64,000 nt of DNA from Magnolia sinica (lineage: Eukaryota; Streptophyta; Magnoliopsida; Magnoliales; Magnoliaceae), in contig NC_080584.1 of NCBI RefSeq assembly GCF_029962835.1, forward strand, positions 80,752,862 through 80,816,861, written 5' to 3'. A program made the position numbers and the translations under genes. Positions 1-64,000 of this stretch are shown here, in pieces (within the stretch, counting starts at the first letter, position 1; each line of letters starts with the position of its first letter). The notes beneath the pieces were generated by a model. That model worked only from the letters and a program-made list of their open reading frames with translations. It did not search any database and was not told the origin of the DNA.

Positions 1-2005
1 GTTCAAAAACCTCTAAGGGCCATAGTAGCTTCCCATTAAGTTGATATTTGTTCCCTACTTCATCTATCCCTATGTTAATTTATGATTAGGTTGGATGGGA
101 AACATATTTTCTGGTGGGCCTTAGGAATTTTAAATGGTACAATTCATTATCACCACTTATCTTGTGTATGGCCCATTTGATATGCATAGGGCCTAGTTGG
201 GGTGGCCCATTTAATATAAATGGTCATGTTATTAGGCCTATCTTGATGTAATTGTGGCCCGTTGTTGAAGCCCACCTTAATATGGATATAAGGCTCATTG
301 TGATGTATTCTAAGGCCCATGGGTTATGGCCCATTTCAATGTACATAAGGCCCATTAATGCGGCCCATTTGATATATGTAAGGCCCATGTTATGAGGCCC
401 ATTGTGTTGTATTCAAGGCCCATGGTTTATAGCCCATTGCAATGTACACAAGGCCCATTGATGTGGCCCACTTGATTTATATAAGGCCCATATGAGGCGG
501 CTCATTTGATGTATCTAAGGCCTATGGGTCAAGGCCCAATGAGATGTATGTAGGTCCATTGCAATGTGTGATTCCCTACAGCTTATGTAATGATATTTTA
601 TGGCGGGTCATGCCTTGGAAACAATGTTGGTTTGACGTCCACATTGTAAGTATAATGTTGGTTAGATGTCCGCGTTGTAACTCTTCTTAGGGCCCATTAA
701 TAGGCCCATACTTGTTGATAATCCATCACTTTATAATATGCGTAGTGTAGCTCCATGATTCATGCCCATATGCATCATATGTATGCTTGATATGAAGAAT
801 GTTTGACCATGGCATAAGTCGTTGGGCTGAAACATTTACGGGACTCCTTATGAGACGGAGTATCCCACATGATCGCGTGGTACGCGCAAGATTGCTACAT
901 GATTGTATGATGTAACTCATGCATCTCACATATGTGTGACTTGATCACTGCACGCCCTAACGACATCAGGGCCGTTGCTCCACAGACACATCGTGGATAG
1001 CCGTATCGGATACCGGAAATGTTGGTTCTAGCACTGTGGGCACTTAGGATGTCCTTGGGTGAAAGTCTCAAAACCTTTTTAGTACCAGGAGATGCTCCAC
1101 GTCTAGACTGAGTGGATACACGAGAGCCCGAGTGCCGAATACCAGTAGGCCGTGTCTCCCACTGTGTCGTGGTCTGTTGGAAGAGGGTGTGGCCTTATCC
1201 GCCTGAGTGAGGGGGCTATAAGCTAGGCTGAGTTTGATCAGCTCACAAATGAGTCCGCTATTGACGAGCCGGGTAGGTATTGGCAGACTACTGGTCAGGC
1301 GGATAGTGTGGTCTCTTCCACTTGCTTGGCTGTGCAGCTAGGGAGGAGGCAGTCAATGTGAGTATACTAGACCCCGGTGACATCCAGAGATGAACTGTAC
1401 TAATATGTATACTTGATGAGTACTAGCACGCTTACTTTGCATCTCGCATATGACATTTGGCTACATAGGCCTCGCATCGCATGGCCTTGGTATGGCCGAT
1501 AGCATTCATGCCTTGCATCACATCGTTTTAGAATAGCTGATTGCATTCGTAGAGTTACCCGCATATTTCCACATTACTCTGATATTGTACACTTGGCACT
1601 CGCCTTATACACACTTTCACCACCCTCTAAGCTTTCTATAAGCTTATGCATGATAGATGCGTGCAAGTAGTGTTAGGTTGCAGCAGCATTGAGCTTGGAG
1701 CGTGCGGCCGAGCTTCTGGAGTTTCTTTTACTTTCATTAGATTGTATTTTCCTTTCTTACGCATTGTACTTAAAGTTTTTGATATAGTGAATATGTGGTG
1801 TTGTTGTTTTGTGACTTGGTTATGCTTGTGGTTATGCTCCATTACAAAAAAAAAAATCGTACTGAAAATCCTCCTTGTAGGATCCCAGGATCGGAATCTA
1901 GCGTATGGGCGCTGGGAGCAAGAATGGGGTACTACGGAGGCTGTCGGCACCGGATTCGGCGATTGAAAATTTTGTGAGCCCGTTTTCCGAGTTTGGGGCG
2001 TGACA
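1..2005 (+). mobile_element. LTR retrotransposon fossil, 3' part of one LTR (left side outside window)
   Basis: No coding potential is seen. The stretch ends at 2005 in a GGGGCGTGACA-type terminus, which I recognise as a common plant LTR 3' end. Beyond it the sequence switches abruptly to a different repeat that also exists at 37555 without this block. A Ty3/Gypsy origin is my guess from the terminus style, not from any protein. It is a partial and clearly old copy. Short open frames inside it have no recognisable domains. Confidence 0.5.
160..560. repeat. Imperfect short repeats rich in GGCCCA
   Basis: About a dozen GGCCCA hexamers, mostly as AAGGCCCAT or TGGCCCATT, recur every 20-60 bp between runs such as TTGATGTA and TTCAATGTA. 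The reverse complement TGGGCC is the plant 'site II' core bound by TCP factors (established knowledge). Two more copies lie near 690-705. The repeats sit inside the LTR fossil. Confidence 0.65.
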
Positions 2006-3649
2006 AAAATCATATATGATATGTCGAAAAACCCTTTTAGGTTTGTAAGATACGACTGCTTTAAGGTTCTGATGGTCCTGATCACCTCCACCTCTGATCA
2101 GGCCTTCTCTGATCCATCTTGGCCATGAAAGTGTGCGCGACCTACTCTACGTCAGGAGCTACAAGCCAACAAATTCAATCACCCCCCTCCCTTTTGGGCC
2201 AACCTTAAACCCTAAACCCTTGACGTATCGATCAAAACTGGTCTATGTACATACTCACTTTTACCTAAGAAAGCTCAAAATCCAACCCAGTTCAAACCTA
2301 GTTTTAAGTTAGTTGGGTCAAATGTAGATTGACTCAACCCTTTTTTATTTTACACTCCATTAGATGCCCACCAATCAACCAATTAAGATTCATGTAATTT
2401 TGGGGAACAGGTAGTTGATACTCTATCAGTGTGATGGATGATATACAAGCACTTGCACTTGCATTTACTTGTTTCCAATTCCAGCCTAACAATGTAGATT
2501 TTGTAGTTTTTGATGTCTTAAATCTATTCAGAAACATGGTCTGTTGATGTCATTGACAAACCATTCGATGTCATCAAACAGCTGCTTGATCCCATTAAGA
2601 ATTTTCGAATTTTCTCCAGTTGGTTACTAGACATATTAGGTGTTAGTTTAATGACATCGAAAATCAAGTTCGATACAATCGAGAAAATTTGATTTTCATG
2701 TTTTGTCCATGGATAATTTTAGTGTTATTTTGATGACATCGAAGTGAGTTTGATGTCATTGAAGGTTAAGTTCGATGACATCGAAGTCCCATCAAAGGTG
2801 CCATGGAACATACGTGTAGAATTGCAAATCTGCAAAATTTGTTTCTGATTTCCATGTTTTGTTTCCGGATAGAGATTTTTTTGACCTATCCTTTCACCAA
2901 AAGTGTCCCTACCAAGTTAAGTACTTAGTTTTGTTAATAATCACAAAATTAAATTATTAATTTGGTTAATCCGTGTCTTTTATGACTAAAAAATTAGGGT
3001 CGTTACAATCATCATTTGTAAAACTTTCTACACATGCGTGAATAAAATGATAAAAGAATTGAGGTGCATGAATCGCTCATTGTCAATCATTTACCTCTCT
3101 GTTCACGTGTAGGGTTCACATTTTGATAGATTGAGGTCTTTCCATAATCATCATCTATACGACTTTCTAAGTTATTATAAATAAATTGATAGGGGGTTCG
3201 GCGTGCATGACTTGCTCCTTGTTTATCCTTTGCCTCTTTTTTTACGTGTGGGGTCCATATTTTGAAAGATTGAGGTTTTTCCATGGTCACCATTCGCATA
3301 ACTTTCTTCTGATTTTTATTCTTTAATTTTATGCTTTACTTGTGTGTATTATTTTAATTGTATCTTGTACGAACTATGATGGGTTCACTCACTAGTCTAG
3401 CCAGCTAACGTTGTGGATTGACAACCATACATAGACGAATGAAATAAGAAATCCGAACCAAGTGTCAAAAAATGAAGACCGATTACCAGATGAATTGCGG
3501 GACCAGTTGTCGTATTTATGTGTTTATTATTTAGGAGTTAAATTTCTTTATTGCATCTATTTATACATAAATATAATTCATTATTGTTTATAAATCTGAT
3601 CATAGTAAACGATATTTGTTTTTTTTTTTTAATTGAATGGAGTTTCAAT
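2006..3649 (+). repeat. Dispersed repeat, copy A (retroelement-derived, non-coding)
   Basis: From the ATATATGATATGTC motif near 2013 to GAGTTTCAA at 3649 the sequence closely follows 37555-39508. The middle is dominated by variants of TTCGATGACATCGAAG. Its first 150 bp also match the 3' end of the LTRs at 36380 and 37707. No protein domain is visible. It is probably the non-coding part of a larger retroelement, shortened at its left by the LTR fossil ending at 2005. Confidence 0.7.
3060..3310 (+). repeat. Tandem repeat, period about 139 bp, two units
   Basis: Two units each contain GATAGATTGAGGT, a CACGTGT-GGGGT/TAGGGT segment and a CATGACTTGCTCC or CATGAATCGCTC segment. The same unit occurs about four times at 38560-39135, so copy number differs between the two repeat copies. 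Confidence 0.65.
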
Positions 3650-3811
3650 AAATATAATTCATTATTGGGGTTTTTTTTACACCCAATTGAATGTGGACCA
3701 TTGAGGTATTTCTCTTCTTAGCCGTTTAATTGTATGAAGAAAACTGCAGGATTAAAATGGTCCTATAAAGGAGAGAATCCATCCATTGTGCTACGGAACA
3801 GATCAATGGTC

Positions 3812-4150
3812 TTGAAAGTGGGGCCTACCTTGGTGCATGTATTATATATCCATGCGGTCCATCTGTTTTTCAGCATAATTTGGTACATGACCCAAAAATA
3901 AGCAAGATCTAAATTTCAGTTGAACCATACTATATGAAAATAATGGTGATTGACCACTGTTTAATGGTCCAAAACTTTTATAACCTAAATGAAGTTTTTA
4001 ATGGTCATTAACCACTACTGTTTCCCATCAAATTTCATGGTAGATCATGAAATTTGGATGTACTTCGTGTTTTGTGTCATGCCGTAAAATGAGCCATAAA
4101 AACGGATCGACGGTGTAGATATACAGTACATACATCAAGGTGGCCCATCA
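3812..4150. repeat. Giant-hairpin repeat, copy 1
   Basis: The left arm starts GTGGGGCCTACCTTGGTGCATG. The right arm ends ACATACATCAAGGTGGCCC, its reverse complement. Inner segments such as GATCTAAATTTCAGTTGAACCA and the later AAATTTGGATGT also pair. The whole 340 bp can fold on itself. No coding capacity is seen. Confidence 0.7.
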
Positions 4151-4184
4151 TCAGAGCTGCCCAAGTTGATGGATCCCTGACTGT

Positions 4185-4500
4185 AGGGCCCACCATGATG
4201 TATTTTTATTATATCTATGCAGTCTGTCCGTTTCACCAGCTCATTTAAGGACATGGTCCCAAAAAAAATTGGGACCAAAATCCCAGGTGGATCAGGTAAA
4301 ACACAAATATCAGCTTGATCGAAAGCTTATGTGGCCCAAAGCAATTTTTAATGGTAGGCGTTCAATCCCCATTGTTTTCTATGATGGGTCCACTTGAGAT
4401 TTGGATCTACCTCGTTCTTTTTACCATGCCCTAAAATATTCTCTCCAAATTGATGGACGGTGTGGATATAACACATACATCATGATAAAGCCCACAGAAT
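4185..4500. repeat. Giant-hairpin repeat, copy 2
   Basis: It begins TAGGGCCCACCATGATGTA and ends ACATACATCATGATAAAGCCC. It follows copy 1 directly in tandem. The arm GTCCACTTGAGATTTGGATC pairs with GACCAAAATCCCAGGTGGATC. The left half is shortened. Confidence 0.65.
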
Positions 4501-5439
4501 GTGGTGACTTCACTTCATTAACGAGACTCCTGCTGTCATGTTCTGTAGCTAATTCGCTTCCCATTTTGTCGCGTGAACAAGATGTCAGCTGCTTGGGTGG
4601 GCCCAACATTGATGTTTATCAGAAATTTACTATAGCCACCGTGTGTTTTATCCCATGTTAGGTCCAAAGTCCAAAAATGCGACCCATCGATGGTTCAAGT
4701 GGACCACAAAATTGGAAAATGTGTATAAGACAACACGCTTATCTGAAACAAAGATTGATCTGATTTTTTTATTTTTTTATTTTTGTGCTTAGGTCTAAAT
4801 TTTGAGAACACAATGGTTGGAGTGGATTTTATATTACCATTATGGTGGGCCTGGAAAAGATGAGAGCATTTTGGGGAAGAAAAAGAGATAGCATAGATTG
4901 ACTACACATTTTGAGCCAAATGGTGGAGGCAGTTTGATAAAAGCATAAAATTGGGAATAAATGGCAATTTGGGATACTCTGTCTGCATGTGAGGTTTGAT
5001 ACACAGGCACTTAAAAATGATAAATGTGATATATATTAGCTCAAATTAAACTAACTAAACTGTTGAACCCTGCTGCCGCTAAGCTGCGTTTTAAGATTAG
5101 ATTGGTTGAACAATCCTAAATTCTGGTTCGTGGACACTTGTTTCAAACAAGAGCATTGGATGCTTTTCATTTCTCACCGTCCAAAAAATGTCCATCACTC
5201 TGATGGTAAGATAACAAAATAGAAATAACGTTTGGTTAGTCACACGTCTAAGGCTCGGGCTACTAAACTTAGTAGGAGGATTAAGCTTAGCTAGGCTCGA
5301 AATCTAAGGTCCCTGTTTGGGACAGGCTAAGCATGGTATGGCTAGGATCTTTCAATCCAGGTTACTTTTGGTGCAAGACCATCTTTGGTGCGGCAAACTT
5401 ATAGACGTTAAGAACTAAATAACAAAGCTTCTGTCAAGA
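4501..5439. other. No gene seen; degraded repeat remnants
   Basis: 4590-4870 keeps fragments of the hairpin family (GTGGGCCCAACATTGATGTTTATC, then ATTATGGTGGGCC). 4900-5439 is AT-rich unique-looking DNA with one short GTCCCTGTTTGGGACAGG palindrome near 5310. No open frame here has a recognisable domain. Confidence 0.5.
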
Positions 5440-5865
5440 CACTACACCAAAATCGTCATTTAGAAACGGTTTTAAACTGTTCCTAAATGCTTTAGAGCGG
5501 TTTGCAACCGCTCCTAAACGAGGCGTTGCAGAAAAAGAGAAACAGTTCAGAATCATTTTGGGTACTGTTTCAATTTTTAGAGACCCTTTACCTTAATTTA
5601 ACTTGAAATGGAATACGTTTTGAAAATAATAAAATTATTATAAATAGTAAAAAATATTTAATCCAACCAAAAGTTATAAATGTTGAGAATAATTCAAACC
5701 CAATGGTCATAAGAACATTTGAAATTCTACTATTTTCTCACTGTTTGTTGTAACTAAGTTGAATGTGGTCAAGCCACATGTCAGTTGCTGATTAATGCTT
5801 TTAGCAAGAATCTCTCAAGTGTTAGGTGCCTACATCATGTCTATAAAAGAGTCTTCTATGTAGTG
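5440..5865. mobile_element. CACTA-like terminus, possible small non-autonomous element
   Basis: CACTACACCAAAATCGTC at 5440 is a typical CACTA (En/Spm) end. It is followed by short inverted motifs (AGAAACGGTTTTAAAC, then GCGGTTTGCAACCGCTCCTAAA) like the subterminal repeats of that superfamily. TAGTG at 5861-5865 could be the other end, but the flanking 3-bp target copies do not match. The right boundary is therefore uncertain. Confidence 0.4.
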
Positions 5866-6421
5866 TAGAGATATAGAAAAAATTTAATATACTCTACTAT
5901 CCTACAATTTCAAGAAAACAGCCCTTATCGTTTTATGTGTGTTATTTGTGAAGTGTGTGCTAATCGTGATTGAGTTGTTGTTACTCCAACAATAAAAACC
6001 CTTTGATAATTAAAATAAAACATTAAAATACAACTGAACTCTTAAAACCCTAAAAATGTAAAACATAAAACTAACTAAAATTAGTAAATTTAACTTAGAA
6101 TCCTTAGGTAACCCCTAAATTTTAAGAAGCCATATAGGGATGTATGGAGTTCTTTAATTGCTTTCCAACAGTATGTGATACGCTGGGAAACCAATAGCTA
6201 TGGTCTTCGAAATTAAGACATTTTTGCCCACCTGGATTGTCTCTGGCCTGAATTTGTGCAGTCCCAACCTCCACTCAAATGTCTTCTACCCATCCTACAT
6301 CACATATACCAGTTACCAGTTACCCACATGAAGATTAGACCGGAAAAACAGACCGGGACAAGCCCAACCCTCGTGCCAAGTTAGGGGCCTACCAAGCCTT
6401 AGTAGGGTTGAAAGTGTTGGC
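5866..6421. other. AT-rich stretch, nothing recognised
   Basis: No open frame, structural RNA or repeat boundary could be supported here. The region 6340-6420 contains AGCCCAACCC-type text that probably belongs to the adjoining hAT-like fragment. Confidence 0.4.
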
Positions 6422-6892
6422 CTATCAACACAGGTCTTATTTTTTGTACCTATGATTTTATTAATTATATATGTAGTTATTTATAAGTAAAGAATTTCAT
6501 TTTTCTAAACAAACAAGCCAAAATATAGGACAACTACTCCTTTAAAAGTTGTATTGTGTGGCACAAAATCTATTTGGGAGAGAGAAATCCGCTTTATCTT
6601 GTTAGCTTAAGTCAAATGACGTGGACCAATGAAACCCAATGGCACTAAAATTTCGCGTTCCTTCAACACAAACGATCCGCACTCAATTATAATTTATAAG
6701 TAACTGATATATTGATCGGATTCGGGTTGAGTCGGGCAACCCAAGACCTCAACCCAAGCCTGACCCAAGTTTTATCAGGTTGGTGTTTATAAAGCCCAAG
6801 CCCGAGACCAAACCTGATACATCCTACCCGAGCCCAACCCAATATCGGGCCGGTCACAGGTCGGTTGGGTTCCGCCCGACTTTCAGCGCTCA
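6422..6892 (-). mobile_element. hAT-like non-autonomous element, right-end fragment
   Basis: The segment CTTATTTTTTGTACCTATG followed by ATTTTATTAATTATATATG is shared almost base for base with 63889-64000. The end CCGCCCGACTTTCAGCGCT (6872-6890) is the reverse complement of the start TAGTGCTGAAAGTCGGGCGG at 63702. The two window copies therefore show the two inverted ends of one family. The interior is rich in AACCCAAGCC. No transposase is present. Confidence 0.6.
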
Positions 6893-8194
6893 GCCTTAGT
6901 CCTTGGCCCAGCCCAAAACCACCGTTGCTATGTATGATTGGTGCGCACGATTGTGGTTCCAGCAGTTAGTTGGGTCTAATACATACTTAGGCTCATCCTA
7001 CATACCCTAACCGTGGGACCCTCATGCAGAGATAGAAGTATTATCCAGAACGTCCATTTGCAGGTGGTTCATCTCCCTCGGTTTTCTATTTAATACACAC
7101 ACCAGTCTGCTTACAGCTGCTACATCTTCCTTAATTTTCTATTTAATCCACTCACCATCAGCGAGATACCATTGTCTGATCAATTTCAAGTTTCATAGAT
7201 GGTGGGGGCCTTCTATACTACACCATGTGTATGGTTTTATATCGATGGATGCCTATTTCTGGGTGTCAAGGACATTGAACATTTCCCTCTATTCATATTT
7301 ATAGGTTAGCCTTCAGCAACATTATCATAGCTTTTAAATGACACATGTCATCATCAATTTAAATGAGAGTTTGGATCCTTTGATTGGCAAAAACGGAAAT
7401 TTTCTGTTTTGCTAGATTTGAACAGGCGTTTGAATCCCCTACTTGTCATAAACATAAAATTTATGTTTTCCTACGTAGTAATTGGTCCACAATCATTACT
7501 GACATTGTAAGCACTACTGCGTTATCTGCAGTGTATGATGATATGGCCCAATCATATTGCAACAAATAAGAATTTTCTATTTATGGAAATCAAAAAATCC
7601 AGATTCTTTGAACAGTTCATTCATTCATACAACTAGGAATAAGTCATGATGCAAAAGTCACACCAATCAGATAATCCCAAACATCAAATTAATACAATGA
7701 AAGATGGAAAATTAAGATTAAGCATAAAAACAAAATAATTAGTCTAATCATTTTGAAAATTATATTCCATCCATGTCATTTTATATTACTTATGATTCCA
7801 AAGCACTTTGGTTTGATCATTCTAATCATATGATCTATGGCCCATAAATAATAAATAGTTGTAACAAACTGGCACTGCTCAAAGGATCAAGATCTTCAGA
7901 TCAGCATGATTCTTATATCATGGTTCTCTCCCAATCATTCTATTGAATGAATCGTTCTTATCGATGATTAGACATCGTACGTGTTATTCAAAAGGTTAAG
8001 AGACTTTGCTAATGAAATGTTAGCAAAACCCAATTTTACACGGGTATACCATTAGGCTTGCTAAGCCACACGTGTACAAGGCAGTTGAAATACTCGCCAC
8101 CATATGCGCCTGCATATACTTACTGGTAATTAGGTTCCTTACTCTTGCCCGGGTGGTAGACTCTCAGGAGTTTCAACTCCTGGTGGTGAAATTC
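6893..8194. other. AT-rich intergenic DNA, nothing recognised
   Basis: There is no supported gene. The open frame at 7384-7569 has no recognisable domain and no coding context. Microsatellite-like CA/GT text begins near 8205. Confidence 0.4.
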
Positions 8195-8329
8195 CACCAG
8201 CGTGGGTGTGTGGGGGTGTGTGTGCATGTGTAAAATAAAATTTAATATATACACACACACGGAAACGCTCACCTGCGAACCAGTTCGTACGTACTACATA
8301 CCAACTTTTTTGAGAACCCACCATACGTG

Positions 8330-8565
8330 ATGTGGATCCAAAATCTGAACCGTTCATGTGAAGCAGCACCTCGTGAAAACCCCCCATGATCAAGTTTTAC
8401 TTTGATCTAAAACTTTGATGGGCCATGAAAAATGAAAACAGTTTCCTCCCTTGATTTGCATTTCTCTTTACTATGGCCCACCGGAATTTTAGATCATGGT
8501 GAAAATTTGTCACAAGGGCTTTCATGGGATTCCGCATCACATGGACCGTTCAGATTAGACACCCA
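8330..8565. repeat. Giant-hairpin repeat, divergent subfamily
   Basis: The arm 8335-8430 (AAAATCTGAACCGTTCATGTGA ... GATGGGCCA) pairs with 8474-8560 (TGGCCCACCGGAATTTTAG ... GGACCGTTCAGATTAGA). The loop is about 40 nt. Its sequence differs from the GGGCCCACCTTGATG family although the architecture is the same. Confidence 0.6.
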
Positions 8566-8924
8566 TGACACGTGTGCAAAGGTGCGCATGTGCGTAGGTG
8601 CGCTGGGAAGCATGACTCATATACACACACACTAACTGGTAATTAAACTTGGACCATTGAATTCTCTCAGATCAGATTCGTTGTTCTTGATGTGATCATA
8701 TGTCCTATACTTACATTCCACGAATATAAGACCAACCTCAACTTGGGAGTATCTAATCTCATAGGCATATCTCCTTTGCCTCTCCACCCTTCCAAGCACC
8801 ATCCACACCGTATTAGTCATCTTCAACATTTGAATACACGTGAGACCCAAGGTTCGTTGTTCTAAACCATTCATCTCATGGGCCTCATCATCAGCAGAGG
8901 ATGCCACCGTACCGTAATCTACCA

Positions 8925-8931
8925 TATAAAA
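8925..8931 (+). promoter_or_regulatory. Candidate TATA box for the thioredoxin-like gene
   Basis: TATAAAA lies about 265 bp upstream of the chosen ATG at 9194, with no competing gene between. This is a positional guess only. Confidence 0.3.
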
Positions 8932-9193
8932 AGATCTCTACCCTCTAATCGGTGGCCCACACAAGAACTGTTAAAACAAAAGCACAATATCAAAGGGGAT
9001 TAGTATCCTTCACCTCTCATTGCTAACAACGGTCTGGATTGTCAAACTAGTGGCTTGTGTGTATGGAATCCGACAACTAGGAAAACCACAGGGGCGTAGA
9101 CCCTACCATTCATCTATGATTTTTGTTATAAGTAGAATGGGAAAGGAGGATGCAGGAAGGTGAGATAGCTCTAAGTTAAAGTGGGCAACTTAA

Positions 9194-12100
9194 ATGGACC
9201 ATATCAATTTCTGTTCTTCGTGCTGTCCAACCACTACAAAAAAAGATTTATTGGCCACCACTGCTAATGAATCATCAGCCGTGAAAGAAGAGGCCAATGG
9301 ATCATCAACCACTACTGAAAAACCCGAAGAATCGCTGGTGCAAATTCGGCGAATTCCCCATTTCAAGAAGAAATCTGAATTGGAAAGCTTCTTGAAAGAG
9401 TCCAAGAAGAAACCAAACCAACTGGTAAACATTCTCTCTCAAGCCACGAGATCGTCCTTGTTCGGTTGCCAATTGAAAATGAATTCATCTCATTTTAGTT
9501 AACATTAATTATGTATTAGAGATCTTGTTGAGGATTATAAATAATCCTAATAACCTGTGATTAATATAAACTATGATCTTGAGGACATAAAAATGAGATG
9601 AACTTGGTTTTTGCAACGCAACCAAATGGGGCTAAGCAAACTGATTTTTGCTATGTTTCGGCATTGTTAGTAAAATCATGATTCTGAAAAATGTAGATAG
9701 TGTTGAATTTCACCACCACATGGTGCGAGCCATGTAAAAACGCGGAGAAGCCCTTGCAGAAGCTCGTGAAAGAATTCAACGATGTAAACTTTGCCAACGT
9801 TGATGTGGATCATTTCCTGGTAAGTCCACTAATCATGCTTGGAGATGTCGATGGAACGGGCTGGCTGTTGATGCTTCTGTGTCCGACCTGTCGTGGGACG
9901 GGATTGAAACTCTACGAAGAGTCCACGATAAATAAACGGGCCGTCCCGCAGCCTAGATATGATAACATTTTCTATGGAGGCCTAACAAGAACCTGAATCC
10001 AGCCATTGGGGTGGTCGTTGGTTAGTCTGGCTTAATTAATTTCTGAGCCCATAGCCTCTAGTCATGGGTGTAGAGGCCCAAATATTGTTGGCTTAGCTAT
10101 GAATATTATAGGGTTGTACACGAACGGAGCTAGCTCGACTCGGGAAAAAGCTGAGTTCGAGCCGGGTCGAGCTGATTTTTTTAAGCTCGAAAATGAGTTT
10201 TCAAGCTGGCCCCAGCTCGACTCGGATCGAACCAGTTCGGTGGCTTGGTTACTTTGCCATTGATGTTGCTCACCAAGTGTTTGATAAAATGACTCAACGA
10301 AGTGTGGCTGGTGGCTAGGAAGGTATGTACATGAAACAAATAGCTTTTTTTTTTTGGTTTTTTTGGTTTTTATGTTGCTTAGAAGGTATTTGATAAAATA
10401 CCTGTAAAACCATTGCTTTTGTTTCACATACAGATGGGTTTTGAAGGTGCAGTCCAGGTGTTTGTGGAAATGCCTCAATGGCGAACTCGGCTCAATCTTA
10501 GCTTAAACTCGGCCCGAGCTGCTGACCAAACCGAGCCGAGTTCAAGCTGAGGTCAGCCAGTGGCTGAGCCGAGTTAAGCAAAGGCCAGCTCACCTCAGTT
10601 CGACTCGATGTACACCCCTAGCTATGATTCTAGGGGTTGAAATTGGTTGGTTCAGGCCAGATGAGGACCAGCCTGAGCCCGACCCATTTACTAAACATGC
10701 ACTCATTACCATGTGGTTAACCCGGCCTACTTCAAATTCATCAAGCTCAAGCCCAACCCATCCAAGAACCATTCAATTGTAGAGAGGTAGGCTCGACTGA
10801 CCAGACCTGACCTGCCACAACCTAGTTCAGAATGGAATATGAGGCTAAGAGCATGCACAGCCTAGCCCATTCGAAGTATGCACATGCATATATATGCATT
10901 TTTTTTTTTTTATTGTTCTTCTCATGTTGTTATTATGATTATTGGGTTTGGTTGGATTGGGTCATTTGGCCCGATGCAAGATGGCATATTCAGGTGGGAC
11001 GAGTCAAGTCAAGTTAGGTTCAATTTAAACCTGATTTAGAGCCCGTTTGATTTGCCATAATTATATGTAAATTAGAGGAATTGTGTAATGAATATAAATT
11101 ACTTTATTTGTCCGCTGACATTAGTTGCATTTGATTGTTGATTCTTGTGTTTGGTTCATCCATGTTAAAATTGTAATAATGACATTTTTACATTAGTTCA
11201 ACGTTAAATCATCACCAAAATTATACATTAATATTTTTGTTTGATTTAAGACTTTTATAGTAATTATGTGAAAAAGTTTGATGACTATAAATTCATTTAC
11301 TTGTCTCCTAAATATATAGGTATTTGATTGACTATTTTGTGTTTAATTTAATTGGAGTAAACTTGCAATGATGACACAATTCCTTTAATTTATGGCAAAT
11401 CAAACATGCATTACTTTTCTCTAGTTAGAAATTGTGTGGGGCTCACAAAGATGCCTATAATAGATCCACTCCATCCATCAGTTTTTAAAGACCACAATAG
11501 GATAGGAATCTAAAAATCAGCTAGATCCAAACTCCTATGGGCCACACCACACAAAACAGTGGGGATTGAACACCCACCATTGGAAACTTTGCTGGGTCAC
11601 AAACGTTTTATATCAGGATGATATTTGTGCCTACAATTTATCGTTGTAATAACCCTATGAACAATTTGGAGAGCATATAAAAATCATAGTCGGCTCCAAT
11701 AAGCTTTCAACGGTGTATATTTTCATTCCTAGTGTTTCATGTGGTGTCACCCACTTAGTTTTGGATTTGCCTGACTTTTAGATTCTTGTCATGTCGTGGT
11801 CTTGCAAATTTGATGGGCGTAGTGGAATTGTCACACTCATCTCTATGAGCTCCACGCATCTCCAGACTGCAGAAACTTCCTGAAATGGGTTACATTTCTA
11901 ACCCAAGCCCAGCCTGGGGTCAAACCCACATCAAAAGCAGGTTAGGCCATTTGATCCATGTACCAACCCGACTCATTGCAACCCCTAAATAATCATGGAT
12001 GATAAATAGGATTTGGTCAATTATCTGGACGTGGTAAAGATGCCGACTTTCCTACTGATGAAGCCAGACCAGAGCAGCAACAAAGGGAGCAAGAATGTCC

Positions 12101-12312
12101 CAAAAGGTAATAATGCTACTGGTGTGGAGGGCAATATGGGCAAAGAAGATGCCAGTGAGGGCAGCGGGAGAAAAGGAGTCAAGTACGTTTATAAGGGAAA
12201 GAAAAGCCAAATTGACAATTTCAAGGAAATTGAAGACAGGGAGGAGGGCGTGAGGAAGGATCTTGAGGATCTTGCAACGAAGATAGGAGAGCACTGTCAC
12301 ATGATAGATTAG
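9194..12312 (+). CDS. Divergent thioredoxin-like protein, three exons, WCEPC active site
   Basis: Exons 9194-9424, 9697-9819 and 12010-12312 join in phase 0 into 218 residues. Donors CTG|GTAAAC and CTG|GTAAGT are good; the last acceptor (ATAAATAG) lacks a pyrimidine tract. Residues 1-60 are a polar extension with a CSSCC cluster near residue 8. The thioredoxin fold follows: LESFLKES, IVLNFTTTWCEPCK (active-site Cys 87 and 90), then NVDVDHF and KMPTF with the cis-proline at 130. Plant thioredoxin h is usually about 120 residues with WCGPC. Here Glu replaces Gly, and about 30 polar residues (NKGSKNVPKGNNATGVEG region) sit before the last strand. Likely a cytosolic redox protein, but activity is unproven. 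Intron 2 (2190 bp) holds three repeats. It could be a gene copy on the way to decay, although no stop or frame break is seen. Confidence 0.6.
10109..10620. mobile_element. hAT-type non-autonomous element in intron 2
   Basis: Ends are TAGGGTTGTACACGA and TGTACACCCCTA, the TAGGGGTGT-type termini common in plant hAT elements. Just inside, GCTCGACTCGG-type text on the left pairs with CCGAGCCGAGTT and GACTCGATG on the right. A convincing 8-bp target duplication was not found. Confidence 0.6.
11039..11410. mobile_element. MITE of 372 bp in intron 2
   Basis: The terminal inverted repeat GAGCCCGTTTGATTTGCC ATAA at the left pairs with TTTATGGCAAATCAAACATGC at the right. Next to it, AGAGGAATTGTGT pairs with ACACAATTCCTTTAA. 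There is no coding capacity. Confidence 0.65.
11430..11830. repeat. Degenerate giant-hairpin family relative
   Basis: It retains GTGTGGGGCTCACAAAGATG, AACAGTGGGGATTGAACACCC and GTGTTTCATGTGGTG in the family order, but pairing of the arms is poor. It is likely an old copy inside intron 2 of the thioredoxin-like gene. Confidence 0.45.
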
Positions 12313-12784
12313 CACACACCATAGTTATTAGTGTTTTGTCAAGCATACTTGTTTTTATTTTTTTCTTGTATTCCATTTCACATATTTCATTTGAGCTCTG
12401 CCAAGTACACATACATGTACATGTGAATGAAGCCAGTGCTCACACCACTATATATACCAGCATGGCAAACATGTGGGTGTCACTATCTAGCATATCAAAT
12501 AACCACTTTTTCTAAAATCTCGAGTCATTAGAGGATGGTATATCAACGTATATCAAGGGACTTTAACACCTTATACCAAGACTCGGTCGCATCCACTAAT
12601 CAAGTAGGCTGTAATAAATTGAACAAATTTATTGGTGTGAAAACATCGACCTAATTAGTTTTCTTACCCATCTGCTTATTTCTGATCTCACAGCACACCT
12701 CAATGGACAGCATTTGTCTTATGTTACACGTGCGCCATACTTGCATATATCTGGTGGTGTGTGTATTTATTAAAAATGACCTTG

Positions 12785-12786
<2 letters not shown>
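12313..12786. other. Gap between thioredoxin-like gene and MULE, no gene seen
   Basis: AT-rich DNA with CATACATGTACATGTGAATG near 12409, probably the 3' flank of the thioredoxin-like gene. No canonical AATAAA was found close to its stop. Confidence 0.4.

Positions 12787-12820
<34 letters not shown>
12787..12820. repeat. (AT)n microsatellite at the left MULE boundary
   Basis: An uninterrupted AT run ends exactly where the inverted end GGGAAAAGGTAC begins. The matching right end also abuts an AT run (23903-23924). Because the target is itself repetitive, the expected 9-bp target duplication cannot be read. Confidence 0.85.
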
Positions 12821-12822
<2 letters not shown>

Positions 12823-13093
12823 GAAAAGGTACTATACGCTCGACCTTACCATAGCACTCCGTAAGGTCGAGCGCTGTCAACTTGCTAGCCGTCGGATGGA
12901 GAAGTTTGAAATCAACGGCTTGAGTTAAGACGGGATTTTCCCGTGAGAGACCGGTCGTTCCGGTTACATGGAATCCCAACCCCTGCAACCTTCTCTCTAT
13001 CGCCCTCATTACCAGCCGTCTCTCTCCCTCAATCCCTGCCACGAGCGACTTCCTCGTGCAGCCCTCTCTCCGCCACCAGCAACGTTCGCCTCC

Positions 13094-13133
<40 letters not shown>

Positions 13134-13345
13134 CGGCACCACCAGTCGCGGCCGCCTCCACCTCTCTCTCCCTCCTCTCCCTCAATCGGTACCGCCAGCC
13201 GCGAGTCCGCGATCGCCTCCACCTCTCTCTCCTTCATTCCCTACCACCACGCCGTGCAGCCTCAGATTACAGGTAAGACCCCTACCACCACGCTGTGCAG
13301 CCTCGGATTGAGCCTTACAGGTAAGGCCCCTGTATTTTGGTTTTG
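12821..13345 (+). repeat. Left terminal inverted repeat of the MULE
   Basis: It starts at GGGAAAAGGTAC. A perfect 13-bp hairpin, CGCTCGACCTTAC (12837-12849) with GTAAGGTCGAGCG (12861-12873), lies near the tip. Then come GACCGGTCGTTCCGGTTACA, a CT-rich tract (13087-13130) and two strong splice donors, ACAG|GTAAGA (13272) and ACAG|GTAAGG (13320). It carries about 100 bp (12990-13085) missing from the right copy. The pyrimidine-rich run plus donors looks like a transcribed 5' leader exon. Open frames in it are low-complexity and not genes. Confidence 0.8.
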
Positions 13346-13539
13346 TTTTTTTTTTTTTCCAGATTGAGATGCTCTGGATCATGTGTTTGATATATTTCTA
13401 GTGTTTGGACAATGAAAATACACATGTTTTGGTGATTCCGCAATAATGCGGTCAAGCTTCTGTGACAAACGGAATCTCCACAGCCATGGGCCGGGGTTCC
13501 AAGTTCCATTAACATCAACAAGAATAATTTGTATGCAGG

Positions 13540-13620
13540 TTTTTTTTTTTTTTTTCTGAATGTGGAGTGGCTGCATGTTTTCTCATAACCATCAATTAGC
13601 AATCATGAAGAATTTGCAAT
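13540..13620 (+). repeat. Inner inverted island shared with 23105-23185
   Basis: CTGAATGTGGAGTGGCTGCA and CATAACCATCAATTAGCAATC at the left match the reverse complement of 23105-23175. This shows the two ends shared homology further inward before the DNA between diverged. The original inverted repeat was therefore probably 800 bp or more. Confidence 0.75.
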
Positions 13621-14345
13621 CCTGAAGAATGTATATATAAAAAATTTTTCCTGAAATTTCACAAAAACATCATAAATCAATAGATTAGGCCTCATCCATG
13701 TTTCAATTCATGTTTGGAGAGTAAGATTGCAAGTAATTTGGTAGAAATTTTGGAAAATTTGAAATTTCCCAAAATTTTCCTAAATCAGGCCACTTGCCCT
13801 CAAATCTCGAAATTGAAGGCTCAAAATCTTATTCTGGTTATTTGATGATCACACAATTATTGGATGTTTAAACTAACAAGTGGCCACGAATCAGAGGTTA
13901 GGTTATTCAACCAACCTGAATTTGGGACTGACTACGGGACAGTGGGTTCGATAATTTAGTCAGTTTAATTTGAGTTAATGTATGTCACATGTACAATTTG
14001 AGCATCTGCATATCAACTGTCATATTCTGCCATAGGATCAAATGACTCCACTACCTTCTCTCTCTCTCTCTGTTTTTTTTTTTTTTTTTTTTTTTTAAAT
14101 GCTTGAATGAGAGGCATGTGGAATCTATTTGGGTGACCATAGTTCCCAAGGGTGATGAGATGTGCTACAAAACAGTTCTCATCTGACTTGTGATTCCGGG
14201 TGGAAGAATTAAAAAAATGAAAAGAAAGAAGAAGAGCAAATGCCCATTTAATGCAGGTTCTGTTTTCCATGCTGCCCAAACAACAGGTGTATTGTGCTCC
14301 CAATGACAATTTGGCTCATACAACCAAATTGTTAAGATAGAGGTT

Positions 14346-14450
14346 TGCTAGCTCCACATGTGGCAACCTGGCATTTGGGTTGGCTGCTTGAGGTATGAAT
14401 GAAGTTTAGCCCAACATGTGACAACCTAGCATTTGGGTTGCCTGCTTGAG
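14346..14450 (+). repeat. Tandem duplication, period 58 bp
   Basis: CATGTGGCAACCTGGCATTT followed by GGGTTGGCTGCTTGAG (14357-14392) recurs as CATGTGACAACCTAGCATTT and GGGTTGCCTGCTTGAG (14415-14450), with three base differences. Confidence 0.8.
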
Positions 14451-14466
14451 CTTTTTTTTTTTTTTT

Positions 14467-14519
14467 AGATCATAAAAAGAGGCCAAGAGCCACATGTCTA
14501 AGGAAGTTTTATATGTCAG

Positions 14520-14520
<1 letters not shown>
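14467..14520 (+). repeat. Displaced scrap of the transposase exon
   Basis: 14467-14492 matches transposase exon positions 15246-15271 at 25 of 26 bases (the part encoding DHKKRPRA). Right after it, TCTAAGGAAG and AAGTTTTATATGT also occur at 15192-15216 in swapped order. It lies about 0.8 kb upstream of the source, outside any open frame. Confidence 0.65.

Positions 14521-14524
<4 letters not shown>

Positions 14525-14564
<40 letters not shown>
14525..14564. repeat. (CT)n microsatellite
   Basis: A 40-bp pure CT tract in the leader intron of the MULE transposase. Confidence 0.9.
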
Positions 14565-14566
<2 letters not shown>

Positions 14567-14919
14567 GTTTCCACTAGTCTTATGTTTTGAAAACAGAATA
14601 GTTATTGCTTTCTCCTGATTAGTGATTAATTGGGCTGATTCAAGGGTTACTTCATCATTATGTTTCTACAATTAAATAATTTTTTTTTGCATGCTCATTG
14701 ATTTCAATTCCTAAAATTATATAGAAGAGAGTAATTTAATACTTTTGTAGAATATGCCAATATGATTTACTAGATTAAGCTAAGGGTTGTTATTGTTTTT
14801 TTTTCTTTTAATATATTTTTTCTTCTTCATTTATAAATAGTAATTTTTGTGCCCTCACATTTATTTCGTAGCTTTTGATTAACCGAATTTATGTTTACTT
14901 TGAACTTGTAGTTGGGGAA

Positions 14920-17356
14920 ATGGAGTCACAACCTAATGCAGGTGTAGAGAATCATAATGGACGCCAGACAAATCATAATGAACACCAGACAAATCATAAT
15001 GAAGAAACAATCTCACATCCATATGATTTCATTCCAGAAGCACCTAAGGAAGTGAAACCAATAGTTGGTATGGTGTTCATTTCTGAAAATGTTGCATATG
15101 ATTTCTACAATGAATATGCTAGATGGTGTGGATTTAGTATACGAAAAGGTTCAACGCGGAATAGTATGAAAACAGGTGAAACAATTATGCGAAGTTTTAT
15201 ATGTTCTAAGGAAGGGTATCGACATCGCAAGCATATAGAAGCAACAGATCATAAAAAGAGACCAAGAGCCATGACAAGATGTGATTGCAGGGTAAAGATT
15301 GTAGTTCACAAAAATGGATCAGATAGATGGGAAGTTAAGACATTTGTGGAAGCACATAGTCACAATTTAATGAGTCCAAGTAAGGTTCATTGTTTACGAT
15401 CACATCGACATTTTACAGATTCTCATAAGGTTGTCATGGATAACATGAGAAAAGCAGGTATTGGCGCAGCTAAAGTGTTAAATTTTTTTACAAATGAAGC
15501 TGGAGAACCTGAGAAAATGGGTTTTATTGATGAAGATGCAAGAAATGCTCTAAAAATTCAAAGGCGTGACAAACATGGCAAAAGTGCTCAAGAGTTGCTT
15601 CTTTACTTTCAAAATAAACAGAGGAATGATGATAATTTTACTTATGCAATCCAAATTGACAATGAATGTAGATTGACATCTTGTTTTTGGGCAGATAATA
15701 TTTCAAAAATAGACTATGAAGCTTTTGGTGACGTTGTATGTTTTGACACAACATACAAGACAAATGAATTTGATATGCCTTTTGGTCCATTTGTCGGAGT
15801 CAACCACCATAAGCAATCGATCTTGTTTGGTGCCGGGCTTCTGTTTGGTGAAACCATTGAAGATTTCGAATGGTTATTTCAATCATGGTTACAAGCTATG
15901 GGTGGGAAGCTTCCAAAGGCCATAATCACAGATCAGGATCCAGCAATTGCTGCTGCAATTGCAAGTGTATTTCCGAATACCGAGCATAGGTTGTGCATGT
16001 GGCACATTGTTCAGAAGCTTCCAGAGAAGTTAGGTAAAGTAATTAATGAGGACCCATCATTCAACACTGATTGGAGAAATTGTGTATATATGTGCGATGA
16101 GGAAGCCGAATTTGATGCATTATGGTCGAAAATGATTGTAGATTATAATCTTGAAGAAAATAAATGGTTACAAGATTTGTACACGATACGTAAAATGTGG
16201 ATTCCAGCTTATGTCAAGAAAACATTTTATGCAGGGATGTCAACGACACAACGGAGTGAAGGTATGAATGCCTTCTTTGATTATTTTGTAAGTCATAAGT
16301 CAACGTTATTAGAATTTGCAGAAGGATATGATCGCGCTTTACAAAAACGTCGGCATAATGAGTTGAAATCGGATTGTGACACTTTATATAGTATACCTGT
16401 AGCAATAACCTCAATTGATATTGAAATAGAGATGGCAAAAATTTATACAAGAGAAGTATTTTATGACTTTCAAGTAGAAGTGAAGGCAAGTGCTTTACTT
16501 GTTAATAAGTTGGTAGTAAGGGAAGGACCATTAAGTAAATATAATATATTCGACTATAGAAGGAATGATAAAATGTATACAATTATTTGGAACCATGATG
16601 AACGGTTCGGTTCTTGTACTTGTCAGAGCTTCGAATTTCGTGGGATTGTTTGCAGGCATTTATTAGTTGTGTTTAAGGAAGAATCCATCATAAAAATGCC
16701 TTTTCATTATATACTTAAAAGGTGGCCGAAATGCGAAAGAAAAAAATAAAAGTGACTCAACTCCTCTGTCTTCAAACATTGATGAGTCAACCATCTTGGG
16801 GCGCAATAAAATGTCTCGTATGATGAACTATTTAATAAATGAAGGAACGAGGACTCCAGAAATAATGGAACCTGTGTTATCAGCTTTAGAAGATTTGGTT
16901 GCAAATGTTCGTCAAAAATGTGGAGTCGAAGAAGAAACTAGTATTGACAAGAATGTTGAGGGTGGTGAAAGCAATCTATTGTTCAATGCACATTCTAAGA
17001 ACTCTTACGTAGTACTTGATCCGATGGTTGTTAGTACTAAAGGCCGAACGAGTAAAAGATATAAATCTGGCAGGGAGGAGAATAGTAAGTTATGTCGTGG
17101 GTGTAACAAGTGGGTTATTGGGCATGATAAACGAAATTGTCCTATATATAACCAACTTGATAATGCATCTGAAGAAGCCAGGTATATATTTTTTTCTTGT
17201 ATTTTTATTTGATTTCTTACATACATTGCATTATTTTAAACTACATTCATTATCTCCACAGTTATGGCAGTAACGTTGAAAGAGGAAAGGGAAAAGCAGT
17301 TGGTAGGCCAAGAGGAAAAAATATAGTACAGGGTCGTGGTAGGATGTTAAATCAAG
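14920..17356 (+). CDS. FAR1/FRS-type MULE transposase
   Basis: The ATG at 14920 (AAATGG context, just after the acceptor-like TTGTAG) opens a 609-codon frame. Residues 52-150 form the FAR1 zinc-finger DNA-binding domain with C95, C121/C123 and H146/H148. Residues 270-450 are the MULE DDE domain: D276 (CFDTTYKTN), D338 (ITDQDPAI), C359-H362 (CMWH) and E447 (TTQRSEGMN). A SWIM zinc finger C566-x-C568-x9-C578-x-H580 follows. The frame stops at 16747. A continuation one base out of phase (SDSTPLSSN, then MSRMMNYLINEG) is open to the donor at 17181, and exon 17262-17356 adds GRPRGK. The shift lies at a run of seven A (16740-16746), so one extra A would explain it. The continuation has a zinc knuckle CRGCNKWVIGHDKRNC. 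Lying between the MULE ends, it is more likely a transposase than a domesticated FRS light-signalling factor. Confidence 0.9.
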
Positions 17357-17870
17357 GTAATTAAAAAATAACTATCAAGGCATTTATTAATGAATGCTTA
17401 ATATATACTTTTGATTTTCACGTACTTATATAATCTCACATGATTAGATTGATCGGTACCAAAGGCATGGTGTCTTAAATGTCTACAAGCTTGCGCCATC
17501 GGCTACATGTACGAATTCTAACCCTTTTATTAAAACAATAACTTAAATATATGTTCTTTTCCTTTTGATAACTACATTTTTTTGGTTCTTTTCCTTTCCA
17601 TGCATATAGTTAAGTTTCAGTGGATGTATAACTGAAAATTTTTCTGGTCATTTTGTATGCAGGAATAACTTGAAATTGTTTACTAAGAAGATACCTATTA
17701 TAGATTACGGAAGATTGAAGCATCCACTACTCTTAATGTTGACGATGTGGATTGATTTCATTTTCATGGCAATAACGTGCATTTTTTATTTTTATATTTT
17801 CATATTCTTATTATAAAATATTTGCGTGCATGTTTCAAGGACAGTGAAACATTCAACTATTGTTGATCGG
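17357..17870 (+). other. 3' region of the transposase gene, last exon unclear
   Basis: After the donor at 17357 a frame reading DRYQRHGVLNVYKLAPSATC runs from about 17451. It looks like a plausible C-terminal tail, but the ATTAG acceptor before it gives a stop in the phase left by the previous exon. The rest is AT-rich 3' flank. Confidence 0.4.
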
Positions 17871-17959
17871 TGTTTTAAGGTCGTTGAAATTTTGAATAAC
17901 ATTTTCTTTTTTCAAATAACATACATAGAAGTAAATAAGTGAGAAATATTAATTGACTT

Positions 17960-18370
17960 GGTATGATTGCAAGATTTTGTGCTTTCCCTTGTCTTTCATA
18001 GACCGGAACAATCCAATTTATGATTTTACAGTCAGTTGTACATATCCCTCCCTTGGGCTTTGTTCCCTCCAACATCATTGCACTTGCATCGTAGAAAAAG
18101 CTATCATTCATAACCATACTCTAATGGAACTTATCCCCACGGCCCATTGAAGCCATTGAATATCTTCTGGGTTTCATCCAACCCACCATAGAAATAGCTG
18201 TCATTCACCCCCGTCTGTTCACCTCCACCATATTGTAGACCATTCTCCTTGCTGTAGCTGATCTGGTTGCAGCTCCCATCAGAAGAACTACAGTTATTCT
18301 CCCCTCCAAGCATGTAAGCTCCATCTTTCATTTGATATGAGTCAATACGTCTCTTGTTTGTCAAGGATGG
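17960..18370 (-). pseudogene. Captured host-gene fragment, antisense inside the MULE
   Basis: On the minus strand, 18364-18131 reads RRIDSYQMKDGAYMLGGENN and NDSYFYGGLDETQK. Further on, about 18117-18000, it reads NDSFFYDASAMMLEGT. Composition is typical of a plant nuclear protein with Ser/Asn/Gly-rich linkers. I cannot name it. Stops separate the pieces, there is no start or gene context, and a related scrap lies at 20190-20260. Capture of exons by the MULE is the simplest reading. Confidence 0.5.
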
Positions 18371-18654
18371 GCAATTTTTTTCTTCAAAAAGGATTCTTCA
18401 AATTGAGCATAGATGTTCCTCATCGCTTGTGAGTTCATCAGCTAGAATGATCACTTCACTAGCTGTTTGTAGCTTTATCCATGTATTCAGTTAGAAAGCC
18501 AATGTATGTAAAACAGATCTGCAGTCTAACTTTTATGCTTATTACAAGTAATCAAACAAGTTTTATGTGTGATATTTATGTTAAGGAATTGATCAGTAAT
18601 TGTATTTATTGTTTGGCTGTCGACATCTCTGTTTAACCTTTTGCTCATACTATG

Positions 18655-19060
18655 AAATTTGCTGAGTTTAGTTCAGTGTTGATTCAATTCAGTGCACTGA
18701 TTCTCTAAGGCTGTGTTTGGAACTTTGGATATGCAAGTGATTTGAATTACAAACACAATCAATAAACAATAGAATTGTAACTAAATTTCTATGTTTAGTT
18801 CACTATCAATTTAGTTTAGAACACTGATTCTACTGAGACTGCATTTAGATACACAACTGATAAACACTCATCCAATCAATAAACGACCTTTTTCTAAGTA
18901 ATTGGCTTAGTTCAGATTTCTATCAATTTGATTAAGCACACTGATTTCATAAGGATGCATTTGGAACTTCCTTTATGAAACCAAGTGGAATTGCAAACGC
19001 TCACCCAATTGAATTAGTTTGGTTGTTTCCACTTCACTGAGTAATTAATGCAATTGAATT
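18655..19060 (+). repeat. Degenerate tandem repeat, about 120 bp, three units
   Basis: ACTGATTCTCTAAGGCTGTG (about 18697), ACTGATTCTACTGAGACTGC (about 18822) and ACTGATTTCATAAGGATGCA (about 18939) head similar units containing T(G/A)TTTGG(A/T)A and a CAATCAATAAAC or CACCCAATTGAATTAG tail. Confidence 0.55.
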
Positions 19061-20170
19061 AGTTGGCACTGCCAGATTCAGCCTACTTTTTGTTTTTTTG
19101 CAGATTTCTTTTTGATGGCCTTGTTTTTCTAGTTACTGAAAAAAAGTATTCATACTTATAATTATGACAAAAAATTTGCTTGTAGTGTATCCAGTATCAG
19201 TAGGAAATTTATTCCACTGGTTCCTTGTTTTCTTGCATTTTTTTATTCTGTCATTGGGTTCAGTTAGAAAAGTAGAATTAAAAGAGTGGGGGAACAAAGG
19301 AAATTTGTTTTGCCATATGAACCTGGTGATGGTCCTGTGGAATGTTCTTGCCAAATTAAGATTCAAGCTCACAGCATGACCCATTGATGAAATTTCGAGA
19401 TTGTTTCCAATTGATTTACCCACAGTTTTTGCTTGGATCAGCCCATATATTGACGTGTGACCCTTATGACCCACCCCTGTTGGGGACAGGATCATAAATA
19501 GGAGGCTCCTAGGGTATCTCTTGGAGAACCACTTTCAGTTCTCATTCCTACAAATGTATTTGCAGCATATGCCATACATTAGCAAATGTCTGTTAACCTA
19601 TCTCTTACATGCACCCAACATTTCCACTATGAGTAGTGTCTACTCTTGGCTCAAAATCCCATGTGAGAACAATAGGTGGACAGCTAAAAGCTTACCATTG
19701 AATTTCCATAAAGATAAAAATACTTAAATGGTGAACTAAAAATATCTAACAATTTTAAAAAAAATGATGGAGAAACCTTGTGAAAACAATTTGAGGTGCC
19801 AGGAAACTTTAAAAGGCTCGATGGAGGTTTTAATTTATAAGATGTATCTAGAAAGTCCTGGGAAAACTAATGGATCTCATGTTAGTGTATATGAGGCTTT
19901 CATGGAATCCTAATGTAGGTGGTACACATTCCCATCCATGTGTCAGCTGCTAAGTGACTTAAGAATGAGTTAAAACCAGTGTGTGATCAAGTTAATTCCA
20001 TCCAAGGATAATGGACCTCATGGTTACGAGACTTGATCCAATCCTCCAATGGGAATATTCAATTTAGCCTATCACTAGTATTCATGGACAAAGTGAACAT
20101 CTACAGTCCTTTGTGATGAAGGGCTTATGCAATAAGATGCTTGATAGTGCATGTGTGTGCAATCCGATCC
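19061..20170. other. MULE interior without recognisable genes
   Basis: Several short open frames occur on both strands but none has a domain or shows splice context. It may be diverged captured DNA. Confidence 0.4.
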
Positions 20171-20189
20171 ATCCATCAGGTGGGCCCAA

Positions 20190-20260
20190 CCATGTAAAAG
20201 CTCTTGTTTGTACCCTCCAACATCACTGCACTTGCATCATTAAGTATCCCATTACTGCAT
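20190..20260 (-). pseudogene. Second copy of the DASAxMLEGT gene scrap
   Basis: The minus strand reads NDASAVMLEGTNKS, matching DASAMMLEGTK at about 18100-18060. At the DNA level CCCTCCAACATCA(C/T)TGCACTTGCATC is shared by both places. The same host exon was therefore either captured twice or duplicated inside the element. Confidence 0.55.
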
Positions 20261-20399
20261 GGAATAGTGCTAATCACCTCCTTAATCTCATCATTTCTTC
20301 TATTTCGTTTGCATTCACAATAGTTAGAAATGATGCCCTGTTTTAAATGTTTCCACCCATTTGTCTGAAAGATTGTCTGCTTCAGGAACATGTATTGAA

Positions 20400-20982
20400 T
20401 AATGAGAAGGTGATGGCAGCTGTGGAAGCAAGGGTCGGCAGTTGCGGAAGCAAGGGTCGGCCGTTGCTTTGTCCAAGAAGATGCTAAGAGAGCTCCAGAG
20501 CTAACTCGCTGCCTGCCATCATCATCTAAACTGCAGTCTGATGCATCTGGTAATGATGCAGCAAGCAGGCCAGATCAGCCTGCCCCAAGTCTCATGCCTA
20601 TTAACTGGAATCCTGGCAATTCAAATCTACAGGCTGACACAAGATGGTGGCTCCAGTTACAACCCAATCACAAGGATTTCACATATGAAGGTCTAGATGC
20701 CTTGGAGGCCAAGATTGAACAGTTGAGAGATGGTGAGGTAAACCCCACTTCTAAGCTTCAGCAGGCTCCACTTACATCTGTAGATGATGATGTTGGTCTT
20801 AAAAAGAACGGTCGCTCATCTTTGTAGTTGAATTGGAGGGTGTCGGCCCCTTGCTTGAAGCATGATTCTGATGTAAGAGTGCAAGAGTTGAGGGATGTAA
20901 ACAAGCAGACACTGCAGCCGCTCAAGCCCAAGTTGTGTGTGGGTCAATACGGATATTGGGATGATAAATTCATGGATTGGCA
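20400..20982 (+). pseudogene. Captured fragment of a conserved plant protein gene
   Basis: One frame reads LTRCLPSSSKLQSDASGND and then QADTRWWLQLQPN and LDALEAKIEQLRDGEVNPTS until a stop at 20825. After it the reading NWRVSAPCLKHDSDVRVQEL resumes. An upstream piece (LSKKMLRELQ) is in another frame. The tryptophan-rich block and the heptad-like LDALEAKIEQL look like a host coding exon of a family I have seen but cannot name. The changes of frame and the lack of a start mark it as a broken capture. Confidence 0.55.
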
Positions 20983-21030
20983 GATTTCTACAATGAATAT
21001 GCATATGATTTCTACAATGAATATGCATAT
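20983..21030 (+). repeat. Perfect 24-bp tandem duplication matching the FAR1 exon
   Basis: Two adjacent identical 24-mers begin GATTTCTACAATGAATATGC. Positions 21001-21026 are identical over 26 bp to 15094-15119 of the transposase exon (encoding AYDFYNEYA). Confidence 0.85.
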
Positions 21031-21486
21031 GAAGCAATTCTCTGCTATGAACAAGATCAAGAAAATGGCCCTCAGAGTGGTTCAAGTTGCTTGCTGGAAT
21101 TTGTACTTTATCTACAACTAGTTGAAGGCGAACTTAACCTCAACCCATTTTTAGAAGCATTTTGCCCTTGAAAAGCGAATTCAGCAGCATAAGAAGAAAT
21201 GAGTCCCATTTTTATTTTCTTTGATCAATCTGAATTTTATTAGAAAAGGAGTCAGTGATCTCCACTGTCATAGCCTTGTTTCAGCTTTCATCTTTTTAGA
21301 TCCTGCTTTTATGGATCTTAAAGGAAATATATTACAATAAATGTTATCTTGTTATTGTATAGATATGTCACTGTTATGTTTCCACAATGAACATGTCTGA
21401 CCGCATATTTATACAGATCCCTAGGGTCATCTGTCTCTCTGGTGTTGGGTATGGTCTATCAGGTCATGTACTAGCAATGGTAAAAG

Positions 21487-21665
21487 CACTACTATTGAAA
21501 AAAATTTTAACATTGGAAATAGCTACGGATTTTGACCATAGTTATTGATAGTATAGCCGTAGCACTAATTCTAGTTTTAGCTGCAAATGTAACTAATCTT
21601 AGAAACCGATGGCTACGTTATTAATTGCTACGGATTATAACCGTAGCTATAGGTGAAGTGAACAC
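21487..21665. mobile_element. CACTA-like terminus with subterminal repeats
   Basis: CACTACTATTGAAAA at 21487 is followed by inverted units GCTACGGATTTTGACCATAG and GCTACGGATTATAACCGTAG. This pattern is usual for CACTA ends. The opposite terminus was not identified. It lies inside the MULE. Confidence 0.45.
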
Positions 21666-23104
21666 TTTCTAGGCCGGCCACCCAGAAGCATGTGTTTTAT
21701 CATCCAAACCATCTATCTTCTTGTTCTATCACACAACGAAGTGTGATCCACTGCTTTATCATAGAGAACTTTTTCTTTCTCATGGTTCCTATGTAACTTG
21801 CTTCTGTTACATTTCTGACATCAACAAGTAGATCCAATTTCAAGAAGTATGCTTAGCATGATTAGGATATTTGCTAGAATCTCAGGTTAGGGAACAAGTG
21901 TTAACACTAGATACAATAATACAAGGCCACTAGCAATCTTCTGCCACTGTCCAAGTCAACAAGGTTACTGGCTTCACCAATTAAAAATACAAAACTGTTA
22001 GTAATTTGGATTGGGTAACCAGCTTCAAGTCCCAAGTTCGAGTCTGGTTCTCGAAGACATGCACCCGGATCCGATCGGGTTCAGGTGCCCATAGTTTCTT
22101 TGGATCTAGGTTATGAGTTGAATTTGAGACAAACAAGAGCATTTACATGGTTGGGCCCACCTGATGGATGGATCGGATTGCACACACATGCACTATCAAG
22201 CATCTTATTGCATAAGCCCTTCATCAAATTTACACAACTCAAGGAACATGATTGTAGGTCTAACCGCAACCATCCATTTTGATTCTTAGAAATCAGATTT
22301 CATCCAGACGAGAATAAGATCTTATAAAATCAAAATTTGGAATTTTCAATGTTTGAATGGACTATTCTAGTTTTCACAATTTGCAGACACCCAAAATCAT
22401 ATCCCAGATTAAAGATCCCTCTCTTTCAATCTTTTGCTTGTTTTCCACTAAATGTGAATTGTTGCAAATTTCTGTCAACTTTCTACAAGTCAACCATCAA
22501 GGGGTTAGGATCACCCAATCTGGAAAAAAAATTCTGATTTTTTACAAGATTTTTGTGACATTCACCATCTATAACAAGGTCCATTAGTTCATTAGTAGTA
22601 AACCCTGATGTAAGAATGTTGAGCATTGACAACCTTTGTGTTCATTATGGCTCAGATCCTCTCTCCTTTTATTGAAAATAAGAGGTATAATTTCTTACTT
22701 ATGACTCCCAATTCAAAGAAATTTCAATTTTTTTCCTGATAGTGAAATAAGCACACATCTCAACATCAAGAGTTTTGTTAGGCGAACACACGAGCATATT
22801 CGAAAAAAGGGGAGAAAGACAGAAAATTGTTGATATGAAGCATGAAATTTGTTGATTTTTAAGTAGGAAAAGAAAATTGGTGTTACATTTCTAACATTAA
22901 GAAATTTCCACATATGAAAATTCGATTTCAAAACTGACAGTAATTTGGACAGTAATTTGGAAAGCCATAGATTTGTACAATGGTGTTGGGCCAGTGGTCT
23001 GATCCCAATCGGGTGTGAACAGAGTCCTGATATGCTGGACAGTACAAGTGGAGGTCATGGTTTGGTATATAGACCATTGATCTCATGGGCCCCACCAAAG
23101 ATCA
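21666..23104. other. MULE interior, nothing recognised
   Basis: Mixed AT-rich sequence. AAGTTCGAGTCTGGTTCTCG near 22045 resembles a Pol III B box, but no A box or SINE boundary was found. ACAGTAATTTGGA is tandemly repeated at about 22937-22960. Confidence 0.4.
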
Positions 23105-23494
23105 AGGATGCCCAAAAATTTTTCATGATTGCAAATTGATGGTTATGAGAAAAAATGCAGCCACTCCACATTCAGCAGAAAGAAAAAGGATTGGAAGGTT
23201 GGAATTTCTAATCAGTGTGATATTTTAGAACATGATCCATCCATGGTAGCACCCATCAGGTCAACAGTCTGGATCCCTCATCCCTGAACCATGGGTCCAC
23301 TTGTATAAACATATCCCTGGCTCGAGGATAAAATAGTTCCTCCAAAATGACATATTTTACCAACAGAGCTGACTTAAATGAAAACTGCTGCATACCATTA
23401 CTTGGCACATCATGCACCATTTTCTTGCAAGATAGAAGTAATTTATCTTTTGATAAATCTTTAAAACCTAATGAAATACCAAAAAAACAGGGAA

Positions 23495-23704
23495 AAGACC
23501 AAAAAACAGAGGCCTTACCTGTAAGGCTCAATCCGAAGCTGCACAGCGTGGTGGTAGGGGTCTTACCTGTAATCTGAGGCTGCACATCGTGGTGGTAGGG
23601 AATGAAGGAGAGAGAGGTGGAGGCGGTCGCGGACTCGCGGCTGGCGGTACCGATTGAGGGAGATGAGGGAGAGAGAGGTGGAGGCGGCCGCGACTGGTGG
23701 TGCC

Positions 23705-23735
<31 letters not shown>

Positions 23736-23902
23736 GTGGAGGGGTTGGGATTCCATGTAACCGGAACGACCGGTCTCTCACGGGAAAATCCCGTCTTAAC
23801 TCGAGCCGTTGATTTCAAACTTCTCCATCTGACAGCTAGCAAGTTGACAGCGCTCGACCTCACGGAGTGCCATGGTAAGGTCGAGCGTATAGTACCTTTT
23901 TC
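23495..23902 (-). repeat. Right terminal inverted repeat of the MULE
   Basis: Read on the minus strand it follows the left end closely: GAAAAAGGTACTATACGCTC, the GACCGGTCGTTCCGG block, the CT tract, the GCCGCGAGTCCGCGA block and both ACAG|GTAAG donors. The tip hairpin has one mismatch. It lacks the internal block found at 12990-13085. Confidence 0.8.
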
Positions 23903-23924
23903 ATATATATATATATATATATAT
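23903..23924. repeat. (AT)n microsatellite at the right MULE boundary
   Basis: It directly abuts the right inverted end (CCTTTTTC|AT...). It is the counterpart of the tract at 12787-12820. Confidence 0.85.
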
Positions 23925-24010
23925 TGGAATTTTTATGCATATTATATTCCTTGTAAGAAGTTGTATATATACGTGAACAATATATTATATGTAGACAAGA
24001 GAGAATTTAT

Positions 24011-24272
24011 TAGGGGCATTTGGATCATAAGTTACTTATACCCCAAGTAGCTTATCTCGGTTTCTACTTATTCAATGGATAAATATATACTTCAGCTAAA
24101 AATTAGAAAACTTAAAAGTTGGAAGACAAAATTTTAAAACTTACGGAGATAAGTTGCTTCCATCACCTAAGTTACTTTTATAATAATGTTTATCAAACTA
24201 ACTTTTTAAAAAATAACTTATTAACTTTGTAAGTTAAAAAGTTACTTATTAGGTATTCAATTGGGCCCTTAG
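24011..24272. mobile_element. Small inverted-repeat element (MITE)
   Basis: GGGGCATTTGGATCATAAGT followed by TACTTAT on the left pairs loosely with GTTACTTATTAGGTATTCAA and TTGGGCCC on the right. The interior carries internal repeats of AAGTTACTTAT. Confidence 0.5.
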
Positions 24273-25720
24273 CATTAATTAGCCAGCTTTTAGTTAGCGA
24301 CTGAAACACCGAGATCATGTGATCGAGTGCCAATGTGGTGTGGTCTCTTGTGTGTGGTGTGTGGTGTGCCTATGTGTGTAAAAGAAATTAAACCCACTTC
24401 CAAAAATTAATGAGTGATCCAAAAGTTATTCTATGGCTTGCCCACGTGTTTTTCCAGTACCACTTGCAATGCAACCATGATGGAGAACCTAGGCTGTATA
24501 AAGTGTTTATTCCGAAATGACCTGGACCAATAGGGAAATCCCAATTCATTGGTCCTTTCAATACAATCAAATAGATTGCCACAAGGGTGCCATATTCTAG
24601 GAGCCCAAACTATGTGTCACCATCATGGCTTCCGCATGAGGACGGAGGGAGGGGTCCATTGGTTCCAAATTTTGGGAGCCTTATTTGCTTTCTTGTTCCA
24701 AAATTTCATTAGCTGTGTCGGTTGTTTTGGGCTCCATCCTGAGCCATTCGGCTTGATCAGTTTGGGTTCAAGCATGGTCCATGGTTCAGTCGTCGGGTGG
24801 GCTGATATGGTGGGTCTCATTGTAGATGACTCATGTGCTAAAACTCCCCAAGATTGGAAAAGTAATCAAGGAAATGCTAAACATTCTGTGGCTATGATAT
24901 TTCAATCTGGGTTATGTGTTGGTGGACGGACCACCAACTAAGGCATCTCAGCCCAACAAACCTGTGTGCCATCAGGACTGTTGATTTGGTGGGCCACCTT
25001 CAGGATTGGACATGAGCCAAAAATTGTAGTGATTGGACAACTCTAACGGCTATTTCAGTGAAATTTAATAGTTCAATTTGGACCGCTATCCTCTAACCAA
25101 ACAGTTCCTTTTGGATGTCACTTATTGGATGGTTAATACAGTCCATTTCTCATGATTTTTGGGATATGGCCCACTAATAATGTTATGATCCACAAGAACA
25201 ACAGTTCTGTGATTAGCATACTTCAAGGTAGAGTTTTATGCGGGCCCACGCTCCATGCTATCATTCTTCTGCTTCAATTCATGGCTTAAAAATAGACGCT
25301 AAAGAAGAATAGAGCAACAATCCACCTGCAATAGGGGCCACATTAGACCAACGGTCTTGATGTTCGACCCATGGAGCTAAAACTAACAAAAAAGCATACC
25401 GGTTTCCTCAGTCAAGGATCATATAATTCCTCAATCGAACATCAAAAAGAAGTTTGGTTGATGAGTCTTTTCTTATGGCCCACCCTCGTAAAGGTGATTA
25501 ATGGACCAGATCATCTGATCACTGCATGATGTGGTAGAACTTTGTGGGATGATCTCATCTGTAACTTCGCTTCCACATATCTATGAGAAATTCACTCTGT
25601 TCATCGGTTTTGCAAGCTCAAATAGGAGAGGAGTACAAAAACAGTCATGTAGAAGAGAAGACTCAGGAAAACCACGTGATAGGAATGAGTGAAAATGGAA
25701 ACATACACCATTGAGAAATC
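24273..25720. other. No gene seen
   Basis: Contains (GT)-rich text near 24340 and GGGCC-rich fragments resembling decayed hairpin-family arms (GTGGGCCACCTTCAGGATTG near 24990). The open frame 24549-24941 has no recognisable domain. Confidence 0.4.
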
Positions 25721-26230
25721 GGATTGCGTACTGAGTGACTCAGTACGCTCTTGCCGTGCTGAGTAAACTCAGTTGGGCGTACGTAGTCTATCCATGTCGT
25801 CCATCTGCTTTTTCATATAATTTAAGGGGTTGAGCCCAATATGGAAGCATATCCAAATATCAAGTGGATCATACCACAAGAAACAGTGGGGATAATGATT
25901 TCCACTATTGAAACCTTTCTAGGCCCCACAGTGATGTTTATTTGTCATCCAACTTGTTCATAAGATCATAAAGATATGGATGAAGCAAAAATACAAATAT
26001 AATCTTGATCCAAAACAATGGCCCCCAAGAATTTTTCAATGGTATACGTTCAATTCAACTGTTTCTTATGGTGTGGTCCATTTGAACATTTTTATGCTTT
26101 ATTTTTGGGCTGAAGCCATAAAATTTTCTGGTAAAATTAATGGACGGAGCGGATAAAATACATAAATTATGGTGGACCTCACTGAGTTTACTCGGTACGT
26201 TAAGCGTAGTGAGTTACTCACTACGCAATC
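25721..26230. repeat. Giant-hairpin repeat, ACTGAGT subfamily, complete copy
   Basis: The outer ends GGATTGCGTA and TACGCAATC are inverted. The left end is a perfect palindrome, GCGTACTGAGT-G-ACTCAGTACGC. The right end is another, GCGTAGTGAGT-T-ACTCACTACGC. A second inner palindrome ACTGAGTAAACTCAGT sits beside the left one. The two long arms pair through the middle (GAAACAGTGGGGATAATGAT versus ATTCAACTGTTTCTTATGG). Confidence 0.8.
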
Positions 26231-27203
26231 TGTTTCCCACCATTGATACCCTTCCAGAGCCCACCATGGCCATCCAAACCGTTAATAAGGTTTTTCCTAC
26301 CGGGATACATTTACACATGCGCGCGTGAAATGTCCAATGGTGGGCGTTCATTCTTTACTACTTCGTGTGGTGTGAACCACCTGAACTTTAGATCTGCTTC
26401 ATTTTTTATATTCTTGCCTATTGTGAGCTTGAGGACCTGATGGACAGAGTGGATTTTTTCACGGACATCACAGTAGCCCCACATAGCTTCTACCTACAGG
26501 AACTCCCCGATGGCAGGGGACAAAGGCAGTTGGGGTCCTTTCCAGCGCACATTTCAAGTTACTTTGGGCTAAGATTACAATACCCATGATCGGATAATCG
26601 CTTGAGTGTGCATTGCTTGGCTAGTCCATGATGGCTCACGTGGTTGTGGAGACATACGGTCTGAACCGTTCATCTGGTGGTCCTTTTAGCGACTGGGTGA
26701 TTTTGTAAAAACCAGTTGGGCTGGGAGATCCTTCTGTCCGGTCAACAGCCCTTGAAGGGACGAAAATGACAACATTCTCCGTTGGAAATCAGGTAGCTAG
26801 GATTCCCTATCAGGGCATGTAATCCACACCGCTCATGTAGTGGGCCATGATGGATGCTTTTTTTCCACTGAATGCAAAGATTTGCTCATGTTTTTTCAAT
26901 CCATGGTCTGTGAACAGACCACTCTATGGGAGTTGCAAAAGTACCCTTCTGTGCATTGAGTATGGATATCATAATAAATTAATGGAATAGCCTACCTTCT
27001 TGTTGGGGTGTTATTTCACACTGAAAGTTTCTACTGTGCACGAACAAAAATGTCCTAAACGAGAATACCAATGTTGAAGAGATTGCCCATTGCTAACTCT
27101 AAGTGATGTATAACACAAGAAAGATGTGTGGTCTGTCTCAAGGAGGGATGGCCCATGAGACTCGTGTCCACCACCAATTCTCCTCTCAAGAGACTCACAT
27201 CAA
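26231..27203. other. No gene seen
   Basis: 26231-26500 has further GCCCACCATGG-type fragments. The remainder is unique-looking. No frame with a domain. Confidence 0.4.
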
Positions 27204-27204
27204 T

Positions 27205-29153
27205 TAATTATGTATACAAATGATCGCTTCAACCGATTCAGGTGTAAGTGAGCTTTTATACTTGCTTACGACCCTACTCTCCGTACTAAAAGTAGATTTT
27301 GAAGCCACGGTTGAAATTGGAATTAATAATATGTCTCGTGTCATTAACGAGAACACAGGGTATTGTAAATTACCAGATCTCATCCTCCACCAATTCAAAA
27401 CATCAAATTCATCGCCTTTGGATTTTACAACTAAAAGTGGCTCCTTGAGATAGTCTTCAAGTTCTAATCTAGGCGTCTGCATTTGAGTCCCTTTCCACTG
27501 TGCCACGTAAGACATGAAATCATTTACAGTTTCTTCTTGCGATTCATCAACAATAAAACTAGAACCCACATGAGGAGATTTTTCTTTACGACGTACACAT
27601 AGAAATTGTACAATTCACTGAATGCATCAGAAATCTTTTCAACCTCAGCAACACCCATTGTACTATACAACTTACTACATATGAATTTAACCATGATCAT
27701 CTTATATCGGGGATCAAGAACGACCGCAACAGCCATTTCCAGACTACACTTTGACTAATACTTATCAAACTTTACCTGCGTACCTATAGTCATTAAGTAT
27801 AAAAAGTCTAGTCCATTACTACTTTTGTGCAAGGCATATTTTACCTTCCAAAGTTCAGGCAGAAATATATTTGTCATTGAATACTTGCTGTCCGAAAATT
27901 TCTTCGTACCGTTGTAAAAAACTAAAAGGAATTTGTGAACTGATTCAGCTCTTGACCAATCATCTTCATAAGACAACCAAACATACGCACTATTATGCTC
28001 CGCATAGTGAGAGAATGCAGGTCTCAAATATATCGCCAAATCTAATATTTTAAAAGTTGAATTTCAACGTGTCGTGACATCCAGCTTCATCGTTCTCTGA
28101 GTTGACAAATTCAACCGCCTCACGATATCATTTCATGTATGTAATCGTGAAGGTGACCCCCGTATGTACTTTACACTCTCTTTTATGTTCTCGATCATAA
28201 AATTAATTATTTTAATGTCATCTTGTACAATCAAGTTTAGGATGTGGGCACAACACTTAACATGAAATATCTTTCCACTAAAATACAGGTCACCGGTGGC
28301 CTTAAACTGGTTGCGCAAATTCGTTATCACGCTATCATTTACAGAGGTATTATCTAGAGTTATTGAGGAGATCTTCTTCTCAATTCTCCACTCCACAAGA
28401 TATCTGTATATGCAGTATGAAATCATCAAGCCATTATGAAGAAGTGTAAGATAACAAAAGTTTATTATTCTCTTGCAAAGCCTTCATTCAGCATCAACGT
28501 AGTGAGAAGTTAGTAACATATACCCATTTCATTGATTGGATGTTATCCACGAATCTGATATCAAGTTAATTCAGAAAATGTTTTCAACTCTCCTTTCAAG
28601 TTGAGTTTCTCACTTTCATACGTTTTCATGCACTCTCTTTATTATTGCACGGGAGACCTTGTATCTGGGGTTAAGGTATCTGGCTAGTTCGACAAAAGCA
28701 GGACTTTCTACCATCTGAAATGGTCTTTCATCAGTAATAATTAACTTGGCCGTCAACTCATTCACTTATACTTGTAGATGGATAATGTACCCTTCGATGA
28801 ACCCACTGCAGATTGCGTAAATGAAAGTATTTTTTGCCCTGCTGTAGTTCTCACTTTTCTATAACACTTCAAAATATGTTTCTTCAGAGTTGTGGTCGAA
28901 CCATCCGATTGCTTAGCATACCGAGTCTTGCAGTACTTGCATTGTATCCTCACGTGTCATTCTTCAGGGTTACTTTTTCAAAATCATCTCACATTACCGA
29001 TCTATTTTTGAATTTTTCCGTTATATGTGACTATGTGATACCAGTATTAATAGGCACCTCTTCAGGTTCAAGACCTAATCATTTATCTTCAAGGATCATA
29101 GACAATGTAATTGACCGACCGCCCGGGGTATTGGAAAGACTCTCACTTTCCAT
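27205..29153 (-). pseudogene. hAT-superfamily transposase, decayed
   Basis: Read on the minus strand from ATG at 29153 (MESESLSNTPGGRS). A BED zinc finger follows at 28953-28762 (CKYCKTRYAKQSDGSTTTLKKH). Then come ISSITLDNTSVNDS and FHVKCCAHILNLIVQD of the catalytic core near 28350-28240, VLDPRYKM near 27715, and the C-terminal dimerisation region LNWWR...YPVFSLMTRDILLIPIST near 27400. This order and these motifs are those of plant zinc-finger BED hAT transposases of the RICESLEEPER/DAYSLEEPER kind. At least three stops lie before the zinc finger and the frame changes several times further on. It therefore cannot make a full protein. Terminal repeats were not located. Confidence 0.85.
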
Positions 29154-29216
29154 CTGATAGTTGAAATATACTAAATCATATTTGCATTAACAATCTAATA
29201 CTAATAAAGTTATACT

Positions 29217-30000
29217 AAATCCTAAATTAGTTACTCATCCAAGATTGGATAGATTGCAATACTTTCATATTCTCATTTAAACGTTCACACCGAAAATCCG
29301 GCAGTATCTCCTCATGCCTCTCTAGATATGTTGATCTTCTGTTACATTCTGATGTCAAATATCTAAGTAATATGAAGATATTTGGCATTGGAAACGAAAC
29401 GGAAGAAACGTATCTAGAGAGAAATGAGGAGATGGACTGCGAATTAAGTATAAACATTTAAATAAATTATATGAAAGCATATTATTCATCTAACCTTGAA
29501 CTGTCTAAAATGGGACAATTTGAACGATTTCTATGCCACCAAAAATACACTATATATATATATATATCCACATAGAAATTCACAAATGGGTAATTAATTA
29601 TCTAACTCACATTCACAATTAAATCCTAAATTAATTACCCATCCAAGATTAGATACATTGTAATACTTTTATATTCTCATTTAAACGTCCACCTCGAAAA
29701 TTCGGTGGTATCTCCTCATGCCTCTCTAGATAAGTTGATCTTTTGTTACATTCCGATGCCAAATATTTAAGCAACGTGAAGATATTTAACATTGAAAATG
29801 AAATGGAAGAAACATATCCAGAGAGAAATGAGGAGATGGACCGCGGATTAGGTATGAACATTTAAATAGATTATATGAAAGCATATTATACATCTAACCT
29901 TGAACTGTCCAAAATGAGACAATTTGAGTAATTTCTATGCCACCAAAAACACCCTATATCTATGTATGGCCATATAGAAATCATCGAATGGGTAACTAAT
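29217..30000 (-). repeat. Direct tandem duplication, period 404 bp
   Basis: CCTAAATTAGTTACTCATCC at 29221 recurs as CCTAAATTAATTACCCATCC at 29625. The two units then run in parallel to about 30000 with scattered substitutions. Both keep an open minus-strand frame of 70-76 codons sharing RRSTYLERHEEI and RLNEN(M/I)KVLQ. The protein is unknown to me. The unit lies just upstream of the decayed hAT gene and may be its 5' flank. Confidence 0.75.
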
Positions 30001-30200
30001 TATCTAACTCACAAATCTCAATCACAATTCACAAGTCACAATAAATCTAAGCAAAGAAAGCAATGAACATATTTAGCTAAGTATACAATGTACAATAACG
30101 AGATAAGCAAAAAAAATAATTTACTACAATTAGTTAATTATACAAACATATCAAGTAGTAAGCAAGCAATAAGCATTAAGCATTAAACAATAAGCAATAA

Positions 30201-30350
30201 GTTTAGGATTAGGGGCTTAGGGTTTAGGGTTTAGAGTTTAAGGTTTAGGATTTAAGTTTAAGATTATGGTTTAACTTTAGGGTTAAGGTTTAGGGTTTAG
30301 GGTTAGATTTAATGTTTATGGTTAAGGTTTAGAGTTTAGGTTAGGGCTAA
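30201..30350 (+). repeat. Interstitial telomere-like tract
   Basis: Degenerate (TTTAGGG)n, the plant telomere unit, with GGTTTAGGGTTTAG and many one-base variants (TTTAAGG, TTTAGAG, TTAAGGT). Confidence 0.8.
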
Positions 30351-30615
30351 GGCCCACATTGATGTTTATTTATCATCCAACCTGTTCGTAAGGACAAAAA
30401 GACAAATGAATGGAAAACACGTTGCATTCACAAAACTTAATCTAAAACTTTTGTGGCCCAAGAAGTTTTCAATTGTAGGCATTCAATTCCCACTATTTTA
30501 TGTGGTGTGGTTTACTTGAAAGTTAGATATACTTTAATTTTAACCTTTTGCCCTAAAATGATATAGAAAAATGTATGCATGGCGTCGAAAATTCATACAT
30601 CAAGGCATGCCTCAC
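30351..30615. repeat. Giant-hairpin family remnant
   Basis: GGCCCACATTGATGTTTATT, ATCATCCAACCTGTTCGTAA and, at the end, TACATCAAGGCATGCC. The left arm is mostly missing and replaced by the telomere-like tract. Confidence 0.55.
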
Positions 30616-31049
30616 ACGTTTACTCATCATTCGAAATAAACCATTCCAATTAGAGTTTTCATGTTCAAGTGTTTCATCAACCAAAAAATATGCTTAATTG
30701 ATTATCCAACTCTTTATCTGAATTACATTTAGTAGATCATTAAAAAAATATATCAAAGTCACATAGAAAGTTTATAAGTTAGAATGGTTCAACCAATATA
30801 ATTGGTAAGCCCCACCAATATGTTGCAAAGGTTGGGATTAATATGGCCCACCAAGATGCTACAATTCTCAATTAATGCAATTAAACCTGTCAAACTAGCT
30901 AGGGACTCTAATATAATGTTCAAACTATTGGAACTATAACCCAAAATTCTAAAAATCAGATTGTTTTAACCATCTCAACTTCTGATTAGTGGATACTTGT
31001 TTTCTAAAATCAGATAGTTGGAGATTTTTCAAGTGCACCATATGTTATT
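30616..31049. other. No gene seen
   Basis: AT-rich lead-in to the tandem array; nothing recognised. Confidence 0.4.
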
Positions 31050-34000
31050 GAACATTCGCCTAATATTTATAGCTTGAATCTTCCGATGTGGGATATGTAA
31101 GGAAATGAGCATCCAAAGGATGTCCACCATACCCTTGGCCTAAATCATACGAACCCACTGCACATTGAGACTAAATGTTGCCCTATAAGTCTTATTTTGA
31201 TTTTTGAATAGTCTTATATGATGCTTAAGTGCTTAGAGAAAATGATGGTTAACAAGTATTATGGTAAAATACAAAAAAAAAACACTGAGACCTCGTATAA
31301 ATTCTTTTGGAGAATTTTGTGGGTCTTCATTTGGAAAGGGCGAGGCCGAACCATGACAATGTTATAAATTCTTTTGGAGAATTTCGTACGTCTTCGTTTG
31401 GAAAGGGCGGGGCCATGAAATGACAACACCAAAGTATTATTGGGCTCATTCAAATGTTGACTGCTTGACTTTGACTTCAATCACAGTTATTCATGTGTGC
31501 AAGAGTAGTGATAGGGTCCTGATGTGCCATGATTTGCCTGTCCTGGTGCCCAGCATGCAAAAATGGGCCCACAACAGGGATGGATATTGATGATAAAACA
31601 AGGGATCCATCGAGACTAAATGTTGCCCTATTAGTCCAGTATAGCTTGACATGCATCTATAGCCATTCCCACAAGCCAGATCATGGGCTTCAATTGGGTG
31701 GCTAGGATTATTGAACATTCACCTAAGATTTGTGGCTTGGATCTTCCGATGTGGGATATGTAGGGAAATGGGCATCCAAAGGATGTCCACCATACCCATG
31801 GCCTAAATCATACGAACCCACTGCACATTGAGACTAAATGTTGCCCTATAAGTCTTATTTGGACGTTTGAATAGTCTTATATGATGCGTAAGTACTTAGA
31901 GAAAATGATGGTTAACTAGTATTATGGTAAAATACAAAAAACATAGGGACCTTTTACAAATTTTTATTGAGAATTTTGTGCGTCTTCATTTGGAAAGGGT
32001 GAGGGCATGATAATGATAGCACTAAAGTATTATTGGGCCCATCAAATGTTGACTGCTTAACTTCGACTTCAATCACAGTCATTCATGCGTGCAAGAGTAG
32101 TGATAGGGTACTAATGTGCCATGATTTGCCTGTCCTGGTGCCCAGTATGCAAAAATGGGCCCACAATAGGGATGAATATTGATGCTAAAACAAAAAGTGA
32201 TCCATCGATACTAAATGTTGCCCTATTAGTCCAGTATAGCTTGACATGCATCTATAGCCATTCCCATAAGCCAGATCATGGGCTTTAATTGGGCGGCTAT
32301 GATTATTGAACATTTAGATTGGTGGCTTAGATCTTCCGATGTGGGATATGTAGGGAAATGGGCATCCAAAGGATGTCCACCATACCCATGGCCTAAATCA
32401 TACGAATCCACTACACATCGAGACTAAATGTTGCCCTATAAGTCTTATTTGGACATTTGAATAGTCTTATATGATGCGTAAATGCTTAGAGAAAATGATG
32501 GTTAACTAGTATTATGGTAAAATACAAAAAATATTGAGACCTCTTATAAATTCTTTTGAAGAATTTTGTGCATCTTTGTTTGGAAAGGGCAGGGGCATGA
32601 TAATGATAGCACTAAAGTATTATTGGGCCCATTTAAATGTTGATTGCTTGACTTTGACTTCAATCACAACCATTCATGCATGCAAGAGTAGTGATAGGGT
32701 CCTGATGTGCCATGATTTGCATGTCGTGGTGCCCAGCATGCAAAAATGGGCCCACAACGGGGATGCGTATTGATGCTAGAGCAAGGTATCTATCGAGACT
32801 AAATGTTGATCTATTAGTCCAGTATAGCTTGACATGCATCTATGGCCATTCCCACAGGCTAGATCATGAGCTTCAATTGGGTGGCTAGGATTATTGAACA
32901 TTCACCTAAGATTTGTGGCTTGAATCTTTCAATGTGGGATATGTAAGGAAATAGGCATGCAAAGGATGTCCACCATACCCATGGCCTAAATCATACGAAC
33001 CCACTGCACATCAAGACTAAATGTTGCCCTATAAGTCTTATTTGGATGTTTAAATAGTCTTATTTAGACGTTTGAATACTCTTATATGATGCGCAAGTGT
33101 TTAGAGAAAATAATAGTTAATTAGTATTATGGTAAAATACAAAAAACACTGGGACGTCTTATAAATTCTTTTTGAGAATTCAGTGCGTCTTCGTTTGGAA
33201 ATGGCGGTGTCAGACTATTATAATGATATAAATTCTTTTAGAGAATTTCGTACATCTTCGTTTGGAAAGAGCGGGGCCATGACAATGATAACACTAAAGT
33301 ATTATTGGGCCCATTCAAATGTTTACTGCTTGACTTTGACCTCAATCATAGCCATTCATGCATGCAAGAGTAGTGATAGGGTTCTCATGTGCCATGATTT
33401 GTATGTCGTGGTGCCCAGCAATAAAAAATGCGCCTATAACAAGGATGGATATTGATGCTAGAATAAGGGATCCATCGAGACTAAATGTTGCCATATTAGT
33501 CCAGTAGAGCTTGACATGCATCTATAGTTATTCCCACAAGCCAGATCATGGGCTTCAATTGGGTGGCTAGGATTATTGAACATTCACTTAAGATTTGTAG
33601 TTTGGATCTTCCAATGTGGGATATGTAGGAAAATGGGCATCCAAAGGATATCCACCATACCCATGGCCTAAATCATACGAACCCACTGCACATCGAGACT
33701 AAATGTTGCCCTATAAATCTTATTTGGACATTTGAATAGTCTTATTTGGACGTTTGAATAGTCTTATATGATGCCTAAGTGCTTAGAGAAAATTATTGTT
33801 AACTAGTATTATGGTAAAATACAAAAAACACTGGGATGTTTTATAAATTCTTTTGGAGCATTTCGTGCGTCTTCGTTTGGAAAGGGCGGGACCATGACAA
33901 TGATAGCACTAAAGTATTATTGGGCCCATTCAAATGTTTACTGCTTGACTTTGACTTCAATCACAATCATTCATACGTGTAAGAATAGTGATAGGGTCCT

Positions 34001-34985
34001 GATGCGCCATGATTTGCATGTCGTGGTGCCCAACATGCAAAAATGGGCCCATATTAGAGATGGATACTGATGCTCGAATAAGAAATCCATCGAGACTAAA
34101 TGTTGCCCTATTAGTCCAATATAACTTGACATGTATCTATAGTCATTCCCACAAGCCAGATCATGGGCTTCAATTAGGTGACAAGGATTATTAAACATTT
34201 GCTTAATATTTGTAGCTTGGATCTTCTAATGTGGGATATGTAGGAAAATGGGCATCCAAAGGATGTCCCCCATACCCATGGCCTAAATCACATAAACTCA
34301 CTGCACATCGAGACTAAATGTTGCCCTATAAGTTTTATTTGGACTTTTGAATAGTCTTATTTGGACATTTAAATAGTCTTATATGATACCTAAGTACTTA
34401 GAGAAAATGATGGTTAGCTAGTATTATGATAAAATACAAAAAACACTAGGACCTCTTATAAATTCTTTTGGAGAATTTCGTGCATTTTCGTTTGGAAATG
34501 GCAGGGCTAGATCATGACAATGATATAAATTCTTTTGGAGAATTTCGTGTCTTCTTTTGAAAAGGGCGGGGCCATGGCAATGATAACACTAAAGTATGTT
34601 GGGCCCATTTAAATGTTGACTGCTTGACTTTGACTTCAATCACAACCATTCATGCGTGCAAAAGTAGTGATAGGGTTCTGATGTGCCATGATTTGCATGT
34701 CCTAGTGCCCAGCATGCAAAAATGGGCCCACAGAAGGGATGGATATTGATGCTCGAACGGGGGATCTATCGAGACTAAATGTTACCATTTTAGTTCAGTA
34801 TAGCTTGACATGCATCTATAGTCACTCCTATAAGTCAGATCATGGGCTTCAATTGGGTGTGGCTAGGATTATTGAACATTCACCTAAGATTTGTGGCTTG
34901 GATCTTCCGATGTGAGATATGTAGGGAAATGGGCATCCAAAAGATGACCACCATACCCATGGCCTAAATCATACGAACCCACTAC
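31050..34985 (+). repeat. Tandem array, about 6.5 units of 590-680 bp
   Basis: The marker CTTCCGATGTGGGATATGTA (with variants) occurs near 31079, 31743, 32333, 32926, 33608, 34223 and 34904. That gives spacings of 664, 590, 593, 682, 615 and 681. Each unit also carries AAATTCTTTTGGAGAATTT, AAGTATTATTGGGCCCATT, TGCCATGATTTGC and CAAGCCAGATCATGGGCTT. GACTAAATGTTGCCCTAT appears twice per unit. The 664- and 681-bp units hold a second AATTCTTTTGGAGAATTTCG block; in the 682- and 615-bp units length also changes through a doubled TCTTATTTGGAC segment. No conserved protein is encoded; frames such as 31491-31718 and 33971-34198 recur only because the unit recurs. Confidence 0.9.
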
Positions 34986-35456
34986 TTAGAACAAAACCAC
35001 TACTTAGAACAAAATCACTGCCCCTACTAAACAACTGTCTTTGATATTCCCCTTTTCCATTTCAATTGTAACAGCAATGGGTATATGGTTAACAAACTTT
35101 GAGACTTGGATTAACCCGTTTGTTCTTGAGTTGAGTTGGGACTCGTTGAGTTAGGGCTGAATCAACTCGACTCACCTGAGTCAGTGGACGGTGGTGACTC
35201 TGGGGTGAGTTGTGGGATCAAACCAATCAAATGCTACCGAATCCATGTCAACCGGGATGAGTATGGACATCCATGTTGACTGGGATGAGTCACATAGTCT
35301 GAGAACCGTGAAGAAGCATGATGTATTATTCTCTATATATGGAAGGACTTTCCGATGATTAGGAAGTGGAGAAGATACCAAATGGAGTTTTTCATATCTA
35401 ATTACCATTTTTCACTTTACTTTTCCATGATGCAGTGGTTTACATTTTTTCTTGGG
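34986..35456. other. No gene seen; GAGT-rich spacer
   Basis: 35110-35240 has repeated ACTCGTTGAGTT, CAACTCGACTCACCTGAGTC text of low complexity. The open frame at 35181-35408 has no domain. Confidence 0.4.
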
Positions 35457-35587
35457 TTTGATTATTGAATTGGGCCTTATTTATTGTGGGACCTACAGGA
35501 TTTGATTATTGGATTGCGCCTTATCCACTGTGGGGCCTATAGGGTTTAATTATTAGATTGTGCCTTATCCACTATGGGACCTACAAG
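35457..35587 (+). repeat. Three tandem copies of a 43-44 bp unit
   Basis: Units start at 35457, 35501 and 35544 with TTTGATTATTGAATT, TTTGATTATTGGATT and TTTAATTATTAGATT. Each ends near GGGACCTACAGG or GGGGCCTATAGG. Confidence 0.85.
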
Positions 35588-35722
35588 TAAGACCATCGAC
35601 GTTATAGTGCAATATAAACTTTGAGCTTATTAAAGAGTATGCTAATAAGTCTTAGTTTATGCTAAATGGTAGGACCGTTTACAAGATCACAATAAATGGG
35701 CATGGTGACGCAGGGATGAACG

Positions 35723-37707
35723 TGATGAGGTAAATCACCGTCTTCCTTAAGGATAATGACTCTCAATTCACGGAGCTTCTCTAGACTCCTCATGGAGACT
35801 TTTCGAATTCACGATAAATAAAGCAAGGAAAATAGAAATAAATTCTAGAAAATTCGTAAATTGATTGATGAATGAAATAAACAAGTTTACAACCCTTTAA
35901 ATGGGGATAATAGAATAAGTTTCGGAATTAAACTACAACTAAAACTCCTAAAAATGGTGACTTACTATATATAGTAAACTTACTATTTACAGAAGGTCGT
36001 AATTCCTACTAGACATCATGGTTTTCGGCCAACAATAGTACCTATCCTATTTGGCTTCACCATGATATTCTCTAGCACTTTTCATGTTTGACGCAACTCC
36101 TAAAGCCCAACAGATGAAGAGTAATAATCAAACTAAAACTTAATATAAATTGTAAAAATGAAAATAAAATGGGAATTCAACCGAAGATCTGATGGTATCT
36201 CCCAAATTCAGCGTGGTAGCTCGTACTACCCCAAAATCATATAGGCATGTCGGATAACTCATTCTGGTTTGCGAGATATGTCCGTTTTAAAGTCTTGACG
36301 GTCCAAATCACTTTTGCCTTTGATCAGGCCTTTTCTGGTCCATCTTGGCCATGAAACTGTCTGTGACCTGCTCTACATCAATATATGAGTTGCACCAATA
36401 TCAATATATCATAAAACTACCCCACCACAGACCATATATTAAATGGTGTAACGCTTGGCCCCATGCATTACCCGCAGCCAATAGCAGCAGCATATCTCGC
36501 AGACCTAGCCAAACTCCACGCCTTCCGCACCTTCCATCTCACAATTCAGATCAAACAGCAAAGAAGACTCTTACCAAAACACATCAAACAACTCACTCTT
36601 CCAACCAACAATCAGACAACATCATCAGACTAACATCAATAGCCATAAATCCAAACATTCTAGACAAGCCAACATTATCAGTTCTAATTTCATACCTTCC
36701 AAATAGACCATCATTAGACTACCACTCTCAAGAGATCTTCCAGACAGACCAATTACATCCACTGATCTAGCCCTCACCAACAGACCAATAACTCATCCGC
36801 TAGCTGCACAATAATGGCAAGAGAATACATACAACTATACACAACACTATTTCTAGGCGATCCAATAGCGAGTCACCTCATCACTGCAGTTGAGAAGAGC
36901 ATATATCATTATTTCTGTCTTTTTAACCACCAACGCATACTTAGATGGGCCACATTATTTTTACCTAAGTTGGACTTGATAAAGGGAGGGACGTGATGAG
37001 GTCGATCACTATCTTCTTTAATGATAACTACTCCAAAGCCACGAAGCTTTTCTGGAATCCTCATAGAGATTCCTCAAATCTACAGGGGATGAAAGCAAAA
37101 ATAATTTCTAATAATTCGAAATAAATTGATTGATGATTTTAAAAAATGAATTTACAATCCTTTAAATAGTGAACTCAAACCTGGGACGGAGTTTCAGCCT
37201 CAAACTCCCTAAAAACGCAACTTATTATAAATAGTAAACTTACTATTTATAGATGGTATTCCTACTAAACTTCATGGTTTTCGGCTAAAAATAGTAGTGA
37301 CCAATTTGGCCTAATCACATTATTCTCCTAATTTTTCTAAGCCTTTTTCATGCTGGGCATGACTCCTAAATCTCAAAGCATCAAAAGTTATGATCAAATT
37401 AAAACTTATTATTTATAGTAAAAGTGGAAATAATTTACATTTATAGTAAAAACGAAAATAAAATAGACTTTTGACCATCAATCTAATGGAATCTCGCAAA
37501 TATGGTGTGGGCAACCCAGCATAGTGGGTCGATTGGTTAAAGTAGCTTCTACTACCCCAAAATTATATATGATATGTCAAAAAACTCTTTTAGGTTTGCA
37601 AGATACGACTTTTTTAAGGTTCTGACGGTCCTGATCACCTCCACCTTTGATCGGGCCTTCTCTGATCCATCTTAGCCATGAAAGTATTTGTGATCCGCTC
37701 TACATCA
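35723..37707 (+). mobile_element. Short LTR retrotransposon fossil without recognisable genes (TRIM/LARD-like)
   Basis: Two direct repeats, 35723-36380 (658 bp) and 36994-37707 (714 bp), both start TGATGAGGT and end TACATCA (TG...CA). A purine-rich tract (36981-36992) precedes the second one, as expected of a polypurine tract. The 613-bp interior holds no gag, protease, reverse transcriptase or integrase motif that I can see. The repeats differ at many positions and in length, so the insertion is old. In structure it looks whole; how it was mobilised is unknown and would need proteins from elsewhere. Confidence 0.7.
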
Positions 37708-39508
37708 GGACCTAAAAGCCAACCCCCCCCCTTGGGCCAACCTTGAACCCTAAACCCTTGACGTATCGGTCAAAACTGGTCCATGTACGTACTCACTTCT
37801 ACCTAAGAAAGCTCAAAATCCAACTCAGTTCAAACGTAGTTTTAAGTTAGTTGGGTCAAATGTAGATTGACCCAATCCTTTTTTTATTTTACACTCCATT
37901 AGATGCCCACCAGTCAACCAGTTAAGATTCATGTAATTTTGGGGAAAAGGTAGTTGATACTCTGCCAGTGTGATAGATGATATACAAGCACTTGCACTTG
38001 CATTTACTCATTTCCAATTCCAGCCTAACAATATAGATTTTGTAGTTTTTGATGTCTTAAACTTATTCAGAAACATGGTTTGTTAATGCCATTGACAAAC
38101 CATTCGATGTCATCGAACAGCTGCTCAATCTCATTAAGAATTTTTGAATTTTCTCCAGTTGGTTGCTGGACATATTAGGTGTTATTTTGATGATATCAAA
38201 GAGGGTTCGATGACATTAAAGATCAAGTTCGATGCAATTGAGAAAATTTGATTTTCATGTTTTATCTTTGGACAATTTTGATGTTGTTTCGATGACATCA
38301 AAATGGGTTTGATGCCATTGAAGGTTAAGTTCGATGACATCGAAGAGCCATCGAAGGTGTCATCGAACGTATATGCGGAATTTGTTTTCGATTTCCATGT
38401 TTTGTTTTCAGATAGAGATTTTTTTGACCTATTCTTTCATCAAGAGTGCCCCTACAAACTAAGTTAAGTGCTTAGTTTTATTAGTAATCACAAAATTAAA
38501 TTATTAATTTGATTAATCCATGTCTTTTATGACTAAAAAATTAGGATCGTTACAGTCACCATATGCAAAAATTTCTACACGTGCGTGAAAAAAATAATAA
38601 GGGAATTGAGGTGCATGAATTGCTCCTTGTCAATCATTTACCTCTCTGTTCACGTGTAGGGTTCACATTTTGATAGATTGAGGTCTTTTCATGGTCACCA
38701 TTTACACAACTTCTAAGTTATAATGAATAAATTGATAGGGGGTTCGGCGTGCATGACGTACACCTCCTCAATCCTTTGCTTCTCTTTTCATGTGTGGAGT
38801 CCACATTTCTATGGATGGAGGTTTTTTCCATAGTCACCATTTGCATAACTTTCTACACTAGCATAAAAAAATTGATAGGGGGTTCGACGTACATGACTTG
38901 CTACTCATCAATCATTTGCCTCTCTTTTCATGTAGGGGGTCGACATTTTAATAGATGAAGGTCTTTCTATGGTTACCATCTGCAGAACTTTCTACACTAC
39001 TTAACATGAATAAATATGATAGATGGTTCAATCTGTATGACTTGCTCCTCGTCTATCCTTTGTCTCTCTTTTCACATGTGGGGTCCATATTTTGATAGAT
39101 AGAGGTTTTTTTACGGTCACTATTTGCACAACTTTCTTCTGATTTTTATTTTCTGACTTTTATGCTTTACTTGTGTGTATTATTTTAATTATATCGTGTA
39201 CGAACCATGACGGGTTCACTCACTAATTTAGCTAGCTAACGTTATGGATTGACAACCATACATAGATGAATGAAATACATAGATGAATGAAATAAGAAAT
39301 CCGAACCAAGTGTAAAAAAATAAGGACCGATTGCCAGATGAATCGCGGGACTAGTTGCTGTATTTATGTGTTTATTATTTAGGAGTTTGATTTCTTTCTT
39401 GCATCTATTTGTACATAAATATAATTTATTATTGTTTATAAATCTGATCATAGTGAACGATATTTGATTATTATTATTATTATTTTTTTTGATTGAATGG
39501 AGTTTCAA
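37555..39508 (+). repeat. Dispersed repeat, copy B (partner of 2006-3649)
   Basis: It follows copy A base by base with scattered changes, from ATATATGATATGTCAAAAAA to GATTGAATGGAGTTTCAA. Its first 150 bp are the end of the 3' LTR of the preceding element, so LTR end and downstream DNA were copied together. It is longer than copy A mainly because of the tandem unit at 38560-39135. Confidence 0.75.
38560..39135 (+). repeat. Tandem repeat, period 137-146 bp, about four units
   Basis: The markers GAGGTCTTTTCATGGTCACC, GAGGTTTTTTCCATAGTCAC, GAAGGTCTTTCTATGGTTAC and GAGGTTTTTTTACGGTCAC lie near 38682, 38819, 38957 and 39103. Copy A (3060-3310) has only two. Confidence 0.75.
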
Positions 39509-39770
39509 ATGAATGGACTTAAATGATTCTTATTCAGATGATGTGGTTTTGAATATATGATGATGAAAATTATAAGAATATAACACAAACATGGATGAAT
39601 GGATGTTCAATTTGGATGTGAACTTAGAATTCATTAAATTGTGCCTCCAAACAATTATATGAAGAATGAATTAAGTACAATTAATGTACAAGTCAAGAGC
39701 TGAAACTCGGGTTTGAGGGTGCACACTCTGTATCCAAATTTCAGGGCATGACAGAATAGTATTAGAGAGA
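39509..39770 (+). mobile_element. LTR-end fossil with primer-site-like sequence
   Basis: TTTCAGGGCATGACA (ending 39753) resembles the LTR terminus at 2005. It is followed by GAATAGTATTAGAG, similar to a tRNA-Met primer-binding site as placed after plant 5' LTRs. Old and partial; no internal region is visible downstream. Confidence 0.35.
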
Positions 39771-42169
39771 GGCTTTTTGGTAAAACATAGTGTGGCTTAT
39801 AAGTTATGTGGCTTACTCATGTACATAATTGGTAGGCCCCCTTGGAATTAGAAACACAACACTTACGATTTTCTATATGGATGTTGTGTGAAATAATCAA
39901 TATAGAAACAAAAATTAAGATTCCTTATTTGTTTATATGAAAAAAAAAATCTTATAAACCAAGTAGGATGTTCCTTGTACTCTGATTTGAGTATATTTTA
40001 TATTAAGATGGGTTAGTTTAAACTCTACTGAATTTTCAGGATATTTAGTCCACAAAGTCCTGTTGGATAACAATAAGCAGTAAGAATCACCCAACTTATA
40101 AAATTCATAATTATAAAAGTAAAACTCTGATCAAGGTGATTCAAAATCCTGATAAAAAATAGACAAGTCCAAATTTAAATAAAAATAATTAAAAAAATCT
40201 AAATCTAATAGTCACTATACTAGTTCGGGGAGATAGTGTTGATTGGTTGGAATTCGTCTGTTCTGGATAGTCTAATTGTGGCAATTTTTAAAATATCTAT
40301 AATGGATAGAATAAATAAAATTTTTATTGAGATACAATGGATTTAAACTAGGATCTCCAGAAAAAATTTAAACCTAATTTGAAGTCTCAAAGTATAAGAA
40401 AATATGATAGAAACAGCGAATGTCAAACCAATAATCAATTTGTCAAAACTATTGTCATGTCGGTTCAACTAACATAGTTTTTCATTTTGATAATTATCTT
40501 TTTAACATTTTTAAATGAAGTAATTTAAAAAAAAAAAATCATTTGTTTCTAAACAAACTTCACTTTCGAATTTTAAATCTTCTATAGACTTCAATTTTTG
40601 ACAAAATTTTACATAATTATAAATTCATAAAAAAAAAAAAAAAACAAACTAGTAACTAAACCAGTGTTAGTGTGGCTATAATATTTATTTATTTATATTT
40701 TTGTTTGAAATGCTAATTTACGAATCTTGAGAACGGAATTTTATTTTAAGGGGGTAGAACATAACAAGTCGAAATTTTATGTGCGAGTTTAGGTATACGT
40801 AAGGATATATGATTACACTTTTTAAACTGTATACTTGTAGATCAATTAATTTTTCTGTAGTTTAACCTGAATATAACCATAGAGAGCACTTTTCAACCGC
40901 TGATTGATAGGATGAACCATCAAATAACCTAGTATTCTTATCCATATATTAAAACTAACCGTTGATATAAGCTATCACCATTAGATGAAGATATATAACT
41001 ATCCACTTTGAATTTGGATCACCCGATCAAAATAAACTAATTACCAAATCTTCACATCTGCTTGTCCGCATATCAAATCAAAATTTGAATTTGTTCATCT
41101 TATTCGTCACTTATAAATATGTTTAACTTAATGTCAAAAGTATGATATAAACATTTACATTTTACACTAATGAACTAATCATTTAAATCTAACAATTACA
41201 TTTCTAATATAAACTACATCCAAAAATCACTTTATACGTATCCGTTTATAAAACTGACCGTATAATAAACTGTAAATACGATTAATATCCTAAGCATCTA
41301 ATTACCTAAATTTCAGCCGTTCATCTAACCGTCAATCATGTTTGTATCCACCTAACGAACCATCGAAATATCAAAATAAAGTATTCATTCGAAAGATCAT
41401 AGAATATATATTAAAATTACCGGTTAGTTCTCACATGTAATATTGGTATAAGTTGTTTTAAATTACATATAGTTATAATCCATCAAAAAGACATCTGGAT
41501 CATTCTTGTGACATCAAGGCCCAAAATTAAATTGTTAACTAAGCATACAAAATGAAGGGAAACGGTGAAATTTGACTTAAAATGGAGTGTAAAGAAAAGT
41601 CATGTCTAAATCAAATAGTCTTTAAAAATGGTAATATGTGAAACAATGACCATGACACATTATATTATAATAATAATATAAAAATCAAATATAATATAGC
41701 ATGATTAGATTTATAAAAAAAATAAATTTCTCTTATCTGTAAGATGGGCCATGCGTAGTTCTCTTTAAAAAATATCAAATCATGTCCAGCATTATCATAC
41801 TTATATATATATATATAATTTTTCTCTTATTTGTAAGGTGGGCAATGCGTATTTCTCTTATTAACAGTCTATTTTCAAGGCAAATGTGTAGGCTATAGAT
41901 TAAAAATCCACATTTCGCCCTTGGATAATACTCTCTCTGCACTGCAATAGAACATTTCAATGGTCTTGATTACTGAAAACCTAGCCCACTTGTTAGAAGT
42001 GTCAACCCGCATATCAAAGGCTTGAGTTGTGCGTCCTATATTACCTTTTTATTTCCATGCTTTTCACGTGACATGATTGTCACTTCCAATGTCTTTAGTC
42101 TACCAGTCAGGATTGCACGTTCCATGAATTCGAGTGCAGATTCGGTGAGGCCGGAGAAATACCGACTTC
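39771..42169. other. Very AT-rich stretch, nothing recognised
   Basis: Long A and T runs, e.g. near 40527 and 40629, and a short (AT)n at 41803-41817. No domain-bearing frame, RNA gene or repeat boundary was found in 2.4 kb. The first 42000-42170 bp next to the hairpin cluster are less AT-rich. Confidence 0.5.
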
Positions 42170-42610
42170 AGTGGGACCATGACTATGGAGCCCACCTTGA
42201 TGTATTTTCTGCATATCCATGCTGTCCATATGTTTTGAAATATAATTCAAAAGCATGCAAGAAAAAATAAAATAGATTCAAATCTTAGGTGGATCACACC
42301 ATAGAAAATAATGATTATTCAACGCTTACTATTAAAAGCTTCCTAAGGCCTATCTTAATATTTATTTTACATCCGAATCGTTGATAAGGTCAAACGTACT
42401 TGGATGAAGAGAAAAAAAAAAAATCAGCTTCATACAAAACTTTTGTGGCTCACAAGAAGTTTTTAATGGTGGGCATTCAATCACCACTTTTATTTTTTCT
42501 CATGGCGTGGTCCCTTAGTTTTGGATCTACCTCAATTCTCTAACCTAAAATAGGCTGAAAAAACGGATGGAAGGCGTGGATATAAAATACATACATCAAG
42601 GTGGGCCCCA
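42170..42610. repeat. Giant-hairpin repeat, best-preserved copy
   Basis: Left GAGCCCACCTTGATGTATTT and right ACATACATCAAGGTGGGCCC are inverted. Inner pairs are AATCTTAGGTGGATCACACC with GGCGTGGTCCCTTAGTTTTG, and TTACTATTAAAAGCTTCC with AGAAGTTTTTAATGGTGG. The loop centre is near 42385. Confidence 0.8.
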
Positions 42611-42936
42611 CGGCCACGGTCTCGCCGAAGTCAGTGTTTCCCAGTCTCACCGAATCCACTCTCATGAATTGTCCGACTCTTTTGTTATTTGGTCCACCTA
42701 CCATGATTACTCGCCCGAGACACATGCGCATGTCTGCATGCGGATGCAGAGGAATTGTAGGATAATCTCCGGTTTTCAGTTAGACGGGACCCAGGTTTTA
42801 GGAATCTAGACCGTTGATCAGTTGCATGTCCACGTGGATTGCCACGGTCCAAAAATCTCTTATATTTGTAGAACCTATCTATCGATATTGGGGCTTTTCT
42901 TACTTAAATGAATGTGAACCATTGATGTATTTCTCT

Positions 42937-43096
42937 TCTTAGACGTGGTGTTTAATGGTTAGTCACTGCTGTTTCCTATGGTGTGGTCCACCTGATATTT
43001 GGATCTGTAGAATTTTTGGGGTCAAGAACTAAAACGAGCTGATTAAACGGATGTACAGTGTGGATATAATAAAAATACATCAAAGTGGGCCCCACT
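42937..43096. repeat. Giant-hairpin repeat, right half only
   Basis: From GTTAGTCACTGCTGTTTCC to ATACATCAAAGTGGGCCCCAC. The left arm is absent, so this is a truncated copy. Confidence 0.65.
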
Positions 43097-43145
43097 GTCA
43101 ACGATCCACCGAAGCCAAGCCATTGCTGGTTGAAGCCGGGGCTGC

Positions 43146-43654
43146 ACGAAATCGGATTGCGTACTGAGTTACTCAGTACGCTTTCATCGTACTGAGTAAA
43201 CTCAGTTGGGCCCGCTGTAAATGTACGTGGTTTATCCACACCGTCCATCCATTGTTCCAGCTAATTTTAGGGGTTGATCCAAAATTTTAAGTATATCTAG
43301 AGCTCGAGAGAACCATACCACAGGAAACAGTGTGGAATAATGATTTCCACCGTGTTGAAACCTCCGTAGGACCCACGGTGATGTTGATTTGTCATCCAAT
43401 ATGTTCTTAAGATCACAAAGAAATGGATGAAGAGAAAACACAAACATAAGCTTGATCCAAAACTTCCGTGGCCTCCATGAATTTTTCAATGATAGTGGTT
43501 CAATCACACTGTTTCCCGTGGTGTGGTCCACTTAAGGCTTGGATATGCTTCCATTTTGGGTTCAAGACTTAAAATTATCTGTTAAAATGCATTGACAGAA
43601 TGGATAAAATAAATAAATAACAGTGGACCCCACAAGGTTTACTAAGTACGTTAA
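43146..43654. repeat. ACTGAGT hairpin repeat, left part, interrupted by a nested insertion
   Basis: It begins with the perfect palindrome GCGTACTGAGT-T-ACTCAGTACGC and follows the copy at 25721 up to GTTTACTAAGTACGTTAAG. The missing right end, GTAACTGAGTTACGCAGTAC, is found at 45825-45850, after 2.17 kb of inserted DNA. Confidence 0.8.
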
Positions 43655-43970
43655 GGGCCGGTTTGGCCGGGCAGATTGGAAAGGATTGGAAGATAGATAT
43701 TGGGATTGTCAGGCGTGCCAACATGGGATCGTGATCCCAGAATATAGCAATCCAATGAATCTTAGGGCGTGTTTGGGTCGGTGGGTTTAGAAGGGATTGG
43801 GTGGGATGGGATTCAAAAAACATAATTATCACCCATGGCAGGGATTATCCCCTGCTGCCATGGGATAAGATTAATTCCATACTTTATTGGTAATATGGTG
43901 GTACATTGAATGGATATACCCACCATCATTTGAAATTATTGAGAATAACATACATGTGTTATATCTAAAC

Positions 43971-44205
43971 TTAAGGCTGTTCACGAGTCAAGCTAGCTCG
44001 AAAAGCTCGCTCGACTCAGCTCGAGTCAGCTCGGATTGACTCGGCTTGAATGACTGATTCGATCCGAGCCAAGCTAATTATTTGAAGCTCGAGATGAGTT
44101 CAAGCCAAGTTCAACCAGGGGGCATTTCAACTCGACTCGACTCGAACTCGACTCGACTTGAAGCTTGAACTCGAGCTCGACTCGGCTCGATTAATAAATA
44201 TATTA

Positions 44206-44242
<37 letters not shown>

Positions 44243-44857
44243 TAATATAAGTTTTAAGTTTAAACTTAAAAATAAAAAAATAAAAAATAAACCCTAGAGT
44301 CTTTACCTGACCGCACGCACCCCCTTCCCTTTCCCTTTCTTCTCTTTCTCTGCCCACTGCCAACCGCACGCCTGCCCCAACCACCACCAGTTTTTATTTC
44401 AGCTCCACAATAATATAATCTGTGTTCTACTTGAATTTCTGATCTGTGTTCTACTCTGTTTCTTTTCTAGTACTTGGATTTTTGTTGGTGGAAGAAGATC
44501 AAGAACAGATTGGTTCTCACAGGTTTCCTCATCCGATTCGAAGCTTTATTTGGTTTTTTCATGGGGTTTTACTTTGATTCTTTTAAGATTTTTGAATTTT
44601 TCATCAATGGAGGAGGATTAAGAACAGAATCCATTACTCTCTCACCCAACAAGCTCGAGCTCGACTCGAGGTAAACTCGACCCGACTTGAACCACTAGCT
44701 CGACTCGAACTCGACTCAACAGCTTTGGCAAACAAGCCAAGCTTCAATGTTGAGCTCGAGGCCAAGCTTGAGCTCGAGCTCGAACTCGAGTAGATCATGG
44801 ACAAGCCAAGCTAAGCTTGGCCCACCTCGACTCGACTCGGCTCGATGCCCACCTCTA
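43971..44857. mobile_element. hAT-type non-autonomous element
   Basis: TAAGGCTGTTCACGAGTCAA on the left and CGATGCCCACCTCTA on the right, both followed inward by dense GCTCGACTCGG text. The middle carries an (AT)n tract (44209-44237) and 44390-44640, a gene-like piece with a TTCTTTTCTAG acceptor but no recognisable protein. It is the same family style as 10109-10620. Confidence 0.55.
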
Positions 44858-44859
44858 TC

Positions 44860-45085
44860 TAAACTGTTCATTTGTTTTGTAACCTCATTTTGTGGCATGA
44901 GCCTAAAAATGAGGTAGATCCAAAACTTATGTGGCCCCAAAGAAGTTTTCAATGGTAAGTATTCAATCCCCGTTGCTTTCTATGGTGGGGTCCACTTGAG
45001 CTTTAGATTTAACTGATTTTTTGGCCCATGCCCTAAAATAATCTCGAAAAATGGGTGGATGGTGTGGATATAGCCCACACATCAT
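44860..45085. repeat. Giant-hairpin repeat, right half only
   Basis: From AGGTAGATCCAAAACTTATG through GGGTCCACTTGAGCTTTAGA to GGATGGTGTGGATATAGCCC. It sits inside the 43765-45261 element. Confidence 0.6.
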
Positions 45086-45265
45086 GGTTGGACTCACACA
45101 ACTTGTTAAAATTGAGTGAAATTGGCACAGAACTCAATGCAATTCCATCTAATCTAATTCCAAGCTTTTCCATTCTTCCCAAACATGGAGTGGAATTAGC
45201 ACGGGACCATATGAACCCCATCCAACCTAATCCCTTCTAATCCCACTACCCAAACACGCCCTTAA

Positions 45266-45668
45266 GGGCCTGTTTGGCCGGTCGGATTGGAAGGGATTGG
45301 ATGGGACTGGAAGTTAAATCCCGGGATTGGCGTGGCTTGCTAAATAGAGTCGGTGATCTGATCCCAATTCCATAGATCTTAAGACAATCCACTGACAACA
45401 CCATCATTACCTTTAAATCCCATCCAATCCACCCTAATCCTTTCAAATTTGCCGAGGACATGTTTAGTACGATGGATTGGAAGGGATGAGAAGGTTTAAT
45501 CCTAGGATTGACTGGGCGTGCCAAACAGACTCGATAAAGCGATCCAGGAATATAGCAATCCCATGGATCTCAAGGCAATCTACTGACAACACCATCATTA
45601 CCTAGAAATCTATGCCATCCAACCTAATATCATTCAATCCCTTCCAATCCAACCGGCCAAACGGGCTC
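45266..45668. mobile_element. PIF/Harbinger-like MITE, TAA target duplication
   Basis: GGGCCTGTTTGGCCGGTCGG at the left pairs with AACCGGCCAAACGGGCTC at the right. TAA flanks both ends (45263-45265 and 45669-45671). Confidence 0.75.
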
Positions 45669-45924
45669 TAAGACAATCCACTGGCATCGCCATCGTCACC
45701 TTTATAACAATCCCATAGATCTTGCACCAATCCGCCAACACAGCTATCATTACCTTGAAATCCTTGCAATCCACTCTAACACCATTCAATCCCATCCAAC
45801 TTGCCAAGCCAAACAGGCCGTGAGGTAACTGAGTTACGCAGTACGCAACCCACTTCCGGGCTGCACCTTATCCGCTCCCGTCCAACCATATTTGAATAGA
45901 GCGCGGATTAGGCGTTATCCTTAC

Positions 45925-46370
45925 CGTGGGGCCTACGTTGATGATATGCTGTATATCCACACCGTTCATCCGTTTCTCCAATCTATTTTGAGATGGAAAT
46001 CCAAAAATTAAGCAGATCCAAGTCTCAGGTGTACCATATCACAGGAAACCGTGGTGATCGAGTGTCTCACTATTAAAATTTTCAAAAGGCTTATTGTAAG
46101 GTTTTTCTAATGTTTATTTTCCATCCAACATATTTATAGTGTCAAAAAAACGTGGATGAAGGGAAAATACAAATATCAGCTTAATACAAAAATTTTATCG
46201 CCCATGAAAAGTTTTTAATTATTATTCATCATTGTTTCTAATAGTGTGGTCCAAATGAAAGTTTTATAATTTTAATTTTTTGGATGGCCTACTAAAATGG
46301 GATGTAAAAACAGACAAACGGCATGGATATGCAAAAAATACGTCAGGTGGCCCCACACAGTTGTTACCCG
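45925..46370. repeat. Giant-hairpin repeat
   Basis: GTGGGGCCTACGTTGATGAT opens and ACGTCAGGTGGCCCCACAC closes. CTATTTTGAGATGGAAATCC pairs with the TACTAAAATGGGATG side. Confidence 0.65.
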
Positions 46371-46624
46371 GATAACAGCTAATACGATAGAATACGCTTG
46401 TAGTGTAGCGGCGCTTGAGTTCTACAAATGCCTGTGTTTTTATCATGCGCTGACGATGGCTGGCGTCGTCGATGACGTAAATGATGTAAGATGGACAAGA
46501 CGGTGGGCCCCACATAGCCTGAGATTCCTGCAACCCCGTGGTAAACAAAATTCACGTTTTTGGATAGATACAGGACTCGGATTCTGTGGTTACCCCTGGA
46601 GTACCCAGCTCGGTACCGGAAAAT

Positions 46625-47042
46625 CTATGTGGACAACGATGATGTATGTGTGTTATCCATACCGTTCATTCATCTTTTGATTTCATTTTATTTTATGAAC
46701 CCAAAAATGACTTAGATCGAAATCTCAAGTGGACCACAGAGTGGGATAGTGATGCTAACCGTTGAAACCTTCCTAAGGCTCACCTTGATGTTTATTTACC
46801 ATCCGACCTGTTCATAAAGTAACATAATTATTGATAAAGGAAAACCATAAAAATCAGCTTGATCCAAAATTTCTATAGCCCATAAGAAGTTTTCAACGGT
46901 ATTCATTCAATCCCTGCTCTTTAGTGTGGTGTGGTCCACATGAGCTTTTGATCTTCCTCATTTTTTGGCTATTACCCTAAAATTAGATTTCAAAATGGAT
47001 GGACGGCATGGATAAACTACATGATCATGATGAGGCGCACAG
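46625..47042. repeat. Giant-hairpin repeat
   Basis: ATGATGTATGTGTGTTATCC and CCGTTCATTCATC on the left face GGATGGACGGCATGGATAAA and CATGATCATGATG on the right. Confidence 0.65.
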
Positions 47043-47165
47043 TGCTTCGACCAGTGCCGAGCTCGGTAGTGGAGACGTTACCACCGAATCCGAGTGGGAA
47101 GAGCTGCAGAAGGCGTGGGCCCGAACACATGAGCCGCCCCTTCATGGACGCAGATTGTGTACTAA

Positions 47166-47552
47166 CCCGCCCGTCCCCAGCTCCGAACGGGCAGTTCTGT
47201 GGCGGCCCACCGTGATTTATCTGTACATCCAAACCGTCTATCCCTTCTCTCATATTATTTTAAGGCATAACAAGAAAAATGAGAAAGATCCAACACAATT
47301 GGACCACACCACCGTGATTTATCTGTACATCCAAGACTCTTGCATTTAATGCAACTGACATTTAATGCTTCGTGCATTATAATGCAACCCAGCTTATTAT
47401 TTAGTGTGGCCCACTTGAGCGTTAGATCTGCCTCATTTTTCTTTCTGTATCTTAAAATAATCTTAAAAAAGGAATGAACAGTTTGGATGTACAGATAAAT
47501 CACGGTTGGCCCGCCCACAGAACTGCCCGTTCAGAGCTAGGGACGGGCCGGG
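47166..47552. repeat. Hairpin repeat with long, nearly exact arms
   Basis: CCCGCCCGTCCCCAGCTCCG / AACGGGCAGTTCTGTGG at the left is mirrored by CCACAGAACTGCCCGTTC / AGAGCTAGGGACGGGCCGGG at the right, followed inward by GTGATTTATCTGTACATCCA and its complement. Arms of about 70 bp with few mismatches suggest a recent copy. GTGATTTATCTGTACATCCA also occurs a third time at 47313. Confidence 0.8.
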
Positions 47553-47689
47553 TAGTACGCAATCCGGGTCCGTCCTTTATCTGTCTCTCCGTTTGATGGA
47601 AGCCCAGAGGAGAAGCAGCATTTTACGGAAGCGCGTTGACTAGAATATCTCAGACCAGCTACAGCTGCTGTATCGACGTCAGTAATTCT

Positions 47690-48122
47690 GTGAGTCTGGT
47701 CATGAGTTATGTGTTATATCCAAACCGACCATACATTTGACGAGATCGTTTTAAGATCTAAAATAAAAATAAGACAGATCTAAGTATCAACTGGACCACA
47801 CTGCAAAAAGCGGCGGGGGATTAAATCGTCTAACATTGAAACCTTTTTTGGGATCGCAAAAGTTTTGGATCAATATGAGATTTGTTTTTCCTCTTAAGAC
47901 AGGTCATTGTGAACTCATGAACAGATTGGATGGAAAATAAACATTATGGTGGGCCTAGGCCCTATGAATTTTTTAATGGTGAAAATCATTATCTCTGCCT
48001 CTATTTGTGGTGTGGTCCCGCTGATCTTTGGATATGATTCATTTTTGGATAATTACCTAAAATGATATCTAAAAAGAGATGAACGGTGTAGATATAATAA
48101 ATACATCACTGTGCGGCCCATG
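47690..48122. repeat. Giant-hairpin repeat upstream of the DGK gene
   Basis: GTTATGTGTTATATCCAAAC and ACCATACATTTGACGAG at the left face GAGATGAACGGTGTAGATAT and AATACATCACTGTGCGGCCC at the right. It ends about 90 bp before the putative TATA box. Confidence 0.65.
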
Positions 48123-48208
48123 TAATTTGATCTCCTTTGAACCGTTCGTACAACTCGGAGCTGGAGGAGCGTTGGTGCTCGTCTTCGCACGACACGTACC
48201 TACAGCAG

Positions 48209-48216
48209 CTATATAG
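48209..48216 (+). promoter_or_regulatory. Candidate TATA box of the diacylglycerol kinase gene
   Basis: CTATATAG lies 25-30 bp before a plausible start of the non-coding first exon, with CCAAT at 48236. It is chosen by position only; a CT-rich leader (48306-48324) typical of plant 5' UTRs follows. Confidence 0.35.
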
Positions 48217-48239
48217 CTGGTGTGAGGTACACTAGCCAA

Positions 48240-48389
48240 TCCGCTTCGGGTTTTTTACTTCTTAAAATCCAATTCAAGATGCCTGAAAAAGTCAATCTCT
48301 TTTTTCTCTCTCTCTCTCTCTCTGTCTGCAAATTCAAATTCAGATCTGAAGGAGAAAGCATTCAAGAAAGGCATTTGATTCCCCAAAAG
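48240..48389 (+). other. Putative non-coding first exon (5' UTR) of the diacylglycerol kinase gene
   Basis: The donor CCCCAAAAG|GTAGGATT at 48389 pairs with the acceptor ACAATGCAG at 50163, 13 bp before the ATG. The exon start is uncertain. The leader intron would be about 1.77 kb and contains a SINE-like scrap and a small MITE. Confidence 0.5.
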
Positions 48390-49109
48390 GTAGGATTTCA
48401 TGCACATGCAAATGCAAAAAAGCTCTTCTTTTTCTTCTTCAATTTCACTTCCTTTTTTTTTTTGTGATTTTTGAGGATTTTTGGTTTGTTTTGTTGGAGA
48501 AGGAATTGAAATTTCTGGAATTTTGATTTTTATTTGATTTCTCATCCAAACAGCGTCCTCTGGAATTCGTATCGGTTCTGTTGCTTCTTTCTTGATTGGT
48601 GGAAATTGAACAATCTCATTTCTCGAGGTTGCTTGCACACGTGTGACTATACGGAACACGTGTGAGAGATCTGAGCTTTCCATTTAGCAAAAGACCTGGC
48701 CGTTTCACTTCTCAGGTGGGATACGATGTATGAAGTAAAACTGACCGTTAAAACAATTTTCTAGGCCGTCCGTTTGTTTTGCATGATGTGTGGTCCACCT
48801 GAGGTGTGAAATGGCATGATTTTTGGTACAGAGGATCTAGGTATTGTGGCCTGCCTGATGAGTTCTTTGGCTTGATTTCATTTGGATAATTTCTATCTGT
48901 GTTACATAATCTTTGAAATTGCGATCTTGTGTTTGGATTATGAATTAGTTTGGGGAGAAAGTATAATCGTTTTCAAGGAATGTGAATCTCATTGTGAGGT
49001 CTGTGCCATTTATCAGGTGGTCCCCACGTTTCATGATGTGGTCCCAAGATCAGGCCAACCAGCCATCATGTAGGCCACATGCGAAAAATTGAAAATGTAT
49101 GGTTAGAAA

Positions 49110-49170
49110 AATCATCATCATCATCGTAGCCTTATCCCAACTAAGTGGGGTCAGCCAAAGGAATCGATGG
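49110..49170 (-). repeat. SINE-like scrap
   Basis: ATCATCATCATCGTAGCCTT followed by ATCCCAACTAAGTGGGGTCA resembles the end region of the widespread plant Au-type SINE in reverse. It is only 60 bp long; identification is from memory of that motif. Confidence 0.4.
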
Positions 49171-49756
49171 TTAGAAAAAAAAAAAAAAAAACCAGATTCA
49201 ATGTATATTTGTGGCCCATTCATGACCAGATTGGCTTGATCTTCAGACCACAGAGCGTAATGGTGGGGCCCACCTGATCAACCGCCTGGATCTGGCATAT
49301 ATGTGACGTATGGGCGTTTGTGGTGAGAGTATGATACTCTTTCGGAGTAGTCAAAACTTTTTTTATACGATTAATAGGACAAGTCAACCAATTCAGTTTG
49401 AGAGATGCTTTTGTGCTACATGCTCCTATACCCGTCAATTTGTAAGTCGATCAGGACCATTCATCTAGTGGGTCATCACAGATGAACATTGCCCAGAAAT
49501 TGTTTTAATCATCTGACCAAGATAATCCATCGAATGTGGACAGTTACTCATCTTCTGCTGGTCAATGTTTTGTGAAACATCCATTTTTCAGGCCACTGAT
49601 CAGATGGTTACCTGTCTTATTACCTTACTGTTTCAATGGCCATGATCACCATAGCCATGCATCACGCATGCAGCAGAAATGTGCTGGTTGGTGCTTCACA
49701 AAATTCCATGAAGCATTAGACAACGGTAGCATTTCTCATTTAGTTGACACCTTAAG

Positions 49757-49932
49757 CTTGCGTTTGGACATGCTTGACTGAGTTGAATCTTTGGACATTT
49801 CGTCCAATCAAGAGAAATGACCCTACCACAACTTGGACCTTAGACCGTCAATTTGAATACTAGGTTAATTACAATCTGGTCATTTCCACATTGAACTAAT
49901 TATTGTATTGAATTGTGCATCCAAACACTACC
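49757..49932. mobile_element. Short MITE in the DGK leader intron
   Basis: TTGCGTTTGGACATGC and GTGCATCCAAACACTACC form inverted ends. CAATTTGAATAC and GTATTGAATTG lie inside. Length 176 bp, non-coding. Confidence 0.55.
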
Positions 49933-50176
49933 TAGATATGAAAAGAAGCCTTTTGTTTGTTCCAATAAAAGGAATAGAGGATTTTTGTATAAACAACTTT
50001 GATTTGTATGAATGCTATGTGCAGATAAGTAATTGTACTTATAAATTAAGGAAATTGCTGTGAAAAGTATAAAATGATCATCTCAGGGAGATTGTGAATT
50101 GAATTTTTGGTTACTTTGAGCCCTTCAAACATGATGAGATTATTTTTGTATGTAACAATGCAGCTGTGGCCAAGGG

Positions 50177-53100
50177 ATGGATGATTCCGAGAGCGTTCGG
50201 TCTTTGAAGCAGTTCCACATCCCAGATTATATACTTGTACCAGGATCAGATGCTAATACCATTTCTCATGCACCAGAGTGCCCTGTGATAGTGTTCATCA
50301 ACTCCAAAAGCGGTGGTCAGCTGGGTGGGGATTTGCTGACAACGTATCGTGGTCTCCTCAATAAAACCCAGGTACTTTTCTTTTGCCTACGTAAGGACTT
50401 CATAGGAAAACCTGCTAAAAGAATCTAGAAAACCCATGAAAGAACAAGCATGCCATATTTTAAGCACATGAAATTGCACACACAATGAAGAAGGATAACT
50501 CCACAAGAATAACTGATGGAAAATAGCTCTTTATGTCAAAAAAAAAAAAGTTCGTCTCTCTACACTGATATTACATTGTACCTGAACAGACGAAAACTCA
50601 ATCATTTTGCTAGCTCTTTATAAGTGATGCTATAGAAATTTTGAACGTTGATATAATGCAGGCAAGTGTAAATTTCAGGTCTTTGATTTGGGAGAAGATG
50701 CTCCTGATCAAGTGCTAACCAAGCTTTATGGAAATTTGGAGAAACTTAAGGCCTGTGGTGATGATTTAGCTTCTGAAATAATGAAGAGATTGAGAATAAT
50801 AGTGAGTTGGATCTGCGTTGCTACTATGGTGATACTGTATGCTATGGAGTATTGCTTTTTTGAATATTCTTCTTTTTGTAAATTTTGTAACAATCATGGG
50901 CCTATGAACTTTCATATTCAATTGCAACAATGGGGGTACTTGAAATTTTCCTTCTAAGTCCAAGTGGGTATAATTTTTTTTTATTCATGATTTTGATTAG
51001 GTTGCAGGTGGTGATGGTACAGCAGGTTGGCTGCTTGGAGTAGTGAGTGATCTCAAACTAGCTCACCCCCCTCCAATTGCTACAGTGCCCTTGGGAACTG
51101 GAAACAACCTTCCTTTTTCATTTGGCTGGGTAGGTCATTATCTGTCTCTTTAAAGATTGAAAGTATTAAAAACATCAAGATAACAACGAATAAATATGTT
51201 GGATTGATATGGGATGATTCTTTGATCCGATAGGCAAAGAATCAGTTGACTTTTTGGTCCTCCTCCCCTTCTTATTCTTCTTCGTCTTTTGGTATTTATC
51301 ATGTAATTATGAATGTATAAGGAATGCACTGTGTTTCTTCAGTTTAATGATTTCGTAGTAATTTTGCAACCTGTGGATGTTATATCTTGTTTATTTGATA
51401 TGAAAAGATTGTATTTATTCCTTACATTCATGCTCTGCTACTATTTATTAACCTATCTCTGCTTCTTAAGTTTTAGATATGCACCAATTTTCTAACCAAT
51501 ACTTGCTCCAACAGATTCGCAAATCATACACAACTGAACATTGAGTTTTCACCATTTATATGTTTTTTTTTTTTTTTCTTCATGCAATCTATATAATGAG
51601 TATATGTTGTCCCTCACATCATCTTATGAGGAAATATTTCATTATTCATCTTAGTTCTGGGTGCTGAAAATGTTTATTAAAATCAAAGAAAGGCATACAT
51701 CCTTCATCTTGCGTCATTTTGTAGTGGCCATAACATGCATAAGATGCATTTCTCTATGTCATTTGCAGGGGAAGAAAAATCCTGGCACGGATCGTCTTTC
51801 AGTTATGTTGTTTCTGGATCAAGTGAAGAAAGCAAAGGAGATGGAAATAGACAGGTACTATATCGTAAATGATCTCCACTTTTGAGATAAGATACATATC
51901 TGGCTTTTTGATATGTTTTAGGATTTTCCGCTCCTTAATTCACTTCTGCTGTGATTTGGTATCGTTTCCTTCTCATTTTTATGCATGTGCAACGAGATTC
52001 CTTTATTGGATCGAGAATATTAAAATACAAAGAAAAAACTTCACCACTTCATTGATGTATGTACGTAATGAGTTTGTTGAATCATGCATGAAAGTGTTTA
52101 CTTTGAATAACTGGTACCACTAGCAAGTAGCGTGAAACAATGTGCATCTTGGTGCATGCACCTTTTGTCAATGTTTTTGATAAAGCCTTTATTATTATTA
52201 TTATTATTTAAATCCTTGATTTCTTTCTTTTACCAAATGTACTCCAGCTGGCATATTCTCATGAGGATGAAAGCTCCCACAGAAGGCTCATGTGATCCAA
52301 TTGCACCTCTAGAACTACCACATTCTTTGCATGCATTTCATCGCGTATCGAGCACAGACTCACTGAACAAGGTATGACAGCCTTCTATTGCTCACAATGA
52401 TCCTATTGGTTCTTGGTTATATTTCTGATTAAGGATATTATCAGTCTCTGGGTGTAATTTTAGTAAATCTTTCAATGATACAGCGGGCTTGTTTGGATTC
52501 AGTGAAATGATGGGCTTCTCAGGAAACCATCTTTCCTTAGTTTGTAAACACCAAAATCATAGCAAAGGAAGGGAAATTCAATTTCCCACCCATCCAATAT
52601 TCCTTCAAAATTGCCTCTCTTTTCTTTTTTTTTTTCCTTACCCATACCCATGAGAAAGGACATTTCCTTCCTCACGTTTTCTCAGTAGCAAATTAGGTGC
52701 GGCCCCGCCTCACCCAAGATGGCCACCTTGATGTATATATCCTATACCCACGCTGTCCATACATTCTTCCTTATCATTTTAGTGCACGAACCCAAAAATG
52801 AAGCAGATCCAAATCTCAGGTGGACCATTCTATAAGAAACAGTGGGTGATTAAACGCCCCACCATTGAAAGCTTCCAAGGGCCCATTGTAATGTTTATTT
52901 TCCATCTAAACTATTGATAAGGTCACACAATCTTGGATGAAGATTAAAAATAAAAATTATTTCCATGATCCAAAACTTTTATGACCCACAAGAAGCTTTT
53001 AATGATCAGTCACCACTGTTTCCTATGGTATGTTCCACTTAATATTTGGATATGTTTCATGTTTTGGATCATGTCCGAAAATGATTTGAAGAAACAGATG

Positions 53101-56100
53101 GATGGCACAGATATAGAATAACATCAAGGTGGGCCCCACTGTAAAGGCCGCACTGTGAAGCCATTGCCGCAGCTAATCTGCTCCCTATTTTATGGGAATT
53201 GGATTTGTGAGTGACTCCGCACCCACGTGGTGCAGGTCGGTGATGGAAACGCTGTGTGAGCCATCATCATGTATGTATTTTATCCATGCCGTTCATCCAT
53301 TTTTCCAGCTCATTTTTGGGCATGAGCTAAAGAAAAGAGGTAGATCCAAATCTCAGGTGGACCACACCATAGTAAACAGTGGTGATTGAATGCCCACCAT
53401 TAAAAACTTCTTTAGGGCCACAAAAGTTTGGATCAAGCTGATATTTGTGTTTTCCCTTTGTAAAGGTCTGTGTGATCCAATCAACAAATTGGATGGAAAC
53501 TAAACATTATGGTGGGCCCTAGAAAAGTTTTTAATGGTGGGCGTTCAACCACCATTGTTTTCCATGGTCCACCTGAGATTTGGATATACTTCATTTTTGT
53601 GTTAATGCCCTAAAATGAGCTTGCAAAATGGTTGGACGATGTGGATAAAACGCATACATCATGGTTGGGCCCACGGATCTTTTCCAGCACCAACGTGGAA
53701 CTATCGTATCCAACTGAAATAGGGAGTGGATTAGGTAATGCTTTGGCCTCACCCAAGACAGCGCAGCCCTTACCGTGGGGCCCACCTTGATGTATGTATT
53801 CTACTCCATACATCAGGATCGTCCCTCAATGTTAGGCGGACAAAAAAATCAGCCCGATGTACAACTTAAATGGGCCTATCCACAAAAATCTATGTGGACA
53901 GGCTGAACATGGATTTGTATGTGGATACCAGATATTCCATCTAAGGCATTGATCAAATGCCCGTAAAGTGAGGCGCACATTACTTCTTGAATACTTTGAG
54001 ACTTGAAATTGCAACCAAAAGAATGTCTCAGAAAAATATATTTTGCCAAACATATGATTTTAAAATAAATCTAAATTTTCTAAAGAAAATTTTGTTGATA
54101 AACAAACATGAGAAATAGTATTTCCTTTCCCCCGCTTTCCTGGAAATAAGGTTTCTCGAGAAATACAATTTCCTTTCCCACCATTTCTGCAAATCCAAAC
54201 AGGCCCTTAAGGAAAGCCTTTACCTGATACTGTTGAAGTTACCCTACTAAAGAAGTTGGCATTTTGATTCATCTCTGATTTCATACTCCACCCGAGTTTA
54301 AGAAAGGTAGAAACAAAAAGCCTATTTGGCCTCTGCTTGAGGGGGAGGTTTGGATTTTTAAGCACCCATTGCCAAACCCCTCTCCTGACCACTTGTTCAT
54401 ATAAATTACATAGCTGAATTACTTTTGTTCTTCCTTCCTTTTAGTGTTATCCTAGTCCACCTCTATGGATCTAGTAGTCTTTCTTTCCTGTACCTACCAA
54501 TCAAAATTTGCACTCGTCCATCCAAAATACATGAAAGAACCACTATTACTCTCATTATCCTTCCAGTTACATCTAAACTTATCCCTAGACCAACTCTCTT
54601 CTAGCAACCATTCTTCATTGCCCAAGCTAAAGCCAAAATGACAAACCAGACCAAAAGTCTAGAGTTTCATCTTCTCATCTCCTAACTCGAAGCTCTAAAT
54701 TTGGGAGAAAAAAATAAAATAAAATTCAAGCATTTAGGTCCATAGTCTGTCTTGTATTGATTTTTGTTGGTTCTCTGTTGCTTTTATTTATCATTTCATA
54801 TTGACTCTGACTGGTCACCTGTTGATTAGATACACAAAGTTGAACATTCAGAAGACAGATTTCTGGGTTGAATTTGGTTTCGCAATGTTTCTAAAACCAA
54901 GCTAATCATGGGTTTCTAGGGAATGATAAGGATATTGATGGTAAATGCAATGAAAATAAATGTAATATGGGTTGACCTGATCTTAACGATGAAAACCAGC
55001 GAAACACTAAGTTTTGATGTGTTCCATCTGATGGGCTGTAGTCTACAAGTTTTCAGCTGATTATCTCATTTGTTACAGGAAGCAGCCAAGGATTCTTAAT
55101 GTGCATGTTTTTTTGCCCTTTTTTGGTTATAAATGTTTAACTTTTTGAAAGAACAAGAAGAATATCTAAATCGATTTATCTTATAATAGTATTTTCTTTA
55201 GTGACTAGTAGGAAATTACCCATTATCAAACCGAAGACATTGCATCTCTAATTTTTCCGAAACATGTTTAATGGCAGATGGTCATTCTCTTATTTGTTTT
55301 AGCAGTACTTGAAAGGGAGGGGGGGAGGGGGGCTCCTGTCCACTGAAAGGAAGTGTGTTGTATAATATGGTGGCTTAACTACATTTCTGCTGTATATTAT
55401 TTGCCTAACTGATGCGTTTTCGTGGTGGTCTCTTTTCAGGAAGGTTACCACACATTTCGTGGTGGATTCTGGAACTACTTCAGCATGGGTATGAACTTCC
55501 CTTGGCATGGAAATCCACAAAGTTGGCTTTCCTTGCTAGACCTTCTAGAATCAAGATCTTGTTCTTTTCCTCTGGTTTAAGAGAACCAAAGCATAGAGAA
55601 TAGGAAGTCCTGAGTAATTGTTATTGCATCAACATGCAAGTTGCACGATAATTTCACAATATGAAGTGCTGCGCTAACGTCACTTGGGATTTTTAGAGAT
55701 GATGTTGTGATTTTCCTTCACATCATTTAATTTAATTTGATCTCGTTTGATCAGATTTTTCTTCCTAAAGTAAAATGGTCTAAGAAAATGTTTACACCGA
55801 TGAGTATCTGATATTATCAGATATTGTAGGACATGAAAAATGCTGCCTCTTTGTGTAGGAATGGATGCACAAGTATCATATGCATTTCATTCTGAGCGGA
55901 AGTTGCATCCAGAAAGATTCAAAAACCAGTTGGTTAATCAGGTAAGTTTTACCTGTCCCTTTATTTTCCGCTGTGTTTTTTGCGGAATGCATGCTCACCT
56001 TTTGTGATTATCTTAGCCATTTTGCTTATTATTCTAATACATCAATATGACTTCTATAAACATATGAAGTATTGAACAATTAGATACACACTCAGGCCAT

Positions 56101-56790
56101 TCAGATATTATTCAAGTTTTCCATTTGTGTTTGACTTTGTGGTCATAGTTACTTACATCGCTAGCATGAGTACGTTGATGACAACAATCTCAGAAATAGG
56201 AACTCGGTCGCTTCAAATGAATATCAATGTCTGGTGATATGGTTCAAACAACAATATCTGAAATATTGATCTTTTGATCAATATGATTAAGCTTCTCTAC
56301 CTTTGCCATTTAAAATGCAAGCGTTCATCACTTGACTGACGATCCATTTATATGCGATATTGAAGTGCACCGTATGGTGAATTCAGCTTGTTTTAATTAA
56401 GTCAATGGACAAATGCTGTTTGTAGACATTTTTTAAACATCAAATACATAAATCATAGAGATTTCATCCAGATCATTTAGATTTTGAACATTATATGTCC
56501 TTTGATGTCTTACCTAAGAATCCCTTTGATGCAAGCTCCTAGGGAAGCAAATTTTATGGCCGATTCTCTAATCTAGGTAAGCAAGGTTTTGTTAGGGAAG
56601 CCATGCCATGTGGTAGCCGTTGTCTATTGTCATGATGGGTAGTTGTATCCCCTGTTTTCTTTTAGAAAAGAAAAAGAAAATAGGGAAAGTGGCATGTGCA
56701 ACGCACATACAGAGAGGATGGCAAAGGGAGTAGGAGAATTAGAAGGGGTGAAAAAATGGGAGAAATTGTAGCAAAGGTGTGGGGTACATG

Positions 56791-56840
<50 letters not shown>

Positions 56841-59462
56841 ATGGTGTCAACGGTGGGCGCCACATCTCCATGTTTCTAATGCAGGGGCATTTTCACACCG
56901 GGCTCGAGTGGGGTAGCCCGTGGGATGTGGGGACACACTCGAGGTGGGTGACCCATGTGATTTGGGGCCCACGGGGGAGGTCTCGTGTTCGAGACTCCTC
57001 ACCGGGAGTGATTAATGCGTATTTAACACCGGGCTCGAGTGGGGTAGCCTGTGGGATACAGGGACACACTCGGGGTGGGCGGCCCGTGTGAGGCGGTACC
57101 CATGTGATTTGGGACCCACAAGGAGGGTTTGGCTGAGGTCCTAACCCATGTGATGTGAGGCCTGGGCTATGAGATAAAAGGATTAATTCGCCATGCTCTA
57201 ATAGTTTGAGCTTTTACAGCAAATGGTTAATTGTCCTGCATCAATTTCCCTGTGTTGTGGCCTACACTCGAGTTTTAGATCTGCCTCTTTTTGGGCTGAC
57301 ATCCTAATATCAGCCCGCACAACATAACAGGCGTATGCTATGGATTTCATGCCATCACTGCAATGTGGGCCTGACAAAGGCTTTGTTGCATGGACTCCCT
57401 ACTACTAGGCTCTGTGTGGGCTACATGCGAAGAGGAGAAGTGCCAAAAGGCTACTCACATAAAATAATTGAAAAGATGAGCCATTGCAGGCTTTTTGCAG
57501 GTGAAATCTGAACAGCATGACCGGCAACTGCCACATTTTCCAAATCTTAAGATACTCTTGACTTAATTTAAAATGTCTTCCATGTCCTTCAAATATTCAA
57601 AGTTTTACACCCTATGAAACTAGTTGCAGCAGCAAATTTGTCTAAAAGCTGCTCACATTATATATCGTATAGATATCTTGCTATTCATCAAAAGTAAAAG
57701 AAAAAATTGTGGAGGTGCTTCCAATCCTTTCACATTTAACATTCCTCCATAAAAAATATGGGTACATGAAGTTTCACATAATTTCTTTCTACAAAAGTTT
57801 CATGTTCCAAATTTCTAGTTAACTGCCATTGTTCAACAGACATTGTAATCACTTGCTGTCTTCAATCACCTTATGGGTGGAAGCAGTATACTAAATAAAT
57901 GGGTTCATCTTTGTTCCGAATCTTTTGTGAATTTCTGTTATTGAAATTCCTATGAGAGAGAAAAAAAAAAAGAAGCAATAACTATTTTCTTGAATCAGAG
58001 TACCTATGCTATGCTTGGATGTACACAAGGATGGTTTTGTGCTTCTCTCTTTCATCCTTCTTCAAGGTAACTCAATAAACGAAATTGTTAGTCTTATTCT
58101 ATTGGCAATTTTATTTTATTTTTTTAAATTTTACAGTAATAAACATATGCTAGAATTCTAGAAATTACTATTTAAGAAATTCCGCTTTCTGCTGCTTCAT
58201 CTTTTTCAAAATTGGTGAGGTTGATTTATTTTTATTTTTATTTTGGATACCTGAAAGTAGAGCTATTGTCTTGCTTATTTTTATTCAGTTCATATAATTA
58301 ATTTGAATGATTTGATTCCTACACAGGAACATCGCACAGCTTGCAAAGGTTAAGATCATGAAAAGACAGGGTCATTGGGAGGACCTCCAATTACACCGCA
58401 GGTAAAAATAATCCATTTCTTTCACCACTTTATCCAGCTCTGCTGAATCTTATTAGCATTTCAGATCCCATGTCAATAACTAGCCATACATACATACATG
58501 CCATGTATGTACTGTGGCCAAAAACATCAGACTGGTGCAATAACCACATGGGCCAAAGGCACGGGACTATTGATCATTGGTCAGTTCTTTTTAATCATCT
58601 ATTTGTTAGTACTAGTGTGGCCAACCTGCTGAACTGAGAAGTCTGATTTTTGGGACATGGCACATGCACAATGGGGCCTACCCAGTGAACATCCTGGATC
58701 TCTCTCACATGTGCTGTATGTTGACGTGGGACTGTGGGAGGAGAAAGACTTGAAGTCTGATTCTCACAAATATCTTCATTTCTCTAATATTTATGGTTTT
58801 GATTTATTGATGAACCTTGCAATCATGATCTAAAGATACGAACGAGTCCTGCACAAATCTGACTTAGTCAGACTGATCCAGTTTGACACCAAAAGTCTCC
58901 TGGACGAGTCACCCCCGACTTGGCCGAGACGGACTCATTCACCCCTGACTCTGGCAAGTCGCAACTCCACTAGAGATTGGACGAGTCGGTCCAAGTCACC
59001 AAATCTTTTAACCATGCTCGCAATATCCTTGATGGAGGCATCTCACTGACCATTTTCGTCCTTAATCTACAGCATCAGATCAATTGTTTGTCTCAACTTG
59101 CCTAGCTTTTCCGGTGGATTAAACCCTTGGGGAACACCAAACCAGCGGAAAGAACGGGATGTAAGTTCCAGTTGTGATTTTGAATGGTTTGCATTCCTTT
59201 TTGGAAGGACTAAGGCCCTGTTTGGTAGAAGCCTCGAATGAGTTCATCTCATTCATATTGGAATCTAGTGGTACCAATACCACCATAAGTATGATTCTAA
59301 ATATCGGTATCAACGAGCATATCGGCTTGGCAAAAAGTTGATACAATATGGTGTTGCGTATCATATTGGCCCATATTGGACCATATCGGACTTTTTTTTA
59401 AACAAATGAAAAGGGGGAAAATATTGCAATAATAGAAAAACTGAGGTATTCAAGAATCTATC

Positions 59463-59506
<44 letters not shown>

Positions 59507-59889
59507 GAACATGTATCCAATGGTGCATCAGACCATTCTTTGGTAAGAATGTTGCTTATTGGGTGAAAAACAATAAAATAAATACAATGGTAACATCCAA
59601 CTATAATAAAATAAAATAAAAGCAAGAACGTAAAATGATAATAATAATAATAATGATGAAGAGGTGATTTAAAATAAATGTATTTTCATCCATATGTCCA
59701 TTCCCACAAATTGATTGTTGGAAAAAAAAAAACAATTTTTTAAATAGTAAAAAATACAGCTCATAAATGGTAGATCTATGTTCAAACAAGATAGATTTAT
59801 ATTTAACCAACAATAACTTTTCAATTTCTCAAACTAATTTTTGAAAAATAAATTGCAAAAATGGGAGAAAATATATTAAAAATAAAATT

Positions 59890-59966
<77 letters not shown>

Positions 59967-62552
59967 CCACCCCTAGATTTATCATTTGATTCATTTTCCT
60001 AAATTTATTTTGGAAAATTTTAAAAATTTCAGATAGCCCATTTTTTTTTTAAATATTGTTGTAATCATGTCAAATCAGAATGATAACCCCAACTTGATCA
60101 AATCATGCTTGACTTTCGTGTTTGATTTGGAGAATTTTGCATTTTTTCCGATTATTGTTGGTATTTTTAAAAAAAGAAATTCAGAAAATTTCTTTTTCAT
60201 GCTCTCGAAAATGGGCACCCAACATTCGATCCTTTGATTTGAGTTCAAAATAGTTGTTTTGATCTTCAAAGCAGGTGTGGATTTGATCGGTATTCAGCAG
60301 AAAACAACCCCAAGCAAAAGAAAATCGAAATGAGAAGGAAAAGAGGAGGGAAAGAAATTTTTTGAAATTTTCAAAAAATACTAATGAAAAAAAAAATGCA
60401 GATATCCTCAAATCGAACACAAATCGAGCATGATTTGATCAATTTAGGTTCATCATGCTGATTTGACATGATTACGGCAAGCTTAAATTAAAAAAAGGGA
60501 TTACCAAATTTTAAACAAAATTTTCCTCAAATCGGCAACTGATTGGAATTGGGCGTAGAACAATCCTTGAGCAAAAGAAAATTGAAAAGAGAAGGAAAAG
60601 AGGTAAAAAATGGAAAATCATAGCCGTTTTTACCCCTAGTGTAAATCAACAGTGGGCATCCCCTACCCTGTGATGTGAACCACTAGAGTGTTGTATCAGG
60701 CTAATTTTTGGCACCTGAGGTAATATGAGCGACGCGTCTGATGGATGGGCTGGAATGGTCTTCATACATTTCGTGGGCCCAACATCTGCCCAGTACACCA
60801 TAAGCTTACTGTGGGACCAGTATCACTCAAGCGCACCCTTCTGTAATAGAGATCAAGATTCAAGAGATCTTGATCTCTAATACATAATAACTCGTAACAT
60901 GAACTCATTATCTATCGGAGATCAAGATTTCTTATACATAATTACTCTTAAATATGATGAGATGGGCTCTTTTTAATGTGTCTACCAAACGGGCCTAATT
61001 GACTAGGATATCCCATCTGATAATTCCCTTGGATTTTCCTTACAAGTTCTATCAGTTCATCTCGTGATTGATTTCATGTTCTTCTACAGAGGGACTTGAC
61101 TGAGCCATTTGTAGATGACGGTCTTCTTGAGGTTGTGGGCTTTAGAGATGCTTGGCATGGGCTTGTTTTGCTTGCACCCAGAGGACATGGGACCCGCCTT
61201 GCACAGGTAAGAAAGAACATCGATTTCTATCGATTGCCCATTCATATGTAATTTCCTTGCTTTGTGGACAATGCGAACTCCCTCTTACGTACGCATGGGT
61301 GCACAAATGCATGCATGCGGGTGCATGAATGTATTGGAAGATCTCTGCACGTTTCACATCTTGCTAAATGTTGGTTTAATAGGGTGGTAGGACCAAAAGC
61401 TTCCACATTTTTCTTTTGAAAAACCATAGACTTGGCCTTCTTCAACATTCTTTGAAAACCAACGTACGTCTGACTCACAATATTCTAATTGGCTGATCAC
61501 CAGGTGGTCCCTGCCTATGTGCCATGGCCTGTCTTCTGGTCATTACATGGCTCATATGTGTATGTTAAATGCGGACCAGTGTGACAAATATCGCCAAGAT
61601 TTTGAAAATGTCGTGATAATATATCGAAAAATACACTCAACTGTATTATCATGAAATTATCATGAGAATTTATAAAATATCAACAGAATCTAAATATTTC
61701 ATCTTTACCATGATATTAACTATAAAAAGTAAAAAACCTTAAGCAATTTGTTGTGTGGATATATTTGGAAATAGTAAATTTATTTATTAATGTACATTAA
61801 ATATCTTTAAATATTTTATTTTCACCGAGATTTTCCCAATAATATCCCCTAGAAATCCCCAAATTTGAAGATCTAAGAAATTTCCAAGTGGAGAAATTGT
61901 CGAGAACGAGATTTGTCCATATGCTGGAGCAATGATCAAAATCCCTTTTTGCCATCCACTTATTTCAAACATGTGCAAGCGACCTGATGACCAGAGATGC
62001 CTCATTTTCAGCACATACATAGTGGGGCTATCTGATGAACAGCCCAGATCTCACATACAATTGACACACGGGGACGTGTGGGGAGAGGGCCCAAAATTCC
62101 TTCTCTTGCAATCAGCCATTTCATTTATCAGTTGACTTTCTATAATAGATGAGCTTTTGAGTAATCAGAGCAGTTTGTAGCAAAAACCATGCATAAATCA
62201 TATCATTTTCTCCATTCAGGCTCACCGAATCCGCTTTGAGTTCCACAAAGGAGCAGCTGACCATACATTCATGAGAATCGATGGAGAACCATGGAAACAA
62301 CCTCTCCCTGTCAACGACGACACTGTCGTGGTCGAGATCTCTCATCTTGGTCAAGTCAAAATGCTCGCCACCCACGACTGCAGATCCCAAAGTGTCAAAA
62401 ATCCCAAGCCACGTCCATCTACTCCTCACCACGATGAGGAAGACGAGGACAGTAATGAAGACTCCGACGAGGACTCTGAAACAAGGAGAAAGTTTGGTGC
62501 AGCAGATACATTCAAACTCCCAGACGGTATTGATATTAGTAATCTTAGTTAA
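50177..62552 (+). CDS. DGK5: Diacylglycerol kinase, plant cluster III (DGK5/6-like)
   Basis: Twelve coding exons (50177-50371, 50679-50801, 51001-51129, 51769-51854, 52248-52371, 55440-55488, 55859-55941, 57999-58066, 58327-58401, 59073-59160, 61090-61206, 62220-62552) join with GT-AG borders and no frame error into 489 residues. The enzyme phosphorylates diacylglycerol with ATP to phosphatidic acid, a membrane lipid signal. The catalytic domain spans residues 35-190: [15 protein letters not shown], the ATP site GGDGT at 109-113, and [14 protein letters not shown], which marks cluster III (cluster II has GTGNDL). The accessory domain follows: [42 protein letters not shown] and DGEPWKQP (400-407). 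There are no C1 domains, as usual for this cluster. An acidic tail (451-466) precedes a conserved KFGAADTF. Arabidopsis DGK5 acts in immune phosphatidic-acid signalling (known); DGK5 versus DGK6 orthology is inferred. Confidence 0.95.
52485..54206. mobile_element. Inverted-repeat element in DGK intron 5 (between coding exons 5 and 6)
   Basis: GGGCTTGTTTGGATTCAGTG opens and CTGCAAATCCAAACAGGCCC closes. AAGGGAAATTCAATTTCCC inside the left end recalls AATACAATTTCCTTTCCC near the right. 1722 bp with no transposase. It was enlarged by the hairpin repeats nested at 52715-53830. Confidence 0.65.
52715..53830. repeat. Three giant-hairpin repeats in tandem, nested in the intron element
   Basis: The first runs from ACCTTGATGTATATATCC to AACATCAAGGTGGGCCCC (52720-53138). 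The second runs from CATCATGTATGTATTTTATC to CGCATACATCATGGTTGGGC (53262-53671). A third, partial one ends with GGGGCCCACCTTGATGTATG near 53800. Confidence 0.7.
56793..56838. repeat. (GA)n microsatellite in a DGK intron
   Basis: A 46-bp pure GA tract directly before the dispersed repeat at 56880. Confidence 0.9.
56880..57220. repeat. Dispersed repeat with internal duplication and Pol III-like box
   Basis: CACCGGGCTCGAGTGGGGTA occurs at about 56897 and again at 57026, each followed by GGGACACACTCG and GGTGGG. GTCTCGTGTTCGAGACTCC resembles a tRNA-type B box. The tail reads GGGCTATGAGATAAAAGGAT. A SINE-like origin is possible, but no A box or tail was confirmed. Confidence 0.5.
59465..59503. 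repeat. (GT)n microsatellite
   Basis: A pure GT tract of about 38 bp. Confidence 0.9.
59893..59966. repeat. Compound (AT)n(AG)n microsatellite
   Basis: About 47 bp of AT followed directly by about 27 bp of AG. Confidence 0.9.
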
Positions 62553-62724
62553 GCTCCTTGGAAGTTGTTGGAATCAAGTGCCGGAATATAGCACCAACTG
62601 ATCCATCATGGGATGCATTGACATGTGTGGCCCACTATCTGCTAAAAGTCAGTTGATGGGACACATGCCCCACATCCCATCGCTGTCTGATCATGGATCA
62701 TGTGTTGAAGTACAAGCTAATGTG

Positions 62725-62730
62725 AATAAA
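62725..62730 (+). terminator. Candidate polyadenylation signal of the DGK gene
   Basis: AATAAA, 173 bp after the stop codon at 62552, on the gene strand. Confidence 0.5.
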
Positions 62731-62875
62731 TTTTAGGATGATTATTTCATACTCTGGCAAGCTCCTGGCATTGAATTTGCACGCGTATGTCAGATAACAC
62801 TAACATTCTACCATAGCTTCAAGCCTGTTCTCTTCTATCCAAATCTCGGTTCTGGTAAAATGTAGTCAGGTTGAT

Positions 62876-63080
62876 TGCATGGTTTTAAGACTCGGTGACC
62901 CAGATTGACTCCTTTGGTCTTGAATCGAGTAGCAACTTGCCCAGATCAGGAGGTGTATCAGTGGCAAGTTGGGGGTGAGTCGAGGGTTCAACTCATGGTT
63001 TTGAACCAGATCAGGTAGGGCTGAGTCTGAGTCAACTTGTCCAAGTCACGATCTACGCCGATCAGTCAAAACCATGATTG
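62876..63080. repeat. Short foldback repeat rich in GAGTC
   Basis: ATGGTTTTAAGACTCGG at the left and CAGTCAAAACCATGAT at the right are inverted. The interior repeats GACTC/GAGTC motifs. A related stretch lies at 58830-59015 (GGACGAGTCACCC, AACCATGCT). Confidence 0.55.
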
Positions 63081-63111
63081 TTAGCCTTCTAGATTTGCTT
63101 CAACACGTAAG

Positions 63112-63296
63112 GTGGCGTTTGGACATATAACACAAATAGCAATTGGTGGTACTTACAAAACAGCCAGGCATGATCTGCATCACTTTTCTGCTCACTACGG
63201 AAGTGAGATTATTGAAAGGTCCTGAATAATCTCACTACCAAACCGCACTAGCCTATCTGTTTTTGGATTGTGAATGGAGGACTTCCAAACATGCCT
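63112..63296. mobile_element. Short MITE downstream of DGK
   Basis: GTGGCGTTTGGACAT and TTCCAAACATGCC form inverted ends. 185 bp, similar in size and ends to 49757-49932. Confidence 0.55.
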
Positions 63297-63701
63297 TTTC
63301 TTTCCACAGTGAGCAGTCAATTTCTCATGTTAAAAGGGAAAGGCTCTTAATAACGAAACTCGCATGTGCCATATAGAAGGTACAAACAGACTGTATTGGG
63401 CTGTTTAGATGCAAGAAAATATGAAGACCCTATGGAGCTGTTTGGATGCAAGAAAATTGTGTCCAACATAAGCCCTGAAGGTAGTTAAGTTATTCATGAT
63501 TTGTATGACTCATTTATGCATTCCGAGTAAGGAAGTAGGGATGATATGTCCATAAAAGGTGCAATAAATCATATCTTGAAAAAGGTCGAATAAAGATTGG
63601 AAAAGCATATCTCTAGTTCAATGCACATAGAAACACAACATTCCATGCATGTGTATCACAAGCACCAAATGTCTCACACATTGGATTCTCCATGTTCAAA
63701 C
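63297..63701. other. No gene seen
   Basis: Contains a local duplication, AGCTGTTTGGATGCAAGAAAA at 63436 and GGGCTGTTTAGATGCAAGAA at 63398. Nothing else recognised. Confidence 0.45.
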
Positions 63702-64000
63702 TAGTGCTGAAAGTCGGGCGGGTTGGTGCTCAACCCTAGCCCCAACCCAAGGTTCATATACCTCAACCCTAACCCAACCCAACCCAACCTTGGGTTGGGA
63801 ATTCTCAACCCAAGCCCAACCCAAGCGGGCTCGGTCAGGTCGATACATGCTAATATTTTCGTTATTACAGTAGTCTATTATATTTTCAGTACACGTCTTA
63901 TTTTTTGTACCTATGATTTTATTAATTATATATGTAATTATTTATAGTAAATAACTTCATTTTTTTCTAAACAAATAAACTAAAATATAGGACAACCACT
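63702..64000 (+). mobile_element. hAT-like non-autonomous element, left part (cut by window end)
   Basis: It starts TAGTGCTGAAAGTCGGGCGG. CAACCC-rich text follows, then the segment shared with 6430-6540 (TATTTTTTGTACCTATGATT). See 6422-6892 for the opposite end of this family. Confidence 0.6.

Follow-up and report, generated by a model that had tools for sequence, protein, structure and literature searches.

The edge bases of a family of Mutator-like elements (MULEs) in the Magnolia sinica genome suggest that an ordinary staggered transposase cut places these elements in AT repeats. It is very probable that a FAR1-type transposase inserts the family into short AT stretches by cut-and-paste, that the cut is staggered by an odd number of bases, most likely 9 bp, and that the tracts lengthen afterwards. 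How MULEs enter microsatellites has been argued both ways (PMC5907723), either by a TA-specific transposase with later expansion or by recombination of a circle. The entry mode is disputed because the repeat hides the target duplication. A parity rule makes it testable from assemblies alone, and in the Magnolia sinica genome parity favours the transposase. If this is true, every published microsatellite-targeting MULE family can be re-tested in the same way.

Positions 12821–23902 of the window (the whole stretch of DNA analysed, 64,000 nucleotides) were confirmed to be a single MULE of 11.1 kb. Its features are listed below (coordinates, strand, description).

12789–12820, no strand: (AT) tract of 32 nt that directly borders the left end
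12821–13358, plus: left terminal inverted repeat (TIR) with tip GGGAAAAGGTACTATACGCTCGACCTTACC, the evidence including an alignment of 41 family ends
12837–12873, plus: perfect 13-bp stem in the left tip, 12837–12849 with 12861–12873, found by eye
13544–13615, plus: inner inverted island, arm 1
14920–16746, plus: transposase, first open part, with FAR1, MULE and SWIM domains and the motifs FDTTY, ITDQD and QRSEG
16694–17182, plus: transposase, second part, in a different frame; a zinc-knuckle-like motif was seen by eye at its C-terminal end
20114–20211, plus: 98-bp inverted repeat arm next to the captured fragment
20288–20954, plus: captured host-gene fragment (apparent intron end and exon), 94% to part of C5:5142150-5142850
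23116–23187, minus: inner inverted island, arm 2
23481–23902, minus: right TIR
23903–23924, no strand: right (AT) tract, 22 nt

Long TIRs are a hallmark of MULEs. Those of the window element, 538 bp on the left and 422 bp on the right, are interrupted and pair in two blocks, both at 93% identity (13094–13358 with 23481–23745, 265 nt; 12824–13007 with 23717–23900, 184 nt). The last base of the right TIR is 23902 or 23903, depending on whether a tip base was lost or substituted. The two halves of the 13-bp stem in the left tip are a possible transposase binding pair. The inner inverted island is real (72 nt, 92% identity), and the 98-bp arm has a partner at 22129–22226 (99% identity). Perfect AT tracts of at least 12 nt occur at six places in the window (12789–12820, 23903–23924, 29551–29566, 41802–41817, 44211–44236 and 59893–59938); two of them adjoin the element ends and none lies inside it. 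The original prediction had thus correctly described long inverted ends, an inner island near 13540/23105 and AT on the outer sides only.

It had also placed a FAR1-type transposase between the ends. Pfam searches of 14872–16746 detected FAR1 (1e-22), the MULE superfamily domain (PF10551, 2.3e-32) and SWIM (2.5e-6), in agreement with that assignment. The frame of the window copy is broken. Among 10 near-full transposase copies of the family, E02, E07 and E06a are stop-free over 755 codons. The family is a source of large relatives with an open transposase frame. All three motifs are kept in E02 and E07, but not in E06a. Six comparisons among E02, E06a, E07 and S23 gave dN/dS values of 0.23–0.61, and four comparisons with the decayed copy E06b gave 0.55–1.18. 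A PDB sequence search with the transposase returned no match. We propose, from sequence, that the family may have an active transposase.

A strict Pack-MULE has no transposase of its own. The window element resembles one in that a captured host-gene fragment, apparent intron sequence included, lies inside MULE ends (20288–20954), and differs in keeping its own transposase gene, so the predicted likeness to a transposase-bearing Pack-MULE stands in the first respect but not in the strict sense. Similarity to the C5 locus extends over the apparent intron sequence, and the fragment has a 22-nt insertion and an in-frame stop. Three elements of the family carry it, and the family thereby offers a likely DNA donor for a captured gene fragment. 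The predicted cargo of gene fragments was borne out for this one piece; much of the remaining interior is common to many family members and is therefore family sequence, not recent capture. A reading of the whole interior as captured genes was rejected on this ground. Pfam had no match for four open frames of E07 or for the 137-aa frame of the window. One E07 frame (L021:1658-1858) had a weak NCBIfam fabD match (E 0.0065) that scored 16 bits where the cut-off is 260.9. PDB sequence searches with that frame and with the 137-aa frame returned no match.

The tip pattern was found at 173 places in the source genome (1.84 Gb), against 0 for the reversed-pattern control. A whole-genome search with a 501-bp end query gave at least 43 matches (40 of 397 candidates scored). 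At least 10 nt of perfect AT lay within 3 nt of the terminus at 38 of 41 ends in the first set and at 35 of 39 further ends. Altogether, 73 of the 80 ends read had such AT directly outside; the local background, taken from the remainder of the window, is 0.16% of positions. Most of the relatives read thus sit inside AT repeats, and the suspected target preference for AT was upheld by this tabulation of the bases outside each end. In some cases the repeat on one side is (GT)n or (AC)n (E11, N6). E10 is the only one of 36 assembled pairs with AT directly adjoining neither end; it has no clear 9-bp repeat, and none of the copies yielded a target duplication that could be read outside AT.

Two unrelated solo ends facing each other by chance would also give the arrangement seen in the window. 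Unpaired ends had been named beforehand as evidence against a single element, and some exist: S17, S19, S20, S21 and S22 are partnerless within the first set of fetched stretches. The S20 stretch ends at a contig end. The 36 pairs assembled from relatives, with only N10 doubtful, nevertheless uphold a single element whose ends are paired. Within one element, the two end repeats are 87–100% identical over 190 nt (17 elements measured), and whole elements 98–99% alike were found at different genomic places; E07 and E15, which lie on separate chromosomes, share 99% identity across 14.8 kb. Chance pairing was rejected on these grounds, its probability being practically negligible.

The new contribution of this analysis is a parity test of the stagger. 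When the stagger in (AT)n is odd, the bases just outside the two ends are A and T, one at each; when it is even, or when the element brings its own AT, both ends are flanked by the same base. Slippage by 2 nt preserves parity, so the length class of the duplication can be read even inside the repeat. A limited literature search, with most subscription papers outside its scope, found no earlier use of a parity or phase argument, and priority is not established.

The outside bases differed in 29 of the 36 pairs (A at one end, T at the other), were equal in 4 and were unclassifiable in 3, which had G there. Strict pairs, in which the tip retains its first G and each flank has at least 9 nt of pure AT, differed in 19 of 23 cases (p=0.0013). 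Without N10, a 24.6-kb pair whose pairing is doubtful, the count was 19 of 22 (p=0.0004). The least favourable count, in which an altered first base of the tip in five pairs (including the window copy) was read as a one-base deletion, not a substitution, and the pairs were scored as the same, was 19 of 28 (p=0.044). MULE target duplications measure 8–11 bp, usually 9 bp; their length is unreadable in (AT)n, but the odd parity fits the usual 9-bp duplication better than it fits the published recombination model.

Equal bases at four strict pairs (E07, E09, N2 and N10), together with the 10-bp duplications given for guayule families (PMC5907723), would suit an even stagger of 8 or 10 bp as the normal mode, which has a very slim chance given that 19 of 23 strict pairs differ. 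These four need an 8- or 10-bp duplication, a junction indel or mispairing.

In the guayule SaTar model, a circular intermediate, its ends joined by microsatellite filler, recombines homologously into an existing microsatellite. It was put forward as a speculative possibility (PMC5907723), on the grounds that flanking microsatellites varied in kind and that a 10-bp duplication did not account for some flanks. The one-sided (GT)n or (AC)n of E11 and N6 and the AT tracts that elements share end to end agree with it. However, under this model odd parity would be in excess only if most fillers were odd in length; 19 of 23 strict pairs are odd, and we consider the model improbable.

Phase bears on whether the AT is the element's own tail and thus uninformative on the target. 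AT adjoins 73 of 80 ends, as such a tail would, but a fixed tail would put one fixed base next to the GGG. Instead, A and T were about equally frequent and mostly one each per element: among the 22 strict pairs without N10, A/T occurred 8 times and T/A 11 times, and 23 of the 44 ends had T (permutation p=0.0013). With both phases present, neither is selected, and the AT is no constant component of the element. E10, without AT directly at either end, also argues against tails. On parity and phase, both the circle origin and the tails are disfavoured, and tails are very improbable.

At the E05 insertion site, 38 of 40 scored matches were other copies matched across the junction. These empty sites are paralogues of one insertion (67–83% identity), not alleles, and most have very little AT. 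The eight that were fetched run through the junction as single uninterrupted sites; the closest has 12 nt of perfect AT there and the remaining seven have 3–8 nt, whereas E05 is flanked by 52 and 47 nt. The second refuting condition named beforehand was an intact empty-site allele in which the two ends had gone in separately; the eight sites bear on it as paralogues for another copy, E05. This difference in AT would also be expected of tails, but a short stretch of AT or AC/AT is present at the junction in the paralogues. A cross-comparison of the flanks of family members found no empty site; it showed diffuse repeats, a duplicated C68 segment and similar outer flanks of E06b, S20 and S21.

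In the preferred reading, the FAR1-type transposase would put the element into a short alternating AT stretch by ordinary cut-and-paste. The staggered cut would be odd, most likely 9 bp, and gap filling would leave a 9-bp AT duplication on either side. Tracts beside many insertions would then lengthen greatly, during repair or later by slippage. We give an even chance to a version in which a plain 9-bp stagger is followed by AT growth that the insertion itself starts, so that the elements make microsatellites as well as use them. The large copies carry the transposase, and the other copies would be internal-deletion derivatives moved in trans. The ancestor of the window copy and its two sisters probably captured the host-gene piece at the DNA level.

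AT targeting by MULEs has already been published, and TA-targeting autonomous MULEs are known (MuTAnT, SaTar/AgS-MULE, TAFT, Micron). TAFT/TAFTA of maize and Micron of rice insert into (TA)n, TAFTA with expansion beside the element (as cited in PMC5907723). Micron is short and non-autonomous (380 bp, ~0.4 kb), whereas the window element has 11.1 kb and a transposase. The Ac-mMITEs of pineapple also prefer (TA)n, form clusters sharing AT and have 9/10-bp duplications outside microsatellites, but they are short MITEs, and their authors identified no autonomous partner for them (PMC8449440).

MuTAnT of Medicago truncatula lies mostly in (TA)n and has a Jittery-like transposase; AutoMuTAnT measures 4.9 kb, and 90% of MuTAnT copies measure 200–300 bp (PMC4486113). 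Its empty sites have fewer TA repeats than the occupied ones, and 9-nt duplications were indicated for 14 of 218 copies, those outside perfect (TA)n (PMC4486113). The Magnolia sinica family shares the kind of transposase, the (TA)n residence, the shorter TA in empty sites (seen in paralogues for one copy, E05), the terminal G run and the foldback ends. The tips differ, the MuTAnT search tip being GGGGTTTGCTAGAACA and that of the Magnolia sinica family GGGAAAAGGTACTATACG; compared by eye with the printed mask, only the G run is common, which places the family outside MuTAnT by terminal sequence. We found no parity argument in the accessible text of that paper (PMC4486113).

SaTar/AgS-MULE elements occupy microsatellites of guayule, rice, sorghum and citrus, and the autonomous AgS-MULE1 has 5.3 kb, 400-bp TIRs and microsatellites on its flanks (PMC5907723). 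Microsatellite residence and non-nested end-to-end arrays are common to both families. Examples of such arrays in Magnolia sinica are E06, which consists of two family elements within one AT tract, and E06b, S20 and S21, each faced across AT by another MULE-like end. Target duplications were 10 bp in guayule and 9 or 10 bp in citrus, and recombination was proposed (PMC5907723), whereas parity is mostly odd in the Magnolia sinica family. Its elements also differ in reaching 14.8 kb, and three of them carry a host-gene fragment with a likely donor.

The original prediction of long inverted ends with an inner inverted island, AT tracts on the outer sides only and a FAR1-type transposase between the ends was borne out for the window element (E01, a Mutator-like element, MULE, at 12821-23902). 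Around a (CT)n part the two inverted ends differed in length, which interrupted the repeat, and the inner inverted island was also present between them. Perfect AT of at least 12 nt, scanned for across the window, adjoined both ends and was absent from the element interior. The window transposase had the motifs FDTTY, ITDQD and QRSEG, which we take to hold the catalytic residues of FAR1/Jittery-type transposases.

Ends and transposase of the window element.
Terminal inverted repeat: 538 bp (left) and 422 bp (right), by inverted-repeat comparison within the window
Transposase, first part: open frame from ATG 14920, with FAR1, MULE and SWIM domains
Transposase, second part: in a different frame, after the FAR1/MULE/SWIM part of the window copy

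The window lies at C12:80752862-80816861. A search of its genome (1.84 Gb, 127 contigs; chromosome-size contigs numbered to C19 among the matches listed) with a 501-bp end query gave at least 43 matches (40 of 397 candidates scored). The 23 loci examined, the window and 22 others, held 17 two-ended elements of 4.9 to 14.8 kb. The tip pattern (up to 3 mismatches) occurred at 173 places genome-wide (87 forward, 86 reverse), 100 of which were listed individually; the reversed pattern, used as control on the same genome, occurred at 0 places. A sister of the window copy, E02, measured 12.3 kb and was 99% like it. E07 and E15, each 14.8 kb and on separate chromosomes, were 99% alike, and E09, E12, E13 and E14 were ~9.95-kb derivatives without transposase, 98-99% like E09. 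The family is real, well-built and probably recently active, and its kind is already known.

At C10:36410117-36435411 (L017-L019), two family elements lay end to end over a single AT tract; the second retained little of its left end, where it carried an inverted tip scrap instead. Two copies on contig C68 (L042 and L043), ~91 kb apart, had left flanks 93% identical, so this contig contains a duplicated segment. The two end repeats of E13 (L031-L032) fell into different groups of the end tree (no support values), which may point to recombination or conversion among copies.

Three of ten near-full transposase copies (E02, E07 and E06a) were stop-free over 755 codons, counted as far as the first apparent intron, and the examined loci held 5 more partial copies. 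E02 and E07 retained all three motifs; E06a has ITYQD, so a catalytic residue was probably lost. Six comparisons among the better copies gave dN/dS values of 0.23-0.61; for four involving the decayed copy E06b, the range was 0.55-1.18.

Of the predicted cargo of gene fragments, one fragment stood, at 20288-20954, aligning at 94% to DNA on C5. A 137-aa frame (20414-20824) had 5 genome matches (9 of 9 candidates scored): E01, E02 and E03 at 98-100%, and one match each on C5 (95%, within a 212-aa open frame) and C3 (55%). No tip lay near the C5 place among the 100 listed of 173 tip places. Read by eye, the C5 alignment started in an apparent intron end, crossed a splice acceptor and continued into an exon, and the match broke off sharply on both sides inside a 701-base stretch. 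Because it runs from intron to exon, capture most likely occurred at the DNA level, predating the separation of E01, E02 and E03. Transfer was presumably from C5 to the element, since the C5 open frame is longer. The window copy had a 22-nt insertion and a stop. An inverted 98-bp pair (20114-20211 and 22129-22226, 99% identical) flanked the fragment on both sides. Within E07, a frame weakly matching ACP S-malonyltransferase (fabD), at L021:1658-1858, is perhaps another captured exon.

The predicted preference for AT targets held when flanks from the genome search were tabulated. In the first set, 38 of 41 ends had at least 10 nt of perfect AT within 3 nt, as did 35 of 39 in a further set; the background, local rather than genome-wide, was 0.16% of window positions beyond the element. 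The further set was drawn from the 100 listed tip places by taking apparent elements with both ends among them, leaving out tips listed singly; it comprised 37 ends from 19 pairs (one partner end already in the first set) and two same-strand C16 ends. Ends falling short of this AT length or distance were both of E10, one each of E11, N6, N9 and N19, and one on C16; (GT)n, (AC)n or another MULE tip adjoined some of them. N6 (L056) and E11 (L028) were flanked by (GT)n or (AC)n at one end and by AT at the other, and their outside bases (the first beyond the terminal GGG, on each end's own strand) still differed; this could be insertion at a compound microsatellite border, or later repeat drift.

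Beyond the AT tract in the right flank of L019 and the left flanks of L042 and L043 lay a MULE-like end, GGAAA.GGT.CTA...GGTCG..CTCATGGGAACTTCCC, pointing away, apparently of another AT-associated family. In cross-comparison, the three outer flanks were ~83% alike. A 208-aa open frame adjoining E06 (L017:1-624) was recognized by eye as ABC transporter-like, so that insertion may be within or beside a gene.

Uninterrupted empty sites were found for E05, whose flanks were joined without the element and searched against the genome (166 candidates at first look, 40 places scored). Thirty-eight of the 40 were other, dispersed copies of the site (67-83% identity); matches spanned the junction in 38/38, and 8/8 copies fetched continued unbroken through it as single sites. 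The closest of the eight (80%) had 12 nt of perfect AT at the junction; the seven others had 3-8 nt, within a stretch mixing AT and AC (lengths taken from the alignment, some re-counted by script); E05 itself adjoined 52 and 47 nt. This difference has the same direction as in MuTAnT of Medicago, with a mean of nine TA repeats at empty sites versus about fifteen per flank when occupied (excerpts of PMC4486113), and in maize TAFTA, with 6-8 bp present before insertion (as cited in excerpts of PMC5907723). As the E05-site copies are paralogues of one insertion, we only infer that the AT tract grows upon insertion.

Within alternating AT, an odd stagger leaves different bases outside the two ends of an element; an even stagger leaves equal bases, as do element-borne AT or even filler. 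Gain or loss of AT units leaves this parity unchanged, and the insertion mode becomes readable inside the repeat. All 36 assembled pairs were scored: 29 differed, 4 were equal (E07, E09, N2, N10) and 3 had G outside (E16, N15, N16). Among strict pairs, 19/23 differed (one-sided binomial p=0.0013), or 19/22 (p=0.0004) with N10, whose ends lie 24.6 kb apart, left out. The first tip base was changed in five pairs (E01, E13, E15, N17, N18), which all differ if the change is a substitution and are equal if it is a deletion; the latter, least favourable count is 19/28 (p=0.044). Both AT phases occurred outside ends. The recombination model for microsatellite insertion, put forward for guayule families (excerpts of PMC5907723), does not predict the odd-parity excess, and we consider it very improbable here. 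The parity test is the part that goes beyond the published work compared. The odd stagger agrees with the 9-nt target duplication reported for MuTAnT (excerpts of PMC4486113), but does not fit the 10-bp duplication read for the guayule families (excerpts of PMC5907723).
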